A stretch of 64,000 bases of DNA from Deltaproteobacteria bacterium (GTDB lineage Bacteria > Desulfobacterota > Desulfobulbia > Desulfobulbales > Desulfurivibrionaceae). The position numbers were made by a program, and so were the translations under genes. Under the pieces are notes generated by a model, which worked only from the letters and a program-made list of their open reading frames with translations, was not told where the DNA came from and did no database searches. This document shows positions 1-64,000 of the stretch, piece by piece. The stretch is from positions 1 through 64,000 of the forward strand of contig JAJZRJ010000010.1 in assembly GCA_021802775.1 (NCBI GenBank), given 5' to 3'. Each line of letters begins with the position of its first letter. Position 1 is the stretch's first letter.

Positions 1-97
1 GTCCATGGGGTCCCTGTCGTGGGAGCGGGATGCCTTGTCGGTTGGTATCGGGGCTGCCGGTGGGGGTGTTGGCCCTGGTGGCGGCTCTGCTCTTTGG

Positions 98-121
98 GGC
101 AACCCTCCATTTTGGGTTGCC
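98..121 (+). other. Hairpin upstream of the alcohol dehydrogenase gene
   Basis: GGCAACCC (98-105) and GGGTTGCC (114-121) form a perfect 8-bp stem with an 8-nt loop. No T-run follows, so it is either a terminator-like element of a gene outside the window or a leader structure. No supported gene is seen in positions 1-203; the reading frame open there lacks family similarity and a ribosome binding site. Confidence 0.35.
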
Positions 122-203
122 AATCGTCGAACAGCTCAGTAGAATCGCATTAAATTACAGTAGCATCAAACCCAGCTTTTTCAACCCCAAAAGGACAGAG
201 GCC

Positions 204-1385
204 ATGACCGGACAGCCCTTTACCGTCACCCAGCCGACCCGTATCCGCTTCGGCGTCAACACCATCAACGACCTGCCCACCATGGTAAAGGATCTGGGCG
301 GCGAGAAGGTTTTTCTCGTGGTCGACCCCGGGCTGGCGGCCACCGGCCTTCTGGAGCGCATCGTGGCGCCGCTCAAGACGGCGAAGGTACCTTTTGAGCT
401 GTACGACAAGATAGACCCGGAACCGGGGCTCAAGCTGGCCGACCAGGGCGCGGCCCTGGCCAAGAGGGCCAAGTGCGACTGCGTGGTCGGTGTGGGCGGC
501 GGTTCGGCCATGGACGTGGCCAAGGCCGTGAGCATTCTCCTCACCAACGGCGGCAAGGCCGAGGATTACCTGGGCCTCGGCAAGATCAAGAAGCCCGGGG
601 TGCCCAAGATCATGGTGCCTACCACCGCCGGCACCGGCGCCGAGGTAACCTTCACCGCGGTCTTCATCAACGAGAAGACCAAATCCAAGGGCGGCATGAA
701 CGGCGACCCGCTCTACCCGGATGCCGCGCTGCTCGACCCGGCGCTCACCGTCTCCATGCCGCCGCGGGTCACCGCCATGACCGGCATCGATGCGCTGATC
801 CACGCCCTGGAGGCCTTTGTCTCCAACCAGGCCCACCCCATTTCCAACATGTACGCCCTGGAGGCCATCGACCTCATCAGCCATAACCTCGGCATGGCGT
901 ATGCCCACGGCGGCAATCTGGAGGCGCGCTCCGCCATGCTCATGGGTAGTCTCCTCGCCGGCAAGGCGCTGGCCACCGCGGGCGTCGGCCTGGTGCACGC
1001 CATGTCCTACCCGCTGGGCGGCATGTTCGGCATTCCGCACGGCCTGGCCAATGCGGTGTTGCTGCCCTATGTCGTGGAATACAATCTGATCGGCGCGCCG
1101 GACAAGTTCGCCGTCATCGCCGAGGTGATGGGCGCCGATGTGGCCGGGATGCCGAACCGGCAAGCAGCCGAAATGGCGGTTGATATGGTGTACCAACTCA
1201 ACCAGGACGTGGGCATTCCCGCCACCCTGGCCGAATTGAAGATTCCGGCCAAGAAGATTCCGGAGATGGCGAGCATCGCCCTCACCGTGACCCGGCCGGT
1301 GGAGAACAACCCGCGCAAGCCGACCCTGCCGGATGTGGTGGCGATTTACGAGACCGCCATGGCCGGCTGGATGCACGAACATTGA
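204..1385 (+). CDS. kdnB: Iron-containing alcohol dehydrogenase, probable Kdo 8-oxidase (KdnB-like)
   Basis: This 393-residue protein belongs to the group III iron alcohol dehydrogenases. It has the NAD-binding signature VGVGGGSAMDVAK, then PTTAGTGAE, and the metal-binding His region ending LGGMFGIPHGLANAV. The ATG at 204 is chosen because AGGA lies just upstream and the family N-terminus begins there; the frame is open further upstream but shows no family similarity. The next gene encodes a KdnA-like aminotransferase. In Shewanella, KdnB oxidises C8 of Kdo and KdnA then transaminates it to give 8-amino-Kdo, a lipopolysaccharide sugar. Membership of the Fe-ADH family is clear from sequence; the specific KdnB role is inferred mainly from the neighbour. 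A general short-chain alcohol dehydrogenase is the alternative. Confidence 0.8.
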   Translation: MTGQPFTVTQPTRIRFGVNTINDLPTMVKDLGGEKVFLVVDPGLAATGLLERIVAPLKTAKVPFELYDKIDPEPGLKLADQGAALAKRAKCDCVVGVGGGSAMDVAKAVSILLTNGGKAEDYLGLGKIKKPGVPKIMVPTTAGTGAEVTFTAVFINEKTKSKGGMNGDPLYPDAALLDPALTVSMPPRVTAMTGIDALIHALEAFVSNQAHPISNMYALEAIDLISHNLGMAYAHGGNLEARSAMLMGSLLAGKALATAGVGLVHAMSYPLGGMFGIPHGLANAVLLPYVVEYNLIGAPDKFAVIAEVMGADVAGMPNRQAAEMAVDMVYQLNQDVGIPATLAELKIPAKKIPEMASIALTVTRPVENNPRKPTLPDVVAIYETAMAGWMHEH

Positions 1386-1477
1386 GCAAGGCAAAAGGCA
1401 AAAAGGGCGGAGAAGCGAAACAAGGAGCGGGTTTACCCGCGAACTTGGGCGCAGACGAGAGTCGAGGAGAGGAAAGC

Positions 1478-2680
1478 ATGCCCGGATTTGAGATATTTGG
1501 CGAGGAAGAGAAAAAAGAGATCAATGAGGTGCTCGACACCGGCGTGCTGTTCCGCTACGAGTTCCCGGACCAGCGCAAGGGAATCTACAAGGTCCGCGAA
1601 TTTGAGGAGAAGTACGCGGCCTACTGTGGTGCGAAATACGGCCAGGCGGTCACTTCGGGCACCGCGGCGCTCAAGGTGGCCTTGGCCGCCCTGGGCGTGG
1701 GGCCGGGGGACGAGGTGATCACCCAGTGCTTTACCTTTGTCGCCACCTGGGAGGCGATCTTCGACGTGGGCGCGGTGCCGGTCTTTGGCGAGATCGACGA
1801 GACCTTGAATCTCGACCCGCATGACCTCGAAAAGAAGATCACCCCGAAGACCAAGGTGATCATCCCGGTCCACATGATGGGCGCTCCGGCCCGCATCCAC
1901 GAGATCAAGGCCATTGCCGACAAGCACGGCATTCCGGTGCTGGAGGATACCGCCCAGGCCGCGGGTGCGAGTTTGAACGGCAAGCGGCTCGGCTCCTTCG
2001 GCCGCTGCGGCACCTTCTCCTTCGACCCGGTGAAGACCATGACCACCGGCGAGGGCGGCATGATCATCACCAATGACGAGAAGCTCTGGCGCGCCATGAG
2101 CGAGTACCACGACCATGGCCACGACCACGTGCAAAACCCCGGCGGCCGGGGCGGCGAGGGCCGGAGCTTCATCGGCTTCAACTATCGGATGATGGAACTC
2201 CAGGGCGCCATCGGTCTCGCCCAGCTCGCCAAGCTCGACGGTATTGTCGCGGCCCAGCAGCAGAACAAGGCGGCGATCAAAAAGCTGGTATCGAAGCTGC
2301 CCGGCGTCACCTTCCGCACCATCCTCGATGAGAAGGGCGACAACGCCTCCTTCCTCGCCTTCTTCCTGCCCACCAAGGAAAAGGCGCAGGCGGTGAACAA
2401 GGTGCTGGGCGAGAACGGTGCCGGCGCGATCTACTTTGCCAACAACACCTGGCACTACTATCCGAAATGGGAACATCTCTTGGCCGGTTCGACGCTGGCC
2501 AAGTCCGGCTGGCCCTTCAACGAGGCGGACGGCCGCCGCCGGGTGGTGTACGATCCGGCCGCCCTGCCGCAGTCCGCCGCCATCATGGACCGCCTGCTGG
2601 TCTACCCGGTACCGGTGAAATTGAGTGACGAGCGACTGGCGCAGATCGGCGCGGCCATCGAGAAGGCTGCGTCTCTGTGA
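1478..2680 (+). CDS. kdnA: DegT/DnrJ-family aminotransferase, probable Kdo8N transaminase (KdnA-like)
   Basis: This is a 400-residue PLP-dependent sugar aminotransferase. The Schiff-base Lys lies in SFDPVKTMTTGEGG, and TSGTAALKVAL is the cofactor phosphate loop. The N-terminus MPGFEIFGEEEK, the DHGHDH segment and the NNTWHYYPKWEH segment resemble the KdnA transaminase that makes 8-amino-3,8-dideoxy-Kdo. The frame is open from a TTG at 1382, but the ATG at 1478 has a strong GAGGAGAGG site and begins exactly at the family N-terminus, so it is preferred. It lies 92 bp after the Fe-ADH gene in the same orientation, consistent with one operon. The protein probably acts in the cytoplasm before Kdo is activated and attached to lipid A. 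The substrate assignment rests on recalled family resemblance. Confidence 0.82.
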   Translation: MPGFEIFGEEEKKEINEVLDTGVLFRYEFPDQRKGIYKVREFEEKYAAYCGAKYGQAVTSGTAALKVALAALGVGPGDEVITQCFTFVATWEAIFDVGAVPVFGEIDETLNLDPHDLEKKITPKTKVIIPVHMMGAPARIHEIKAIADKHGIPVLEDTAQAAGASLNGKRLGSFGRCGTFSFDPVKTMTTGEGGMIITNDEKLWRAMSEYHDHGHDHVQNPGGRGGEGRSFIGFNYRMMELQGAIGLAQLAKLDGIVAAQQQNKAAIKKLVSKLPGVTFRTILDEKGDNASFLAFFLPTKEKAQAVNKVLGENGAGAIYFANNTWHYYPKWEHLLAGSTLAKSGWPFNEADGRRRVVYDPAALPQSAAIMDRLLVYPVPVKLSDERLAQIGAAIEKAASL

Positions 2681-2750
2681 AGAGGCTGGTGTTTACAAAA
2701 AGCGAGGATGGTGAGTTTGATTATTGAAGTCGGTTGGCAATAGTGGAGTT

Positions 2751-3022
2751 TCATGCGTGCTGCCCGCTGACCAGCGGATAGTTTTCCGGATGAAAGATGT
2801 GCTCTCGACATCAAGGTCAACGTCCAGATCGGGCCAGTAGAGGTGGCGGTCGGAAACCAGTTCCACATGAAGGATTTTCCCGACCGGCGCATCCTTGAAC
2901 CACGGGAACAGCTGGAAAGGCAGGAAGGCTTCCTGGTTGTGGACGAACATCCAGATGCCGTGAGCGGAGATGTTCGTGATCTTAACCGACGAAGTGTTGT
3001 TGCCATGCTGTGAGGATTTCAT
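2751..3022 (-). pseudogene. DUF2442 protein, frameshifted near its C-terminus
   Basis: The reverse strand from ATG at 3022 encodes the DUF2442 pattern: ITNISAHGIWMFV, then FLPFQLFPWFKDAPVG and HLYWPDLDVDLDVES. The expected family ending (IFHPENYPLVSGQHA then stop at 2751) is present but in another frame, displaced by an extra AC dinucleotide at about 2797-2801. Read without the shift, the frame runs past the normal end into unrelated sequence. DUF2442 genes often sit beside small toxin-antitoxin loci, and hicBA follows directly. A sequencing error is an alternative explanation, since the remainder is perfectly conserved. Confidence 0.75.
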
Positions 3023-3049
3023 CGGTCTTGCTCTTTTCCCTCATTAAGC

Positions 3050-3265
3050 TTACAGCGCTGCAACAAACTCGTCGGCGGACACCCCGGCCTGTTTCAGTAT
3101 GCCGCTTACCGTGCCAGCTTTCAGTTCACGATGATTGGGAACCACGCAACCGGAAGCGCCGCGCCGAAGCACGATATGACTCCCCCCTTGCCTTGCGACC
3201 ACAAAGCCCAGGCGTTCCAAAGCGCGTACGGCCTCTGCCCCTGACACAACGGGCAGTTTAGGCAT
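3050..3265 (-). CDS. hicA: HicA-type toxin (mRNA interferase)
   Basis: This 71-residue protein has the HicA/YcfA double-stranded-RNA-binding-like fold pattern: LERLGFVVARQGGSHIVLRR followed by VVPNHRELKAGTVSGILKQAG. The GGSH histidine is the usual catalytic residue of HicA RNases, which cleave mRNA when free of antitoxin. The start ATG at 3265 overlaps the end of hicB by 8 bp, so the pair is translationally coupled with the antitoxin gene first. A slightly longer start at 3274 is possible but would deepen the overlap. The C-terminus ADEFVAAL is typical. Confidence 0.88.
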   Translation of the reverse strand: MPKLPVVSGAEAVRALERLGFVVARQGGSHIVLRRGASGCVVPNHRELKAGTVSGILKQAGVSADEFVAAL

Positions 3266-3464
3266 GCTCCGCAACCTGGAAGGAAGTCAGCAGCGGGCGC
3301 CCGGTGATATTGAGGGGAAATTCTTCCAGGTAAAGTTCGGTCGCCTCGCGCAGATTGGTCAGCGCCTCTTCGACCGTCTCGCCTTGGGTGGTTGTGCCTG
3401 TTTCCGGGTTGAAGGCAACGTAGCCTCCTTCCGGGGCGGGCGTCAGTACAGCGGAAAGTTCCAT
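3258..3464 (-). CDS. hicB: HicB-type antitoxin
   Basis: This 68-residue protein is a short HicB antitoxin: a strand-rich N-terminus with EGGYVAFNPETGTTTQGETVEEALTNLREATELYLEEF, the degraded RNase H-like fold that covers HicA. The ATG at 3464 follows a GGGAG site and removes an unsupported upstream extension of the open frame. It lacks the C-terminal helix-turn-helix found in longer HicB proteins, so DNA binding would have to come from a ribbon-helix-helix type surface or be absent. It is the first gene of the hicBA pair. Confidence 0.87.
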   Translation of the reverse strand: MELSAVLTPAPEGGYVAFNPETGTTTQGETVEEALTNLREATELYLEEFPLNITGRPLLTSFQVAEHA

Positions 3465-3552
3465 AGGTGTGCTCCCTTCGATTGAATACGAAGTCATTAT
3501 ACCACTGTTTTTGCGTGCGTCATCGGGCAAAATCCCGAGGAGACCTTTTGCC

Positions 3553-4473
3553 TCAGCCATTGGTTGGCTGGGCGATCCGCAGGGTGCCGGTGTTGGAGTC
3601 AAGAGTCACGGTAGCGCCAAGCGGCAACGTCAGATTGCGGCTAGCGTGGCCTGAGGGGAAGTTGGCCCACACCGGCACGGCGCGCTCCTTGGTCAGCTCC
3701 AGCGCCAGGTTCCAGATCGTTTCATCATCCCCGCAATCGGTGAAGGTGCCGAGGATGATGCCTCCTACCTGGTCAAGACGGCCGCTCGCCTTGAGGTGGT
3801 TGAGCAGCCGGTCGATGCGGTAGGTGGCCTCGCCGATGTCTTCGAGCAGCAGGATGGCGCCCTGCCACTGCGGTTCCCACGGCGTCGCGATGAGATGAGT
3901 CAGGTTGGTGAGGTTGCCGCCGATGAGCGGGCCGGTGGCGTTGTTGCCCCGGAGGATTTCGAGCCCTGGCGCTTTGATCGCCTCGGCCAGGCGGCCGGTG
4001 AGGGCCTGCACCAGGGATTCCAGCGAGGCCGGGTCGCTCTTGCCCAGGGTCGCCACCATGGGGCCATGCAGGGTGAGCTGGTTGGTCTCCTTGAGGATGG
4101 CGGCATGGAGGACGGTGAGGTCGGAGAAGCCGATCAGCCGTTTCGGCAGGGTGCGGAGCAGGCCAAAATCGAGCAGCCCGAGCAACCGCAGGCAGCCGTA
4201 ACCGCCGCGCGCGGCCATCAAGGCCTTCACCTCCGGGTCGCGCCAGAGGTTCATCAATTCTTCGGCCCGTTCCTGGTCGCTGCCGGCCAGGTAGCCGGCA
4301 TTGCGCGTCTCAAGCCCGCGTTGGATGCACACCTCGAAACCCATCTCCCGCAGCATCCGCACCCCGTTGGCAAAGGCCTCCTGATCGAGCAACGGCCCGG
4401 CCGGGGCGAAGATGCCGATGGTGTCGCCCTTGGCGAGCACTGGCGGCAGGAGGCGGCTAGCTGTTTTGCTCAT
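3553..4473 (-). CDS. ldcA: LD-carboxypeptidase (S66 family, muramoyltetrapeptide carboxypeptidase)
   Basis: This 306-residue protein belongs to the S66 serine peptidases that trim the terminal D-Ala from the tetrapeptide of murein fragments during cytoplasmic cell-wall recycling. The nucleophile Ser117 lies in GFSDLT; the catalytic Glu and His fit the LLLEDIGEATYRIDR segment and the SGHASRNLTLPLG segment near the C-terminus. The ATG at 4473 begins inside the 3' end of coaX (17-bp overlap), so the two are co-transcribed. A microcin-immunity MccF-type function is the alternative within the family. Confidence 0.88.
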   Translation of the reverse strand: MSKTASRLLPPVLAKGDTIGIFAPAGPLLDQEAFANGVRMLREMGFEVCIQRGLETRNAGYLAGSDQERAEELMNLWRDPEVKALMAARGGYGCLRLLGLLDFGLLRTLPKRLIGFSDLTVLHAAILKETNQLTLHGPMVATLGKSDPASLESLVQALTGRLAEAIKAPGLEILRGNNATGPLIGGNLTNLTHLIATPWEPQWQGAILLLEDIGEATYRIDRLLNHLKASGRLDQVGGIILGTFTDCGDDETIWNLALELTKERAVPVWANFPSGHASRNLTLPLGATVTLDSNTGTLRIAQPTNG

Positions 4474-5224
4474 GGAGAATCTGCAAACCCTTGAGGGTGA
4501 GCATCGGGTCCACGGCCTCAATGGCCTCGGTGTACGGGGCGATGAGGCCCGCCATGCCGCCGGTGGCGATCACCCGCGGTTTTTCCGGCGCCATCTGCAC
4601 CCGGATGCGTTTGATCAGCCCCTCGATGAGGCCGGCGTAGCCGTAGAGGATACCGGATTTGATGGCATCGATGGTATTGGTGCCGATGGCCTGCGGCGGC
4701 GGGGTGGAGATGTCCACCCGCGGGAGTTTCGCGGTGCGGCTGCCCAGGGCCTCCAGCGAGATCGCCATGCCTGGCGCGATGACGCCGCCGAGATAGGCGC
4801 CGTCGCCGGAGACGCAATCGAGGGTGATGGCGGTGCCGAAATCGACGATGATGAGCGGACTGGCGTATTCCTTGTAGGCGGCCACCGCGTTGACGATGCG
4901 ATCCGCCCCCACCTCGGCGGGGTTGTCGGTGCGGATCTCGATGCCGGCCGTGGCGTTGGTGACCATCAACGGTTCGCGGTGCAGGTACTTGCTGGTAAAG
5001 GCGTTCCAGGTTAGGGCCATGGGCGGCACCACGCTGGCGATGGCGATGGCGTCGATGTCGGCAAACACCAGCTTCTCCATGGCAAAGAGGCCGTGGAAGA
5101 GCGCGGCGAGTTCGTCCACCGTGCAGGAGGAGTCGGTTTTCATCCGCCAGTGGCAGCGGAGTTCGCGGCCGGCGAAGAGACCGATCACCATGTGGCTGTT
5201 GCCCACGTCAACGGCAAGGAGCAT
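4457..5224 (-). CDS. coaX: Type III pantothenate kinase
   Basis: This 255-residue enzyme phosphorylates pantothenate, the first step of coenzyme A synthesis. It shows the ASKHA-fold signatures of CoaX: AVDVGNSHMVIGLF at the N-terminus (phosphate 1), VGADRIVNAVAAY, and DFGTAITLDCV (phosphate 2), with TGGMAGLIAPY near the end. The ATG at 5224 starts exactly at the conserved MLLAVDVGNS. It leads a two-gene unit with ldcA. Type III enzymes are insensitive to CoA feedback. Confidence 0.93.
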   Translation of the reverse strand: MLLAVDVGNSHMVIGLFAGRELRCHWRMKTDSSCTVDELAALFHGLFAMEKLVFADIDAIAIASVVPPMALTWNAFTSKYLHREPLMVTNATAGIEIRTDNPAEVGADRIVNAVAAYKEYASPLIIVDFGTAITLDCVSGDGAYLGGVIAPGMAISLEALGSRTAKLPRVDISTPPPQAIGTNTIDAIKSGILYGYAGLIEGLIKRIRVQMAPEKPRVIATGGMAGLIAPYTEAIEAVDPMLTLKGLQILHEQNS

Positions 5225-5379
5225 GAGGATACCCTGTGGTGCTTGATAAACCGGCCGGGATTTTTCGCGGCCGCCGTGCAATGCTTCTTGACTCTAACAA
5301 AGATACTCAATAATTGTCTAGGGGTAGTTGACTTGACAGCGAGGCCGGGTTGTCGCATTTTTTGAATAAAAGGGGTGCC

Positions 5380-5709
5380 ATGACCGAATTCATCCAGATC
5401 ATCACCACGGTGGCAACAGCGGCGGATGCCGAGCGTATCGCCAATGCCCTGCTCGCGCAGCGGCTCGCTGCCTGCGTGCAGATCGTGGGGCCGATCACCA
5501 GCCATTACTGGTGGCAGGGCAAAATCGAGCAGGCTACCGAGTACCAGTGCCTTATCAAGAGCCGCCAGGATTTGTTCGCGGCCGTGGAAGCGGCGATTAT
5601 CGCGGTGCATCCCTATCAGACCCCGGAGATTCTCGCCCAGGCGGTGATGGCCGGCGGGGCCGGGTATCTGGCCTGGCTGGCGGCGGAGCTGCGGCCGGAG
5701 AAAACATGA
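5380..5709 (+). CDS. cutA: Divalent-cation tolerance protein CutA
   Basis: This 109-residue protein is a standard-length CutA1 trimer subunit: MTEFIQIITTVATAADAERIANALLAQRLAACVQIVGPITSHYWWQGK, followed by EYQCLIKSR and VHPYQTPEILA. It is a small cytoplasmic copper-binding protein of uncertain physiological role. The ATG at 5380 has an AAGGGG site 5 bp upstream. Its stop overlaps the next small gene by 4 bp (ATGA), so both are probably translated from one message. Confidence 0.92.
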   Translation: MTEFIQIITTVATAADAERIANALLAQRLAACVQIVGPITSHYWWQGKIEQATEYQCLIKSRQDLFAAVEAAIIAVHPYQTPEILAQAVMAGGAGYLAWLAAELRPEKT

Positions 5710-5912
5710 GCGGCAAACCCAAGAGCTACCGGCAGCGGCGTCAGGGGCGCAAGGAATTCCAGTGCCACTGCTGCCGCAAGGTGCTGCCCTTCTGCTGGAA
5801 CTGCCCCTGCGGCTTTCAGATCTGCGAGGAGTGCTTTCAGGAGAACAAATGGGGGATCAGCAACGGCCCCACCTGGATCTGCCCGGACTGCGGCCGGGTG
5901 CGGATGATGTGA
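5706..5912 (+). CDS. Small Cys-rich zinc-ribbon-like protein
   Basis: This 68-residue basic protein has paired cysteine knuckles: CHCCRK, CWNCPCGFQICEECF and CPDCGRVR. These would bind one or two zinc ions. I do not recognise a named family. It is coupled to cutA by an ATGA overlap, and the metal-binding residues suggest a shared metal-related context, though that is only inference. The basic N-terminus (KPKSYRQRRQGRK) could contact nucleic acid. Confidence 0.75.
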   Translation: MSGKPKSYRQRRQGRKEFQCHCCRKVLPFCWNCPCGFQICEECFQENKWGISNGPTWICPDCGRVRMM

Positions 5913-5989
5913 GCGAGAGGGGGAGGGGCTGCAAAGTCGCTTGCAAAAGCAAGGGTTGTCAGTGCCATCTCACTATAGCCTCGGGCAAT

Positions 5990-6110
5990 AACCCTTTCGA
6001 TAGCCGGAGACGTCAGCGCTATCAGGTCAAAGATGGGCTGATCGCGCTCGATTCCGTGTACGGCGAGTGGATCGACATCAGCTTCGCGGTTGGCTGGTTG
6101 GCTTCCGGGC
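5990..6110 (+). pseudogene. PilZ-domain N-terminal remnant
   Basis: In one forward frame the sequence reads RRRQRYQVKDGLIALDSVYGEWIDIS, resembling the start of PilZ c-di-GMP-binding domains (RRxxRY, then a GEIIDIS-type strand). The frame continues only about 20 residues further with no PilZ similarity, and no convincing start precedes it. It is read as a decayed 5' fragment ending where the convergent gene at 6078-6278 stops. The match is short, so confidence is modest. Confidence 0.4.
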
Positions 6111-6278
6111 AAAGAGCTGGCAGTGCATACCGGAACTGGCAAAGACGGTGATGGCCGGATACTGCGCGGACTTGAAACCCAGCGCCCGACAGCCGTAAGG
6201 AAGGGCCGGTTCGTAGGTGACGTAGAAGTGGCGGCAGGCCATGCAGTTGGGGCGTTCCGGCGGCGCGGTGCTGCTCAT
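6078..6278 (-). CDS. Small conserved Cys-containing protein
   Basis: This 66-residue protein has the pattern CMACRHFYVTYEPALPYGCRALGFKSAQYPAITVFASSGMHCQLF. Similar small proteins occur in Geobacter and Desulfobacterota and are sometimes annotated, without good reason, as uracil-DNA glycosylases. Four conserved Cys and one His suggest metal binding. Its ATG at 6278 overlaps the stop of the upstream BadF-type gene by 4 bp, so it is the last member of the lptF-lptG operon. Function unknown. Confidence 0.78.
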   Translation of the reverse strand: MSSTAPPERPNCMACRHFYVTYEPALPYGCRALGFKSAQYPAITVFASSGMHCQLFARKPTSQPRS

Positions 6279-6940
6279 GAGGTCTGCGGCTTTTCCCTGG
6301 TGGCGATGGCCGCCAGTCCATTGAGCAGCACGAAGCGGCCCAGGGGCACTACCTCGCAAGGGAAGCTCCGGATAAAGACCGGATGGTCGCAGAGGCCGCC
6401 GGAGAGATAGAGCAAGTCCGGCTCGCCGGCAAAGCGGTGGGCATTGATGGCGATGCCCCGGACAAAGCGGGCCACGGCCTCGGCCACCGGCACCCCGGCG
6501 ATCACCGCATCGAAGATGTCGCTCATGCCCAACACCCCGCAGGTGACGGAAAAGGTCTGGGTCGGCACGGACATTTTCTGCCGGTCGAGGTTGTAGTAGC
6601 GCTCCAGCAGCTCGATGGTGAAGCCCATGGAGGCGCCGCATTCCGCGTTCCAGCCCATATCCTTGAGCCGGCCGCCGTGCATGCGGACGAACTTGATGTC
6701 ACGGCTGCCGCAGTCAAGCAGCAGGAAATCCGGCCTGGCGATCAACCGTTCACCGCCGCGGGCCAGGGCGATGAGTTCGTTGACGTAGCGGCTGGCGCAA
6801 CGCTTGCCATTGTGGCCGGTAGCGAGATCGACCGTGAGATCAGGGGGAAGGTCCTTGGTGGGGACGATTTCCGGCGCGCAGCCGGCGTTCGCGAGATCGA
6901 GCAGTTTGGTGTAGGAGGTGCCGAAATCGCCGAGCTTCAC
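6275..6940 (-). CDS. BadF/HgdC-type ASKHA ATPase (dehydratase-activase family)
   Basis: This 221-residue protein resembles activators of 2-hydroxyacyl-CoA dehydratases and benzoyl-CoA reductases. Visible features are a phosphate-1-like GDFGTSYTKL at the N-terminus, phosphate-2-like LLDCGSRDIKFVRM, the first cluster Cys in WNAECGASMGF, the second Cys in FSVTCGVLGMSDIFDAVIAGV, and a C-terminal LYLSGGLC adenosine motif. In the family these cysteines bridge a [4Fe-4S] cluster across a dimer, and ATP hydrolysis drives electron transfer to a partner. It starts with GTG at 6940, overlapping its upstream neighbour by 4 bp. No dehydratase is nearby; the upstream gene is the likely partner. Methanogenesis marker 15 proteins are also in this superfamily. 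Confidence 0.72.
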   Translation of the reverse strand: MKLGDFGTSYTKLLDLANAGCAPEIVPTKDLPPDLTVDLATGHNGKRCASRYVNELIALARGGERLIARPDFLLLDCGSRDIKFVRMHGGRLKDMGWNAECGASMGFTIELLERYYNLDRQKMSVPTQTFSVTCGVLGMSDIFDAVIAGVPVAEAVARFVRGIAINAHRFAGEPDLLYLSGGLCDHPVFIRSFPCEVVPLGRFVLLNGLAAIATREKPQTS

Positions 6941-7722
6941 AGCGTGGCCCCCGAGAGTTCGAGAAAGGCCTGGATCTTGGCCTTGGCGCTGGCGGTGGTG
7001 TGGGCGTCCACGTCGAGGTAGAGGCCGTGCGGGTGGCGTTTGGCCAAGTGCCGGGCCAGCGCGGTCTTGGCGCAGAAAGACTGGGCAAAGAAAACGGTGG
7101 GCACCTCGGTGTTCACCACCATCTCCAGTTCGTGGTCGGCCGGGGTCTTGTTCTCCATGCAGCGGGTCCAGCCGTGGACATGGGTGGTGGCCGGGAAGAG
7201 TTCGAGAATGGCGAAGTCCCGCGGCGGCACCCCCCAGAAGCTGGCGGTGGGCGCAACAAAAGGCGGGGGATCGGCCGGTGGTTCCGCGACCCGCACCCCG
7301 GCGGTGATCCGTTGCAATTTCTCGACGAGCGGCAGGCCGCTTTCGGAGATCGGGTTACCCAGCCGCTCACGGTCGGTATTTTCGGTAGTGATCACCGGGA
7401 TAGTCAGTTGCTGCGCCAGGATCTGGGCGGTGTAGCGGGCCGCATCGCACTTGCCGGGGCCGATGTCGATGAAGACCGCGTCGAGCTGGCAGTGGAGGGC
7501 ATTGACCACGGCGGTGCGCAGGATGGCGCAATAGACCGTGGGCAGAAAGGGGGTCGCGGTCGCGAGGTTGGCCCGGACCAGCGGTTCGTCCAGGTCGTGG
7601 ATTTCGACGCCGTGGGCATTGAGGGCGCCGATGACCGCCCGCGGCGGCACACCGACAATGCCGGCCTTCCTGATCCGTTGCCAGGGAATTTCCTGCTGGC
7701 CGGCCATGGGCTCAGTGGTCAT
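6937..7722 (-). CDS. Conserved protein, putative partner of the BadF-type ATPase
   Basis: I do not recognise this 261-residue protein. It begins around TTEPMAGQQEIPWQRIRKAGIVGVPPRAVIGALNAHGVEIHDLD and contains Cys residues in NALHCQLD, GPGKCDAARY, WTRCMENK and AQSFCAKT, enough to suggest an Fe-S or metal site. A segment near the end, VPTVFFAQSFCAKTALARHLAKRHPHGLYLDVD, is reminiscent of subunits that work with BadF-type activators. The ATG at 7722 overlaps lptG by 11 bp; an in-frame ATG at 7707 is an alternative. Tight overlap on both sides shows translation from the lptFG message. Confidence 0.6.
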   Translation of the reverse strand: MTTEPMAGQQEIPWQRIRKAGIVGVPPRAVIGALNAHGVEIHDLDEPLVRANLATATPFLPTVYCAILRTAVVNALHCQLDAVFIDIGPGKCDAARYTAQILAQQLTIPVITTENTDRERLGNPISESGLPLVEKLQRITAGVRVAEPPADPPPFVAPTASFWGVPPRDFAILELFPATTHVHGWTRCMENKTPADHELEMVVNTEVPTVFFAQSFCAKTALARHLAKRHPHGLYLDVDAHTTASAKAKIQAFLELSGATL

Positions 7723-8791
7723 GCCGCCGGATGAGGTAGAAGCCCAGGCCCCCGCCCAGCAGATGGATAGACCACGAGGCCAGCATTGGCGGCAGGTAGG
7801 CGGCGTGGGCCATGGCCTGGGTGGCGCTCCAGATGCCCCAGGCGGCAAAGGCCAGCCCGCAGCTTACGGGAATGGCGAGGGCCAGGTCGCGGCCCCGGGT
7901 GCGGTGCATGGCCAGCAGCACCGGCAGACCGAGCAGCAGCAGCGGCAGGCCGAGGAAGATGTAGGAGAGCTTTTTCTGGAGCAGGGTCCAGGCCTCGCTC
8001 GCCATGGGTTTTTCGGCGGCCATGGCGGCGGAGATCAGTTGCGAGAGCGATTTTTCCTGGGCCTTGTAGGCCGGGATGAAGAAATCCTCCGGGGTTTCCG
8101 GCAGCGGCACGGTGCGGCTGGTGAAGAGCTGCACCTCGTGGCGCTGATCCGGCAGCATGGTCTTGAACTGGCCGTCGTGTAAGGTCCAGGTGCCCTTGTC
8201 CCAGGTGGCGCGGCTGGCGGTGAGCAGGGTGGCCAGGCGGAAGTCGCGATCCCAGGTGGTATAGGAGAAATCGGTGAAATTGTTTTCCGTGGGCGTCGGC
8301 CGGGCAAAGGAATAGATGCCGTCCGCCCCGCGGAAATAGATGCGGCCGTTGCGCTCGATCCCCTTGGGGGTCTGGCTGTTGACCTCCTCGTACCAGATCC
8401 TGTTGGTCGCGGCCAGGGTGGGCGGCAGCACCCACTGGCTGATCCCGAGGGTCAGCACGATGAAGAGCAGGCTCGCGACAAAGAGCGGGCGGATGATGCG
8501 GGTCGCCGGAATGCCGCTCGCCTTGAGCGCCATGAACTCGTGGTGATGGTTGAGCACGCCCAGGGTAATGATGCCGGCGAGCAGGACCGAGACTGGGATC
8601 ATCTGCTCGTAGATGAAGGGCACCTTGAGCAGCAGGTATTTGACCGCGAGCCCGATGCCCTTCTTGGCCTCCATGAAGTTGTCCACCCGCTCGAAAAAGT
8701 CCACCAGCAGGTAGATGGCGAGCAAGCCGCCCAGCACCAGCAGGAGATTGCGGATGAACTGGAGGATGAGGTAGCGGTCGAGGAGTTTCAT
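7712..8791 (-). CDS. lptG: LPS export ABC transporter permease LptG
   Basis: This 359-residue inner-membrane protein is one of the two permeases of the LptB2FG extractor, which lifts LPS from the inner membrane towards LptC/LptA. It shows the family layout: three N-terminal membrane helices (YLILQFIRNLLLVLGGLLAIYLLVDFFERVDNF, KVPFIYEQMIPVSVLLAGIITLG, PLFVASLLFIVLTL), a periplasmic beta-jellyroll domain, and three C-terminal helices. The ATG at 8791 overlaps lptF by 4 bp. Downstream the operon continues unusually into a BadF-type ATPase and two associated genes. Confidence 0.92.
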   Translation of the reverse strand: MKLLDRYLILQFIRNLLLVLGGLLAIYLLVDFFERVDNFMEAKKGIGLAVKYLLLKVPFIYEQMIPVSVLLAGIITLGVLNHHHEFMALKASGIPATRIIRPLFVASLLFIVLTLGISQWVLPPTLAATNRIWYEEVNSQTPKGIERNGRIYFRGADGIYSFARPTPTENNFTDFSYTTWDRDFRLATLLTASRATWDKGTWTLHDGQFKTMLPDQRHEVQLFTSRTVPLPETPEDFFIPAYKAQEKSLSQLISAAMAAEKPMASEAWTLLQKKLSYIFLGLPLLLLGLPVLLAMHRTRGRDLALAIPVSCGLAFAAWGIWSATQAMAHAAYLPPMLASWSIHLLGGGLGFYLIRRHDH

Positions 8792-9975
8792 GGTGCCGCC
8801 TTGAGGCGCCGCCAGGGCAGCCGGTCGATGAGGGCCGTGCCCGCCTCGTAGAGGCGGTCGAAGAACGGCGTGGTCTCGTTGGCGACCTGGCGGACAAAGA
8901 AGAAGGTGAGGGTGGCGAAGAGCAGGTTGGGCAGCCACATGAGCACGCCGATGGGCAGCAGGCCTTCCTCGGCGAAGCCCTTGGCCGCGGTGAGCAGCAC
9001 ATAGTAGAGGATGAAGATCAGCAGGCCGAGGGGCACGCCGATGGAACGGTGCGCCGGCCGGCCGACCAGGGTGAGGGGCAGCCCGAGGATGGTCAGGATG
9101 AGGCAGCCCACCGGCAGGACCAGCCGCTGGTGGAACTCGATGAGATAGCCGGCGCGGTCCGGTTTGGGCGTCGCGGGTTTGACGGCCTCGGCTTGCAACT
9201 GCCTGAGGCTCATGCCGTTTTTCCCCACCCGGGTGAGGGAGTCGCCGGCCACCGCCACGGGGGCCTGCATGGGCAGGCTCAGGGTGTAGCTGCGGAAGTG
9301 CATGGTCTGCGTCTTGGGGCCGAGCGCCCGGTGCAGGCTGCCATCGCCGAGGCGCAGGGTGATCTGCATGGTGGCGGCGTCGGCGGTGAGCGAGCCGCTC
9401 TTGGCCATGACCGTCACCGGAGTTTTCGCATCCCGCAGGTCGGAAACATAGACCCCTGCCCATGCCCCGGTGCGCGGGTCAACATGGTCGGCGTAGAGCA
9501 CGACCTCCTTGATCCCCTCGCTGAAGTGTTTTTCCTGGACGCCGCGGTCGATGCGTTCCTTGGCGAGCTGGAAGAAGAGCTTCTTGCTGGCGATGGTCCC
9601 CTGCGGCATGAGGAAGACGGCGGTGAAGAGGGTGAGGGCGGCGGTGCAGAGGGCGATGAGCCCCACCGCCGGCAGCATGCGGGAGAGACCCACGCCGTTG
9701 GCTTTCAAGGCCATGACTTCGTTGTCGTTGACCATGCGGGTGATGGCGATGATGGTACCCATCATGCTGGCCATGGGGATGGAAAAGAGCAGCAGGTTGG
9801 GCATGAGATAGGCGCAGAGGCGGGTGAAGTCGCCTGCGCCGACGCCGAAGTCGAAGATGATGTCCAAAAGCGGAATCAAGCGGCCGAGAAAGAGGACGGC
9901 ATTGAGGATGATCAGGCTGGCGAAGAAGGGCGCCAGGATCTCGGTGGCCAGATATGTGAAGAGGAGCAGGGGCAT
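8788..9975 (-). CDS. lptF: LPS export ABC transporter permease LptF
   Basis: This 395-residue protein is the partner permease of LptG. It has N-terminal helices (YLATEILAPFFASLIILNAVLFLGRLIPLLD, YLMPNLLLFSIPMASMMGTII), the signature DNEVMALKANGVGLSRML, a periplasmic domain, and C-terminal helices (LPVGCLILTILGLPLTLVG, IGVPLGLLIFILYYVLL). The start at 9975 fits the family N-terminus. It is the first gene of the operon; the promoter must lie within 9976-10097 or upstream, because the crcB gene precedes it on the same strand. Confidence 0.93.
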   Translation of the reverse strand: MPLLLFTYLATEILAPFFASLIILNAVLFLGRLIPLLDIIFDFGVGAGDFTRLCAYLMPNLLLFSIPMASMMGTIIAITRMVNDNEVMALKANGVGLSRMLPAVGLIALCTAALTLFTAVFLMPQGTIASKKLFFQLAKERIDRGVQEKHFSEGIKEVVLYADHVDPRTGAWAGVYVSDLRDAKTPVTVMAKSGSLTADAATMQITLRLGDGSLHRALGPKTQTMHFRSYTLSLPMQAPVAVAGDSLTRVGKNGMSLRQLQAEAVKPATPKPDRAGYLIEFHQRLVLPVGCLILTILGLPLTLVGRPAHRSIGVPLGLLIFILYYVLLTAAKGFAEEGLLPIGVLMWLPNLLFATLTFFFVRQVANETTPFFDRLYEAGTALIDRLPWRRLKAAP

Positions 9976-10097
9976 GGTCGGCGGCTCATTGATTTAAAAC
10001 CAAAAAATACCACAAAACCGGGCCGCCGGCATCCCCTTTCGTGGCCCGGCGGGGCACTGCGCTGGGGGCTGAGGCTTGGGGCGGAGGAGAAGGCGGA

Positions 10098-10484
10098 TCA
10101 AACGGCGAACCAGTGCGCCCGGCGGGCCAGCAGGGCGCCGGCCGCCACCAGCGGCAGCCCGATGCCGTTGCTGAGCGCCACGTAAAGCAGGGCGTTCTTC
10201 CATTCCCCAACCTCCCAGAGTTGCATGGTTTCGAGGCCGAAGGTGGAAAAGGTGGTGAAGCCGCCGATGACGCCGGTGAAGAGGAAGAGCCGCCAGCCAT
10301 GGCCCAGCCGGGTGCCCTCGAAGAGGGTCCAGAGAAAACCGATGGCCAGGCAGCCCAGCAGGTTGATCACCAGGGTGCCGATGGGAAAATTGGGGCCGGA
10401 GGGCCGCTGGAGCGCGAGAAAAAGCAGGTAGCGCGACACGGCGCCCAGGCCGCCGCCAACGCAAACGGCCAGGATATGCAGCAT
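10098..10484 (-). CDS. crcB: Fluoride channel CrcB/FluC
   Basis: This 128-residue membrane protein has four hydrophobic helices and the FluC motifs GGGLGAVSRYLL, GTLVINLLGCLAIGFL and GVIGGFTTFSTFGLE. Two antiparallel subunits form a fluoride exporter. The length is typical. An AAGGTGA ribosome site precedes the ATG at 10484, and a sigma70-like promoter lies in the divergent spacer. I looked for the fluoride (crcB-motif) riboswitch upstream and did not find its consensus. Confidence 0.94.
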   Translation of the reverse strand: MLHILAVCVGGGLGAVSRYLLFLALQRPSGPNFPIGTLVINLLGCLAIGFLWTLFEGTRLGHGWRLFLFTGVIGGFTTFSTFGLETMQLWEVGEWKNALLYVALSNGIGLPLVAAGALLARRAHWFAV

Positions 10485-10517
10485 GATTGCTTGTTCACCT
10501 TGTTGGAATTTGCTATG

Positions 10518-10546
10518 TCATACCCTGAAGCATGAATCCAGTCAAT
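10518..10546 (-). promoter_or_regulatory. Sigma70-like promoter for crcB
   Basis: On the reverse strand TTGACT (10541-10546) and TATGAC (10518-10523) are separated by exactly 17 bp. Transcription would start about 25 nt upstream of the crcB ATG, leaving room for the AAGGTGA ribosome site and not for a riboswitch. Confidence 0.55.
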
Positions 10547-10587
10547 GATGGTGCCGAAGGCGGCGCCAATAAATTTGGGAGAGCCCC

Positions 10588-12126
10588 ATGACGACCCCCC
10601 TGGTGGAAGCGATACCGGTTGCCGCCCTGGCGCCGAGCCTCGGTGACAACACCGGCGACGTGGACCGCCTCCGGCGCGCCCTGCCGCCGGAACTGGCGGC
10701 AATGGTGCCCTTTGCCCGCCTGGCCAAGGTGGGTGAGCGGTTTCGCGCCGCCGGTTTTGCCGGTGCCGCGGTGGTGAACCGGCTGGGGCATGTCGCCGAA
10801 CTGGTCGATTTCCTGCCCGCCAGCCCGGCGCAACTGCCGGCCATGGCCCTTGATCTCGGCACCACCCATCTGGAGGCGACTCTGCTTGATCTGCCCAGTG
10901 GCCGCCGCCTGGCCCATGCCACCCGGCCCAACAGCCAGGCCGAACACGGCGCTGATATCCTCTCCCGCATTCATTTCGCGGGCAAGGGCGAGGGGCTTGC
11001 TCTCCTCCAGCAGGCAGTCGTGGCCGACATCAATGCCCTGGCGGCCGAGCTGGCCGCCCAGGCCGGCATCGCGCCGGAGGCGATCCGCGCCCTGAGTATC
11101 GCCGGCAACACCACCATGGTCCATCTGGTGCTGGGGCTCAATCCCTACCATCTCTGCCGCGAGCCTTACATCCCTCTGGTCAACGCGCCGGACCCCTGCC
11201 ACGGTGCCGATCTCGGCCTCGCTATTCATCCGGCCGCGCCAGTCTGGGTACTGCCCAGCATCGGCAGCTATTTCGGTGGCGATCTTCTCGCCGGCATCGT
11301 GGCGAGCAACCTCGATCGGGAAGAAACCACCAGCATGCTCATCGACGTCGGCACCAATGCCGAGGTGGTGGTGGGCAACCGCGAATGGCTCATCGCCTGC
11401 GCCGGAGCCGCCGGGCCGGCATTGGAGGGCGGGGTGGCCAGGATGGGGATGCGGGCCGGGCCTGGCGCCATCGATCAGGTCACGGTCGATCCGGAGACCA
11501 GGGCGATCCGCTATCGCACCATTGGCCACGAAAAACCGCAGGGGCTTTGCGGCTCCGGCATCATCGACCTGGTGGCCGGTCTTTACCTCGCCCGGATGAT
11601 CGACATCCGCGGCAAGTTCCGGCCGGCGGCCGTGGGCGACCGGCTGGTGGCCGGGGCCGACGGCCTTGCCCTGGTGGTGGCCCCGGCCGAGGAGGCAGCC
11701 GACGGCAAGCCGGTGGTGCTCTCCCAGGTCGATCTCGACGCGCTCATGCGCTCCAAGGCGGCCATGTATTCCATTCTCACCACCCTGATGCATCAGGTCG
11801 GCATGCCCTTTAGCGCCCTGCACAAGATCTGCGTGGCCGGTGCCTTTGGCCGCCATATCGCCCCGCGCCAGGCCATTGTGTTGGGGATGCTGCCCGATCT
11901 GCCCATCGAGACCTACCAGGCCATCGGCAACAGCTCGCTGGCCGGCGCCGAACTGGTGCTGACCGACGGCGACGCCCGTCAGCGCGCCCGGGAACTGGTC
12001 CGCAAGATCACCTATGTGGAACTCAACGTGAATCAGGAGTTCATGCTCCGTTTTTCCGGTTCCCGCTTCATTCCCCATACCGACCACCATCTTTTCCCCT
12101 CGGTGCCTTTCTACAGCGAGGAATAG
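10588..12126 (+). CDS. RACo-like ASKHA ATPase without ferredoxin domain (DUF4445)
   Basis: This 512-residue protein matches the C-terminal ATPase part of RACo, the reductive activator of corrinoid proteins. Motifs run ALDLGTTHLEATLLD, LSIAGNTTMVHLVLG, IDVGTNAEVVVGN, CAGAAGPALEGG, GLCGSGIIDLVAGLY and VAGAFGRHI. Typical RACo proteins start with a [2Fe-2S] ferredoxin domain; the first 90 residues here contain no cysteine at all, so the electron-carrying domain is absent. The protein could still drive ATP-dependent reduction with a separate ferredoxin, or be a different activator. It stands alone: crcB is divergent and the next gene starts 91 bp later with its own promoter. No corrinoid protein is seen in the window. 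Confidence 0.82.
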   Translation: MTTPLVEAIPVAALAPSLGDNTGDVDRLRRALPPELAAMVPFARLAKVGERFRAAGFAGAAVVNRLGHVAELVDFLPASPAQLPAMALDLGTTHLEATLLDLPSGRRLAHATRPNSQAEHGADILSRIHFAGKGEGLALLQQAVVADINALAAELAAQAGIAPEAIRALSIAGNTTMVHLVLGLNPYHLCREPYIPLVNAPDPCHGADLGLAIHPAAPVWVLPSIGSYFGGDLLAGIVASNLDREETTSMLIDVGTNAEVVVGNREWLIACAGAAGPALEGGVARMGMRAGPGAIDQVTVDPETRAIRYRTIGHEKPQGLCGSGIIDLVAGLYLARMIDIRGKFRPAAVGDRLVAGADGLALVVAPAEEAADGKPVVLSQVDLDALMRSKAAMYSILTTLMHQVGMPFSALHKICVAGAFGRHIAPRQAIVLGMLPDLPIETYQAIGNSSLAGAELVLTDGDARQRARELVRKITYVELNVNQEFMLRFSGSRFIPHTDHHLFPSVPFYSEE

Positions 12127-12133
12127 GGGGGTG

Positions 12134-12207
12134 TTGCAACCCGTTGTCGGACGTGGTATAGAGGGTCCTTTCGTTGCGAGGATACCGGCGCGAGGCCGGT
12201 AACGAAA
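12134..12207 (+). promoter_or_regulatory. Promoter and 5' hairpin of the DHH phosphoesterase gene
   Basis: TTGCAA (12134-12139) and TATAGA (12157-12162) are separated by 17 bp and form a good sigma70-like promoter. Immediately downstream TACCGGC (12183-12189) pairs with GCCGGTA (12195-12201), and an outer stem TTTCGT (12169-12174) with ACGAAA (12202-12207), so the transcript would begin with a stem-loop just before the GGGGAGAG ribosome site. Confidence 0.5.
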
Positions 12208-12217
12208 CGGGGAGAGC

Positions 12218-13246
12218 ATGACCACAACGAACGGCACCGCGCTGCTGGAGCCAGATCCCAACCGCAAGCGCAACTCCAAGAAGACGGCCAAGGAGCGGTT
12301 GCAGGAACTCCTGGCGGTTTTTGGCAAGGACGACACCGTCCTGGTCGTGATCAATGCCGACCCGGATGCCCTGGCCAGCGCCATGGCGTTGCGCCGGCTC
12401 CTGCGCTACCGGGTGAAGAGCATCACCATCGCCTATCCCAACGAGATCCGGCGCCTCAACAACCTGGTCATGGTCGATCTGCTCAAGCTCCCCATCGAGC
12501 GGCTCCACACCGTCAAGCCGGCGGAGTTCACCAAGCGGGTGATGCTCGATTCCCAGCCCAGCCATCTGCCCTGTTTCGAGAATCTGTCCTGCGACGTGGT
12601 CGTCGATCATCACCCGGCCACCAGGGGATGGCTGGCGCGTTTCGTCGATATCCGCAAGGAGTTCGGGGCCACTGCCTCGATGATGGTCGAATACCTGCGC
12701 GCCGCCGGGATCAAGCCCTCGGTGCCGCTGGCCACTGCGCTCTTTTACGCGATCAAGGTCGATACCAATAATTTTGAAAAAAAGGCGACCGTGGCGGACG
12801 CCATCTCCTTCCGCTACCTCTTCAAGCTCGCCAACCAGCACCTGGTGCGCAAGATCGAACTCTCCACCCTGCGGCGTTCCGAATTGAATTACTTCAAGGT
12901 GGCCCTGGCCGGGATGAAGGTCACCAAACAGCGGCTCTATGCCCATATCGGCCGGGTGCCGAGCCCGGATGTGCTGGTGCTCATCGCCGATTTTCTGAAA
13001 CAGGTACACGACGTGGCCTGGGTTTTCGTTTCCGGGGTCTATGGCGACAAGCTGGTGGTGATCTTCCGCTGCGACGGCTACAAGAAGAACGCCGGCCGCC
13101 TGGCGGAAAAGGTCTTCAGCGCCACCGGTTCCGCCGGCGGCCACCGCGAGGCAGCCCGGGCCGAGGTGCCGCTCAGGAACCTCGACCGCGAAGGCGCCGA
13201 GTTCTCCACCAACACCCTGGTGCGCCTCACCACCAAACATCTGTAG
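12218..13246 (+). CDS. DHH/DHHA1-family phosphoesterase
   Basis: This 342-residue protein resembles NrnA/RecJ-type DHH phosphoesterases that hydrolyse short oligonucleotides, cyclic dinucleotide products or pAp. Motif II-like DSQPSHL, the signature motif VVDHHPAT, a KVDTNNF segment and the DHHA1 motif GGHREAARAEVP are present. Motif I reads NADPDALASA, where the usual first metal ligand is His (HxDxD); here it is Asn. The N-terminal 25 residues are a basic extension. A good promoter and hairpin precede it and it appears to be monocistronic. Whether it is catalytically normal is uncertain because of motif I. Confidence 0.8.
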   Translation: MTTTNGTALLEPDPNRKRNSKKTAKERLQELLAVFGKDDTVLVVINADPDALASAMALRRLLRYRVKSITIAYPNEIRRLNNLVMVDLLKLPIERLHTVKPAEFTKRVMLDSQPSHLPCFENLSCDVVVDHHPATRGWLARFVDIRKEFGATASMMVEYLRAAGIKPSVPLATALFYAIKVDTNNFEKKATVADAISFRYLFKLANQHLVRKIELSTLRRSELNYFKVALAGMKVTKQRLYAHIGRVPSPDVLVLIADFLKQVHDVAWVFVSGVYGDKLVVIFRCDGYKKNAGRLAEKVFSATGSAGGHREAARAEVPLRNLDREGAEFSTNTLVRLTTKHL

Positions 13247-13250
13247 TTGT

Positions 13251-13469
13251 CCTGAATCCGTGACGGCTTCGCGCTTGATTAGGTGATATCCGGCTGTTGC
13301 CGCTGTTCAATGTCAAGGCCACCGCTTTGTCCGGGTTCACCCCGCCGCCCTGCGGGGCGACCGATAACGGCGCATCTGCCGCGTTGGCGACTCGTTGATA
13401 TACCAGGTGTATCATCAACATCGTCGCCGCCTTGCCTCTGCACCGTTCTCGAACGCTCACTGATTCAGG
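13251..13469. repeat. Palindromic MITE-like repeat, full copy
   Basis: The 321-bp gene-free stretch 13247-13568 is mostly this 219-bp element. Its ends are inverted repeats of CCTGAATCCGTGA (13251-13263) and, in reverse complement, CCTGAATCAGTGA (13457-13469). Inside is a near-palindrome GTTGATATACC/GGTGTATCATCAAC (13393-13419) and a GC-rich hairpin around CCGCCCTGCGGGG. The first 70 bp recur, inverted and about 90% identical, at 17771-17842. No protein is encoded. It fits a non-autonomous transposon-derived repeat. Confidence 0.65.
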
Positions 13470-13568
13470 GTTGTCCCTGCGGCATGTTGCCGCGGCTGCC
13501 CGCAGTTGGTGGATTTTGTCGGCCCCTGTCTTGCTTTTTGCCCCGCCCCCCTTCATAATGGCAGTATC

Positions 13569-14852
13569 ATGCCGGAACCCGTCGCCATTATGAAGCTGAA
13601 ACCCAAGGTGCTTTCCATCATCCTGGCCGGCGGCCGGGTGGACGAGTTGAACGTGCTCACCACCCACCGTCCCAAATCGGCCGTGCCTTTCGGCGGCTTT
13701 GCCCGGGTCATCGACTTTCCCTTGAGCAACCTCATGCAGTCCGGCCTGGAGTTGGTGGCGATCTTAAGCCAGTACCGGAGCTTTTCGCTGATCAGCCACA
13801 TCGGCGTCGGCGCGGCCTGGGACATGATCGGCCGCTACCGAGGGGTCTCGATTCTGCCGCCCTATCAAGGCTCCGGTCAGGGCGGCTGGTACCGGGGATC
13901 GGCCGACGCGGTCTTCCAGAACCTCGACTTTATCCAGTTCCACAACCCGGAGACCATCCTGATCCTCTCCGGCGACCATGTCTACCACATGGACTACCGC
14001 GAAATCCTCGCCTATCACCGGGAAAAGGGGGCGGACTGCACCATCGCCTGCCTGGAGGTGCCGTTCGACAAGGCGCACCGTTTCGGGGTGGCGGAGATCG
14101 ACGACGAGGACGGCGCGCGCGGCGGCCGGGTGGTGCGGTACCAGGAAAAACCCGAGGAGGCGCGCTGCAACTGGGCCTCGATGACGGTCTACTGCTTCAA
14201 GCCGGAGGTGCTCTACGATCTCTTGGCGGTGAACGCCCGGGAGGATGAATCCTTCGAGTTCGGCCGCGACATCATCCCCCGCCTGATGGCGGGCCAGTAC
14301 CGGGTTTACGGCTACAAGTTCCACGGCTACTGGGGCTACACCCGCACCATCGACGAATACTGGCAGACCAGCATGGACCTGCTGGGGCCGGCGCCGAAGA
14401 TCAGGCTCGAGGAGTGGGGCATCCGCACCAACCTCGACCACCGCCGCACCTGCGACTGCCAGCCGCTCAAGGTCGGCCTCAGCGCGGCCATCCACAACAG
14501 CCTGATCTACAACGGCTGCCTCATCGAGGGCGAGGTGACAAACTCCGTGCTCTTCCCCGGCGTGCATGTGAAGCCCGGGGCGGTGGTGCGCGATTCGGTA
14601 CTCTTCTTCAACAACGTGGTGGGCCGCGACTGCCGCCTCCATAAAGTGGTGAGCGACGTCAACGTCACCTTCGGCAACGGCGCCCGCCTGGGCGAACCGG
14701 GTGAACCAGCGGCCAAGCGGGCCACGGTGGTCGGCTGGAACAACCGCATCCCCGCGGGGATCACCATCGGCGCCGGCTGCACTTTCTATCCGGGGCTGGC
14801 CCCGGAGCAGCTGGCGCGGCCGGTGATCCCTGGCGGCGAGGTGGTGCGATGA
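13569..14852 (+). CDS. ADP-glucose pyrophosphorylase homologue, signature-degenerate (GlgC/GlgD-like)
   Basis: This 427-residue protein is a nucleotidyltransferase plus left-handed beta-helix protein of the glucose-1-phosphate adenylyltransferase family. The catalytic SGDHVYHMDY and the Lys of HRPKSAVPFGG are kept, but the triphosphate loop reads LAGGRVDELNVL instead of LAGGxGSRLxxL, losing the second Gly and Arg, and the canonical YWRDVGT is replaced by YWGYTRTID. It is therefore likely a regulatory or structural subunit comparable to GlgD. The next gene overlaps it by 4 bp and keeps all motifs, so the two probably form a hetero-oligomer for glycogen precursor synthesis. The ATG at 13569 is weakly supported; ATG 13590 is an alternative. 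Confidence 0.8.
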   Translation: MPEPVAIMKLKPKVLSIILAGGRVDELNVLTTHRPKSAVPFGGFARVIDFPLSNLMQSGLELVAILSQYRSFSLISHIGVGAAWDMIGRYRGVSILPPYQGSGQGGWYRGSADAVFQNLDFIQFHNPETILILSGDHVYHMDYREILAYHREKGADCTIACLEVPFDKAHRFGVAEIDDEDGARGGRVVRYQEKPEEARCNWASMTVYCFKPEVLYDLLAVNAREDESFEFGRDIIPRLMAGQYRVYGYKFHGYWGYTRTIDEYWQTSMDLLGPAPKIRLEEWGIRTNLDHRRTCDCQPLKVGLSAAIHNSLIYNGCLIEGEVTNSVLFPGVHVKPGAVVRDSVLFFNNVVGRDCRLHKVVSDVNVTFGNGARLGEPGEPAAKRATVVGWNNRIPAGITIGAGCTFYPGLAPEQLARPVIPGGEVVR

Positions 14853-16117
14853 GCTGGGGCGACGACAAGACCCTGGTGCTGCTGCTGGCCGGCGGGGTGG
14901 GCAGCCGGCTCAACGTCCTGGTGCAGACCAGGGCCAAGCCGGCGGTGCCCTTTGCCGGCATCTACCGGATCATCGACTTCAGCTTGAGCAACGTCATGAA
15001 CTCCGGCTTCAGCCAGGTGGGGGTGCTCACCCAGTACAAGCCGCTCTCGCTGATGCACCATATCGGCTCCGGCGAGGCGTGGGACTTCACCGGCCGCACC
15101 CGCGGGGTGAAGATTTTGCCGCCCCGCACCGGCGCCCACGACTCCGACTGGTACAAAGGCACGGCCGACGCGGTGCGCCAGAATATCGATTTCATCAAGG
15201 CGCACCCCTCCAGGGAACTCATCATCCTCTCCGGCGACCACATCTACCGGATGGACCTGGACGACATGCTCCAGTTCCACCGCCGCAAGGGGGCGGCGAT
15301 AACCATCGGCATGATGGTGGTGCCCCGCGAGCAGATTCACCAGTTCGGCACCGGCATCACCAACGGCGAGGGCCGCATCGTCGAGTGGGAGGAGAAGCCC
15401 AAGGTGCCGCGCACCGACTTGGCCTCCATGGGCATCTACGTCTTCGACACCGCCTACCTGCTGCGGGTGCTCTCGACCTACCGCGACGACCTCGACTTCG
15501 GCATGGACATCATCCCCAAGGCCATTGCCACCGACCAGGTCTTTGCCTACCCGTTCCGCGGCTACTGGCGCGATGTCGGCACGGTGCAGGCCTACTGGGA
15601 GGCGAACATGGACCTGCTGCGGCCCGATTCGCCGATCACCCCGGAGGCATGGGGCATCCGGCCGAACCCCGAGGCGGAAGGCCGGCCGGCGGACCGCTGT
15701 CCGGCCCGCTTTGCCAACGGCTGCGCGGTGCGGAATTCGTTGATCGCCGCCGGCTGCATCATCGAGGGCACGGTGGTCAACTCGGTGCTCTCCCCCGGCG
15801 TGATGGTGGGCAAAGGAGCCACGGTGCGCGATTCCATCCTGCTCCACGATTGTGTGATCGCCGAAGGCGCCACGGTGGATCTGGCCATCCTCGACAAACG
15901 GGTGCGGGTGGGGCAGGGCGCCGTGGTCGGCCTGGGCGGCGACAAGGCGACGCCCAACCGCCAGCAGCCCAAGCACCTCTACACCGGCATCACCCTGATC
16001 GGCAAGGGGGCCGAGGTGCCGGCCGGCACCACCATCGGCCGCAACTGCGTGGTGGAACCCTACCGCCAGACCGGCGATTATCCCGGCCCCCACATCGCCA
16101 CCGGCGAGTCGGTTTGA
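14849..16117 (+). CDS. glgC: Glucose-1-phosphate adenylyltransferase
   Basis: This 422-residue enzyme makes ADP-glucose from ATP and glucose-1-phosphate, committing carbon to glycogen. Intact family motifs are LAGGVGSRLNVLVQTRAKPAVPF, WYKGTADAVRQN, LSGDHIYRMD, VEWEEKPK and GYWRDVGTVQAYWEANMDLL, followed by a beta-helix of hexapeptide repeats (NSLIAAGCIIEGTVVNSVLSPGVMVGKGATVRDSI). It starts inside the stop of its paralogue (ATGA), so both are translated from one message in nearly equal amounts. Confidence 0.93.
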   Translation: MSWGDDKTLVLLLAGGVGSRLNVLVQTRAKPAVPFAGIYRIIDFSLSNVMNSGFSQVGVLTQYKPLSLMHHIGSGEAWDFTGRTRGVKILPPRTGAHDSDWYKGTADAVRQNIDFIKAHPSRELIILSGDHIYRMDLDDMLQFHRRKGAAITIGMMVVPREQIHQFGTGITNGEGRIVEWEEKPKVPRTDLASMGIYVFDTAYLLRVLSTYRDDLDFGMDIIPKAIATDQVFAYPFRGYWRDVGTVQAYWEANMDLLRPDSPITPEAWGIRPNPEAEGRPADRCPARFANGCAVRNSLIAAGCIIEGTVVNSVLSPGVMVGKGATVRDSILLHDCVIAEGATVDLAILDKRVRVGQGAVVGLGGDKATPNRQQPKHLYTGITLIGKGAEVPAGTTIGRNCVVEPYRQTGDYPGPHIATGESV

Positions 16118-16124
16118 ACACCCC

Positions 16125-16153
16125 TTGACTATATTAACCTTTAAGGTTAAATT
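16125..16153 (+). promoter_or_regulatory. mqsRA promoter with MqsA operator palindrome
   Basis: TTGACT (16125-16130) and TAAATT (16148-16153) are spaced by 17 bp. Between and into the -10 lies TTAACCTTTAAGGTTAA (16134-16150), a palindrome around one central base that contains AACCT-N3-AGGTT, the arrangement bound by E. coli MqsA. MqsA binding here would block RNA polymerase. The expected transcription start coincides with the GTG of mqsR at 16160. Confidence 0.8.
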
Positions 16154-16159
16154 AAATCC

Positions 16160-16462
16160 GTGGACAAGTTGAGGCCCCATTACGATCTGGCGGCCGTGCA
16201 AGCGGCCGTGCGGGTGCACGGGGCGGATGCCTTTACCGCCACCGCCCTGATCGGCGCCCGCGCCATGGGGTTGGCGGCGGCCCAGGCCATCGAGGTGGTC
16301 TGCACGATGACGCGAGCGGATTTTTTCAAGAGCATGACGACCCACGCCTCGCCCCAGGTGTGGCAGGACGTCTACCACCCGGAAACCCAGGCTGGCCCGG
16401 CCTACGTCAAGGTAACCCTGCGACAGGACGGCTCAATCGTGATCCAGTTCAAGGAGAAGTGA
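16160..16462 (+). CDS. mqsR: MqsR toxin (GCU-specific mRNA interferase)
   Basis: This 100-residue protein matches E. coli MqsR from end to end: DKLRPHYDLAAVQAAV at the start, then RADFFKSMTTHASPQVWQDVYHP and a terminal QFKEK. The catalytic Lys (FFKSM), Gln (WQDVY) and Tyr (AYVKV) are all conserved. MqsR is a RelE-fold ribonuclease cutting mRNA mainly at GCU. Toxin precedes antitoxin, the usual order for mqsRA. The start is GTG, only 6 nt after the -10 box, so the message is predicted to be leaderless; no Shine-Dalgarno sequence is present. Confidence 0.92.
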   Translation: MDKLRPHYDLAAVQAAVRVHGADAFTATALIGARAMGLAAAQAIEVVCTMTRADFFKSMTTHASPQVWQDVYHPETQAGPAYVKVTLRQDGSIVIQFKEK

Positions 16463-16463
16463 G

Positions 16464-16886
16464 ATGCAACGTCAATGTTTGAACTGCGGGCAAGGGCAGC
16501 TGGCGCATGCGGTTCGGGATGTGCCCTACAGCTACAAGGGGCACCAGACCGTAATCTCCAAGGTGAAGGGCTGGCATTGTCCGCACTGCCGGGAAGTGGA
16601 GTTCGAGGCCGGCGAAGGCGCGCGTTTTGCCGAGGCAATCAGCCGGTTCGCCGCGGAGATCGACGCCCAGGAGGTAGCGGAACTGGCGCGGATTCGCAAG
16701 AAGCTCAAGCTGACCCAGCAGGAGGCGGCCCAACTCACCGGCGGCGGCCCGAATGCTTTTTCCCGCTACGAGCGCGGCAAGGCCAAGCCAATGCAGGCGG
16801 TGACCAACCTCTTCAAGCTGCTGGACCGCCACCCCGACCTGTTGCGCGAATTGCGCGGCACCTTCTCGACCAAGGCCGCCAAGTGA
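16464..16886 (+). CDS. mqsA: MqsA antitoxin (zinc finger plus HTH)
   Basis: This 140-residue protein has the two-domain MqsA layout. The N-terminal toxin-binding domain has CLNCG and CPHCR zinc knuckles around VPYSYKGHQTVISKVKGW; the C-terminal XRE-type helix-turn-helix reads RKKLKLTQQEAAQLTGGGPNAFSRYERGKAKP, very close to E. coli MqsA. It follows mqsR by one base. It should neutralise MqsR and repress the operon through the AACCT-N3-AGGTT palindrome upstream. Confidence 0.93.
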   Translation: MQRQCLNCGQGQLAHAVRDVPYSYKGHQTVISKVKGWHCPHCREVEFEAGEGARFAEAISRFAAEIDAQEVAELARIRKKLKLTQQEAAQLTGGGPNAFSRYERGKAKPMQAVTNLFKLLDRHPDLLRELRGTFSTKAAK

Positions 16887-16921
16887 GGCCGGGAAACTCC
16901 GGGCCGGCGTGGGGTTGATCC

Positions 16922-17737
16922 ATGTGCCAGTTCTGCACCCAGCACGGGGAGGGCAAGAAGTGGTACGAGAACATGGCCAACTACACCACAGCCGTGTTCC
17001 GCGAGGTCAACTCCGCCGAGAATCTCACCCGCTTCCTGCGCGGCTTCACCAAGTCGCTGCGGGATAATATTGCTACCGCCGCCCGCTGGCAGCGCCGGTT
17101 TCCGCGCATCTACCGCTTCATCGCCTATCCCATCCTCTCCCGCAAGATGCAGAAGACCCACTTCGGCCAGGTGGTGCCGCTGGAGGACGTGGAGACGATC
17201 CTCGATCAGGTGGAGCACATCGTGCGCTTGCCCTGCGTCTGCCGCCGGGTGACCCTGGGCAGCGAGCAGCGCTACTGCTTCGGCGTGGGCATGGATCTCA
17301 CCCCGATTTTGAAGGAGGTGCCGGATTTCGCCGCCTTCGAGCACTGGACCAGGGAGCAGGCCAAGGCCTTCATCCGCCAGCTCGACCAGGAGGGCAAGAC
17401 CCACAGCGTCTGGACCTTCAACACCCCCTTCATCGGCGCCATCTGCAACTGCGACCAGGACTGCATGGCCTACCGGGCCCAGGTGACTTTAGGCGTCACC
17501 CGCACCATGTGGAAGGCAGAGTACGTGGCCACCATCGACCCGCTCACCTGCACCGGCTGCACGTTGTGCATGAAGCGGTGCTATTTCGATGCCATTGACT
17601 TTGACCGGGGGAATAAGAAATGCGCGGTGAACGCCGCCACCTGCTACGGCTGCGGCATCTGCCGCCCCGCTTGCCAGCATGGGGCCATCAGGCTTGTTGA
17701 TCGGGTTGCGGTGCCGGAGGCGGCGGGTAGTTGGTAG
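16922..17737 (+). CDS. Ferredoxin-type [4Fe-4S] protein with long N-terminal domain
   Basis: This 271-residue protein has a Cys-rich N-terminal region (MCQFC, RLPCVCRR, CNCDQDC) and a C-terminal double ferredoxin: CTGCTLCMKRCYFDAI then CYGCGICRPACQHGAI. The N-terminal domain is not one I can name; similar proteins occur in sulfate reducers. It probably shuttles electrons in the cytoplasm. The 3' end of this gene, from about 17514 to 17737, is duplicated twice downstream (19160-19373 and 21336-21457), each copy directly after a cargo gene. The start ATG has only a weak ribosome site. Confidence 0.78.
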   Translation: MCQFCTQHGEGKKWYENMANYTTAVFREVNSAENLTRFLRGFTKSLRDNIATAARWQRRFPRIYRFIAYPILSRKMQKTHFGQVVPLEDVETILDQVEHIVRLPCVCRRVTLGSEQRYCFGVGMDLTPILKEVPDFAAFEHWTREQAKAFIRQLDQEGKTHSVWTFNTPFIGAICNCDQDCMAYRAQVTLGVTRTMWKAEYVATIDPLTCTGCTLCMKRCYFDAIDFDRGNKKCAVNAATCYGCGICRPACQHGAIRLVDRVAVPEAAGSW

Positions 17738-17770
17738 TGCGTTTCCCGCAAGACCGACCGCGCGAAACAG

Positions 17771-17842
17771 GGTGCATTGACATTGAACAGCAGCAACCGC
17801 CGGATATCACATAACCAAGCGCGAAGCCGGCACGGATTCAGG
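17771..17842. repeat. Truncated inverted copy of the 13251-13469 repeat
   Basis: The reverse complement of 17771-17842 matches the first 70 bp of the element at 13251 with about six mismatches, including the CCTGAATCCGTG terminal repeat and the GATATCCGGC core. The rest of the element is missing. It lies in the spacer between the ferredoxin gene and the DUF4143 ATPase gene; the remaining spacer to 17989 shows no gene. Confidence 0.7.
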
Positions 17843-17989
17843 GTTTTGAAATTTTCCGGCAAAACGGAACTCCTCACGGGGTGGCCGGTATCATGGAGAA
17901 ATTGGTTCTGCCCCTTCTTTCCTACTTGAAATTATCCTGATAATTTAATATTGTTATTCCGGTTGTCGAAAAAAATCCCCGGAGGCCAG

Positions 17990-19138
17990 ATGATTACCCG
18001 TCGCTTGCAATTGCCCCCTCCCGCGGAAGAGACCTTTTTTCTGTGGGGGTCGCGTCAGACCGGGAAGACCACCCTGTTGCGCGAGCATTATCCAGGAGCT
18101 TTTTGGGTCGATCTGTTGAAGGCGGAGGAATACCGGAGCTATCTTGAACGCCCTGAATTGCTCCGGGAAGAACTGTCGTCGTATGCCGCGCCCCCATTTG
18201 TGGTGGTGGACGAGGTGCAGAAGGTGCCTGGGTTACTCGACGAGGTTCAGTGGCTCCATGAGAATCGCGGGGTCCGTTTCGCCCTGTGCGGGTCCAGCGC
18301 GCGCAAGGTGCGGCGTGGCCATGCAAATCTGCTGGGCGGCCGGGCCATCCGTTATGAACTCCAGGGTTTTGTCTCCGCGGAATTGGGGGATGAGTGGCGC
18401 CTTGAGCGGATGCTCAACCACGGGTATCTTCCCAGCATCTACCTTGCGTCCAACCCGAAGAAGCGACTGAACGCCTATGTGGCCGATTATCTGAAGGAAG
18501 AGATAGCCGCCGAGGGCGTGGTTCGCAACTTGCCGGTTTTTTCCGGTTTTCTCAATCTTGCTTCGCTGTCCGACACGGAACTTGTCAACTACTCCACCAT
18601 TGCTCGGGACTGTGGCGTTTCCAGTCAGACCATCAAGGAGTATTTCACGATTCTGGAGGATACCCTTTTGGGTAAATGGCTGCCTGCTTATCGAAAGCGG
18701 CCCAAACGGCGGGTAATCTCTTCCCCGAAATTCTATTTTTCCGATGTGGGGGTGGTCAACTTTCTCGCCAAGCGGGGAACCCTTGAGCCCGGCTCGGAGC
18801 TTTATGGGAAGGCCTTCGAGAATTGGTGTTTCCATGAACTGAACGCCTACAACCTGTACTGCGATTCTTTCGCGGAGCTGAGTTACTGGCGGCTGGCCAG
18901 CGGCTACGAGGTTGATTTCATCGTCAACGACCTGGCCATTGCCATTGAGGCGAAGGCGGTGGCCAGGATCACCTCCGACCACTTAAAAGGGCTGCGGGCG
19001 CTCAAACAGGATCAGAACACGGTGGGCCGGGCGATTGTCGTCTGTCTGGCGCCAAAGCCGCGCCGTACCGATGACGGCATCGAGATCATGCCGGTGCGGG
19101 ATTTCTGCCAGGCCTTGTGGGCCGGGGAGATGTTCTGA
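17990..19138 (+). CDS. AAA-family ATPase with DUF4143
   Basis: This 382-residue protein has a Walker A variant WGSRQTGKTTLLRE near the N-terminus, a Walker B-like PPFVVVDEVQKVPGL, and a C-terminal DUF4143 nuclease-like region ending WRLASGYEVDFIVNDLAIAIEAKAVAR (PD-(D/E)xK-like D...EAK). Such solitary ATPases are common in accessory regions; their role is unknown. The ATG at 17990 follows a GGAGG site and starts at the family N-terminus. It sits between two copies of the ferredoxin 3' end, which suggests acquisition by insertion. Confidence 0.85.
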   Translation: MITRRLQLPPPAEETFFLWGSRQTGKTTLLREHYPGAFWVDLLKAEEYRSYLERPELLREELSSYAAPPFVVVDEVQKVPGLLDEVQWLHENRGVRFALCGSSARKVRRGHANLLGGRAIRYELQGFVSAELGDEWRLERMLNHGYLPSIYLASNPKKRLNAYVADYLKEEIAAEGVVRNLPVFSGFLNLASLSDTELVNYSTIARDCGVSSQTIKEYFTILEDTLLGKWLPAYRKRPKRRVISSPKFYFSDVGVVNFLAKRGTLEPGSELYGKAFENWCFHELNAYNLYCDSFAELSYWRLASGYEVDFIVNDLAIAIEAKAVARITSDHLKGLRALKQDQNTVGRAIVVCLAPKPRRTDDGIEIMPVRDFCQALWAGEMF

Positions 19139-19159
19139 ACATGGGGTCATGAAAGCGGA

Positions 19160-19376
19160 AAAATCCACGGCGACCACTGATGCCTGCACCGGCTGTAATT
19201 TGTGCAGGAAGCGCTGCTATTTCGCTGCCATTGGTTTCGACCGGTAGAACAGGAAATGCGCGGTGGATGGTGCCGCCTGCTACGGCTGCGGCGTCTGCCG
19301 CCCCGCCTGCCAGCATGGCGCCATCCGGCTTGTGGATCGCGCAACGGTGCCGGAAGCGGCGGGGAATTGGTGAAAT
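19160..19376 (+). pseudogene. Ferredoxin 3'-end duplicate, copy 2 (in-frame stop)
   Basis: The sequence encodes CTGCNLCRKRCYFAAIGFDR, a TAG stop, then NRKCAVDGAACYGCGVCRPACQHG and a tail ending PEAAGNW, homologous to the last 75 codons of the gene at 16922-17737. TAG replaces a Gly codon and there is no own 5' end, so it is read as a broken duplicate. It starts just after the DUF4143 ATPase stop. Confidence 0.8.
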
Positions 19377-19416
19377 TCATCGTGAAACCACCGGCGGGGC
19401 GTATTATGGTGGCGCG

Positions 19417-21312
19417 ATGAAACTCAAAAGATCGCTTTCCCGATCCAAGTCCCACAAAAATGCCAGGGCCAGCGTGCCCATGGAGATGGAGGCCGCGCTC
19501 CGCTACCACCAGCAGGGCGATTTGCGCCAGGCCGAGGCCGCGTACCGTGCCTTGCTCGGCCAGGGGGCCGTTGCGCCGGTTCTCCTGAACAATCTCGCCC
19601 TCATCTGCCGCCAGACAGGACGTTTTCCCGAGGCGCTGGCCCTTTTCGAGAGGGCCTGTTCGTTGGCTCCCGGAGATCCGCTGCTGTTGAACAACCTTGC
19701 CAGTGAACAGATGCGTTCCGGCCTCCTGGACAAGGCGGCTGATTCCCTTGCCAAGGCGATTGCCGCCAACCCATCCCTTCCCGGCCCCCATGTCACCCTG
19801 GGCAACCTGCATCGGAAACAGGGGCGGTTCACGGAGGCGTTCGCCGCCTACGAGCAGGCCCACCGCTTGGCTCCGCGGGATCCGGGCATCCATAACAACC
19901 TGGGCATGGTCGCCCGGGACAGGGGAGAGTTCGGCAAGGCGGAGGAGTGGTTTGTCAAGGCGCTCTCCCTCGCCCCAGGCGCTGCGTCAACCTTTTCCAA
20001 TCTCGGCCTTCTCTATCTGGAACAGGGACAAACGGCAAAGGCCATTGCCTGTTACGATCAGGCGCTCAGGCAACGCCCTGACTGGGATACGGCGTGGGAC
20101 AACAAGTTGATGGGCCTCTGCTACCAGTCGTTGCCCAAGGCGACCGTGGCAGAGGCTCACCGCCAGTGGGGAGAGCGGCATGGCAAACTTTTGGCGCAGG
20201 ACCAGCCGAAGCGGCAAGCCGGCCAGCCAGCGCGTTCCATCCGCATCGGTTATGTCTCGGCAGACTTCCGGCGCCATTCGGTGAGCTGTTTCATGGAGCC
20301 GGTTCTCGCCCATCATGATCGGACCCATTTTGAGGTCTATTGCTACGCCAACGTGGCACGGCCGGATGAGGTGACCGAATGCCTCAAGAGCATGGCCACC
20401 TGGAGGGATATCGCGGCGTTGAGCGACGATGAGGCAGCGCGCCTGGTGCGTGAGGATAAGATCGACGTCCTGGTCGATCTCTCCGGCCACACCGAAGGCA
20501 ATCGCCTGCTGCTCTTTGCCAGGAAGCCGGCGCCGGTTCAGGCGACCTATCTGGGCTATCCGAACACCACCGGCCTTGCGACCATCGATTACCGGCTGAC
20601 GGACGGGATTGCCGACCCGGCGGGCGAGGAGGAGTACCACACGGAAAAACTGGAACGGCTTCCTTCGGGTTTTCTCTGCTATCAGCCGGCGGCAGCGCCG
20701 GCCATCGTGGCGAGGCCGCCAGGCGGGGAGGGGAGTGGCATCACGTTCGGCAGCTTCAATACCCTGGCCAAGAATTCTCCCGAGGTGCTCCGTTGCTGGG
20801 TGGCCATTCTCAACAAGGTGCCCGGCTCAAGGCTGCTCCTCAAATATAAGCCATTGGCCGATGAGGGGGTGCGGGCGCGTATCCGGGAAGAATTTGGGGC
20901 GGCAGGGCTTTCCGAGCCGGAAAAACGATTGGTGCTGAAGGGCCACGTGGCCGACACCGAGGCCCATTTCGCCATGTACAACCAGATCGACCTGGCCCTG
21001 GACACCTTCCCCTACAATGGCGCCACCACTACATTTGAGGCCCTGTGGATGGGGGTGCCGGTGATCACCCTGGCGACGGATCGCCATGTCGGCCGCGTCG
21101 GTGCGAGCATCCTCAACCGTATCGGCCGGGGCGACTGGGTGGCTGGCAGCGAGGAGGAATACGTCGCCAAGGCGGTGGCCCTGGCGCAGGACCATGGCGA
21201 GCGAGGCCGTTGCCATCAGACCCTGCGGGAGTGCCTGCGCAATTCCCCTCTCATGGATGGCCCGGCCTTTTGCCGGGAACTTGAAGAGGTGTATCGGCGC
21301 TGGTTGGGATAG
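19417..21312 (+). CDS. TPR-repeat O-GlcNAc-transferase-like glycosyltransferase (SPINDLY type)
   Basis: This 631-residue protein has about six TPR units in residues 20-280 (repeating LNNLAL...GRFPEALALFERA and similar) followed by a GT41 catalytic region: IRIGYVSADFRRHSVSCFMEP, DLSGHTEGNRLLLFARKPAPVQATYLGYPNTTG, FGSFNTLAKNSPEVLRCW and LDTFPYNGATTTFEALWMGVPVITL. GT41 proteins transfer GlcNAc, fucose or other sugars to Ser/Thr of proteins; bacterial members often modify surface or flagellar proteins. The ATG at 19417 is only 40 bp after ferredoxin copy 2, and copy 3 follows the stop. No target protein is evident nearby. Confidence 0.88.
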   Translation: MKLKRSLSRSKSHKNARASVPMEMEAALRYHQQGDLRQAEAAYRALLGQGAVAPVLLNNLALICRQTGRFPEALALFERACSLAPGDPLLLNNLASEQMRSGLLDKAADSLAKAIAANPSLPGPHVTLGNLHRKQGRFTEAFAAYEQAHRLAPRDPGIHNNLGMVARDRGEFGKAEEWFVKALSLAPGAASTFSNLGLLYLEQGQTAKAIACYDQALRQRPDWDTAWDNKLMGLCYQSLPKATVAEAHRQWGERHGKLLAQDQPKRQAGQPARSIRIGYVSADFRRHSVSCFMEPVLAHHDRTHFEVYCYANVARPDEVTECLKSMATWRDIAALSDDEAARLVREDKIDVLVDLSGHTEGNRLLLFARKPAPVQATYLGYPNTTGLATIDYRLTDGIADPAGEEEYHTEKLERLPSGFLCYQPAAAPAIVARPPGGEGSGITFGSFNTLAKNSPEVLRCWVAILNKVPGSRLLLKYKPLADEGVRARIREEFGAAGLSEPEKRLVLKGHVADTEAHFAMYNQIDLALDTFPYNGATTTFEALWMGVPVITLATDRHVGRVGASILNRIGRGDWVAGSEEEYVAKAVALAQDHGERGRCHQTLRECLRNSPLMDGPAFCRELEEVYRRWLG

Positions 21313-21335
21313 TTTCGCCGGAGGGAAGGCGGGGT

Positions 21336-21457
21336 GCGTGGCCGAGATCGACCCGCTTCTTTGCTACGGTTGCGGCGTCTGCCGCCCTGTCTGCCAGCAC
21401 GGCGCCATCCGGCTTGTTGACCGGGTTGCGGTGCTCGGAGCGGCGTGGAGTTGGTGA
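21336..21457 (+). pseudogene. Ferredoxin 3'-end duplicate, copy 3 (internal deletion)
   Basis: The frame reads CVAEIDPLLCYGCGVCRPVCQHG and ends LGAAWSW. It matches the end of the gene at 16922-17737 but lacks about 93 bp (31 codons) that encode the first [4Fe-4S] cluster motif. There is no start of its own. It follows the glycosyltransferase stop by 23 bp, mirroring copy 2 behind the ATPase gene. Confidence 0.8.
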
Positions 21458-21497
21458 AGTTTGCGTTTGCCGGGCCGGAGAAAAAAGGGAACATGCT

Positions 21498-21739
21498 ATG
21501 AAAAGGCGAATCGTCACCTGCAAGCTGACAGCCAAGTGTCAGGCCACGATCCCGGAGAGAATTCGGGGGGTGCTTGATTTGCATCCCGGCGATTCCGTCG
21601 CCTTCGAGGTTACGGGAGACGAGAAGGTGGTGCTGTGCAAGGCCACAACCATTGACCTCGAATTCGCCAAAGCGCTGGAAAATCCCTGGCCTCGGAGTGG
21701 CTTTCCGAGAACGACGAGAAGGCCTATGCCTCTCTTTGA
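21498..21739 (+). pseudogene. AbrB/MazE-type antitoxin, frameshifted
   Basis: From ATG 21498 the protein reads MKRRIVTCKLTAKCQATIP followed by ERIRGVLDLHPGDSVAFEV, a SpoVT/AbrB swapped-hairpin DNA-binding domain typical of type II antitoxins. After IDLEFAKALEN the frame departs from the family; the expected ending SLASEWLSENDEKAYASL followed by a stop at 21737-21739 is intact in the neighbouring frame, one base being missing near 21682. No PemK/MazF toxin follows, so it is an orphan as well as broken. Sequencing error is possible. Confidence 0.72.
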
Positions 21740-22737
21740 TCGGGAGAGTCAACGGATACTTCGATGTTCGGCAGGTCGCTCAGACTGGGGTGGTCAGGAT
21801 CACGTGAGGTCACAGTGAGATTTAGACCTAGCTTGAGTTCGTAGTTGACGAATTGGTTCGTTCCCAGGACAGGGAATTCGCCAGATTCACCTGCCGCCGC
21901 CATTTTGTTCATGATGGTTGACAGGAGCGCCGTCCAAGCAAGCCTTCCAAGGGCATTGACAATGTACTCTAACTTGATCGAAGTTGTCTCTTCCACCTCT
22001 TCAACATCATTGCCATGCATAAGCGCATGGCGGAATTTTTCAGCGTTGCGGAAGAAATCATCCGGTCGATCTTTTATGTGTCGGCGAAACAGAGCTTGAA
22101 TCGCTTGCTTTGGGTACGGGCGATGAGTGGGGTGCAGGTCGCAGACTTTGCAGTACAGGGGGCCGTGACACATTGGGCATGGATCGGGTACGGGGGCCGG
22201 GGGCTTCGTCTCAATGGCGACAAGTTCCGTTGTTAGCCAAAAGTAGTAGAATTGGTCGTCTGTGTAATTTGAGGAGACACCGTTTGCGAACCAGCGGATT
22301 GCGCGCCGCAGAGTCGCTGACAATGGCGCATTGACAAGTCGGGCAGCCGAAAGAAGAGTTTCTGAATCCAACACCGGATGAGGCTGTTCGTCTGCTGGGT
22401 GGCGGGAGAAGTGAATGCACTTTCGCTCACGAAGTCCGGGTGTCCAATCAACTACGCGTCGAAACGCCGAGATTCGGAATGGCGTGCTTGTGGTGAATGA
22501 CCATGCACGCAGAAAGTTTTTGGCCACGTTCAGGCCACGCTCTCGCGCGTCTTGGATGCTCTCGGCATCTAAGGTTAGTTGAAGTGATAGGGTGGTCACA
22601 CCTTGGCCGGGGCTTGACTTCGCCACGGAGACAGTGACATCCATATCACTTCCCGGCATGGTTGCGTGCAGCTTCGCTTCTGTTGGCGACAACGTCACCT
22701 CGGACTCAATTTCGAGATCAAGAAGAAAGCGCGCCAT
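21724..22737 (-). CDS. HEPN-like protein with zinc knuckle (possible MauJ-type)
   Basis: This 337-residue protein is not confidently named. A C-terminal segment EKFRHALMHGNDVEE carries an R-x4-H motif as in HEPN-domain RNases, preceded by a CPMC...CKVC zinc knuckle (about residues 230-245). The overall layout resembles proteins loosely annotated as MauJ. The ATG at 22737 (ARFLLDLEIESEV) is chosen because residues before it, in the frame open from 22890, are a transplanted antitoxin tail; translation from 22890 would give a 388-residue fusion. Its end overlaps the convergent broken AbrB gene. Confidence 0.5.
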   Translation of the reverse strand: MARFLLDLEIESEVTLSPTEAKLHATMPGSDMDVTVSVAKSSPGQGVTTLSLQLTLDAESIQDARERGLNVAKNFLRAWSFTTSTPFRISAFRRVVDWTPGLRERKCIHFSRHPADEQPHPVLDSETLLSAARLVNAPLSATLRRAIRWFANGVSSNYTDDQFYYFWLTTELVAIETKPPAPVPDPCPMCHGPLYCKVCDLHPTHRPYPKQAIQALFRRHIKDRPDDFFRNAEKFRHALMHGNDVEEVEETTSIKLEYIVNALGRLAWTALLSTIMNKMAAAGESGEFPVLGTNQFVNYELKLGLNLTVTSRDPDHPSLSDLPNIEVSVDSPDQREA

Positions 22738-22767
22738 GGGGCTTGAAGAGCAACCTAAATTCTGCGG

Positions 22768-22924
22768 TCGGCCAGTAGCCCGTGCCAGGGCCTTGCCCTT
22801 GGTCTTCAAACGGCCACGGCCGGCCTTGAGCAGATTGTCCGACAGGGGTTCCGCGATAACCCGGCCTTCTTCGTTCATCGCCTTGCTCATCGAACAGCCT
22901 CGTAGGCTTCGAGAAATTCGTCGC
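22768..22924 (-). pseudogene. hicA-tail/phd-tail remnant
   Basis: On the reverse strand this starts with the end of a HicA (NSDEFLEAYEAVR, stop) and continues MSKAMNEEGR...LSDNLLKAGRGRLKTKGKALAR, the tail of the Phd protein encoded at 23665-24012. The 61 bp at 22864-22924 match 24025-24085 with four mismatches. The body of phd is missing, as if lost by recombination between the two similar SKAMREEG and SIKTMREEG sites. It is fused in frame to the HEPN-like gene. Confidence 0.7.
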
Positions 22925-22998
22925 TGTTAAGCCATCTTCATGGCAAGCCGGGGTATCGGTAACGCCTGCCTCGTAGGCTGGGGCCTCATAACTGCCAA

Positions 22999-23295
22999 TC
23001 AGGCATGGGCCAGCAGATGCACATTGTCGAGCAGCTTGTTCAGGCTGGCCTCGGCCGTCTTCAAGTCGTAAGCTGCTTGCAGATTAAGCCAGTACTGCGG
23101 CGATTGGTCGAGGGCGCGGCCGAACAACAGCGCCAGTTCCGCCGTTACGGGGCGCGTTCCTTTGATGACATGCGAAATCCGCATGGGCGAGACACCGATG
23201 GCGCGGGCGAATTCGGCCTGGGAGATGTGCAGCTCGCCCAATGTCTCGCGCAGAAATTCCCCAGGATGGATTGCGGGCAGTCCTTTCTTGGCCAT
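22999..23295 (-). CDS. higA: HigA antitoxin (XRE family)
   Basis: This 98-residue protein is a HigA antitoxin: IHPGEFLRETLGELHISQAEFARAIGVSPMRISHVIKGTRPVTAELALLFGRALDQSPQYWLNLQ is the characteristic helix-turn-helix with the PQYWLNLQ end. It follows higB by 14 bp and has its own GAGGAGG ribosome site, consistent with antitoxin excess. It should bind the inverted repeat in the higB promoter. Confidence 0.93.
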   Translation of the reverse strand: MAKKGLPAIHPGEFLRETLGELHISQAEFARAIGVSPMRISHVIKGTRPVTAELALLFGRALDQSPQYWLNLQAAYDLKTAEASLNKLLDNVHLLAHA

Positions 23296-23309
23296 GATAT
23301 TCCTCCTCC

Positions 23310-23591
23310 TCAGTGATAATCCACAATCGCAACATCGTGGGCATCGCCGTTTTCAAAGCGGAAACAGACACGCCATTGGTCGTTGATGCGAATGCTCCAC
23401 TGGCCTTCTCGATCATTTGCCAAAGACTCCAGCCGGTTCGACGGAGGGAGGCGCAAATCTTCGATGCGCGTGGCAGCGTCCAACTGTGTTAATCGCATCG
23501 CCGCGCGCTTGAGAATCTCCGGCGGAAGGCGTCGTGATTTCCCGGTGGAAAAGAATTGCTCCGTTTCCGTGCTGGCGAAACTGCGTATCAC
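23310..23591 (-). CDS. higB: HigB toxin (RelE superfamily mRNA interferase)
   Basis: This 93-residue protein has the HigB pattern VIRSFASTETEQFF, RAAMRLTQLDAATRIEDLRLPPSNRLESL, QWSIRINDQWRVCFRF and a terminal DVAIVDYH. Family members start at the MIxSF position, which here is a GTG at 23591. An ATG 14 codons earlier lies inside the promoter and is rejected. The GTG falls 6 nt after the -10 box, so the message is predicted leaderless, the same geometry as mqsR in this window. Toxin precedes antitoxin, as usual for higBA. Confidence 0.9.
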   Translation of the reverse strand: MIRSFASTETEQFFSTGKSRRLPPEILKRAAMRLTQLDAATRIEDLRLPPSNRLESLANDREGQWSIRINDQWRVCFRFENGDAHDVAIVDYH

Positions 23592-23597
23592 GGTATC

Positions 23598-23626
23598 ATG
23601 ATAAACAAAAAGTTTATATTGGTCAA
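23598..23626 (-). promoter_or_regulatory. higBA promoter with inverted-repeat operator
   Basis: On the reverse strand TTGACC (23621-23626) and TATCAT (23598-23603) are 17 bp apart. ATAAAC and GTTTAT form an inverted repeat separated by five bases at 23601-23617, overlapping the -10 and spacer, a likely HigA site. The predicted transcription start is the G of the higB GTG at 23591. Confidence 0.7.
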
Positions 23627-23664
23627 GTGTCATTGACCTGCCAGTAATCCGGAAGAAACCCTTT

Positions 23665-24012
23665 CTATCTCGTGTTCGCTTTACGGTCAGCCAGCAGTCG
23701 TGCCAGGGCCTTGCCCTTGGTCTTTAACCGGCCGCGTCCTGCCTTGAGCAGGTCGTCCGACAGAATCCCCATGGTAAGTCTGCCCTCTTCGCGCATAGTC
23801 TTGATGCTCATGCCCGCCAAGGTGTGTTGCTGCCGGAATTGACGGAGGGCGGCGATAGTCTCGCTGGGTTCCTGCTTGGCCATGCCGGGCGCGGGCTGCA
23901 ACACGGCAATGGGCGCGCCGCGTTTGGTAATGGTGATATGCTCACCTGCCTGCACTCGTTTTAGAATCTTGGAGAGGTGGTTTTTTGCCTCGGATATCCC
24001 AACGGTTTTCAT
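23665..24012 (-). CDS. Phd/YefM-family antitoxin with C-terminal extension
   Basis: This 115-residue protein starts with the Phd/YefM DNA-binding domain: MKTVGISEAKNHLSKILKR, then VQAGEHITITKRGAPIAVLQP. Normal family members end near the MREEGR position (residue 80); here about 35 residues follow, ILSDDLLKAGRGRLKTKGKALARLLADRKANTR. The extension recurs upstream of the HEPN-like gene. No RelE/Doc toxin is adjacent, so it is an orphan antitoxin. It follows hicA by 35 bp on the same strand and may share that promoter. Confidence 0.82.
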   Translation of the reverse strand: MKTVGISEAKNHLSKILKRVQAGEHITITKRGAPIAVLQPAPGMAKQEPSETIAALRQFRQQHTLAGMSIKTMREEGRLTMGILSDDLLKAGRGRLKTKGKALARLLADRKANTR

Positions 24013-24047
24013 GCGTCCCCCTATGCCTTCTTCGCGCATCGCCTTGC

Positions 24048-24290
24048 TCATCGAGCAGCCTCGTAGGCTGCGAGAAATTCGTCGCGGGAGATGTTCGCCT
24101 GGGTCAGGATGGTCCTCAGCGTTGAACTCTTGAGGGTGGGATGATTGGGCATGGTGAGCGGAGTGGAGGTGCCGTCCGGATTTGCGCGGACCATGGCAAT
24201 GTGGTTGCCTTCGCGTACAAGGCGGAACCCGAGGGCCTGCAAGGCTTTGATGACTTTCCGGTTGGGTGCGTCCGCCGGAAACTTTGGCAT
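24048..24290 (-). CDS. hicA: HicA-type toxin, second locus
   Basis: This 80-residue protein reads VIKALQALGFRLVREGNHIAMVRAN...LTMPNHPTLKSSTLRTILTQANISRDEFLAAYEAAR, a HicA/YcfA toxin with the catalytic His in EGNHIAM. It starts in the TGATG junction with hicB, sharing one base, so the two genes are coupled with the antitoxin first. It is clearly distinct in sequence from the locus at 3050-3464. A remnant of its 3' end is duplicated at 22887-22924. Confidence 0.9.
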   Translation of the reverse strand: MPKFPADAPNRKVIKALQALGFRLVREGNHIAMVRANPDGTSTPLTMPNHPTLKSSTLRTILTQANISRDEFLAAYEAAR

Positions 24291-24514
24291 CAGGCGGCAA
24301 CCCCTGTTTCGGCCACGAACACCTCAAGGATTGGCGGATCGACATCAAGGGCGCCAGCCCCAAAGGTTTCCAGGTGGAATTGCAAGGCCGATTTGAGATC
24401 CGCCACCGCTGCCTCGTAGGTATCGCCTTGGCCCACCACGACACCTTTGATCCCCAGCGGATATGCCACGTAGGCATCCGGATGTTTTTCGACCACTATC
24501 TTGACTGCTTTCAT
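24290..24514 (-). CDS. hicB: HicB-type antitoxin, second locus
   Basis: This 74-residue protein is a short HicB: VKIVVEKHPDAYVAYPLGIKGVVVGQGDTYEAAVADLKSALQFHLETFG. It has the degraded RNase H-like fold and no added DNA-binding domain. A GGAGG site lies just before ATG 24514. It leads a unit hicB-hicA-phd on the reverse strand. No clear promoter was resolved in the AT-rich sequence upstream. Confidence 0.87.
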   Translation of the reverse strand: MKAVKIVVEKHPDAYVAYPLGIKGVVVGQGDTYEAAVADLKSALQFHLETFGAGALDVDPPILEVFVAETGVAA

Positions 24515-25145
24515 GGGCGGTCAACCTCCAGCGGGTGATACGGATTATCTGACTGCTATCCTGTAATTTTTTGTACCATACCCAATGGAGATGCGCAATC
24601 AGCCATCAGGCCCGTTTTTCACGATCCCTACGCCTTTCTTCACAGCCTCCGGTAAAAATGGGGATGGTTTATTTCGGCACCGCCAATAGCGGCAAATAGG
24701 GGAGGGGGTAAAAAGAATCGCGGAATCAGGCGAGGTGCCTGGCGATAATATCCTGAGTTCGAGGCCGGGATTCGGGCGAAATCCGGTCTTATTTTTCTTT
24801 TGACTTTCCATATCCTATCACATAGGATCGCATTAGAATAATTGTCACCCCATTGGCTGGGCCTGATTTTTTCTTCATCGAAAAAATTGCCGGCTGGCGG
24901 CCGTGTTGATTGCAAAACCCCCCCTGTGGGATGCGAGCGTCGTATTCTCTTTGAGAAGCTGACGAAAAATCTACGCAAAAAGTGCGCTTCTCCTGTTCGC
25001 CTTCCGTTTTTCACCTGCCAAGCGAGTTTTTATGACAGGTTGATATTGTAATATTTTTACTGGAAAATCAATAAGTTAATCGGGATACAACGCGTTTTTT
25101 ACTGTAGTTTTGTCACGGATTAAGGAAAATGCTTAGGGGGATTTT
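24515..25145. other. Gene-poor AT-rich spacer upstream of hemerythrin gene
   Basis: This 630-bp stretch contains the upstream region of hicB, then the 44-bp phnA-tail copy at 24601-24644, then about 500 bp with visibly lower GC than the surroundings. Short frames occur but none has a credible start with family resemblance. Nothing else is seen. Confidence 0.5.
24601..24644. repeat. Direct repeat, copy of the phnA 3' end
   Basis: 44 bp nearly identical to 25555-25597 (one mismatch and one single-base indel). The second copy is the last 16 bp of phnA plus its downstream flank. The two copies bracket 910 bp holding the hemerythrin gene, as duplicated target ends would. Confidence 0.85.
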
Positions 25146-25556
25146 ATGTTTGAGCCCATTGAATGGTCAACGAAAATTGCCACTGGAATTATCTGGCAAG
25201 ATTATCAGCATAGACAACTTCTTGGAAGTATAGACTCTTTACAGAAACAAATTTCTGCTGATAAAGAACATCATGAAAACATACAGATAATTAACTTTCT
25301 TGGTTTTTATGCGAAGGATCATTGCGGGATTGAAGAGGCATATATGGATCTGATGAATTATCCTGATTCAGATCAACATAAAGCTGAACACGAATCGTTT
25401 ATCAAGCAAATTGAGCAACTCAAAGAGTTGCGTTCCTTTTCAATCGGAATAAATACAGAAGCACTTTACAAAGACCTTGCTGGGTGGTTCGTTATGCATA
25501 TCAACAATACAGACCAAAAGTTTGGCGCTTTTTTAAAGTCTAACGGCATCAGATAG
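25146..25556 (+). CDS. Bacteriohemerythrin
   Basis: This 136-residue four-helix protein carries the full set of diiron ligands: His in WQDYQHRQLL, His and Glu in FYAKDHCGIEEAYM, two His in QHKAEHESF, and His and Asp in FVMHINNTDQKFGAFL. It reversibly binds O2 and may act as an oxygen buffer or sensor partner in an anaerobe. GGGGGA precedes the ATG. Base composition is far more AT-rich than its neighbours, and it lies between direct repeats of the phnA tail, so recent acquisition is likely. Confidence 0.92.
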   Translation: MFEPIEWSTKIATGIIWQDYQHRQLLGSIDSLQKQISADKEHHENIQIINFLGFYAKDHCGIEEAYMDLMNYPDSDQHKAEHESFIKQIEQLKELRSFSIGINTEALYKDLAGWFVMHINNTDQKFGAFLKSNGIR

Positions 25557-25597
25557 CCAGCAGGCCCGTTTTTCACGATCCCTACGCCTTCTTCACA
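25555..25597. repeat. Direct repeat at the phnA 3' end
   Basis: 43 bp covering the last codons and stop of phnA (stop at 25582) and the adjacent downstream flank. It matches 24601-24644 in the same orientation. It is taken as the original site, because it is continuous with an intact phnA gene. Confidence 0.85.
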
Positions 25598-25923
25598 AAT
25601 TCCGATTTCAACTGCATCGCCCCGAAGCCGTCGATCTTGCAATCGATGTTGTGGTCGCCTTCGACGAGGCGGATGTTCCGCACCTTGGTGCCGACCTTCA
25701 GCGCCGAGGAGGCGCCCTTGACCTTCAGGTCCTTGATGATGGTGACGGTGTCGCCGTCCTGCAGCAGGTTGCCGTGGGCATCGCGCACCACCAGCGTGTC
25801 GTCCGCGCTTTCCGCCCCGGCCTCCTTGCTCCACTCATGGCCGCACTCCGGGCAGACATAGAGGGTGCCGTCTTCGTAGGTATATTCGGAATTGCATTTG
25901 GGGCATGGTGGCAAGGTGCTCAT
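25582..25923 (-). CDS. yjdM: PhnA/YjdM zinc-ribbon protein
   Basis: This 113-residue protein has an N-terminal zinc ribbon ([25 protein letters not shown]) and the PhnA C-terminal domain ([43 protein letters not shown]...[24 protein letters not shown]). Despite the old name it is not a phosphonoacetate hydrolase; its function is unclear. Length and ends match the family. Its 3' end is the duplicated target next to the hemerythrin insertion. Confidence 0.93.
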
Positions 25924-26024
25924 GCGGTACTCTCTGTTTGGGGATGGCTAACGAGTTGTCTACTGGTGCGGTGGGCGGGGTGAAAGGGCCATGGCAAAAG
26001 GTCGGCCATGGCCCCAAATGTATG

Positions 26025-26775
26025 TCAGCGCAGCCCGGCGATGAAGGGGCCGACCGCCTCGGGGCCTTTTTCCTCAACCAGGCGGATGGTGGCGGTGCCG
26101 ATCACCGCGATGTCCGCCTTGCCCTTCAAGAGTTCCACCTCCGCCTTGCTGGCGATGCCGAAGCCCACGGCCAGGGGCAGATCGGTGGCAGCCCGGCAGC
26201 GGGCGAGGTAATCGTGGAACGCGGTGTCGAAGGTGGTCTGGGCGCCGGTCACTCCGCGCCGGGCCACGCAGTAGATGAAGCCGTTACCGTAACCGGCCAG
26301 CTCCCGCATCCGGGTATCGGTGCTGGTGGGGGCGAAGATCATGATCGGCGCGATGCCGTATTTGGTGGCCAGTTTCAGGTATTCCTCGCCCTCTTCGGGC
26401 GGCAGGTCCGGCACGATGAAGCCCTTGACCCCGATCTCCTTGGCCTTCTTGAAGAACTTCTCCACCCCGTACTTGAAGATGATGTTGTAGTAGGTCATGA
26501 AGAGGAAGGGGATCTGGTGGGTCGCAGCCATCTCGGCGGCGAACGTGAGGCACTCGCGGACCTTGAGGCCATGGCCGATCGCCTGCTGGTTCGCCTTGAG
26601 GATTACCGGCCCGTCGGCCACCGGCTCGGAAAAGGGGATCTGCAGCTCGATGCAATCGACCCCGTTATCGACCATCTGCCGCACCACCTCGCGGTTTACG
26701 TCCAGCGACGGGTAGCCCAGCACCAGGTGGGTCATCAGCAAAATATCCTTCTGCGCACGCGCGGCGCGCAGGTCG

Positions 26776-26789
<14 letters not shown>
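26025..26789 (-). CDS. trpA: Tryptophan synthase alpha subunit
   Basis: This 254-residue TIM-barrel enzyme cleaves indole-3-glycerol phosphate to indole. The catalytic Glu lies in CIELQIPFSEPVADGP and the Asp in GFIVPDLPPEEG; the phosphate site reads VGFGIASKAEVE. The ATG at 26789 starts inside trpB (14-bp overlap), giving coupled synthesis for the alpha2beta2 complex. No other trp gene is in the window. Confidence 0.95.
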
Positions 26790-28008
<1,219 letters not shown>

Positions 28009-28481
28009 AATGCGCATCGGTTCCGGCTGAGGTTGTGCAAGGAGCTCAAAGTACCCGAAGTGACGTGGTTTGTCGATAGGAGTTTCAGGCGTGGCCAGGA
28101 ACCATCGGCCTGGATGGGCGTCAACGGGCCTCGGGAATTTTCTGGTTGCCGGGGTGGAGAAAATCGGGTTATGTTGGCGGCTCGTTCCCTGCCGAAGGTC
28201 TGCTGCCGGCCGCAAGCGCCGCTGCCGCCCCGAGGCATTCCATCCATCTTACGGAGAGTCGAAAGTGAAACGCAGCCTGCCTCACATATGAGCACTGCTC
28301 CGGCGTAAGCCGGCCGACCCGGTCCGGGTCGGACGCACATGCGGCTCTTCCTGCCAGGTGCATCGTCTCTAGCGTTTCCCCGGGTGATCCTTTCCCTCCT
28401 CGCTGACGTGAGCCACGGCTGATCGAGAGCCGCGGCACACCGGAACCATGCGTTCCGGCAACGTACAGCGAAGGAGGAACT
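28009..28481. other. Divergent trpB-hdrA intergenic region with structured hdrA leader
   Basis: This 473-bp spacer has no supported gene. Before hdrA three hairpins are visible: CCGGC-GTAA-GCCGG (28300-28313, GNRA loop), CCGACCCGG/CCGGGTCGG (28314-28332) stacked directly on it, and CCGGAAC-CATGC-GTTCCGG (28440-28458), which ends 12 bp before the AAGGAGG site. The pattern suggests a structured 5' leader. It does not match any riboswitch consensus I can recall. Confidence 0.45.
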
Positions 28482-31400
28482 ATGCACGCTTCCGTTCCCA
28501 ATCCGTCTGCGCCGCAGGCGGTTGGTTCGGTCATGGTGGTGGGCGGCGGGGTGGCCGGCGTCCAGGCCGCCCTTGACCTCACCGAACTGGGCTACAAGGT
28601 CTGGCTGGTCGAAAAGTCCGGCGCCATCGGCGGGGTCATGGCCCGGCTCGACAAGACCTTTCCCACCAACGACTGCTCCCTCTGCATCCTGGCGCCCAAG
28701 CTGGTGGAGGCGGGCCGCGATCCCAACATCGAGATCCTCACCCTCGCCGAACTGGTGGAACTCTCCGGCTCTGCCGGCAACTTCGTCGCCACCGTCCGCA
28801 AACAGCCGCGCTACATCGACGAGGAGGTCTGCACCGGCTGCGGCCAGTGCACCCTCTACTGCCTCAAAGAGATCGGCAACGGCTTCAACGAGAACCTCGA
28901 AAAGAGCCACGCGGCCCACATCGACTACTCCCAGGCGGTGCCCACCTCCTACTATATCGACGCCAAGGCGTGTCTCAGGCTCAATTACGACACCTGCGGC
29001 CTCTGCGCCGTCGCCTGCCAGGCCGGGGCCATCCGTTTCGACGATACCGAGAAGATCCTTTCGATCCCGGTGGGCGCGGTGATCCTGGCCCCTGGTTTCG
29101 GCCGGGTGAGCGACGAGGTGATGGCCCGCTACGGCTTGGGGCAATTCCAGGACGTGGTCACCGCCTTCGAGCACGAGCGGCTGATGTGCGCCTCCGGCCC
29201 CACCGGCGGCGAGATCCTGCGCCTCTCCGACCGCAAGCATCCCAAGAAGATCGCCTTTCTCCAGTGCATCGGCTCCCGCGACGAGACCTGCGGCAACAAC
29301 TACTGCTCCTCGGTCTGCTGCATGTACGCCATCAAACAGGCGACCCTGGCCCGCGAGCACGATCCCGGCTGCGAGATCACCTTCTTCTCTATGGACGTCC
29401 GCACCCACGGCAAGGGGTTCGACGCGGCCCGGGAGCGGGCCATCGAGGAAGGGAACTTCCGGGTGATCCATGCCCGGCCGCCCAGGGTGGAGGATGTCTT
29501 TGGCGGCGGCCTGCTCCTTACCTGGGCCACCGAGGATGGCCGCCACCACAGCGAGAAGTTCGACCTGGTGGTGCTCTCCCAGGGGCTGGAGGCGCCGGCG
29601 GACGCGGCAGGGCTGGCCAGGGCGGCGGGCATCGACCTGAACGGCTATCTCTTTGCCCGCACCGATACCTACGCGCCGCTGGCCACCAGCCGGCCCGGCG
29701 TTTACGTGATCGGCGCCTTCCAGGGGCCCAAGGACATCCCCGATTCGGTGACCCAGGCCGGCGGTGCCGCGGCCCTCTGCGCCGGTCAGCTCGCGCCTGG
29801 CCGGGGAACGGCCACCACCAAGGCCAGCTTCCCGGCAGAGCGGGACATTGTCGGCGAGGAGCCGCGCATCGGCGTCTTTGTCTGCCACTGCGGCATCAAC
29901 ATCGGCGGGGTGGTCAAGGTGCCGAAGGTGGCCGAATACGCGAAGACCTTGCCCCACGTGGTCTACGCCACCGACAACCTCTACTCCTGTTCCCAGGACA
30001 CCCAGCGCCTCCTGGTGGAAACCATCCACCAGCATCGTCTCAACCGGCTGGTGGTGGCGGCCTGCACCCCGCGCACCCACGAGCCCCTTTTTCAGGCCAC
30101 CCTGCGCGAGGCGGGTCTCAACCGCTCCCTCTTCGAGATGGCCAACATCCGCGACCAGTGCTCCTGGGTCCACATGCACGAGCCCGAGGCCGCCACCGAA
30201 AAGGCCAAGGACGCGGTGCGCATGGCGGTGGCCAAGGCGGCCCATCTCACCGCGTTGCCAGAGCAGCAGTTGCCGGTGACCCCGTCGGCCCTGGTGGTGG
30301 GCGGCGGGCTGGCCGGGATGACCGCGGCCCTGGCCATCGCCGATCAGGGCTTTGCGGTGACCCTGGTGGAGCGGGAAAAGGAGCTGGGCGGCCGGGCGCT
30401 GCTGCTCACATGGGACCGTTTCGGCCGTGATCCGCGCAAGAACGTGGCCGGGCTGATCGCCAAGGTCAAGGCGCATCCGCGGATCACGGTGCACACCAGG
30501 GCCGCGGTGGCGGCGGTCTCGGGTTACGTGGGCAACTTCACCACCACCCTCGCCACCGCCAAGGGCAGCGTGGTGGTCAACCACGGGGTCATGGTCGTCG
30601 CCACCGGCGGCAGGCCCTACGAACCGAAACAGTATTGCCACGGCGAATCCCCGAAGATCCTCACCCAGCTGGAACTGGAGAAGAAGCTCGGCTCCGGCCG
30701 GCCGCTGGCCAGGAACGCGAAGCAGGTGGCGATGATCCAGTGCGTGGGCTCGCGGGGCGAGGATCTCGCCTACTGCAGCCGGGTCTGCTGCGGCCAGGCC
30801 CTCAAGAACAGCCTGCGCCTCAGGAAGCTCAGGCCCGATCTCGCCATCACCGTGCTCTACCGCGACATGCGGGCCTACGGCTTCCTGGAGGACGACTACC
30901 GGGCCGCCCGCGAGGCTGGGGTGCTCTTTGTCCGCTACCAGCCGGAAAAGAAGCCGGAGGTGAGCATCGGCAAGGGCGGCGCGGTCTCGGTGCGTTACCA
31001 CGACCCGCTGCTGCGGGACGAGGTGGAACTTGATGCCGATCTCCTGGTGCTCTCGACGGGGATTGTCCCGGAAGATCCCACCCGACTTGCCCGGATGCTC
31101 AAGGTGCCGGTGACCGCCGAGAAGTTCTTCCTGGAGGCGCACGTCAAGCTCCAGCCCGTGGATCTGCCGGTGGACGGCACCTATGTTTGCGGCCTGGCCC
31201 ACTCGCCGCGGAGCATGGACGAGACCATCGCCCAGGCCCAGGCCGCAGCCGGCCGCGCCTGTCAGCCCCTGGCCCGCGGCTCCATCACCCCGGCGCCCAT
31301 CGTTTCCCGGATCGACCCGGCAAAGTGCATCGGCTGCGGGGCCTGCGAGACCTTCTGCCCCTACAAGGCCATCGAGATCTACAAGGCCGACAAAGGCCGC

Positions 31401-31538
31401 AAGGCCAGGACGCTGACCGCCTCCTGCAAGGGATGCGGGGTCTGCGCGGCCAGGTGCCCCACCATGGCCATCGACATGGGCCGCTTCACCTTTGCCGGCA
31501 TCATGGCGCAGATCGACGCCTTTGGCCGGGGGATATAA
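28482..31538 (+). CDS. hdrA: Double-length HdrA-like FAD/[4Fe-4S] electron-bifurcating subunit
   Basis: This 1018-residue protein is two HdrA-like halves in one chain. The first FAD domain begins VMVVGGGVAGVQAALDLTELGYKVWLVEK with ferredoxin motifs CTGCGQCTLYC and CGLCAVACQAGA; the second begins ALVVGGGLAGMTAALAIADQGFAVTLVER. The C-terminus carries two [4Fe-4S] motifs, CIGCGACETFCPYKAI and CKGCGVCAARCPTMAI. HdrA is the flavin bifurcation site in heterodisulfide-reductase-type complexes. A perfect AAGGAGG site precedes ATG 28482. No hdrB or hdrC follows; tRNA-Sec, mvhD and a formate dehydrogenase do, so it probably bifurcates electrons between formate, ferredoxin and a pyridine nucleotide. That role is inference. 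Confidence 0.88.
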   Translation: MHASVPNPSAPQAVGSVMVVGGGVAGVQAALDLTELGYKVWLVEKSGAIGGVMARLDKTFPTNDCSLCILAPKLVEAGRDPNIEILTLAELVELSGSAGNFVATVRKQPRYIDEEVCTGCGQCTLYCLKEIGNGFNENLEKSHAAHIDYSQAVPTSYYIDAKACLRLNYDTCGLCAVACQAGAIRFDDTEKILSIPVGAVILAPGFGRVSDEVMARYGLGQFQDVVTAFEHERLMCASGPTGGEILRLSDRKHPKKIAFLQCIGSRDETCGNNYCSSVCCMYAIKQATLAREHDPGCEITFFSMDVRTHGKGFDAARERAIEEGNFRVIHARPPRVEDVFGGGLLLTWATEDGRHHSEKFDLVVLSQGLEAPADAAGLARAAGIDLNGYLFARTDTYAPLATSRPGVYVIGAFQGPKDIPDSVTQAGGAAALCAGQLAPGRGTATTKASFPAERDIVGEEPRIGVFVCHCGINIGGVVKVPKVAEYAKTLPHVVYATDNLYSCSQDTQRLLVETIHQHRLNRLVVAACTPRTHEPLFQATLREAGLNRSLFEMANIRDQCSWVHMHEPEAATEKAKDAVRMAVAKAAHLTALPEQQLPVTPSALVVGGGLAGMTAALAIADQGFAVTLVEREKELGGRALLLTWDRFGRDPRKNVAGLIAKVKAHPRITVHTRAAVAAVSGYVGNFTTTLATAKGSVVVNHGVMVVATGGRPYEPKQYCHGESPKILTQLELEKKLGSGRPLARNAKQVAMIQCVGSRGEDLAYCSRVCCGQALKNSLRLRKLRPDLAITVLYRDMRAYGFLEDDYRAAREAGVLFVRYQPEKKPEVSIGKGGAVSVRYHDPLLRDEVELDADLLVLSTGIVPEDPTRLARMLKVPVTAEKFFLEAHVKLQPVDLPVDGTYVCGLAHSPRSMDETIAQAQAAAGRACQPLARGSITPAPIVSRIDPAKCIGCGACETFCPYKAIEIYKADKGRKARTLTASCKGCGVCAARCPTMAIDMGRFTFAGIMAQIDAFGRGI

Positions 31539-31550
31539 CCGTGTCCGGGA

Positions 31551-31655
31551 GGGACTGGAACCCCGTACTGGCGTGCGGCGCGGTCTTCAAAGCCGTGGTG
31601 CTCCCCTGGCTGATAACCGGCGGGGCCGTGGGTTCGATTCCCACTCCAGTCTCCA
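31551..31655 (+). tRNA. selC: tRNA-Sec (anticodon TCA)
   Basis: The sequence folds as a selenocysteine tRNA: an acceptor stem of GGGACTGGA-type pairing with TCCAGTCT, a 6-bp D stem CCGTAC-TGGC-GTGCGG with 4-nt loop, the anticodon loop CTTCAAA with TCA at 31587-31589, a very long variable arm, and a T arm GTGGG-TTCGATT-CCCAC. The long 6-bp D stem and total length over 100 nt distinguish it from ordinary tRNAs. Exact ends are uncertain by a few bases. It lies between hdrA and mvhD on the same strand, apparently inside the operon. Confidence 0.9.
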
Positions 31656-31680
31656 ACGAGCAACCACCACACAGCAATTC

Positions 31681-31697
31681 CTTCTCACAGCGAGAAG
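31681..31697 (+). other. Hairpin between tRNA-Sec and mvhD
   Basis: CTTCTC and GAGAAG form a 6-bp stem with loop ACAGC, followed by CTTTCTC. It may be a weak terminator or processing site that separates the tRNA from the mvhD message. Confidence 0.35.
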
Positions 31698-31718
31698 CTT
31701 TCTCATTGGAGTGAAACC

Positions 31719-32330
31719 ATGTCGCAAACCCACAGTCCCAAGATTCTCGGTTTCCTGTGCAACTGGTGCTGCTACACCGCCGCCGATTCCGCCGGAGTGG
31801 GCCGTTACCAGTATCCCCCCAACCTCAGGGTGATCCGCATGATGTGCACCGGCCGCCTCGACCCCTCCTTTCCCCTGGAAGGGCTGGCCAGGGGGGCGGA
31901 CGGCATCTTCGTCGGCGGCTGCCATCCCGGCGAGTGCCATTACATCGACGGCAACTACCACGCCCTGGTCTCCGCCGCCCTGGTCCATGAGATGCTGGCC
32001 AGGCTGGGGGTGAACAAGGAGCGTTTCCTCATCGACTGGGCCTCGGCCGCCGAGGGTCCGAACTTCGTCAGGATCATCACCGCCTTTACCCATCGGGTGG
32101 CGGCCCTTGGTCCCCTGGGCGCGGCGGAAGGGCGGGAGACCGAGGCCTTGCGCCTTCGCCTGGCCGAAGCCGCCGAGGCGGCGAGGGGGAGGAAGATCCG
32201 GACCGGCCTCATCAACGCCTCGCGCGAGATGATGCAGGGCGGCGACTTTTCCCGCAAGGCCATTGCCGGGCTGGTGGCTGGCAAATGCGCCAAGGCCCTG
32301 GCGGAACTGACCGGCGAGGCGGTTCCATGA
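31719..32330 (+). CDS. mvhD: MvhD-like [2Fe-2S] electron-transfer subunit
   Basis: This 203-residue protein matches the delta subunit of F420-non-reducing hydrogenase, the link that passes electrons to HdrA: ILGFLCNWCCYTAADSAG, MMCTGRLDP, and GADGIFVGGCHPGECHYIDGNY carry the conserved Cys of its [2Fe-2S] cluster. A GGAG site precedes the ATG. No hydrogenase large subunit is present; the next gene, overlapping by 4 bp, is a formate dehydrogenase fusion, so MvhD presumably connects that enzyme to HdrA. Confidence 0.92.
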   Translation: MSQTHSPKILGFLCNWCCYTAADSAGVGRYQYPPNLRVIRMMCTGRLDPSFPLEGLARGADGIFVGGCHPGECHYIDGNYHALVSAALVHEMLARLGVNKERFLIDWASAAEGPNFVRIITAFTHRVAALGPLGAAEGRETEALRLRLAEAAEAARGRKIRTGLINASREMMQGGDFSRKAIAGLVAGKCAKALAELTGEAVP

Positions 32331-35300
32331 GCCAGGCCGGCGTAACGCTCACCATCGACGGCCGGCCGGTGACCGCCCTGGCCAGCGCCACCATTATGGA
32401 GGCGGCCGCGGCGGCCGGCATCGAGATCCCGCATCTTTGCCATCTGCCCGGCCGGGACGATTCCAGGCGGCCCTGCCTGCTCTGCCTGGTGGAGGCGGAC
32501 GGCCAACAGCTCCGCTCCTGCCGTACCCTCGTGCAGGAGGGCATGGCGGTCGAGACCGCGACCCCGGCCCTCAAGCGGCACCGGGCCGAACGGCTTCGGC
32601 AGCTGGCCGCGGTCCATTACGGCGACTGCAAGGCGCCCTGCAGCCTCACCTGCCCAGGCGGCATCAACGTGCAGGGCTATGTCCACCTGGTGGCCCAAGG
32701 GGAGTACGCGGCGGCCCTGGGGCTGATCCGGGAGAAGAACCCGCTGCCCGGCATCGTCTGCCGGGTCTGCCCACGGTTCTGCGAAACCCGCTGCCGGCGG
32801 GTGCTGCTCGACGAGGCAATAGCCATCAATCATCTCAAGCGGTTCCTGGTGGAGTATGCCGAGCGGCATGAGCTGCCCGCCGAGCGGTCGGGCGCGGCCA
32901 CCGGCCACAACGTGGCCATCGTCGGCGGCGGCCCGGCCGGGCTGGCCGCTGCCCATACCTTGCGCAAACAGGGCCACAGCGTCACTCTCTTCGAGGCGAA
33001 AACCGAGCTGGGCGGCATGGCCCGTGCCGCCATTCCCGCCTTCAAGTTGCCCCGCAAGGCGCTGCAACGGGAGATCGATGCCATCGTGGCCATGGGGGTG
33101 CATGTCCGGGCCGGCAAGGCCTGGGGCCGGGATTTCACCCTGGCCGATCTGCGGGCTCAGGGATTCAAGGCGGTGTTCATCGCCACCGGCATGGGCCGCC
33201 AGAAAACCCTGAACGTTCCGGGCGGCGGGATGGCCCTCGACGGTCTCGATTTCCTGGCCCGGGTGGCGGAGGGCAACCCACCGCCGCTTTGTGGCAAGGT
33301 GCTGATCGCCGGCGGCAGCAAGGTCGCGGTGGAGGCGGCCCGCTGCGCCATCCGGCTGGGCGCGGCCGAGGTCACCGTGGTGTACGACCGTTCCCGCCTT
33401 GAGATGGCGGCCCATCAGCGGGATGTGGCCGAGGCGGAGAAGGAGGGGGTGCAGTTCTTTCTCATGGCCGCGCCGCTCGCCATCCGCCAGGATGGGCCCG
33501 GCGCCGCTTTCACGGTGGATTTGGCCCGGACCGTGCTTTCCGAGGCCGATGCCGCGGGAATCCGCAAACCAATGCCGGTGGCCGGCTCCTGTCTCGTGTG
33601 GAACGGCGATGCCGTGATCAACGCCCTGGGCCAGGAAGCGGACGGCGGCTTCCGCGCCTTTGGCGAACTGGAGGCCGGCCTTGAGCTGACGCCCCGCCTG
33701 ACCATCAAGGCCGACCCCGCCACCCTGCGCACCAACCTGCCCGGCATCTATGCGGGCGGCGAGGCGGTCAGCGGGCCGCGTTCGGTGATCCAGGCCGTGG
33801 ACGCCGGGCGGCGGGCCGCCGAGACCATCCACCGGGAACTGGCCGGCGATTCCGACCAGCCCGCGGATGGCCGCTTCAACTTCAGTCGGGGCAAGAAGTT
33901 TGAAGACGTGGACCTGCGCAACTTCGAGGGATTTGCCATCCGCTTGAGCGAACAGATGCCGGCCCGGCCGCCGGAGCGGCGCATCGGCGATTTTGCCGAG
34001 GTGGAACTGGGATTCACCGAGGAGATGGCCCGGCGCGAGGCCTCGCGTTGCCTGGCCTGCGGCTGCCAGGGTCTGGCCAAGTGCGAGCTGCGGGCGCTCT
34101 GCCGGGACCATAAGGTGGCAGGCACCGTGGCACCGGACCGCCGTCTGGCCGTGCCGGACGCTACGCATCGCTTCATCGCCGTGGACCCCAATCGCTGCGT
34201 GGCCTGCCACCGTTGCGAACGGGTCTGCGAGTTCGGGGCCTTTGCCATTTCGTACCGGGAGGAAGAGGGGCGGCTCGCCGACATCTCCCTGGCCATCGCG
34301 GAACACTGCGTCTCCTGCGGCGCCTGCGTCGATGCCTGCCCCACCGGCGCGCTCACCAAGAAGCAGCTCGGTTTGCCGCTGCTGCCGGGCGAGGCCACGA
34401 CGGTCCAGAGCGTTTGCGCCTATTGCGGTACCGGCTGCGCCATTGAACTCCAGGTCAAGCAGGGGGTGCTGGTGGAGGTCAAGGCCCCCCACGCCGCGCC
34501 GCCCAACCACGGCGACCTCTGCGTCAAGGGCCGGTTCGGCTTCGATTTTTATCGCCATCCCGAGCGGCTGACCCATCCGTTGATCCGGGAGCGGCTCGAC
34601 GAGCCTTTCCGCCGGGCCACCTGGGAGGAGGCCCTCGACTTCGCGGCGCGCCGCTTTGCCCACCTCCGGGAGACCTGCGGCCCCGAGGCGCTGGGGGTAC
34701 TCTCCTCCTCCCGTTGCGAGAACGAGGTCAACTATCTGGCCCAGAAGTTCTGCCGGCTGGTGTTCAAGACCAATTCGGTGGACAACTGCGCCCGCGTCTG
34801 CCACGCCCCGTCGGTGAGCGGCCTGCGCATCGCCCTGGGTTCCGGGGCGGCCACCAACTCGTTGGCGGACATCGAAGGGGCCGAGGTGCTGCTGGTCTGC
34901 GGCTCCAACACCAGTGAGGCCCATCCGGTGGTGGGGATGAAGGTGCGGCGCGCCGTTCGTAACGGCGCGAAACTCATCGTCATCGATCCGCGCCGCACCG
35001 AGATGGCCGCCCTGGCCGACATCTGGCTGCGGCTCATTCCCGGCACCAACGTCCTGCTGCTGAATTCGCTGCTCCACGCCATCCTGGACGAGGGGCTGGA
35101 AGACCTGGAGTTCATCGCCAGCCGCACCGAGAATCTGGAGGCGGTGCGAAACCATGTCCGCCATTACGCGCCCGAGGTCGTGGCGGACCAGACCGGGGTC
35201 GAACCGGCGCTGGTGCGGGCCGCGGCCCGCCTCTACTGTGCCACCAGGAAGGGCATGATCATCTACGGCCTCGGCGTCACCGAGCACCGCAACGGCACTC

Positions 35301-36430
35301 AAGGGGTGATGGGGCTGGCCAACATCGCCCTGGCCTCCGGCAACGTCGGCCGGCCGCACGCCGGCATCAGCCCCCTGCGGGGCCAGAACAACGTGCAGGG
35401 TTCCTGCGACATGGGGGCTTTGCCCTATGTCTTCCCCGGTTATCAGGATGTGGCGGACGTCGGGGCCAGGGAGCGGCTGGGTCAGGCCTGGGGCGGCGAA
35501 TTGCCGGCCAGCCAGGGACTCACCGAGCCGGAGATGTATAACGCCGCGCAGGAAGGGCGTTTCAAGGGGATGTATCTCATCGGTTACGATCCGCTCCAGA
35601 CCCAGGCCGATGTCACCAATATCCGGGCCGCCTACGCCCAGATGGAGATGGTGGTGGTGCAGGACATCTTCTTCACCCGCAGCGCGGAGATGGCCCACGT
35701 GGTGCTGCCGGCCGCCTGTTTCTACGAAAAGGACGGCACTTTCACCAACGCCGAGCGCCGGGTGCGCCGGATCAGGAAGGCGGTGGCGCCGCCCGGCGAG
35801 GCCTTGCCCGATTGGGAGATCACCTGCCGCCTGGCCAGGGCCATGGGCTACCCCATGCGCTACGACGGCCCGGCCAGGATCATGGAGGAGGTCGCCGGCT
35901 GCACCCCGATCCTGGGCGGCATCCGCTACGAGCGGCTGGAGGGCGAGGGGCTGATCTGGCCCTGTCCGGACCGGAACCACCCTGGTACCCCGATCCTGCA
36001 CCGGGAGAGCTTTACCCGGGGCAAGGGCCGTTTTTCGGTGCTGGCCAACGTGGAGACCCTGGAACGGCCCGACGGCGAGTACCCGTTCATCCTGGTCACC
36101 GGCCGCAGGCTTGCCCATTACAACAACGGCACCATGACCAGGCGCTGCCAGGGGCTGCTCGCGCTGGAGCCCGAAGAGGCGGTGGAGGTGCATCCGGACG
36201 ACGCGGGGTGGTTGGGCATCAAGGATGGCCGCCGGGTCATGGTGATGTCCCGCCGGGGCGCCATCGAAGTCGTGGCCAGGGTCACGGCGCGCAGCCGGCC
36301 CGGTTCGGTGTTCATGGCCTTTCACCATGCCGACCCCCTGGTCAATCTGCTGACCAGCCCCGGCGTGGACGAAATCGCCGGCACCCCGGAGTACAAGGCC
36401 TGCGCGGTGCGAGTGGTGCCGGGCACCTGA
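32327..36430 (+). CDS. Multidomain formate dehydrogenase: 2Fe-2S / GltD-like / ferredoxin / FdhA fusion
   Basis: This 1367-residue protein joins four modules. Residues 1-80 are a NuoG-like [2Fe-2S] domain (IPHLCHLPG, RPCLLCLV). Residues about 100-560 are a GltD-like flavoprotein with N-terminal Fe-S Cys (CRVCPRFCETRC) and FAD site NVAIVGGGPAGLAAAHTL. Residues about 570-690 hold CLACGCQGLAKC and two [4Fe-4S] motifs (CVACHRCERVC, CVSCGACVDAC). The rest is a molybdopterin FdhA: CAYCGTGC cluster, and active site RVCHAPSV with Cys825 where many homologues have Sec. The GltD-like part predicts NAD(P)H chemistry. Overlap with mvhD (ATGA) and nearby hdrA indicate one bifurcating complex. Formate specificity is inferred; a related molybdo-enzyme is possible. 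Confidence 0.87.
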   Translation: MSQAGVTLTIDGRPVTALASATIMEAAAAAGIEIPHLCHLPGRDDSRRPCLLCLVEADGQQLRSCRTLVQEGMAVETATPALKRHRAERLRQLAAVHYGDCKAPCSLTCPGGINVQGYVHLVAQGEYAAALGLIREKNPLPGIVCRVCPRFCETRCRRVLLDEAIAINHLKRFLVEYAERHELPAERSGAATGHNVAIVGGGPAGLAAAHTLRKQGHSVTLFEAKTELGGMARAAIPAFKLPRKALQREIDAIVAMGVHVRAGKAWGRDFTLADLRAQGFKAVFIATGMGRQKTLNVPGGGMALDGLDFLARVAEGNPPPLCGKVLIAGGSKVAVEAARCAIRLGAAEVTVVYDRSRLEMAAHQRDVAEAEKEGVQFFLMAAPLAIRQDGPGAAFTVDLARTVLSEADAAGIRKPMPVAGSCLVWNGDAVINALGQEADGGFRAFGELEAGLELTPRLTIKADPATLRTNLPGIYAGGEAVSGPRSVIQAVDAGRRAAETIHRELAGDSDQPADGRFNFSRGKKFEDVDLRNFEGFAIRLSEQMPARPPERRIGDFAEVELGFTEEMARREASRCLACGCQGLAKCELRALCRDHKVAGTVAPDRRLAVPDATHRFIAVDPNRCVACHRCERVCEFGAFAISYREEEGRLADISLAIAEHCVSCGACVDACPTGALTKKQLGLPLLPGEATTVQSVCAYCGTGCAIELQVKQGVLVEVKAPHAAPPNHGDLCVKGRFGFDFYRHPERLTHPLIRERLDEPFRRATWEEALDFAARRFAHLRETCGPEALGVLSSSRCENEVNYLAQKFCRLVFKTNSVDNCARVCHAPSVSGLRIALGSGAATNSLADIEGAEVLLVCGSNTSEAHPVVGMKVRRAVRNGAKLIVIDPRRTEMAALADIWLRLIPGTNVLLLNSLLHAILDEGLEDLEFIASRTENLEAVRNHVRHYAPEVVADQTGVEPALVRAAARLYCATRKGMIIYGLGVTEHRNGTQGVMGLANIALASGNVGRPHAGISPLRGQNNVQGSCDMGALPYVFPGYQDVADVGARERLGQAWGGELPASQGLTEPEMYNAAQEGRFKGMYLIGYDPLQTQADVTNIRAAYAQMEMVVVQDIFFTRSAEMAHVVLPAACFYEKDGTFTNAERRVRRIRKAVAPPGEALPDWEITCRLARAMGYPMRYDGPARIMEEVAGCTPILGGIRYERLEGEGLIWPCPDRNHPGTPILHRESFTRGKGRFSVLANVETLERPDGEYPFILVTGRRLAHYNNGTMTRRCQGLLALEPEEAVEVHPDDAGWLGIKDGRRVMVMSRRGAIEVVARVTARSRPGSVFMAFHHADPLVNLLTSPGVDEIAGTPEYKACAVRVVPGT

Positions 36431-36435
36431 AACAC

Positions 36436-36466
36436 GCCGCCCGGTCTCGTCGGGAGGCCGGGCGGC
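36436..36466 (+). terminator. GC hairpin after the formate dehydrogenase gene
   Basis: GCCGCCCGG (36436-36444) and CCGGGCGGC (36458-36466) form a perfect 9-bp stem with a 13-nt loop starting 5 bp after the stop codon. There is no T-run, so it may be an RNA-stabilising end or a pause rather than a full intrinsic terminator. Confidence 0.45.
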
Positions 36467-36515
36467 AACGAACCGATGGGCCGCGGCCCGTCACAGCGGA
36501 ACAAGGAGAAGAACC

Positions 36516-36866
36516 ATGCTCACGGTAACGGAATCGGCAGTCAGGAACTTCAAGGAGTATCTGAACAAGAACAGGATCGACTCGCCCATCCGGGTGGCCA
36601 TGCAGAGCAGCTGCGCCGGGGTGGGACTGGGACTGGCCCTGGACTCGGAAAAGCCGGCGGACAGGATCTTCCGGGAAGGTGGCCTCACCTTCCTGGTGAA
36701 CGAGGGGGTCTTTGCCAGCACCGGCGCCATCATCGTGGATTACGTGACGCAGACCTCTGGCTGCGGCTGTGGCGGGGGCGGCGGCTTTGCCATCACCCCG
36801 GAAAAGAAACTGGCCGGCGGAGGCTGTGGCGGCGGTTCCTGCTCCACCGGCTCCTGCGGCTGCTGA
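36516..36866 (+). CDS. IscA/HesB-like Fe-S protein with Gly/Cys-rich tail
   Basis: This 116-residue protein has the HesB/IscA fold pattern with Cys33 in MQSSCAGVGLGLAL and the C-terminal pair in TSGCGCGGGGG. It adds an unusual tail rich in Gly and Cys (GGGCGGGSCSTGSCGC). HesB-like proteins with Sec at the first Cys position are a known selenoprotein family; here the codon is TGC, so it is the Cys form. It may carry or assemble Fe-S clusters for the upstream Fe-S-rich complex, which is inference from position. Confidence 0.85.
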   Translation: MLTVTESAVRNFKEYLNKNRIDSPIRVAMQSSCAGVGLGLALDSEKPADRIFREGGLTFLVNEGVFASTGAIIVDYVTQTSGCGCGGGGGFAITPEKKLAGGGCGGGSCSTGSCGC

Positions 36867-36972
36867 CCTCAATTACTTCAAGGCCCGGGGCGTGCCGGAA
36901 AAGAAGCTCTTCATCCTCACCGGCGGGGTGGACAAGTGGCCGTACCGCACCATGCTGGAGGCCGGCAAGTAA
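36866..36972 (+). pseudogene. Rhodanese C-terminal remnant
   Basis: In a frame different from the IscA-like gene the sequence reads DLNYFKARGVPEKKLFILTGGVDKWP followed by YRTMLEAGK and a stop. This matches the end of single-domain rhodanese proteins (a GGVDxW-type final helix). The catalytic-Cys part and start are missing, so only a 3' fragment remains. Confidence 0.6.
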
Positions 36973-37001
36973 AGGGGAATGTTCGGCGCCCGGCGGCTGG
37001 T

Positions 37002-38603
37002 TCAGGGTCGGGTGCCGAGCGCCCGGCGGCAGGCGATGGCGAAATCTTCCGGATAGTGGCCGTTGATAAAGCGGAGCTGCGCCTCGCTGAAGGCGCCCAT
37101 GGAATAGGGCAGTTTCGGCAGCAGGCTGTAGAGCAGGCGCTGGTCGCGGTCCGGGTGGTCGATCCGTTTCGAGTATTCGATGCTGGTGACAAGCCGGGCT
37201 CCTAAAGAGGCCAGGGCCTGCTGGGCCAGGAGCAGGGCCTGGTCGAGGCTGGCGCGGCAGGCCGAGTCCGCCTCGACGATGTTTCCCACCTCCTGCTTGG
37301 TCATGATCTGCACCTCCCATTGCGACACCTGGGCCTTGGGCACGAAGAGGAGCACCTGGTCGTTTTCGTGGATGACGAGGTTCGCTTCGGCATCGCGGTT
37401 GTCCATGCGCTGGTTGGCGCGGATCGCGGCGAGATAGCTGGCAAAGAAGCCCTGGCCGGTTTGCTCGCGGAAGCGGGCGCAGCATTCGGCGACCTGATCG
37501 CCGGAGGCAAAGGCGGGCAGGGCCGTGGCCGGAGTGTTGCCGCTGTAATAACCAGCCGCCTGCGGGGCCACCAGGGCGTATTGCTGGTGGATCTGCTGGT
37601 GCGAGGCATGGAGCCGGTAGCCGCTGCCGGCAAAATCGAAGCCGAAATTCCAGCCCCAGAGAATGCCGGTATAGGGCAGGGTGCCGGGCGCGATGGCGGC
37701 CAAGGCCGCCACGATCTGCTGCCGTAATTCCTCCAGTTCCTTAACCGTCAGCCCGCGGCGGCTGGCGTTCACGTTGATTCCCAGCATTTCGGCCGCTCGC
37801 ACATAGGTGCGCTGGTAGTAGAGGTGGCGCAGGCCAACCATGTCGGCCAGGGTGAGGTCGCTGATGTTATAGCGCACCGCGTCATCCGCCATGTTGGCTG
37901 CATAATGGCCGCCAGGGATGTAGGAATTGCGGCGGAGATACTCGAAGACGTGGGTGGCTCCGCCAGCTTCGCCGTATTCACCGACGATCTCGCTGCCCCC
38001 TTGGGCGCCGGGCCGCAGCACCATCACCTTTTTATAGACATCCGGCAGGGCCGGGTTGTTCGCCACGGTCTCGAAGAGATCGGGGTTGGTAATCACCGGC
38101 CGGAAGCCGGGTTTGCCCGTTTCGTAGCGCAGGCCAGTGGGATCGCCGTTGGTATCGTGGGTCAGACCGCAGCTCATCTCGGCCAGCAGCGCGCATTCCA
38201 GCGGATCGGTCGAGGTGGCGGCCAGGGTCACGAGCAGGGGTTGGGGCAGGTTGCGGAGGAATGCCTGCCGGTTCTCGCCGGCGAGTTGGCTGAGGGAAAC
38301 CGGCTCCGGGGTCGGCAGCCGGATGGCGGTCGGATCGGCGGCCTTGGCCTCGGCCCACGACCTGCTGATGTAGGTGGTGCCGCGGAAGGCAAAGGGGTTG
38401 GCGATCTCGTAGACCCAATCCGCCTCCGCCACGCTGATGTCGCCGGCGGGGAAGTTCTTGGCGTTGTCGAGTACGGTGGTATCCGGCAGGGTGCCCAGGG
38501 GGGCGCGGTGGTCCTGCGCGCGCAGGTTGCGGACTGTATAGGCCGGCTGGTGGATGCCGAAGACAAAGCGGCCGTCAGGGGTGACACAGGTGCGCAGCGG
38601 CAT
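37002..38603 (-). CDS. GalT/HIT-superfamily-like protein of unknown function
   Basis: I do not recognise a named family for this 533-residue protein. The segment GYRLHASHQQIHQQYALVAP around residue 335 resembles the His-x-His-x-Gln site of HIT-superfamily transferases such as galactose-1-phosphate uridylyltransferase, and the later HENDQVLLFVPKAQVSQWEVQIMTK resembles the second GalT HIT repeat. A conserved end, LLPKLPYSMGAFSEAQLRFINGHYPEDFA, follows. It would then be a nucleotidyl or phosphoryl transferase. It starts 2 bp after thiD on the same strand, so the two may be co-transcribed. The assignment is tentative. Confidence 0.55.
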   Translation of the reverse strand: MPLRTCVTPDGRFVFGIHQPAYTVRNLRAQDHRAPLGTLPDTTVLDNAKNFPAGDISVAEADWVYEIANPFAFRGTTYISRSWAEAKAADPTAIRLPTPEPVSLSQLAGENRQAFLRNLPQPLLVTLAATSTDPLECALLAEMSCGLTHDTNGDPTGLRYETGKPGFRPVITNPDLFETVANNPALPDVYKKVMVLRPGAQGGSEIVGEYGEAGGATHVFEYLRRNSYIPGGHYAANMADDAVRYNISDLTLADMVGLRHLYYQRTYVRAAEMLGINVNASRRGLTVKELEELRQQIVAALAAIAPGTLPYTGILWGWNFGFDFAGSGYRLHASHQQIHQQYALVAPQAAGYYSGNTPATALPAFASGDQVAECCARFREQTGQGFFASYLAAIRANQRMDNRDAEANLVIHENDQVLLFVPKAQVSQWEVQIMTKQEVGNIVEADSACRASLDQALLLAQQALASLGARLVTSIEYSKRIDHPDRDQRLLYSLLPKLPYSMGAFSEAQLRFINGHYPEDFAIACRRALGTRP

Positions 38604-38605
38604 GG

Positions 38606-39430
38606 TTATTTCCTTCTGACGAGATGGTGGTGCAACGGGCCGGCGCCATGGCCAATGGTAATGGCGGCGCTCTGTTCGATGAGTGTTGCCACAAAGAGGC
38701 CGGCCTCCTGGAAGGCCTGCTCGTAGGAACCGGTCAGGGCGTGGCAGGCGGCAAAGGCCGCGGCAAAGGTGCAGCCGGTGCCGTGGAGGTTGCGGCTGGC
38801 GATACGGGGATGGCGGTGCTCCGCGGTGGTCAGCGTTCTGCCGGCACTGCGCTGGCAGAGCAGGTCGATGATCTCGCCGGCAGCCTCATCGCGGTGGCCG
38901 CCGGTCACCACCACGGCCGCAAGCCGTGGATGGCGTTGGAACAACGCGGTTACCGCGGCCACGATCTCCTCTGTCGAGGGACAAGGCGATCCAGACAGTG
39001 CCGCCAGTTCCGGCAGGTTCGGAGTGAGGACCGTGGCGCGGTCAAGCAGGTGCGCGAGAGCGGAGCGGGCGGCGTCATCGAGCAGGGATTGGCCCGCTCC
39101 GGCCCGGAGCACCGGGTCGTAGATCACCTCGCCGTGAAAATCCTGGAGCGTCTCGGCAATGGCCGTGGCAATGGCCGCGCTGCCCACCATGCCGATCTTG
39201 ACGTGGCTTACCGGCAGGTCGTCGAGCACCGCCCGGATCTGTTCCTGCACCAGTTCCGGCGCCAGCGGGGTGAAGGAGCGTACCCCCATGGTGTTCTGCA
39301 CGGTGAGGCAGGTGATGGCTGCCGCGCCATAGACGCCGAGGCTGGCGAAGGTCTTGAGGTCCGCCTGGATACCGGCCCCGCCCGAGGGGTCGGAGCCGGC
39401 AATGGAAAGAATCACCGGGGGCGTGGCCAC
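38606..39430 (-). CDS. thiD: Hydroxymethylpyrimidine/phosphomethylpyrimidine kinase
   Basis: This 274-residue ribokinase-fold enzyme performs the two phosphorylations of HMP in thiamine synthesis. Motifs are [66 protein letters not shown] and [15 protein letters not shown] with the catalytic Cys/Gly loop. The start is GTG at 39430 ([13 protein letters not shown]), the family N-terminus; the longer open frame runs into slyD. Ten base pairs separate it from slyD. Confidence 0.92.
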
Positions 39431-39440
39431 GGCAGCCCTG

Positions 39441-39947
39441 TCAGTTGCAACCTTTGCAGGATGAGGGGGCGCAGCCGCCGGTCTGGGGCGAGCAGCCGCA
39501 ACCGCTCGCCGGCCGGCCGATGGACTGGAGGGTGAGGGTGAAGGTGAGGGCCTGGCCAGCCAGGGGGTGGTTGAAATCCACGGTGACCCTGGACTCCGCA
39601 ACCGCCGCCACGGTGGCCGGCACCTGCTGCGGTTTGCCCTCCTGTTCCATGGTGAGACCGAGGACCATGCCGCGGCTTAGTTCCCGCGGGCCGAAGGTGT
39701 CGCGCGGCACCTCGATCACCAGCTCCTCGCGGCGGGGACCGTAGGCCTCTTCTGCTGAAAGGGTGATGATCCTGGTCTCGCCGGTTGCCATGCCGACCAC
39801 CGCCTGCTCGAAGGCGGGCATGACGCTCTGGTCGCCGATCCGGAAGGAAAGCGGGCCGGTCTCTTCGGAAGATTCGAAGGTCTCGCCGTTGGCGAGTTGA
39901 CCGCTGTAAAGGATGGTCACGGTGTCGTTCTGCCGGGCGCGTTGCAT
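39441..39947 (-). CDS. slyD: FKBP-type peptidyl-prolyl isomerase SlyD-like
   Basis: This 168-residue protein has the SlyD layout: a split FKBP domain ([44 protein letters not shown]), an inserted chaperone flap, and [17 protein letters not shown]. The C-terminus is a short Cys-rich metal-binding tail, [20 protein letters not shown], in place of the His-rich tail of E. coli SlyD. SlyD aids folding and nickel delivery to hydrogenase in other bacteria. It leads slyD-thiD-GalT-like on the reverse strand. Confidence 0.92.
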
Positions 39948-40049
39948 GCTCTATAAACTCCTGCTGCGGGTTGGTATCGAAAAGGTCGCGCGAAGCGAAC
40001 CGCTATTATGCCCAAAGTTCGGTGAAAAATCAACCAGATAATGGGGCGG

Positions 40050-40202
40050 AACAGTCCGTTGAAAAACGGGCTGTTGGCACCACAGGGACGTGGTGCCGAA
40101 TTTTGCCGGCCCGAAAGGGCCAAGAAATTCGCGAGGTTGGCCAAAGCGCCTTTGGCCAACGACAGTTGAAAAAGCCAGGGATGGTTTTTTCAACGGACTG
40201 TT
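40050..40202. repeat. 153-bp nested inverted-repeat element
   Basis: The ends are a perfect 17-bp inverted repeat, AACAGTCCGTTGAAAAA (40050-40066) with its complement at 40186-40202. Inside are further stems: AACAG.CCGTT-GAAA-AACGG.CTGTT (40050-40075), GGCACCAC/GTGGTGCC (40076-40097), GGCCC-GAAA-GGGCC inside GAATTT/AAATTC (40098-40130), and GTTGGCCAAA/TTTGGCCAAC (40136-40160). No protein is encoded. The right end supplies the TAA stop of the small membrane protein at 40201. It looks like a MITE or a highly folded RNA. Confidence 0.75.
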
Positions 40203-40416
40203 AGAAGCGGTCGCGGAGGAGCTTGAGGCCGAGAATGAGAAGCGGCAGCAGGTGGAAACAGAGGTCGAAGATGTCCAGCGGCCGCCGCAGCGTGCCGTTT
40301 TTCAGCATGATGAGCTTTTCCGCCACGTGCGGCATGGGGAAGATGGGGGCAATGAGCATGAAGCCCGCGATGAGCAGGAGCAGGGGATAGGAAATCTGGT
40401 CGAGAAAGGCCAACAT
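40201..40416 (-). CDS. Small two-helix membrane protein
   Basis: This 71-residue protein has two hydrophobic segments, YPLLLLIAGFMLIAPIF and DIFDLCFHLLPLLILGLKLL, separated by a short loop (PMPHVAEKLIMLKNGTLRRPL). GAGGT precedes the ATG at 40416, which begins 4 bp after the stop of the larger gene upstream. Function unknown; likely inner membrane. Its stop codon lies in the end of the inverted-repeat element, so the C-terminus may have been altered by insertion. Confidence 0.7.
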   Translation of the reverse strand: MLAFLDQISYPLLLLIAGFMLIAPIFPMPHVAEKLIMLKNGTLRRPLDIFDLCFHLLPLLILGLKLLRDRF

Positions 40417-40419
40417 AAA

Positions 40420-41844
40420 TCAATATACCTCGAATTGGTCGGTCCAGGTCTGAATTTTGGCCACCAGCCGGCCCACCGTCATCTTGCCCGTGCCCTTGGC
40501 CTCGTCCTTGTCGCGGCGGTCTTCCGTCACCGTGAACTCGACGGGTTTGTAGTTGTCCACATACTGTTCCAGTCGGGAACCGTAGGCGTTGATCAGCCCC
40601 TTCATGAACTGCACCAGGGCGTCGTGGGGAAAGGGCCGGTTGTAGCCATCCAGCTGGTCTTCCAGAAAGTTTTTCAGCTTGGCGAGTTCGCTTTCGGTGG
40701 TGCCGTAATAGATGTGGCAGGAGTTGAGCACCGCCACAGCCTTGTCCTGGAGTTCGGCGGCGGTGATCGACTTCTGGCCGGAGAGCGACTGGAGCAGGAG
40801 TTTTAAGGTCCGCAAGAAGCCCTGCACGCCCAGGAAGAAATCCGGCACTTTTTCCGCAGCCACGGTTACCGGGTTAAGCGGAGAGCCGGTCTCGCGCACC
40901 TGGCGTTTGATCTCCTCCAGCATCGGCCCGGTGGTGGTGGCGTAGAGCAGATCGAGGTGCTTGAGAAAGACCGGCAGCAGTTCCATCTGGCGCAGGGCCT
41001 TGGCCCGGTTGTACAGCGAGGAGAGGGCATTGCCCACTGCCATGGTGACCTCCGGCAGTTCTTTGATCACGGTGGCCAGTTCCGCCTGCCGGAGCTTTTC
41101 GAGCTGCTGGGTGACGGCGGTAACCCTTTCCAGTTCGCCGGGTGGATATTGGTGAAAATCCTCGATGTAGGCCTTGATCTGGTCGGCCGCCTTGACCGCG
41201 GCGTAGATCTGGTGTTCCAGGATTGCGGCGGCCAGCCCCGGCAGCCCTTTCAGTTCGATGGCCTTGAATTTCTGCTCCAGCGTGGTTGCTCTGGCCTGGC
41301 AGCGAGGCAGCGAGGCCCCGGTCGCCTCCTGGTCCGTCTCGTTGACAAAGCAGAGGAAGCGGTAGCCTTCATCCACGCGGTCGGCGTGGATTTCCTTGAG
41401 TTTTTTGGCCTGCGGTACGAGGTTCTGTAAGCTCAGTTGCCCCCGCAGCCGTTTCTGGCAATCGAGGAGCAGGGTGCACTGGTTCGTGAGTTCGTTGAGT
41501 GGGCCGGTCAGCGTATCGCACTCCTGTTCCAGCCGTTTGGCAAGGGACAAGGCCATGGCCGGCTTGATTGTCTGGCGCTTGAGGTCGAGGGCCAGGCCTT
41601 GCAGTTCGTTTTCCAGCCGCTCGACATGGCGTAAGATTTCCTTTGGTTGGTTTTTGTAAGTGTCGAGGGCCTTCTTGTAGTTATCAGTGAGACTGAAGGC
41701 CTCGAAAAGTTGGCTGGTTTTCTCGAAGTTGATCCGGTCCCACTGGCGCAACTCCGCATCGGCCATGAGCGAATCGGTCACGGTTGTGGTGGTTTGCAGG
41801 ACGGAATGGACCTGCGCGATAATGGACTGGGGCGTGTAGCTCAT
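40420..41844 (-). CDS. Uncharacterised helical protein
   Basis: I do not recognise this 474-residue protein. It is predominantly helical with long charged stretches (FEKTSQLFEAFSLTDNYKKALDTYKNQPKEILRHVERLENELQGLALDLKRQ; VTAVTQQLEKLRQAELATVIKEL) suggesting coiled-coil or bundle structure. There is no signal peptide, membrane helix or Cys motif. The last part, FTVTEDRRDKDEAKGTGKMTVGRLVAKIQTWTDQFEVY, is more compact. It is followed immediately by the small membrane protein, so the pair may act together. Confidence 0.75.
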   Translation of the reverse strand: MSYTPQSIIAQVHSVLQTTTTVTDSLMADAELRQWDRINFEKTSQLFEAFSLTDNYKKALDTYKNQPKEILRHVERLENELQGLALDLKRQTIKPAMALSLAKRLEQECDTLTGPLNELTNQCTLLLDCQKRLRGQLSLQNLVPQAKKLKEIHADRVDEGYRFLCFVNETDQEATGASLPRCQARATTLEQKFKAIELKGLPGLAAAILEHQIYAAVKAADQIKAYIEDFHQYPPGELERVTAVTQQLEKLRQAELATVIKELPEVTMAVGNALSSLYNRAKALRQMELLPVFLKHLDLLYATTTGPMLEEIKRQVRETGSPLNPVTVAAEKVPDFFLGVQGFLRTLKLLLQSLSGQKSITAAELQDKAVAVLNSCHIYYGTTESELAKLKNFLEDQLDGYNRPFPHDALVQFMKGLINAYGSRLEQYVDNYKPVEFTVTEDRRDKDEAKGTGKMTVGRLVAKIQTWTDQFEVY

Positions 41845-41995
41845 GCAGAATCAGGTGATCTTTAGTCTTTGCCGGGGGAGAACAGCGCGGGACCCGGGAA
41901 TCCCATCTCTATACCAGATTTTTCTGGCAGGGAGGAACAGAAAAAAAGTACTCTGCGCCGGAAGGGAGCCGGCGGCCGATGCTGCCGGGAAAGAC

Positions 41996-42023
41996 TTGAC
42001 AAATCGGGCGGATAGGCTATGCT
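41996..42023 (+). promoter_or_regulatory. Sigma70-like promoter upstream of the hisI-hisG unit
   Basis: TTGACA (41996-42001) and TATGCT (42018-42023) are separated by 16 bp. Transcription would start near 42030, just before the small Cys-rich gene at 42045 and hisI. Confidence 0.6.
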
Positions 42024-42044
42024 GCCCTTCTTTTGGAAACCAGC

Positions 42045-42248
42045 ATGGAATTGGTGTGCGAGAAATGCAAAGAGCAGGTCGCGGGGGCAGGAGCGCGTTG
42101 CCGACGGCCTACGGAATACTGTAGGTTCCGCTCCGCCTGCCTGATTCATTTTCTCTCCAGGGAACCGGGAACCGGGGAGGCGGCCGAGGCGAATCCGCAA
42201 GCCGCGCCGACGAAGGAAAAGACGAGCGATGACCACTCCGCGTTTTGA
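42045..42248 (+). CDS. Small Cys-rich protein overlapping hisI
   Basis: This 67-residue protein starts [26 protein letters not shown] and continues [15 protein letters not shown], with a CxxC and two further spaced Cys, then a low-complexity polar tail. The ordered N-terminal half resembles small metal-binding proteins of sulfate reducers, but I know no name. It begins 15 bp after a predicted transcription start and its last 20 bp overlap hisI in another frame, implying coupled translation. It could be spurious; the Cys spacing argues that it is real. Confidence 0.5.
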
Positions 42249-42606
42249 TAAGGGCAACGGCCTGCTGCCTGCCATTGCCCAGGATTATAAGACCGGCGAG
42301 GTGTTGATGATGGCCTATATCAACGAAGAGGCCTGGCGGCAGACCCTGGCCACCGGCAAGGCCCACTACTGGAGCCGCAGCCGCAACAAGATCTGGCTCA
42401 AGGGCGAGTCGTCCGGCCATGTGCAATTGGTGAAGGAGATTCTGATCGACTGCGATGCCGATACCGTGCTCTACAAGGTGGAGCAACTGGGCGGCGCAGC
42501 CTGCCATACCGGCTATCGCAGCTGTTTCCATCGGCTGGTGCGGGGCGAGGAGTTGACCGTGGTGGGCGAACGGGTATTTGATCCGGCGGAGGTATACAGG
42601 AAATGA
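42229..42606 (+). CDS. hisI: Phosphoribosyl-AMP cyclohydrolase
   Basis: This 125-residue enzyme catalyses the third step of histidine synthesis. The conserved Asp/Cys metal ligands lie in [27 protein letters not shown], preceded by [13 protein letters not shown] and [20 protein letters not shown]. It is the stand-alone HisI without the HisE domain. Its stop overlaps hisG by 4 bp. Confidence 0.95.
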
Positions 42607-43475
42607 ACGTGTTGAAAATCGGCATTCCCAAGGGCAGCCTGGAGAAGGCGACCATCGAGTTGTTTGAAAAATCGGGCTGGAGCATCAAGCTCTCCTCCCG
42701 CAACTATTTCCCCGAGATCGACGACCCGGAACTCGCCTGCTCCATCTGCCGGCCGCAGGAGATGTCGGCCTACGTGGAAAAGGGCGTGCTCGACGCCGGC
42801 ATCACCGGCAAGGACTGGACCCTGGAAAACGAGTCCGACGTGGTGGTGGCGGCGGACCTGGTCTATTCCAAGGTGAGCAAGCGGCCGACCCGCTGGGTGC
42901 TGGCGGTGCCGGGGGATTCCGACATCCACCGCCTGGAGGACCTGGAGGGCAAGAAGATCGCCACCGAGCTGGTCAACTACACCAGGAAGTTCTTTGCCGA
43001 GCGCCGAATCAACGTCGATATCGCCTTCTCCTGGGGCGCTACCGAGGCCAAGGTGATCTCCGGGCTGGCCGACGCCATTGTCGAGGTGACCGAGACCGAA
43101 TCCACCATCCGCGCCCATGGCCTCAGGATCATCCATGAATTGATGGCCTCCAACACCCAGTTCATCGTCAACAAGGCGGCCTGGAGCGACCCGTGGAAGC
43201 GGGAAAAGATCGAGAACATCGCGTTGCTGCTGCAAGGGGCGTTGCGGGCCGACAAACTGGTGGGGCTCAAGATGAACGTGCCGCAGCAGAAGCTCGATGC
43301 CGTCATCGGCATGCTGCCGAGCCTGAATGCCCCGACCGTTTCCCCGCTCTACCAGACCGACTGGTTCTCGGTGGAGACGGTGATCTCCGAGCATGAGGTG
43401 CGCGATCTCATCCCCCGGCTGCTCAAATCGGGCGCCGAGGGCATCATTGAATATTCCCTCAACAAGGTCATCTGA
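42603..43475 (+). CDS. hisG: ATP phosphoribosyltransferase, long form
   Basis: This 290-residue enzyme commits PRPP and ATP to histidine synthesis. It is the long (HisG-L) form: the catalytic part ([47 protein letters not shown]) is followed by a C-terminal ACT-like regulatory domain (residues about 210-290, [31 protein letters not shown]) that mediates histidine feedback. It does not need HisZ. Coupled to hisI by an ATGA overlap. Confidence 0.95.
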
Positions 43476-43513
43476 CCGCGTTCGCGGTTGGGTTTACGCG
43501 GGGAGGAGCGGAC

Positions 43514-44095
43514 GTGCGCTGTAGCGAGGTCGAGTTCATCGACAGTGTCTTTGCCCTGCGGCGGCTGCCGGAGGCGGATCTGCCGGAGGTCGCCTTTGCG
43601 GGGCGATCCAACGTCGGCAAGTCGAGCCTGATGAACCGGCTCCTGAACCGCAAGTCGCTGGTCAAGGTGAGCACCAAGCCGGGCAAGACCCAGAGCCTCA
43701 ATTTTTTCCGGGTGGACCAGCGCTGCTATTTCGTCGATCTGCCGGGCTACGGCTTCGCCAAAGTGGACAAGAAGCTGCAGGATGCCTGGCAGGCGTTGAT
43801 TGCCGGTTATATCGAGACGCGGCCGACCCTGCGTTGCGTGGTGGTCATCGTTGATCTCCGCCACGCCCCCAAGGAACTCGATCGCATGCTCATCGACTGG
43901 CTGCGGACCAAGGCGATCCCCCACCTGCTGGTCTACACCAAGATGGACAAACTCTCCCGCAACGAGCAGGCCAAGCAGGCGCGATTGCTGGACGCGGGCT
44001 TCGGGGTGACGGCGGCTGACCGCCTGCTTTTTTCCGCCAAGACCGGCGAGGGCCGGGAGGCGTTGCTCGAAAGACTTGACGCCGCGCTTGCGTAG
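43514..44095 (+). CDS. engB: Ribosome-biogenesis GTPase EngB/YsxC
   Basis: This 193-residue TRAFAC GTPase has the full G-motif set: GRSNVGKSSLMNRL (G1), TKPGKTQSLNF (G2), DLPGYGFAKV (G3), YTKMDKLS (G4) and FSAKTGEG (G5). It assists large-subunit assembly. The start is GTG at 43514 with a GGGGAGGAG site. It follows hisG by 38 bp. Confidence 0.95.
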   Translation: MRCSEVEFIDSVFALRRLPEADLPEVAFAGRSNVGKSSLMNRLLNRKSLVKVSTKPGKTQSLNFFRVDQRCYFVDLPGYGFAKVDKKLQDAWQALIAGYIETRPTLRCVVVIVDLRHAPKELDRMLIDWLRTKAIPHLLVYTKMDKLSRNEQAKQARLLDAGFGVTAADRLLFSAKTGEGREALLERLDAALA

Positions 44096-44181
44096 TGTTT
44101 TCTTGCTGCTTGGAATGACGGGCTTGCCGGCGGCGTGGCCGGCAGGGGGCGGTGTACGGACGTAACGGAGAGGTGACGGCA

Positions 44182-44475
44182 ATGGACGCGAAAGTCAGGG
44201 ATTGGCCATGTTGGGAGATCACCCGGTGCACGAGAGAGGATTGCAGCCTCTCCCGGCAGCAGGATGCTGATGTCAAGCCATGCTGGGAGATCGCCGATGA
44301 ACTCGACGATTACCGCAGCGCCCTCAATGTCTGCAAGGACTGCATCGTCTATGTCACCAAGCAGAACTCCTCTCCGCTCACCGAGGCGGAACTGGAGGAG
44401 ATCGTCGGCGCCAAACAGGTGGAGTGCGTGCTGGCGGGCAAGTGCCCCAGCGACAAGAAGGAGAAAACCGCATAG
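44182..44475 (+). CDS. Two-CW domain protein
   Basis: This 97-residue protein has two Cys-Trp modules, PCWEITRCTREDC and PCWEIADEL...CKDCIVYV, plus a late Cys. The spacing matches the small two-CW domain proteins of Desulfobacterota, probably metal- or redox-active but of unknown role. The ATG at 44182 has a GGAGAGG site; a GTG 30 bp earlier is less likely. Confidence 0.82.
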   Translation: MDAKVRDWPCWEITRCTREDCSLSRQQDADVKPCWEIADELDDYRSALNVCKDCIVYVTKQNSSPLTEAELEEIVGAKQVECVLAGKCPSDKKEKTA

Positions 44476-44479
44476 GCGG

Positions 44480-46285
44480 TCAGCCCTGGTCCGACTTGAG
44501 CACCGCCAGGAAGGCGCTCTGCGGAATTTCGACGTTGCCCACGGTCTTCATCCGTTTCTTGCCCGCCTTCTGCTTTTCCAAAAGTTTCCGTTTCCGGCTG
44601 ATATCGCCGCCATAGCATTTGGCCAGCACGTCCTTCCTGAGCGCCGAGATATTGGAGCGGGCGACGATGCCGCCGCCGATGGCCGCCTGGATGGCGATCT
44701 TGAACATCTGGCGCGGAATCTCTTCCTTGAGCCGTTCGCAGGTGGAGAGCCCCCTGGCCCGCGCGCCGTTCCGGTGCACCAGCTGGGAGAGGGCGTCCAC
44801 CTTCTCGCCGTTCACCAGGATGTCGAGTTTGACCAGATCGCTCTCCCGGTAGTCCATCAATTCGTAATCAAAGGAGCCATACCCCTGGGTGATCGATTTC
44901 AGCCGGTCGTAGAAGTCGTAGATCACCTCGGCCAGCGGCAGTTCGCAGGTGAATTCGATGCGGCCCGGCATCGGGTAGTGGTGGTTGGTGTTGACCCCGC
45001 GCCGTTCCATGCAGAGGGTCATCACCCCGCCCATGTAACGTTCCGGCATGAGGATGGTGGCCTTGATGTACGGCTCGTCGATGCGGTCGATGCGGGTCGG
45101 GTCCGGAAAGTAGGCCGGGTTGTCCACCTCGATCATGGTGCCGTCGTTCAGATAGACATGGTAGTTGACCGACGGCACGGTGAGGATGAGCGAGAGATCG
45201 AACTCGCGTTCCAGCCGCTCCTGCACCACCTCGAGATGGAGCAGGCCGAGGAAGCCGCAGCGGAAGCCGAAGCCCAGCGCGGTAGAGCTGTCTTTCTGGA
45301 AGGTGAGCGCCGCGTCGTTCAGCGTGAGCTTCTCCATGGCCGCGGCCAGGGCCTCGTAGTCGTCGGTGGAAACCGGGTAGATGGAGGAGAAGACCACCTG
45401 CCGCGCCTCCTTGAAGCCGGGCAGCGGCTTGGCGCAGGGGCGTTCTCGGAGGGTGATGGTATCGCCGGCGCGGGTGTCGCCGATGTTCTTGATGCCGGCG
45501 ATGATGTAGCCGACCTGGCCGGCGGTCAGCTCCGGCTGCGGCACGCTCCGGAGCCGGAAGAAGCCGACCTCCTCCACCCGGTAGGTGGCATTGTTGGAGA
45601 GGAAGAGGATGGTGTCGCCGGCCTTGACCCGCCCCTGGAACACGCGGCAGGAGATGATGGTGCCGCGGAAGGAGTCGTACCGGGCGTCGAAGATCAGGGC
45701 TTCGAACGGCGCCTCCGGGTCGCCCTGGGGCGGCGGCAGGTATTTGACCACCGCCTCGAGGATGGTATCCACTCCGAGGCCGGTCTTGGCCGAGCATTTC
45801 CGGATGCGCTCGCCCTCAAGGCCGAGATCGCCGGTGATCTGGGCGGCGATGGCCTCGGGGTCGGCGGCAGGCAGGTCGATCTTGTTGATGACCGGAATGA
45901 TCTCCAGATCGTGTTCCATGGCCAGATAAAGGTTGGCCAGGGTCTGAGCCTCGACACCTTGGGCGGCATCGACCAGCAGCAGGGCTCCTTCGCAGGAGGC
46001 AAGCGCCCGGGAGACCTCGTAGCTGAAATCCACGTGGCCCGGGGTGTCGACCAGATTGAGGAGGTACTCCTGGCCATCCTTGGCGCGGTAGGGCAGGCAG
46101 ATGGTCTGGCTCTTGATGGTGATGCCGCGCTCCCGCTCGATCTCCATGTTGTCGAGCAGCTGATCCTGGAACTCGCGGTCGGTCACCATGCCGCAGAGCT
46201 GGATGAGGCGGTCGGCCAGGGTGGACTTGCCGTGGTCGATGTGGGCGATGATGCTGAAGTTGCGAATGTTTTTTAGCTGTACCAT
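44480..46285 (-). CDS. lepA: Elongation factor 4 (LepA)
   Basis: This 601-residue ribosomal GTPase has AHIDHGKSTLADRLI (G1), RERGITIKSQT (G2), DTPGHVDF (G3), NKIDLP (G4), EF-G-like domains and the LepA-specific C-terminus ending VEIPQSAFLAVLKSDQG. Length is standard. It acts on stalled or initiating ribosomes. It is convergent with the two-CW gene and divergent from rpoH. Confidence 0.96.
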   Translation of the reverse strand: MVQLKNIRNFSIIAHIDHGKSTLADRLIQLCGMVTDREFQDQLLDNMEIERERGITIKSQTICLPYRAKDGQEYLLNLVDTPGHVDFSYEVSRALASCEGALLLVDAAQGVEAQTLANLYLAMEHDLEIIPVINKIDLPAADPEAIAAQITGDLGLEGERIRKCSAKTGLGVDTILEAVVKYLPPPQGDPEAPFEALIFDARYDSFRGTIISCRVFQGRVKAGDTILFLSNNATYRVEEVGFFRLRSVPQPELTAGQVGYIIAGIKNIGDTRAGDTITLRERPCAKPLPGFKEARQVVFSSIYPVSTDDYEALAAAMEKLTLNDAALTFQKDSSTALGFGFRCGFLGLLHLEVVQERLEREFDLSLILTVPSVNYHVYLNDGTMIEVDNPAYFPDPTRIDRIDEPYIKATILMPERYMGGVMTLCMERRGVNTNHHYPMPGRIEFTCELPLAEVIYDFYDRLKSITQGYGSFDYELMDYRESDLVKLDILVNGEKVDALSQLVHRNGARARGLSTCERLKEEIPRQMFKIAIQAAIGGGIVARSNISALRKDVLAKCYGGDISRKRKLLEKQKAGKKRMKTVGNVEIPQSAFLAVLKSDQG

Positions 46286-46473
46286 GGCGGCCTGTGTGGT
46301 GCGGGCGGTTTTGCCGGTGCATCCGCTGCCCGAGGGGGAAATTTTCTACCATAAAATCAGCCGGCTGCAAACAGAATTCTCGCGGCTCCCCGGCAACAGG
46401 AGGGTTGCGGGGTGACTATTGATGGCAATATTTGCCCAAATCGGGTATGACCGGCAAAATGGCCCGGAAAGGC

Positions 46474-46540
46474 TTGACCTTTCCGGTGGGGCCAACAATA
46501 ATGATGAGTACTCTGGCGGGCAGGCACCTGATTGCCCGCC
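46474..46540 (+). promoter_or_regulatory. rpoH promoter and 5' UTR hairpin
   Basis: TTGACC (46474-46479) and AATAAT (46497-46502) are 17 bp apart. The transcript would contain GGCGGGCA (46515-46522) paired with TGCCCGCC (46533-46540), ending 10 bp before the rpoH start. No Shine-Dalgarno is seen in that gap. It may regulate translation, but the hairpin does not cover a ribosome site in the way a classic thermosensor does. Confidence 0.45.
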
Positions 46541-46550
46541 ACACCGATAG

Positions 46551-47522
46551 ATGACCATGAACGACGACCCGGAACTCCTCGACATCTCCGACGACGGCCC
46601 CGAGCCGCTGGCCCACCCCCTGGTGACCCTGGGCGATGACCAGCATCTGCCCGTGGCGGGTAATGCCGCGTTGCATCGCTATCTTCAGGAGATCAGCCAG
46701 TACAGACTCCTCTCCCGCGAAGAGGCCGACGAGCTGGCCCGGCGCTACAAGGAAACCGGCGACAAGGAGGCGGCCTACAAGCTGGTCACCGCCAACCTCC
46801 GGCTGGTGGTCAAGGTGGCCATGGATTTCCAGAAATACTGGATGCAGAACTTCCTCGACCTCATTCAGGAGGGCAACATCGGCCTGGTGCAGGCGGTGAA
46901 GAAGTTCGACCCGTACCGCCAGGTGAAGTTTTCCTACTATGCAGCCTACTGGATCCGCGCCTACATCCTCAAGTTCATCATGGACAACTGGCGGCTGGTG
47001 AAGATCGGCACCACCCAGGCCCAGCGCAAGCTCTTCTTCAGCCTTAACAAGGAGAAGAAACTTCTCGAATCGCAGGGGTTCAAGGCCGAGCCCAAACTCC
47101 TCGCCGAACGGCTCAACGTGAAGGAGAGCGAGGTCATCGAGATGAGCCAGCGCATGGACAACTGGGATGTTTCGCTGGAAAGCCCGGTGCGCGAGGATTC
47201 CGATGAGGAGCAGAAGAACTTTCTGCCCGTGGCCGGCCCCTCGGTGGAGGAGCGGGTGGCGGAGAAGGAGATCCGCGAATGGATGGCCGATATCCTGGCC
47301 AAACTGCTCAAAACCCTGAACGACAAGGAACAAGCCATTTTGCGCGAACGGCTGCTGAGCGACGAGCCGCTCACCCTGCAGGACATCGCCGACCGCTTTG
47401 GCGTCTCCCGTGAGCGGGTGCGGCAGATCGAGGTGAATCTGCTGGCCAAGATGCGTAAGTACATCGAAAAAGAGGTGCCGGATATCAAGGATTTCCTCGA
47501 GGAATTCCTCAACCCCTGGTAA
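46551..47522 (+). CDS. rpoH: RNA polymerase sigma-32 factor
   Basis: This 323-residue sigma factor has region 1.2/2 (RYLQEISQYRLLSREEADELARRY; NLRLVVKVAMDF), the region 2.3-2.4 FDPYRQVKFSYYAAYWIRAYILKFIMDNWRLVKIGTTQAQRKLFFSL containing the RpoH-box-like QRKLFF, and region 4 (RFGVSRERVRQIEVNLLAKMRKYI). It should direct heat-shock transcription. Two ATGs (46551, 46557) are possible; the first is used. The acidic N-terminal extension is longer than in E. coli. Confidence 0.93.
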   Translation: MTMNDDPELLDISDDGPEPLAHPLVTLGDDQHLPVAGNAALHRYLQEISQYRLLSREEADELARRYKETGDKEAAYKLVTANLRLVVKVAMDFQKYWMQNFLDLIQEGNIGLVQAVKKFDPYRQVKFSYYAAYWIRAYILKFIMDNWRLVKIGTTQAQRKLFFSLNKEKKLLESQGFKAEPKLLAERLNVKESEVIEMSQRMDNWDVSLESPVREDSDEEQKNFLPVAGPSVEERVAEKEIREWMADILAKLLKTLNDKEQAILRERLLSDEPLTLQDIADRFGVSRERVRQIEVNLLAKMRKYIEKEVPDIKDFLEEFLNPW

Positions 47523-47525
47523 TTC

Positions 47526-47541
47526 GGGGGCACACGCCCCC
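47526..47541 (+). terminator. Hairpin after rpoH
   Basis: GGGGGC and GCCCCC pair with a 4-nt loop ACAC, 4 bp after the rpoH stop. No T-run follows, so termination efficiency is uncertain; it marks the rpoH/aminotransferase boundary. Confidence 0.4.
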
Positions 47542-47570
47542 AATGCCATAATATCGCCAGCGAGAGTGAC

Positions 47571-48764
47571 ATGACCGTACCCCTGCTTGACCTGAAGGCG
47601 CAGCTTGCCCCGCTGCGCGATGAGATTATGACCGCGGTCACCGAGGTGATCGATTCCACGACCTACATCATGGGACCCAAGGTCGAGGTCTTGGAACGCC
47701 AGGTGGCCGAGTATTGCGGGGTGCGGCACGCCATCGGCGTTTCCAGCGGCACCGATGCCCTGCTCCTGGCCCTGATGGCCGTGGATGTCGGGCCCGGCGA
47801 CGTGGTGCTCACCACGCCCTATACCTTTTTCGCCACCATGGGCAGCATCCTGCGTCTGGGTGCCCGGCCCCTCTTCGTCGACATCGATCCGGTTTCCTAC
47901 AACATGGACCCGCGGCAGGCGGAGGTCGTGCTCACAGCGAATCCCGAAGCCGCTGCCAAGCTCAAGGCGATCATGCCGGTGCATCTCTATGGTCAGTGCG
48001 CCGACATGGCGGCGTTGGCGCAACTCGCTGCCCGGTACGGCGTGCCGGTGATCGAGGATGCGGCCCAGGCCATCGGCGCGGTCTGTCCGCTGGACGAAAA
48101 GGGGAAGACCGTATGGCAGCGGGCCGGCAGCATGGGAACCGCGGGCTGCTTTTCCTTCTTTCCCAGCAAGAACCTCGGCGGTATTGGCGATGGCGGCATG
48201 ATCGTCACCAACGATTCGGCCCTGGCGGAAAAGATGCGCATCCTCCGGGTGCACGGCAGTGCGCCGAAGTATTATCACCGGCTGATCGGGGGCAATTTCC
48301 GGCTCGACCCGATCCAGGCGGTGGTGCTCGGCATCAAGCTGCCCCATCTGCCGGCCTGGCATCAGGCGCGACGCGACAACGCGGCCCGCTACCAGCGATT
48401 GTTTACCGAGACCGGATTGCCGGCGCGCGGCGCGGTCACGCTGCCGCGGGCAGTCTACGCGGCGGCAGCGCATCAAGGCGGCGGGGCTGACCACCACATC
48501 TATAATCAATTTGTCATCCGGGCGCGGAACCGGGACGGACTCATCAAGCATCTGCATGGTTCCGGCATCGGCGCGGAGATCTATTATCCGGTGCCGCTCC
48601 ACCAGCAGGAGTGTGTGGCCCATCTCGGCTATCACCGGCTCTCCTTCCCCGAGGCGGAAAGGGCGGCGCGGGAGACCCTGGCCCTGCCGATCTACCCGGA
48701 ACTCACCGGGGCCATGCAGCAGGAAGTCGTGGCGGCGATTGCTGCCTATTACCGAGATCGCTAG
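47571..48764 (+). CDS. DegT/DnrJ/EryC1/StrS sugar aminotransferase
   Basis: This 397-residue PLP enzyme starts [40 protein letters not shown] and has [26 protein letters not shown] and the Lys in [17 protein letters not shown]. It resembles nucleotide-sugar C3/C4 aminotransferases such as WbpE used for O-antigen or capsule sugars. The following gene encodes a TPR/beta-barrel export protein 16 bp away, which supports a surface-polysaccharide role, though the substrate cannot be named. Confidence 0.88.
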
Positions 48765-48780
48765 GAGAGAGGACGAAGCA

Positions 48781-51700
48781 ATGCCTTTGGCAGCGGCACA
48801 GGAGGAAAAGGAGGTGGCCCGACAGCCGGCACGCCGGGCTGCTGCCGGCCTTCGCCTCCGCCATGTCCGCTGGGCTCCGTGCGTTGCCGTCTTCTTGAGC
48901 CAGGTCGCTTCCCCGCTTTTGCCCCTTGCCTTGGCGGCCGCGCCGCCGGAACCGGTGCCGCACCGGGAGATTATCCAGCAGGGGGCGAAACCTGCGGCCC
49001 GGTGGAAAACCCTGTGGGACGAGGCCCGGGCGCAGGCCCGTGCCGGGCATCCTGCCGTGGCTGCCGGTCTCTATGAAGAGGTGCTCCGCCGCAAGGGGGA
49101 TATCGAGGAGGCGCGCTGGGAGTTGGCGCGCATCTGGCTGATGCTGAAAAAAACGGAACGGGCGCTCCCGCATCTGGAACGGCTGGTGGAGACGGCCCCG
49201 GCCAACGGCGACTATCGTAACGCCTTGGCCGGCGCGTTGCAGCAACGCGGACTTTACGGCCGGAGTGTGGAGTTGTTCGGCCGGGTGTTGGAGACGGCGC
49301 CGGAGAATGCCGCGGCACTCAAAGGAATCAGCGAGGGGTTGCTGGCCTTGGGCAGGCGCGGCGAAGCCGTTCCCTATCTCGAACGCTGGTACGCGGTGGC
49401 CCCGGCGGCGCCGGGATTGCGCCGGCTGCTGGCGGAGACCTTCTACGAGCAGGGGCTTTATGAAAAGGCGCGGCCCCTTCTGGCGGATTTGGCTGCCGCC
49501 TCCCCTGACCAGGAGACCCTCCGGCGGGCGGCCATCAGCCACGCGAAGCTCGGCCTTGGCCCCCAGGCGGCGGAGTACTGGAAAAAGGTGTTGCGCCGGG
49601 AACCGGCCAGCAAGGAGGCGCAGGCCTTTTTGGCGGAGTATTATGAAAAGGAGGGGCAGGGCGACGAGGCCCTGGCCTTTCTGCTCCCCCGTCTGGCGCG
49701 GGAGCCGGACAACGCGGGGCTGCTGAAAAGGGTTGGGCAGCTCTATCTCAATATGGGCCAGCAGGCGCGGGCCTTGCCGTACTTTGAGCGGTACGTGGAA
49801 TTGAAACCCGGAGACCGGGAAACGCTCCGGCTGGTGGTGGATCTCCACGCCGCCCTTGGCAACCGGGCCGAGGCCCTGGCCGGCCTGGAACGGCTGCTGG
49901 CCGTAGAGCCCCAGCTTGAGCTGGCGAAACTCAAGCAGGCTGCCTATCTGTACGAGGCCCAGGGGCAGATGGACCGCGCCCTGCCGTTGTATGAGCGGAT
50001 TATCGCGAGCACCCCCGACGATCCGGAGATTCTCTCCCGGCTGGCCCAGGCGCTTTCCGCCGTGGGCGACGACCAGGCGGCGCAGTCCGTGTGGGAACAG
50101 CTCGGCAAACGCCAGAAACTTCTCGACGCCCTGGAAGGGCTTCATGGCCAGGAACCGGCCAACCGCGTGGTTATGCTGAAATTGGCCACCATGTATCTGG
50201 CCAAGGATGCCCTGGAAAAAAGCCGGCAGATGTTCGATAAGCTCGCCGCCGCCGGGGAACAGAGTCCGAACCTCCTGGCGGCACGGGCGAGCTATTATGA
50301 ACGGACCGGTCAGCTTGACCATGCCTTGATGGATTACGAGGCCGCACTAAGGTCGTGGCCATCACGGCACGAACTGCGGCTGCGTTGCCTGCAGCTGGCC
50401 GGCATTTTGGGCGATGTCGGCCGGGTTACGGCGCATGCCGAGAACCTTGCTGCGGCCCAGGAGCGGGGCGAGGCGGTGCCGTCTTTCCATTTGGCCGTGG
50501 CCAATGGTTATCGTGACGGCGGGCTGTGGGAGCGGGCAGCAGGAATGTACGGGCAGGCGCTCGCTCAGGCCGCCGGCCCACCGGAGCGGGCGGGGATTCT
50601 GCTGGAATTCACCCAGCTCTACCAGCAGGCCGGTCGCGTGTACGAGGCGGAGCAGGCGGCGCGCTTGGCGCTGTTGGAGGCGCCTGGCAACCGGGATGCT
50701 TTTTGGCGGTTGTTTGAACTGGCCTTGCAGCGGAAGGCCTTTGATGAGGCCGACATCTGGTTGTCACAACTGGAGGCGCACAACCGGCAAGGCGACAACG
50801 TGACGGAGCGGACCAGGGCCGCGGCTTTCCAGGCAGGGGAGATGCGGGCCCGACTCTTTTCGGCCCAGGGGAAGCACAAGGAGGCGATCAGAAAATTGCA
50901 GGCCATGCTGGCCGGACTGCCGGCACCCGTGGCCGGCCAGGCCACATCGCAGCAGGGGCGGCTGCGCCATGACCTCACGGTCCTGCTGGGCCGTTCGCTG
51001 CTGGCGGTTGGCCGGGCGACGGAGGCGGCGGCGCTGATACGACCGGAATGGTCGGGTAACCGGGAGAATCTGGCGGCCGCGGTGTTGCTCATGGAGATTC
51101 ATGCCGCCTTGGGCCAGGAACAGCGGGTCAGAGAGATTTTTGTCCAGGTCCGTGAGGCCGCGCAGGAGGATGCTGCCCGGTTGGTCGAGCTGATCCGGCT
51201 CTGCCGCCAGGCCGGCCGTTTTGCCGAGGTGCTGACCTTGGCCTGGGTGCAACCGGAACTGCTTGGCCGTTCCCTGGTGGTGCAGCGGGCCGTGATCGAG
51301 GCGGCGGTCAACCGTGGCGAACAGGAGCAGGCCTTGGTCGTGCTGGCGGAATTGAGCGAACGCTATCCTGCGGAATATGATCTCGTCTTGCGGCGCAGCG
51401 AGATTCTGGCGCAGCGCGGCCGTCTGGCCGAGGCGCTGGAGACCCTCGACCGGTTGCCGGTCACCCGCCGGCAGCAGCCGGAATCCCGCCTGCTGCGGGC
51501 GCGCATCCAGTGGACCATGGGGGAACGGGCAGCAGCTCTGCAAACCTTGCGGGATGCGTTGGTTCCGTCGGTGGAAGATGAGCTCCTTGTTGCCGGTCAG
51601 GCCCAGGGCCTGGTCTTGCCGGTGGTTGAGCCGCCAAGCCTCTGGTCACGGATGCTGGCGGGTACCGAGGAGCCGATGCCGGTGACGGCCGTAGTGATGG

Positions 51701-52950
51701 CGCCCCAGCGCCTGCTGGACGAGGCAGCCGCTCCGGCCGGCCTCAGCCGTGTTGCCACGCCATTCTATGCCCGTTATCAGTGGCAACGGCGGATCGGGGC
51801 CGAGTCGCGGGCCAAGAGCGCGGTGGAGCGCCGTGAGTACTATGCCGCGGCCAAGGAATACGAGCGACTGGTGCGGGAGTATCCGACCGACGGGTCGGTT
51901 CTCTATGACCTGGCTGGAGTCTACAGCAAGCTGGATCAGCCTGTGGAAGAAGCCGCACTCTATCGTACCCTGCGGGCCCGGGGCGAGGAATATCCCGGTC
52001 TCAACGCTGCCGCCGAGCGGAATCGCCTGCAGCGTCAGCCCCACTCGGCGGTCTCCTACCGTTCTCTGCGTGAAGAAGGGCGCGGCGGTTACAAGGCCAT
52101 GCAGCAGGAGCGGGTGGCGTTGGCCCACCGTTTTGCTCCCGGGTTGCAGCAGGAGGTCACCGCCAACCTTGCCCGGATCGATTATCAGGCCACCGACCGT
52201 GAGACTTCGGTCAAGGCGAATCGGGCCGAAGCGAGCTATGCGAGACGGCTTTTCCCGGGGTTGACCCTCACCGCCGGCGGTGGGATTTCGTCGCTGGAGG
52301 ATGGTGGCGGTGATGCCATGCTCGCCCGTTGTTCCGTGGCCGGTGATCTGGGTGATCGAGTGTGGAGCAGCCTCTCCTACCGGCGGGATGTGGTCGAGGA
52401 TACGGTGGCGAGCCTCACCCGCGCCATTGTTCAGGAGGCAGTGAACGCCGGCCTGGGGGTGGACCTCCTGCCCCGGTTACAGGTGGGCGGTGGCTACGAC
52501 TATACCGGTTTTTCCGACAACAACTGGACCCAAGGCTACGACCTGTGGGCATCGTACATCCTGATTACCGATCCCACCCTGCTGCAGGTGAGCTATACTT
52601 ATGATTTCAAGGATTCCCTTGAGGCGCCGCGATTGGGCCCGCCACTGGCCGACGGCTTTGCCAGCGACGATCATCCCTATTGGGCGCCACGGAGCTATTG
52701 GCAGAAGCGGTTCAAGGTCTTCTTCCGTCATCAGTTGGGCGATGACCCTTATGGCCGTGAGGCGCCGCGTTATTACACGGCATCCTACACCATGACCTAC
52801 GATTCCCGCGGCTACCCCCAGCAGACGTGGGAAGGGAGTTTTTTTGTCGAATGGCTGCCCGGTGTGCTGCTGGAGGCCTCGGCCGAGGTCACCACCGGCC
52901 AGGAATATCGCAGTCGTAATTTCTTCTTTTCCCTGATCCGCCGCTGGTAA
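48781..52950 (+). CDS. Giant TPR protein with C-terminal outer-membrane barrel (PgaA/BcsC/PelB-like)
   Basis: This 1389-residue protein has an N-terminal signal-like segment (WAPCVAVFLSQVASPLLPLALAAAP, residues about 31-55), then more than twenty TPR-type helical repeats through about residue 1080, then a strand-rich C-terminus with alternating aromatic residues (YDLWASYILITDPTLLQVSYTYDF; YYTASYTMTYDSRGYP) ending in Trp, as outer-membrane barrels do. This layout is that of synthase-dependent exopolysaccharide secretion porins. No synthase gene is next to it; the upstream aminotransferase is co-directional. The polymer and partners are unknown. The ATG at 48781 replaces a much longer open frame. 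Confidence 0.8.
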   Translation: MPLAAAQEEKEVARQPARRAAAGLRLRHVRWAPCVAVFLSQVASPLLPLALAAAPPEPVPHREIIQQGAKPAARWKTLWDEARAQARAGHPAVAAGLYEEVLRRKGDIEEARWELARIWLMLKKTERALPHLERLVETAPANGDYRNALAGALQQRGLYGRSVELFGRVLETAPENAAALKGISEGLLALGRRGEAVPYLERWYAVAPAAPGLRRLLAETFYEQGLYEKARPLLADLAAASPDQETLRRAAISHAKLGLGPQAAEYWKKVLRREPASKEAQAFLAEYYEKEGQGDEALAFLLPRLAREPDNAGLLKRVGQLYLNMGQQARALPYFERYVELKPGDRETLRLVVDLHAALGNRAEALAGLERLLAVEPQLELAKLKQAAYLYEAQGQMDRALPLYERIIASTPDDPEILSRLAQALSAVGDDQAAQSVWEQLGKRQKLLDALEGLHGQEPANRVVMLKLATMYLAKDALEKSRQMFDKLAAAGEQSPNLLAARASYYERTGQLDHALMDYEAALRSWPSRHELRLRCLQLAGILGDVGRVTAHAENLAAAQERGEAVPSFHLAVANGYRDGGLWERAAGMYGQALAQAAGPPERAGILLEFTQLYQQAGRVYEAEQAARLALLEAPGNRDAFWRLFELALQRKAFDEADIWLSQLEAHNRQGDNVTERTRAAAFQAGEMRARLFSAQGKHKEAIRKLQAMLAGLPAPVAGQATSQQGRLRHDLTVLLGRSLLAVGRATEAAALIRPEWSGNRENLAAAVLLMEIHAALGQEQRVREIFVQVREAAQEDAARLVELIRLCRQAGRFAEVLTLAWVQPELLGRSLVVQRAVIEAAVNRGEQEQALVVLAELSERYPAEYDLVLRRSEILAQRGRLAEALETLDRLPVTRRQQPESRLLRARIQWTMGERAAALQTLRDALVPSVEDELLVAGQAQGLVLPVVEPPSLWSRMLAGTEEPMPVTAVVMAPQRLLDEAAAPAGLSRVATPFYARYQWQRRIGAESRAKSAVERREYYAAAKEYERLVREYPTDGSVLYDLAGVYSKLDQPVEEAALYRTLRARGEEYPGLNAAAERNRLQRQPHSAVSYRSLREEGRGGYKAMQQERVALAHRFAPGLQQEVTANLARIDYQATDRETSVKANRAEASYARRLFPGLTLTAGGGISSLEDGGGDAMLARCSVAGDLGDRVWSSLSYRRDVVEDTVASLTRAIVQEAVNAGLGVDLLPRLQVGGGYDYTGFSDNNWTQGYDLWASYILITDPTLLQVSYTYDFKDSLEAPRLGPPLADGFASDDHPYWAPRSYWQKRFKVFFRHQLGDDPYGREAPRYYTASYTMTYDSRGYPQQTWEGSFFVEWLPGVLLEASAEVTTGQEYRSRNFFFSLIRRW

Positions 52951-53143
52951 GAAGCCTTCTTGCAATCGCCCCGGAGGTGTGGTACTTTCGGGAACTGTTG
53001 CCGCAAGGTGTTCGCAGTGCCGCCGTTTTTCGGGCCATGACCCGAGGAAACGGCTTCGTTTTTTTATCGGTTCCGCCAGGCGGCCAACCCGAAGGAATGG
53101 TACCGCCGGGTGCGGCTGCTTTTTTTGGTATGGAGGAAGAGAG

Positions 53144-53626
53144 ATGGTCGAACGGATTCCCATGACCCAGCAGGGTCACGAAAAGCTGCGCCAGGAGCTG
53201 AACCAGCTGCAGAGGGTGGAGCGGATCGCGGTGATCGAGGCGATCGAGCGGGCCCGTGAGCATGGCGACCTGCGGGAAAACGCCGAGTACCACGCGGCCA
53301 AGGAGCGGCAGGGCCACGTCGAGGGCCGGATCATGGAACTCAAGGACAAGCTGAGCCGGGCCGAGGTCATCGATTGCACCGCCATCGACTGCAAACGGGT
53401 GGTCTTTGGTGCGGTGGTGACCGTGGTCGATCTCGATACCGACGGCGAGGCCCGCTATCAGCTGCTGGGGCCGGAGGAAGCGAATGTGGAGCAGGGCAGC
53501 ATCTCGGTGCTCTCGCCGCTGGGCCGCTCGATGATCGGCAAGTGCGTCGGCGACGAGGTGACCGTCAAGACGCCGGGCGGGATCCGGCAGTTTGAAATTC
53601 TCGATATCTCGCGGCCGGCGGAGTAA
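53144..53626 (+). CDS. greA: Transcription elongation factor GreA
   Basis: This 160-residue protein has the N-terminal coiled coil (MTQQGHEKLRQELNQLQRVERIAVIEAIERAREHGDLRENAEYHAAKERQ) whose acidic tip rescues backtracked RNA polymerase, and the FKBP-like C-terminal domain (LSPLGRSMIGKCVGDEVTVKTPGG). The ATG at 53144 follows GGAGGAAGAG; the frame open upstream is not supported. The 190 bp before it hold an AAACG/CGTTT stem with T-run near 53050-53065 and another T-run at 53121-53127, possibly weak terminators of the preceding gene. Confidence 0.94.
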   Translation: MVERIPMTQQGHEKLRQELNQLQRVERIAVIEAIERAREHGDLRENAEYHAAKERQGHVEGRIMELKDKLSRAEVIDCTAIDCKRVVFGAVVTVVDLDTDGEARYQLLGPEEANVEQGSISVLSPLGRSMIGKCVGDEVTVKTPGGIRQFEILDISRPAE

Positions 53627-53629
53627 GCG

Positions 53630-54235
53630 TCAGCCATCTGCCTGTTTATCGTTGTGTGTCAGGATTCCTTCCAGGAAAATCGCGCTGATCTGGGCCGCTG
53701 CCTCGTCGATGGTGTAGCCGTGGTCCGGGGAGAGCACCCACAGTCGGGCGGTCTCGTCCAGGGCCCCGAAAAAGGCGCGCTTGAAGACGCCCGGCAACAC
53801 GTTGGCGCGGAAAATCCCCGTCTCCATCCCCTTCTTCACAATGGCAGAGACGATATCCACGTATTCGATGAACTTGGTGTTGCGGTATTCCCGCATGAAC
53901 TTGTTGCACTGCCGCAGTTCCATCTGCAGCACCTCGGCCAGTTCCCGCTTCTCTTCCATCATCCGCAGGTGATGGAGGGAGAAGATCCGCAGCATCTCGC
54001 AGGGGTCGCTCTCCTGTTCGATGAGCAGCTTGACTTCTAAAATGATCTTGCCGATCTCCTCCTCGAAAAGCGAGATGAGGATGTCGTATTTGTTGTTGAA
54101 ATAAAGGTAGATGGTGCCGTCGGCGACCTGCGCCTCCTTGGCGATATCGGAGATGCGGGCGTTATAGAAGCCCTTGCGGGAGAAGACCTTGATCGCGGCA
54201 TCAATGATTTTTGAATGTTTGTCAGCCGTGCGCAT
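53630..54235 (-). CDS. TetR-family regulator, FadR (Bacillus)-like
   Basis: This 201-residue regulator has the helix-turn-helix IIDAAIKVFSRKGFYNARISDIAKEAQVADGTIYLYFNNKYDILISLFEEEIG, very close to the acyl-CoA-responsive FadR of Bacillus, and a helical ligand domain with LEVLQMELRQCN-type similarity. In that family acyl-CoA binding releases DNA and induces fatty-acid degradation. An operator-like palindrome lies 36 bp upstream of its start, so it is probably autoregulated. Targets elsewhere are not visible here. Confidence 0.88.
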   Translation of the reverse strand: MRTADKHSKIIDAAIKVFSRKGFYNARISDIAKEAQVADGTIYLYFNNKYDILISLFEEEIGKIILEVKLLIEQESDPCEMLRIFSLHHLRMMEEKRELAEVLQMELRQCNKFMREYRNTKFIEYVDIVSAIVKKGMETGIFRANVLPGVFKRAFFGALDETARLWVLSPDHGYTIDEAAAQISAIFLEGILTHNDKQADG

Positions 54236-54270
54236 GGGAAGTGGAAGGAGAAGTATTACAATGTGTTATG

Positions 54271-54288
54271 TGAATGTAGTCTCATTCA
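54271..54288. promoter_or_regulatory. FadR-type operator upstream of tetR gene
   Basis: TGAATGTAGTCTCATTCA is an 18-bp palindrome with arms TGAATG and CATTCA. It matches the TGAATGA-N4-TCATTCA box of Bacillus and Thermus FadR proteins at all arm positions but one. Its place 36-53 bp upstream of the regulator start supports autoregulation. Confidence 0.75.
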
Positions 54289-54394
54289 TTCAGGTCATGA
54301 TAGAAAAACGGCATGGCGGTGTCAAGTTGAAAATGGCTGGTTGAAAATGGCTGGCGGGTCGTTTCCGGTTGCCTGTCCGGCCCCGCCTTCCCTC

Positions 54395-54424
54395 TTGACA
54401 AGCGGCGCCGGGAGCAAGTAGGTT
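54395..54424 (+). promoter_or_regulatory. Possible purD promoter
   Basis: TTGACA (54395-54400) and TAGGTT (54419-54424) are spaced by 18 bp, about 65 bp before purD. The -10 is imperfect. Confidence 0.4.
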
Positions 54425-54489
54425 GCAGTCGAACTGGCGCCCCCGGCCGGTTATTTCATTCTGATACACGTTGCCCGGAAGGAGGGGCC

Positions 54490-55764
54490 ATGAAAATACT
54501 GGTTGTCGGGTCGGGCGGGCGTGAGCACGCCCTGGTGTGGAAACTGCGGCAGTCGCCGCGGGTAAGCGAGGTCTTTTGCGCGCCGGGCAATGCCGGGATC
54601 GCGCAACTTGCCGCCTGTGTCCCGCTTGCGGCCACCGATGTCGCCGGCCTTGCCGCCTTTGCCAAGGCGCAGGGGATCGGCCTGACCTTCGTCGGTCCCG
54701 AAGCACCGCTCACCGAGGGCATTGTCGATCGTTTCGAGCAGGAAGGGTTGCGGGTCTTCGGCCCCCGCCAAGGGGCGGCGCAGTTGGAGGGCAGCAAGGT
54801 CTTCATGAAGGCGCTGCTCAAGAAATACAACATCCCTTCGGCGCAGTACGAGGTTTTTGACCACCGCGATCAGGCGGTGGCCTATCTTGAGCGGCTCGCC
54901 ATGCCGGTGGTGGTGAAGGCCGATGGCCTCGCCGCCGGCAAGGGAGTCATCGTGGCGCAGACCAAGGCAGAGGCGGTGGCCGCGGTTGATTTGATCATGG
55001 CGGATCGCGCCTTTGGCAAGGCCGGCGACCGGGTGGTGATCGAGGAGTTCCTGGCCGGCGAGGAGGCCTCCTTTCTGGCCTTCAGCGACGGCACCACCGT
55101 GCTGCCGCTGCCGTCTTCCCAGGACCACAAGGCGATTTTCGACGATGATCGCGGCCCCAATACCGGCGGCATGGGCGCCTATTCGCCGGCGCCGGTGGTG
55201 ACCCCGGAGTTGCACGAGCAGGTGATGGCCGAGGTGATGCTGCCCACGGTGCGGGCCCTGGCCGCCGAAGGCCATCCCTACAAAGGGGTTCTCTACGCCG
55301 GGCTGATGATCAAGGACGGCCACGCCAAGGTGCTTGAGTTCAACTGCCGCTTCGGCGATCCCGAGGCGCAGCCGTTGCTCATGCGGCTTGCCTCCGATCT
55401 GGTGGAGGTAGTCGAGGCGGTGATCGACGGCCGGCTCGATACGGTGCAACTGGCCATCGATCCGCGACCCACGGTCTGCGTGGTGATGGCGGCCGGCGGC
55501 TATCCGGGCAATTACGAGAAGGGCAAGGTCATCAGCGGCATCGAAGCGGCCGAGAAGGTGGAAGGGGTGCGGGTGTTCCATGCCGGCACCGCGATGAAAG
55601 ACGGCAAGGTGGTCACTGCCGGCGGTCGAGTGCTGGGGGTGACGGCCATCGCCGGCACCCTTACCGCTGCCATTGCTCAAGCCTACGAGGCAGTGGGCCG
55701 GATAAGCTGGGAAGGCTGCCAGTACCGCAAGGACATCGGCCGGAAGGCTCTGCGCCGTCAGTAG
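54490..55764 (+). CDS. purD: Phosphoribosylamine-glycine ligase
   Basis: This 424-residue ATP-grasp enzyme makes glycinamide ribonucleotide. It begins MKILVVGSGGREHALVWKLRQSP, and has the ATP-grasp segments PVVVKADGLAAGKGVIVA, IEEFLAGEEASFLAFSDG, GGMGAYSPAP and EFNCRFGDPEAQ. GGAAGGAGG precedes the ATG. It is followed by purE, 74 bp downstream. Confidence 0.96.
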   Translation: MKILVVGSGGREHALVWKLRQSPRVSEVFCAPGNAGIAQLAACVPLAATDVAGLAAFAKAQGIGLTFVGPEAPLTEGIVDRFEQEGLRVFGPRQGAAQLEGSKVFMKALLKKYNIPSAQYEVFDHRDQAVAYLERLAMPVVVKADGLAAGKGVIVAQTKAEAVAAVDLIMADRAFGKAGDRVVIEEFLAGEEASFLAFSDGTTVLPLPSSQDHKAIFDDDRGPNTGGMGAYSPAPVVTPELHEQVMAEVMLPTVRALAAEGHPYKGVLYAGLMIKDGHAKVLEFNCRFGDPEAQPLLMRLASDLVEVVEAVIDGRLDTVQLAIDPRPTVCVVMAAGGYPGNYEKGKVISGIEAAEKVEGVRVFHAGTAMKDGKVVTAGGRVLGVTAIAGTLTAAIAQAYEAVGRISWEGCQYRKDIGRKALRRQ

Positions 55765-55792
55765 CCAGCCGTATATCAACAAAAACATCACA

Positions 55793-55816
55793 ACGCGAAG
55801 ACGCAGAGGCGCGAGG
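55793..55816. repeat. Octamer tandem repeat between purD and purE
   Basis: The purine-rich sequence contains three imperfect 8-mers of the form ACGCGAAG, ACGCAGAG, GCGCGAGG. Similar GCAGAG-type short repeats are scattered through many environmental bacterial genomes. Purpose unknown. Confidence 0.4.
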
Positions 55817-55838
55817 TTAACAGCAAAGGAGTGTGGAG

Positions 55839-56324
55839 ATGATCAGCATCGTCATGGGCAGTGACTCGGATCTGCCGGTTCTGCAAGGCTGCATCGACAC
55901 CCTGAAAGGCCTGGGCATCCCCTATGAAGTGACCGTGGCCTCGGCTCACCGCACACCGGCCAAGGCGATGCAGCTCGCCACGACCGCGCGGGAGCGGGGG
56001 GTGAAGGTGATCATCGCCGCGGCCGGCATAGCCGCCCATCTCGCCGGGGTGCTGGCGGCTCACACCACTTTGCCGGTGATCGGCGTGCCGGTGGATGGCT
56101 CGGCCCTGAACGGCCTTGATGCGTTGCTCTCCACGGTGCAGATGCCGCCGGGTGTTCCGGTGGCCGCCATGGCCATCGGCAAGGCCGGGGCCAGGAACGC
56201 CGCCATCTTCGCGGCGCAGATCCTGGCGACCAGTGATGCGGCCCTGGCCGAGAAGTTGGCGGACATGAAGGCGGCGATGGCCCGCGAGGTCGAGGAAAAG
56301 GCCAAGAAGGTCGAGGCGCTGTAG
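55839..56324 (+). CDS. purE: N5-carboxyaminoimidazole ribonucleotide mutase
   Basis: This 161-residue class I PurE has [82 protein letters not shown], the substrate and catalytic regions. The ATG at 55839 is placed 8 nt after AAGGAG; an upstream GTG at 55833 is possible. In class I organisms it works with PurK, not seen here. Confidence 0.95.
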
Positions 56325-56351
56325 CTCGCAAAGGGGGGTGGAGGAACAGCC

Positions 56352-56984
56352 ATGAGCGGGGTCGAGGAGCCTTCCACCACACTCTCTTCGGCGGAGTTGG
56401 CACGAGCCCTGGCCGTCATCAAGGCCGGCGGCGTGGTCGCCTTCCCGACCGAGACCTATTATGGATTGGCCGTGGACCCCTTCAGCCGGCAGGCCCTTTC
56501 CCGGCTCTTTGCCCTGAAGCGGCGACCGCCGGATAAACCGGTGCTGACCCTCATCGACAAGGAGGAGCAGTTGTCGCTGCTTGCCAGCCATGTCCCCGAT
56601 CTTTACCGTCCGTTGATGCGCGCCTTCTGGCCAGGGCCGTTGACCCTGGTCTTCGATGCGGTGCCTGACTTGCCGGTGATCCTGACCGGCTATACCGGCA
56701 CCGTCGGGGTCCGGATTTCCTCTCATCCCATCGCCCGTCAACTGGTTGCCGCTGCCGGGCAACCGCTTACCGCGACCAGCGCCAATTATTCCGGCCAGCT
56801 CCCTGCTCTCACCGCTGATGAGGTGGTGGATCAGCTTGGCCTTGATGTGGATCTCATCCTCCAGGGGGGAAGCACCGCAGGCGGATCAGGCTCTACCATC
56901 GTCGGCCTGGCCGAAACGGGTCTTGTCGAGCTGCGGCCCGGGGTGATCCCCTTTGCTGCGGTGCTGGAACAGGCAGGGCTCTAG
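56352..56984 (+). CDS. tsaC: L-threonylcarbamoyladenylate synthase (TsaC/Sua5 family)
   Basis: This 210-residue YrdC-domain protein makes the TC-AMP intermediate of t6A tRNA modification. It has GGVVAFPTETYYGLAVDPFS, LKRRPPDKPVLTLI, FWPGPLTLVF, VGVRISSHPIARQL and the AVSGTSAN-like ATSANYSGQ. It is the short form without the Sua5 C-terminal domain. tsaE lies 3 kb downstream on the other strand. Confidence 0.9.
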   Translation: MSGVEEPSTTLSSAELARALAVIKAGGVVAFPTETYYGLAVDPFSRQALSRLFALKRRPPDKPVLTLIDKEEQLSLLASHVPDLYRPLMRAFWPGPLTLVFDAVPDLPVILTGYTGTVGVRISSHPIARQLVAAAGQPLTATSANYSGQLPALTADEVVDQLGLDVDLILQGGSTAGGSGSTIVGLAETGLVELRPGVIPFAAVLEQAGL

Positions 56985-57149
56985 GCGGCGTGGGCGAGGA
57001 GGATTTTTCGCCGGCTCTATATCCGGCTGTTGCGGCCCAAAGCCCGAGAATAAGATTTGCTGTGGGCGCGGCAAGTTTGCTATCATCTGAAAACAACATC
57101 GTGGTGCGACATTGTGCCGGATTATGAGCCCAATCCATTGGGGACGACT

Positions 57150-57476
57150 ATGAGTGAGTTGCGGTGGGATAGAAATTTCGCTCTGGAACAGGCCGGGGAC
57201 GACGAAGAGATCCTGGCGGAGTTGCTGGAACTCTTTCATCACTCGGCCCTTGCTGATCTCGATAAGATCAAAGCCGGCGCGGCGGACAAGAACCCGGTGG
57301 CCATGGGCGAGGCGGCCCACAGCATCAAGGGGGCGGCCGCCAGCCTTGGCGTGGAGGCAGTGCGGGTGCTGGCCCATGAAATCGAGAAGGCCGGACGCGG
57401 CGGCGATCTGGCTGGCGCCCTTCAGCCCCTGCCGGCGCTCGAACAGCTGCTTCAGCAGCTTGGGTCCATGAAATAG
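57150..57476 (+). CDS. Hpt phosphotransfer protein
   Basis: This 108-residue four-helix protein carries the phosphoacceptor His57 in AAHSIKGAAASLG, the classic Hpt site. It has no other domain. The two following genes encode an HDOD protein and a hybrid histidine kinase with a receiver, so it is the natural shuttle of that kinase's phosphoryl groups. The ATG at 57150 fits; the longer frame upstream does not. Confidence 0.9.
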   Translation: MSELRWDRNFALEQAGDDEEILAELLELFHHSALADLDKIKAGAADKNPVAMGEAAHSIKGAAASLGVEAVRVLAHEIEKAGRGGDLAGALQPLPALEQLLQQLGSMK

Positions 57477-57504
57477 CGCGCAGGCTCCGGCACAGCACCC
57501 CGTC

Positions 57505-58347
57505 ATGATGACCGCCAAGGACATCGTCAAGAAGTACAGCGACACCAGAACGTTGCCCCTTGTGGCAATCAAGGTGACGCAGCTCGTCAACGACGAGCGG
57601 AGTACGATGCGCGATTTCGAGGAGGTCATCAAGCTCGATCCGGTGCTGGTCACCCGTTTGCTGCGCCTGGTGAACAGCCCTTACTTCGGCCTCGTCCAGA
57701 AGGTGGAATCGATCTCCAAGGCCGTGGTCTTCTGCGGCATGAAGCAGTTGCGCAATCTGGTGGCGGTGGAGGCCCTGCGCCGCATGTTCCAGGGCGGCGA
57801 CGAGTTTTTCTCCCGGGAAAAGCTCTGGCTCCATTCCGCCACCGTCGCCATCCTGGCCGAGATGATCGCCCGGCGCATCTTCGCCATTTCCGCCGAAGAG
57901 GTCTTTCTGGCCGGCATCATCCACGACATCGGCCTGGTCGCCGAGGATCAGGTGGCCGGGCAATTATTGCGCGAGGCCGCCAAGGCGGTCCAGCAGGGTA
58001 AGGGCGATCTGGTCCAGTGCGAGCAGGAGATCATCGGCACCAACCATTGCGAGGTGGGCGTGGCGCTGGCCCGCGACTGGAAGCTGCCGGACGAGGTGTT
58101 GAAGGCCATCAGGTATCACCACGACACCAGCCGGAAGATGCCGCTCAAGAGCGTGGCCAGCATCGTGCTGTTGGCCGAGTACATGGCCGCCAAGATGCGG
58201 TACGCCCCTGTTCCCGGCGCGCCGGTGCCGACGCTGCCCGAAGACCTTGCCCGCCACGTCAAGAATATGATGGCCAATTACAAAATCATTATTCGCGATT
58301 TGCCCAGCGAGATGGCCAAGGCCAGGGAACTCTACCATATCGACTAG
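57505..58347 (+). CDS. HDOD-domain protein
   Basis: This 280-residue protein is an HDOD (HD-related output) domain: VTQLVNDERSTMRDFEEVIKLDPVLVTRLLRLVNSPYFGLVQKVESISKAVVFCGMKQLRNLV, then the HD-like VFLAGIIHDIGLVAEDQ. HDOD proteins act in signalling, often with two-component systems, with no settled enzymatic activity. It lies between Hpt and hybrid-kinase genes in one unit. Confidence 0.9.
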   Translation: MMTAKDIVKKYSDTRTLPLVAIKVTQLVNDERSTMRDFEEVIKLDPVLVTRLLRLVNSPYFGLVQKVESISKAVVFCGMKQLRNLVAVEALRRMFQGGDEFFSREKLWLHSATVAILAEMIARRIFAISAEEVFLAGIIHDIGLVAEDQVAGQLLREAAKAVQQGKGDLVQCEQEIIGTNHCEVGVALARDWKLPDEVLKAIRYHHDTSRKMPLKSVASIVLLAEYMAAKMRYAPVPGAPVPTLPEDLARHVKNMMANYKIIIRDLPSEMAKARELYHID

Positions 58348-58354
58348 CCCCACG

Positions 58355-60115
58355 ATGACCGACCCGACCTTCGACAGCATCTTTGACGACCTGGTGGAGG
58401 GCAACGAGCGCCAGCAGGCCTTTCTGCGGTTGCTGGCCGGCCTGCTGCCCGGTGGCGGGTTCAGGTTGCTGCTCGCCGGCGGCGCCGTGCTGGGTGCCGG
58501 CAAGGAGCCGACCATCGCTCCCGGACTGGAAAAGAAATTGCTGGCGCGCGCCAGGGCGCGGGCGGGGATTGCCGGGGGGAAAAACAGCAAAGGCCAATGG
58601 TTCTATGCCCTGGAACTGGAAGAGCCGGCAGGGGTGCTCTTTTGCAGCCTGCCGGGCGCGAGTGGCCACCGGCTCTCGCCGTTGGACGAGGCGTTCCTCC
58701 GCAACAGCGTGCGGCTCGCCCGCATGACCCAGGAAGGGGAGGAGCTGGCCGCGGAAAAGGAGCAGTTTGTTCGCCAGATCAGCACTTTGAAACAGCAGCA
58801 CGGCAGGCTGATCGAGGACAACTACCGCCAGTACCGGCTCAACCAGGAGAAGGACAAGGAATACGCCAAGCGGCTGGAGAGCGAGATCTCCCGGCAGACC
58901 GCGGAGCTGCGGGAGACCAATGCCCGGCTGGAGGAGATCAGCCGGCTGAAGAGCGATTTCCTGGCCAATATGAGCCATGAGCTGCGCACGCCGATGAACG
59001 CCATCATCGGCTTCACCGAATTGCTTTCCGAGACGAAACTGGACGGCGAACAGGCCGAATACGCCCAGACCATCCGGCAGTCGGCCTTCAGCCTCCTCAC
59101 CCTGATCAACGATATCCTCGATGTGGCCAAGATCGAGGCGGGCAAGCTCGATCTCGAGGTGTTGCCCTTCGATCTGCCGGAGGTGGTGCGGAATGTGGCC
59201 GCCATGTTCAGGATTACGGCCCGCGAAAAGGGGGTGGAGGTTGCCTTCCGCCTCGACCAGCGGATACCGGCGCGGGTACTGGGGGACAGCAACCGGCTGC
59301 GTCAGATCCTGGTCAATCTGGCGGGCAATGCCTTGAAATTCACGGAAAAGGGTCGGGTCGAGATTCTGGTCAGCCATGTGCAAGACACCGAACAGGGGGT
59401 GCTGGCCACCTTTGCGGTGCGGGATACGGGCATCGGCATTCCGGAGGCGCGGCGGCAGGCGATCTTCGACAAGTTCACCCAGGCGGATGGTTCCACCACC
59501 CGCCGGTACGGCGGCACCGGCCTCGGGCTCGCCATCTGCCAGCAGCTGGTGGCCCTGATGGGCGGCGAGATTTCGGTGGAGAGCGAGCTGGGCAAGGGCA
59601 GCACCTTTCTCTTCACCATTCCTCTCGTTGCCGCCAGCGAGCCGGCGGCGGTGCCGGCGGCGGAAGTCCGTGGCGCCGGCACGCCCGATGCCGGAGCCCT
59701 GGCCGCCAACCGGATTCTGCTGGTGGAGGACAATGCCGTCAACCAGAAGCTCGCCAGCATCATCATCACCAGGCATGGTTTCCAGCTGGGGGTGGCGGCC
59801 GACGGGCTCGAGGCCCTGGAACAGCTCAAGAACCGGGAGTTCGATCTGGTGCTGATGGATGTCCAGATGCCCAACATGGACGGCTATACCGCCACCCGCA
59901 AGATCCGGGAGATCGAGGCGAGCCCGGAAAAGCGGCGGCAGTATGTCTGCCTGCGCGACCGCACCACCCCGCTGCGGATCATCGGGCTCACCGCCCATGC
60001 CCGCAAGGAGGATGAACAGGCGTGTTACCAGTCGGGCATGGATGCCTTTCTCACCAAGCCCGTTGCCAAGGACAAGTTGATCGCCGCGCTGACCGCGGTG
60101 ATGCGGGGAAAATGA
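58355..60115 (+). CDS. Hybrid sensor histidine kinase with receiver
   Basis: This 586-residue protein has an N-terminal sensory part of about 120 residues, a coiled coil (residues about 130-200), HisKA with phosphorylated His208 in NMSHELRTPMNAIIGF, HATPase_c (NLAGNALKFTEKG, DTGIGIPEARRQAIFDKFTQADGSTTRRYGGTGLGLAI), and a C-terminal receiver with Asp502 in LVLMDVQMPNMDGY. There is no membrane segment, so sensing is cytoplasmic. It starts 7 bp after the HDOD gene; Hpt precedes that, giving a His-Asp-His relay. The final response regulator is not encoded here. Confidence 0.93.
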   Translation: MTDPTFDSIFDDLVEGNERQQAFLRLLAGLLPGGGFRLLLAGGAVLGAGKEPTIAPGLEKKLLARARARAGIAGGKNSKGQWFYALELEEPAGVLFCSLPGASGHRLSPLDEAFLRNSVRLARMTQEGEELAAEKEQFVRQISTLKQQHGRLIEDNYRQYRLNQEKDKEYAKRLESEISRQTAELRETNARLEEISRLKSDFLANMSHELRTPMNAIIGFTELLSETKLDGEQAEYAQTIRQSAFSLLTLINDILDVAKIEAGKLDLEVLPFDLPEVVRNVAAMFRITAREKGVEVAFRLDQRIPARVLGDSNRLRQILVNLAGNALKFTEKGRVEILVSHVQDTEQGVLATFAVRDTGIGIPEARRQAIFDKFTQADGSTTRRYGGTGLGLAICQQLVALMGGEISVESELGKGSTFLFTIPLVAASEPAAVPAAEVRGAGTPDAGALAANRILLVEDNAVNQKLASIIITRHGFQLGVAADGLEALEQLKNREFDLVLMDVQMPNMDGYTATRKIREIEASPEKRRQYVCLRDRTTPLRIIGLTAHARKEDEQACYQSGMDAFLTKPVAKDKLIAALTAVMRGK

Positions 60116-60149
60116 GGGCCGCGGCCTTGCCTGGGCCGGGGCCTTGCCG

Positions 60150-60632
60150 CTAGCGAAATTCCCGGGCGATGGTTGCCAGCCGTTCGCGCCAGCGGGTGCC
60201 GAACGGCGTGAGAAGCGCCACGCGGCTGGTCGGCCCGGTGAGGGCAAGCTCCAGGTGCAGCCGTTCCGGCGGCAGCAGGGTTCCCAGGCGGTCCGGCCAT
60301 TCGATCACGCAGACTCCCTCACCCTCCAGATATTCCTCCACCCCCAGTTCCAGCAGCTCTTCCTCGCCGTGCAGCCGGTAGAAATCCATGTGAAAGAGGG
60401 GCAGCCGGCCCGGATATTCGTGGAGCAGGCCGAAGGTCGGGCTGGTGATGTAATGGTCGGCCGGTACTGCCAGCCCCTCGCCGATGGCCTGGGTCAGGGT
60501 GGTCTTGCCGGCGCCGAGATCGCCACTGAGGGCGATGACGTCGCCGGGTGCGGCCAGTTCGCCGAGGCGCCGGCCGAAGCGGCGGGTGGCGGCCGGGTCG
60601 GCCAGTTGGATGCGCAGGGCAGCGGGGGGCAT
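60150..60632 (-). CDS. tsaE: tRNA t6A biosynthesis ATPase TsaE
   Basis: This 160-residue P-loop ATPase has IALSGDLGAGKTTLTQAIGEGL (Walker A), SPTFGLLHEYPG, LFHMDFYRLHGEEEL and VCVIEWPDRLG. It stimulates the TsaBD transferase in t6A formation. It follows the small cytochrome gene by one base and is convergent with the hybrid kinase gene. Confidence 0.94.
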   Translation of the reverse strand: MPPAALRIQLADPAATRRFGRRLGELAAPGDVIALSGDLGAGKTTLTQAIGEGLAVPADHYITSPTFGLLHEYPGRLPLFHMDFYRLHGEEELLELGVEEYLEGEGVCVIEWPDRLGTLLPPERLHLELALTGPTSRVALLTPFGTRWRERLATIAREFR

Positions 60633-60633
60633 C

Positions 60634-60900
60634 TCAGGTGCGTTTGTGGCAGAAGAGGCAGCGATACTTGGGCGGGTGGCCGGCGGGCAGCGGTGCGGCC
60701 CCCTGCGGGCGGTGGCATTCCTCGCAGAATTTCTCCGCCGCTTTTTTGTCCATGGCAAAGAAGCGTTGGTGGTCGCTGTTATGGGGCAGCTTCTTGGTGC
60801 TTTCCGGCGGCGCGTTCCAGAGAAAGAGCAGGATACCGGCGCAGCCGGCCAGGAAGAGGAAATTGAGCCAGCGGTTTCTCGTGTTTTTCGGGTTGTCCAT
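60634..60900 (-). CDS. Small membrane-anchored diheme cytochrome c
   Basis: This 88-residue protein has one N-terminal hydrophobic helix (WLNFLFLAGCAGILLFLW) and two CxxCH heme-binding motifs, CEECHRP and CLFCHK. It would be anchored with the hemes in the periplasm. The ATG at 60900 is chosen; an upstream ATG would add seven residues. It sits between a flavoprotein reductase gene and tsaE, but a functional link to either is unproven. Confidence 0.82.
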   Translation of the reverse strand: MDNPKNTRNRWLNFLFLAGCAGILLFLWNAPPESTKKLPHNSDHQRFFAMDKKAAEKFCEECHRPQGAAPLPAGHPPKYRCLFCHKRT

Positions 60901-60910
60901 GGGCTTTCCG

Positions 60911-61936
60911 TCAGCCGCCAAGTTCCAGGGCGGTGTGGTCGAACATGCCGCAGCGCAGGGCCGCCACCAGAGTTTCCAGAATCAGCGAACAGGAGAAGCG
61001 GTTGCGGCCGGCCAGGGTCAGGATGCGTTCATGCAGCCGATGCCGCCTGAGCAGGGCAACGAACCGCCGGTCCGTGTAGGCGGGGTCCAGAATGGTCCGG
61101 CCTGCGATTTCTCCCGACAGCAGGGCGGCATAGATGCCTTCGCCGGTGAGCCCCGAGGCGAGCCCGGCCGCATCCCCGACCAGGAAGATCGTGCCGAAGC
61201 GCCATCCCCGGTAATCGAAGCTGATGCGCGCCGCCCGCGGCGGCGCCGGTGTGAGATCAATACCATACTTTGTCGCCCAGTGGTGCAACTTTTCCTGGAG
61301 CAGGCGGGGAGGGAGGTCGCTGCAGGCGCTGTAAACGCCGATGGAGGCGCTTGCCCGGTGCGGGAAGACCCAGGCATAGCCATTCCCGAAATGGCGCGGG
61401 CTCAGATGCCAGGCCATGGCGTCGAAGTCGCCGGCCAGCTGGTGGTGGAGGCCGATGCCGACCCTGGTGGTTGGCAGCCCCAGAAAGCGGCGGACCAGCG
61501 AGGAACTGCCGTCGGCGCCGACCAGATAGTCATAATGAAACACGCCGTGGCTGGTCCGGACCGCTCCGCGCTCAATGCCCTGGGCCGTCACGCCGGTCAG
61601 GATGGTAACCCCGGCCGCGGCCGCCCGGGCCGCCATCCACTGCCCCAGTTTTTCCCGGTCCACCGTGCAGACCAGGGGGGCCGGCGCGGCCAGCTCCACG
61701 CGTTGCCAGCCGCTCCTGATCAGTTGGCGGGAGAACCGGTGTTCGAGCAGCGCGGGGGGCAGGTCGAGCAGCGCCAGGGTGCTGGCCGGCAGCCCGCCGG
61801 CGCAGACCTTGGGGCCGATGCGCCGATGGCGTTCGAGGAGCAGCACCGGCTGGCCGGCCCGGGCCAGGGTGGTGGCGCAGGCGAGGCCGGCCGGACCGGC
61901 GCCGATCACGATGGTGTGAAACGAGGAGGTCTGCAT
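60911..61936 (-). CDS. FAD-dependent geranylgeranyl-reductase-family oxidoreductase
   Basis: This 341-residue flavoprotein has the FAD site TIVIGAGPAGLACATTLARAGQPVLLLERHRRIGPKVCAGG, the mid motif YDYLVGADGSSSLVRRFLG and the late FLVGDAAGLASGLTGEGIYAALLSGEIAG. This is the GGR family, which reduces isoprenoid double bonds in chlorophyll, archaeal lipid or quinone pathways. In a bacterium of this kind it may act on menaquinone or other prenyl chains, which is inference. The ATG at 61936 fits the family start. Confidence 0.85.
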   Translation of the reverse strand: MQTSSFHTIVIGAGPAGLACATTLARAGQPVLLLERHRRIGPKVCAGGLPASTLALLDLPPALLEHRFSRQLIRSGWQRVELAAPAPLVCTVDREKLGQWMAARAAAAGVTILTGVTAQGIERGAVRTSHGVFHYDYLVGADGSSSLVRRFLGLPTTRVGIGLHHQLAGDFDAMAWHLSPRHFGNGYAWVFPHRASASIGVYSACSDLPPRLLQEKLHHWATKYGIDLTPAPPRAARISFDYRGWRFGTIFLVGDAAGLASGLTGEGIYAALLSGEIAGRTILDPAYTDRRFVALLRRHRLHERILTLAGRNRFSCSLILETLVAALRCGMFDHTALELGG

Positions 61937-62157
61937 CGCGAGTTCCGGGGAAGGGTAGTGGGCCAAGCCCCAAAGGTAGCCTAGCTCCCGGCTTCCTTTT
62001 CTGTCAAGCAAATAGCAGGTGGGATACCACTACCCATTTGCCTTGCGGCATGGTAGATTGATGGCGTTTTCCGGCAGGGGCGGATCGCCCCGGGCCATGC
62101 CCGTCGCGGCATGGCAACTTCCCATTGGTTGCAGCGGTAATTGAAGGATAACGCCTC

Positions 62158-63519
62158 ATGGAATTGGAATCGTTTGACAAAGGAAGAGGGAAGGGCCGGC
62201 TGCCGTATGTCGGGCTGCTCGGTGTTCTCGCGGTGTTGGTGCTGGCCGGTTGGGGGCTCACCCGGCTCTGCGAGACGGAAAAGCCGCAGGTGGTGCCGGG
62301 GGCCGACCTTTCCCGCATCGGCTTGCACCGCGAAGTGGCGTTGACCATGGCCGATGCCAGGAGCGGGCTGCGTTCCCTGCGGGTGGCCATGGTTCAGAAA
62401 AACAAGGCAGTGGCGCTGCTGGCCAAGGACTACCCGCGCCAGGACCACATGCTGAGCGCCGGCCCCCATCGGTTGGAAGAGCGGCTGACCATCAGCGCGA
62501 CCGGCTTTAAAGAGGGCGCCGCCGAGCTGGTGATCGAGGTCCGCGATTATTCCTGGTGGGGGCTGCTGGCCGGCAATCTTACCGAACTGCGGCTGCCGGT
62601 GGTGATCGATACCAAGCCGCCGGTGGTGAGCATCGTCGGCACGCCGCCGCACGTCAAGACCGGCAGCGCTGGCATCGTGGTCTACCGGCTGAGTGAGCCG
62701 GTGGTCCGGAGCGGGGTCACCATCAATGGCCACTATCATCCCGGTTTCCCCCTGCCCTCTCAAGGAGAAGGGGCCTACGGCGCCATCATCGGCCTGCCCT
62801 ATGATTTGCAGCAGTTCGAGGAAACGGTGGTCACCGCGGTGGATCAGGCCGGCAACACCGGCAAGACGGTCTTTGCCCTGGCCCTGCGGCCGGGCCGTGT
62901 CACCCGCGACCGCATCACCATCGGCGACGATTTCCTCAATGCCAAGCTGCCGGAGTTCGCCCAGCACTACCCGGAACTGAAGGGCACGCCGGTGGAGCAG
63001 TACCTGATGGTCAACCGGGAGATCCGGGACAGGAATTACCAGGCCGTGCAGGAGATCTGCAAAAAATCCGGGCCGCAGCGGTTGTGGGACGGTGCCTTCC
63101 TGCGCATGGCCGGCAGCCCCAAGGCGGGCTTTGCCGATGTGCGGAGCTATCTTTACCAGGGCAAGGAGATCGACACCCAGACCCATTTGGGGGTTGATAT
63201 CGCCTCGCTGGCGCACGCCGAGATTCCGGCCGCCAACCGGGGGGTGGTGGTTTTTGCCGAATACCTTGGCATCTACGGCAACACCGTGATCCTCGACCAC
63301 GGCCAGGGCATCTTCACCCTCTATTCCCATATGAGCCAGATCAATGCCACCAAGGGCGCCACGGTGGAGCAGGGCGCCACCCTCGGTCTTACCGGCACCA
63401 CCGGTATGGCCGGCGGCGACCACCTCCATTTCAGCGTGCTGGTGAACGGCATTTTCGTGAACCCCATCGAGTGGTGGGATGCGCACTGGCTCCGGGACAA
63501 CCTCCTCCACGTCATGTGA
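62158..63519 (+). CDS. M23-family cell-wall metallopeptidase
   Basis: This 453-residue protein has a single N-terminal membrane helix (LPYVGLLGVLAVLVLAGWGL), a large periplasmic beta-rich region, and a C-terminal LytM/M23 domain: QTHLGVDIAS (first zinc ligands), GNTVILDHGQGIFTLYSHMSQI and GDHLHFSVLVNG (HxH). It likely cuts murein cross-links. mutL follows 3 bp after its stop. A regulatory or inactive role is unlikely because the ligands are complete. Confidence 0.9.
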   Translation: MELESFDKGRGKGRLPYVGLLGVLAVLVLAGWGLTRLCETEKPQVVPGADLSRIGLHREVALTMADARSGLRSLRVAMVQKNKAVALLAKDYPRQDHMLSAGPHRLEERLTISATGFKEGAAELVIEVRDYSWWGLLAGNLTELRLPVVIDTKPPVVSIVGTPPHVKTGSAGIVVYRLSEPVVRSGVTINGHYHPGFPLPSQGEGAYGAIIGLPYDLQQFEETVVTAVDQAGNTGKTVFALALRPGRVTRDRITIGDDFLNAKLPEFAQHYPELKGTPVEQYLMVNREIRDRNYQAVQEICKKSGPQRLWDGAFLRMAGSPKAGFADVRSYLYQGKEIDTQTHLGVDIASLAHAEIPAANRGVVVFAEYLGIYGNTVILDHGQGIFTLYSHMSQINATKGATVEQGATLGLTGTTGMAGGDHLHFSVLVNGIFVNPIEWWDAHWLRDNLLHVM

Positions 63520-63522
63520 CCC

Positions 63523-64000
63523 TTGTCCGCGATCAGGATCCTGCCAGAGCAGCTTGCCAACCAGATCGCCGCCGGCGAGGTCGTGGAACGGCCCGCCTCG
63601 GTGGTCAAGGAGCTGCTGGAGAATGCCCTCGATGCCGGCGCCCGCCAGGTGACGGTGCAGGTCGAGGGCAACGGCACCCGGCTGATCCGGGTGATCGACA
63701 ACGGCGCCGGCATGGATCATGACGACGTGCTGCTTTCCCTGGAGCGCCACGCCACCAGCAAGCTCACCAGCGCCGAGCAGCTCGGCGCCATCACCAGCTT
63801 AGGTTTTCGTGGCGAGGCGATCCCCAGTATCGCCTCGGTCGCCCGGCTCACCATCACCTCCCGCCCGGTCGCGGCCCCGCTGGGCACCGTGGTCGAGGTC
63901 CGCCACGGCACGGTGGTGCGGGTCCACGAGGCAGGCGGCGCGTCGGGTACCACCATGGAGGTGCGCGACCTCTTCGGCAACGTGCCGGCCCGCCGCAAAT
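63523..64000 (+). CDS. mutL: DNA mismatch repair protein MutL (5' part, cut by window end)
   Basis: The last 478 bp encode the N-terminal GHKL ATPase of Mut[68 protein letters not shown] and the start of [11 protein letters not shown]. All are canonical. The start is TTG at 63523, directly at the conserved N-terminus. The rest of the gene lies outside the window. Confidence 0.94.

Follow-up and report, generated by a model that had tools for sequence, protein, structure and literature searches.

The window, a 64,000-nucleotide stretch of a deltaproteobacterial contig, carries at positions 40,050 to 40,202 a 153-bp segment in which nearly every base can pair. On one side lies a gene for a SlyD-like FKBP protein with a cysteine-rich C-terminal tail (39441-39947, - strand) and on the other the stop codon of a small membrane protein gene. 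What is this segment, and why is it so thoroughly folded? A sequence-only reading had offered a MITE, a REP-like site or a folded RNA made from the reverse strand before slyD, and had suspected that insertion truncated the membrane protein.

The perfect 17-bp terminal repeat described by that reading is present (40050-40066 and 40186-40202), and its two stems with GAAA loops are confirmed on the + strand (loops at 40061-40064 and 40113-40116). The predicted fold of the 153-bp stretch reaches −83.9 kcal/mol (z −8.3) on the + strand and −74.7 kcal/mol (z −7.9) on the - strand, and for each strand 0 of 200 shuffles were equally stable. Of the nested hairpins that had been proposed, the near-complete pairing stands, and the enclosing 17-bp stem is not the arrangement on the + strand: this strand folds into five side-by-side hairpins, in which each element end pairs with a local partner, and the long end-to-end stem is an alternative fold of the - strand. 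Pattern search revealed no promoter or terminator inside the element, the sole promoter-like match lying outside it, at 40005-40033.

Features of the window copy and its insertion site, in window coordinates
Feature	Position	Strand	Basis
Gene for 71-aa small membrane protein, not truncated	40201..40416	-	Homologue comparison
MITE proper, CAG...CTG, 149 bp	40052..40200	+ (strand with better fold)	Aligned copies, flank comparison, 27 BLAST matches
Left terminal inverted repeat CAGTCCGTTGAAAAA; 17 bp including two outer bases	40052..40066	+	Homologous to IS5-family element ends
Right terminal inverted repeat	40186..40200	-	Repeat search
Right target tetramer TTAG; - strand C-TAA is the stop codon of the 71-aa gene	40201..40204		Window sequence
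Left target tetramer, now GGAA, no matching duplication	40048..40051		Window sequence
Hairpin 1, GAAA loop, includes left terminal repeat	40050..40075	+	Predicted fold
Hairpin 2, hexaloop AGGGAC (ANGGAN)	40076..40097	+	Predicted fold, loop comparison
Hairpin 3, GAAA loop	40098..40130	+	Predicted fold
Hairpin 4	40136..40160	+	Predicted fold
Hairpin 5, CA then loop GGGA (A(N)GGA), includes part of right terminal repeat	40165..40194	+	Predicted fold, loop comparison

The element is repeated. Searching its own genome (G000; 2,583,664 bases in 72 contigs), as the sequence-only reading had suggested, gave 27 BLAST matches and at least 37 matches to a covariance model, R1, built from 19 copies out of five genomes (150 of 1302 first-look candidates were scored). 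Thirteen of the 27 BLAST matches sit at contig ends: the assembly is interrupted by the repeat, and some single copies therefore enter the count twice, as separate pieces. The R1 matches include an older subfamily, B, of ∼167 bp with ends CAGGCTG..., the same layout and different stem sequences. Another genome (G033) has 161 exact occurrences of the end TANCAGYCCGTTGAAAAA and 0 of the reversed control. A DNA search placed the element in 7 of 38 genomes, its own included; R1 searches, whose stricter filters make the counts lower bounds, placed it in at least 19 of 257 genomes of the order and at least 15 of 395 genomes sampled from the phylum, where the families carrying it besides its own are f29, f35, f72 and f100. 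Short (149 to 153 bp), without coding capacity and present in many copies, the element has the characteristics of a MITE; it is multicopy with a conserved fold (see below) and not a single-copy, unconserved structure.

Altogether 112 copies were collected, four of which (three left-end-only matches from G033 and one degenerate copy from G005) were dropped before consensus building; only the former three were dropped from counts of gene context. Variants of ∼233 bp occur in G033 (L163:3491-3729 and L177:14182-14419), with an extra structured stretch in hairpin 3 and their target duplications kept, and five-hairpin elements with different, CCTTGAAAAA-type ends were seen in two further genomes (L148 in G036 and L151 in G051). 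End pairs spaced ∼1 kb apart in G033 proved to be separate copies, and a 574-bp end pair with equal flanks in G025 encloses, between eroded ends, a gene with a CBS-like repeat (by eye) and no transposase.

Aligned copies place the element borders at CAG...CTG, and their flanks record the mode of insertion. Among 80 copies from several genomes with both ends placeable (short, truncated and contig-edge matches left out), 43 have an exact 4-bp target duplication, against a mean of 7.2 and a maximum of 15 in 500 shuffles of the flanks, and duplications of 1 to 3 and 5 to 10 bp are not enriched. The duplicated tetramer is of the type NTAN, mostly YTAR. The outer bases of the 17-bp repeat are part of the target, which therefore contributes the stop codon: a stop codon does lie at the element's end, as the sequence-only reading held, but the element does not supply it. 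The window copy has TTAG on its right and GGAA on its left, so its own duplication was lost or never present.

The neighboring gene was not truncated. Homologues of the 71-aa protein, found in 28 of 38 genomes with its own included, are 68 to 75 residues long, and the closest relative (G001, same genus), whose site lacks the element, also encodes 71 aa; its gene ends CTC-TAG, compared with TTC-TAA in the window. The empty site has CTAG at the corresponding stop codon, and the YTAR target of the insertion included the stop codon of the 71-aa gene. With genes called by a simple hexamer script, 32 of 109 copies likewise have a stop codon in their target, 76 lie otherwise outside called genes and 1 lies inside. 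YTAR sites in 1,178,222 bases of the own genome number 654 in coding sequence, 732 in intergenic sequence and 173 at stop codons, and insertion at stop codons is not significantly enriched over intergenic insertion there (6 to 9 copies; p 0.09). Among copies with a nearby gene end, 51 of 84 lie 0 to 30 nt past the stop codon, in both orientations. Relative to genes, 29 copies run with, 31 against, 25 lie between convergent and 15 between divergent genes, 8 lie at edges and 1 is inside; selection of orientation by host genes was rejected on the near equality of copies with and against. One copy (L093:2164-2316, G033:C111) lies in frame within an open reading frame (770-3067), the second half of which resembles adenosylcobinamide amidohydrolase by eye, and would be translated as ∼50 residues.

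A likely source of the mobility was found among IS5-family elements. A complete IS (L223:1324-2667) in G216, another genome of the same family with another subfamily than the window copy, is 1344 bp long, has CTAG on both sides and encodes a 360-aa IS5-family transposase scoring 276.1 bits against NF033581 (cutoff, 140). Its terminal repeat, CAGGCTGTTGAAAAA, is homologous but not identical to CAG[TC]CCGTTGAAAAA in the MITE, and the IS relatives seen have no sequence in common with the MITE beyond this repeat. NF033581 was matched in 5 of 14 genomes, above the cutoff only in G216, with no match in G000, G010, G025 or G033. A 675-bp remnant in G007 (L203:973-1647) has the ends CAGGCTGTTGAAAAA and CAGGATGTTGAAAAA and transposase pieces weakly matching NF033581; this internally deleted element is a possible step from IS to MITE. 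In G004, eight contig ends fall at such an IS end sequence, each beside a YTAR tetramer, as expected for a collapsed multicopy IS. Contigs were also scanned with the transposase, the best 80 of 162 relatives being kept and 55 of those 80 loci examined (one with too little flank): CAG stands at both ends in 44 of the 55, 1.25 to 1.4 kb apart and mostly with YTAR-type flanks. Among these best 80 of 162, the named carriers of the related IS range from Desulfobulbus elongatus, Desulfosarcina widdelii and several deltaproteobacterial MAGs to members of unrelated phyla. None of the genomes searched yielded a complete IS whose ends match those of subfamily A exactly, so for the window's subfamily we infer the transposase partner.

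Other transposase families were rejected as the origin. IS701 has a YTAR target, and its transposase domain PF13546 (DDE_5) was found in 0 of 7 genomes. For IS630, TA is here the center of a 4-bp duplication, and PF13358 (DDE_3), matched in 2 of 5 carrier genomes, is absent from G033, G010 and G025. The MITE interpretation is upheld by the multiple copies, the terminal repeats, the 4-bp target duplications and an IS5-family relative with homologous ends: the element is very probably a non-autonomous transposon of this kind, bearing IS5-family-type ends and mobilized in trans by an NF033581-type transposase of the IS5 family, with insertion at YTAR and a 4-bp duplication. Surviving copies lie almost entirely outside genes, and where insertion fell exactly on a stop codon, as it often did, the duplicated target restores it.

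Mobility does not exhaust the conservation of the element. When 66 distinct copies are fitted to R1, 96.9% of cells pair, and 40 of 48 pairs have two-sided changes in at least some copies (560 cells, compared with 162 after shuffling; 0 of 500 shuffles as high), a covariation signal that is destroyed by sliding the partners. The R1 alignment is fitted to structure, and raw folds were therefore examined as well: 29 representatives were folded, 15 of them per-genome consensuses and the other 14 single copies, and 27 gave five hairpins, no more and no fewer. That distant families retain this layout, despite compensatory changes in the stems, is unusual for a MITE. In Watson-Crick-only folds of the + strand, non-Watson-Crick stem positions of the 15 consensuses comprise 26 GU, 1 AC and 21 others, cells that are not phylogenetically independent and that, in hairpins 1 and 5, are under constraint on the side of the terminal repeat; in helices without terminal repeats, about ten GU and three AC sites are only suggestive. 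Single-side changes private to copies comprise 134 GU, 128 AC and 244 others. A wobble bias on one strand is therefore present between subfamilies and absent among decaying copies, a pattern that points to a function as a single strand, probably as RNA, while the element spreads. During spread the five-hairpin fold of one strand is probably kept; after insertion it decays.

Two of the five loops are also conserved. Of 27 folds, 26 have an A(N)GGA loop in hairpin 2 and 24 have one in hairpin 5, but 0 have one in hairpins 1, 3 or 4. Across 26 representatives, the hairpin 2 core [CT]ANGGANG has a mean pairwise identity of 83%, compared with 56% in the flanking five-base stems. Because R1 was built on subfamily A and served to find the representatives from other families, this loop conservation is partly ascertained; the other three loops vary under the same model. 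Two GGA loops are present on the forward strand in 24 of 29 representatives; on the reverse strand, 22 of 29 have none and 7 have one. Among copies, the hairpin 5 GGA is changed in 6 of 251 cases, the terminal repeats in 45 of 1304 and 89 of 1279, and other unpaired bases in 333 of 2250. A sublineage in G025 (e.g., L198:13250-13404 and L201:14684-14838) has the hairpin 2 loop GATGTCC rather than CATGGAC, as if inverted, and has still spread without this GGA. The + strand is the one with the more stable fold, the wobble bias and the GGA loops, and copies adjoin unrelated genes in both orientations; a reverse-strand RNA before slyD is not supported as proposed.

According to one report, CsrA/RsmE sites have high affinity when an ANGGAX hexaloop sits directly on a stem, whereas A(N)GGAX lacking the N is weaker (PMC4005645). 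By sequence, hairpin 2 fits the high-affinity form and several hairpins 5 the weaker form. Rfam comparison of the window's + strand (a 211-base stretch, 4227 models) gave as best-scoring model RsmW, a CsrA/RsmA-binding RNA, which scored 32.5 bits where the gathering score is 52. RsmW also scored 30.9 bits on L321, below the same threshold, and TD-2 scored 41 bits on L331 and 29.3 bits on L142 (gathering score, 48.7); on L333 and L148, neither was the best match. Over 4.5 kb there was no Rfam match; the weak matches required short stretches, for which filtering is less strict. On L333 a microRNA model had an E value of 0.0004, so such values say little about hairpin-rich DNA. We treat these sub-gathering resemblances as hints. 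No csrA was detected by tblastn in 1,178,222 of the 2,583,664 bases (46%) of the own genome, and no paper on this element family or on a CsrA-binding MITE was found among open-licence papers. In our preferred, though tentative, reading, the forward transcript may adopt a compact RNA fold that exposes two A(N)GGA loops of the CsrA/RsmE type, and the CsrA reading is offered as a testable lead.

The fold could instead be kept for DNA reasons in a plain MITE, as subterminal sites for the transposase or host factors or as cruciforms, with no role for RNA. We give this account some, though limited, credence. The rate of change of the hairpin 5 GGA, near the right end, is as low as that of the terminal repeats, and copies show no orientation bias. 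However, double-stranded sites leave the excess of GU over AC between subfamilies unexplained, compensation extends to hairpins 3 and 4, which are distant from both ends, and the IS relatives were seen without any MITE sequence beyond the terminal repeat. Host tolerance, whereby hairpins keep read-through transcripts compact and harmless with no specific partner, is rather unlikely: it accords with the concentration of copies just past stop codons but does not explain why A(N)GGA is kept in only two of five loops.

Template-switch correction of quasi-palindromes, a mutational process that perfects hairpins without selection, would yield compensated stems, and 116 two-sided Watson-Crick changes were found within genomes. 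Nevertheless, it would erase GU and AC alike, is weakened by the strand bias and would not preserve loop sequences or the order of five hairpins over families; we consider it improbable. REP/REPIN sequences are short palindromes without target duplication. A palindrome of this type, moved by a RAYT transposase, would share with the element its palindromic, extragenic and many-copy nature, but an element of ∼150 bp with 4-bp target duplications and with terminal repeats common to IS5-family elements contradicts it, and the REP-like alternative can practically be set aside.

The element is an IS5-family-type MITE whose multi-hairpin core is conserved and strand-specific, a feature that ordinary MITE biology leaves unexplained. 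One mobile family, with a likely engine, explains both gene-end hairpins and repeat-broken assemblies in little-studied bacteria. If the RNA reading is true, a transposon is constrained to keep an RNA fold to which a global regulator can bind, which would tie selfish DNA to post-transcriptional control directly and in a testable way. A bolder and, in our judgment, doubtful extension would see in the element the bacterial equivalent of a SINE, in which two CsrA/RsmE-type hairpins form a regulatory-RNA-like module that bears IS5-family ends and spread repeatedly through the phylum, spreading lineages being held to the RNA fold as inserted copies decay. Hundreds of copies could then act as a dispersed CsrA sponge.

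Among known systems, the IS5-family IS at L223 shares with the MITE a homologous terminal repeat and the 4-bp YTAR duplication but, unlike it, carries a transposase, is 1344 bp long and has no five-hairpin core that we could see. Geobacter uraniireducens has long been classed among deltaproteobacteria. Its Chunjie MITE has terminal and direct repeats, a length of 178 to 235 bp and a mostly intergenic location (PMC10969869). By description, both are mostly intergenic MITEs with terminal and direct repeats. Correia elements have TA as their target, and we know of no two-loop GGA layout in them. These Neisseria elements are MITEs of ∼150 to 200 bp, similar in size to the element here and different in their ends, with hairpin transcripts cut by RNase III (PMC10969869). 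CsrA/RsmA-binding RNAs (RsmW, RsmX and TwoAYGGAY) and TD-2 in Rfam consist, as here, of a row of GGA-loop hairpins, although all scores of the element against the RsmW and TD-2 models are below gathering. The trait held in common with CsrB/RsmZ-type RNAs is the pair of predicted A(N)GGA apical loops that each element presents on its + strand.
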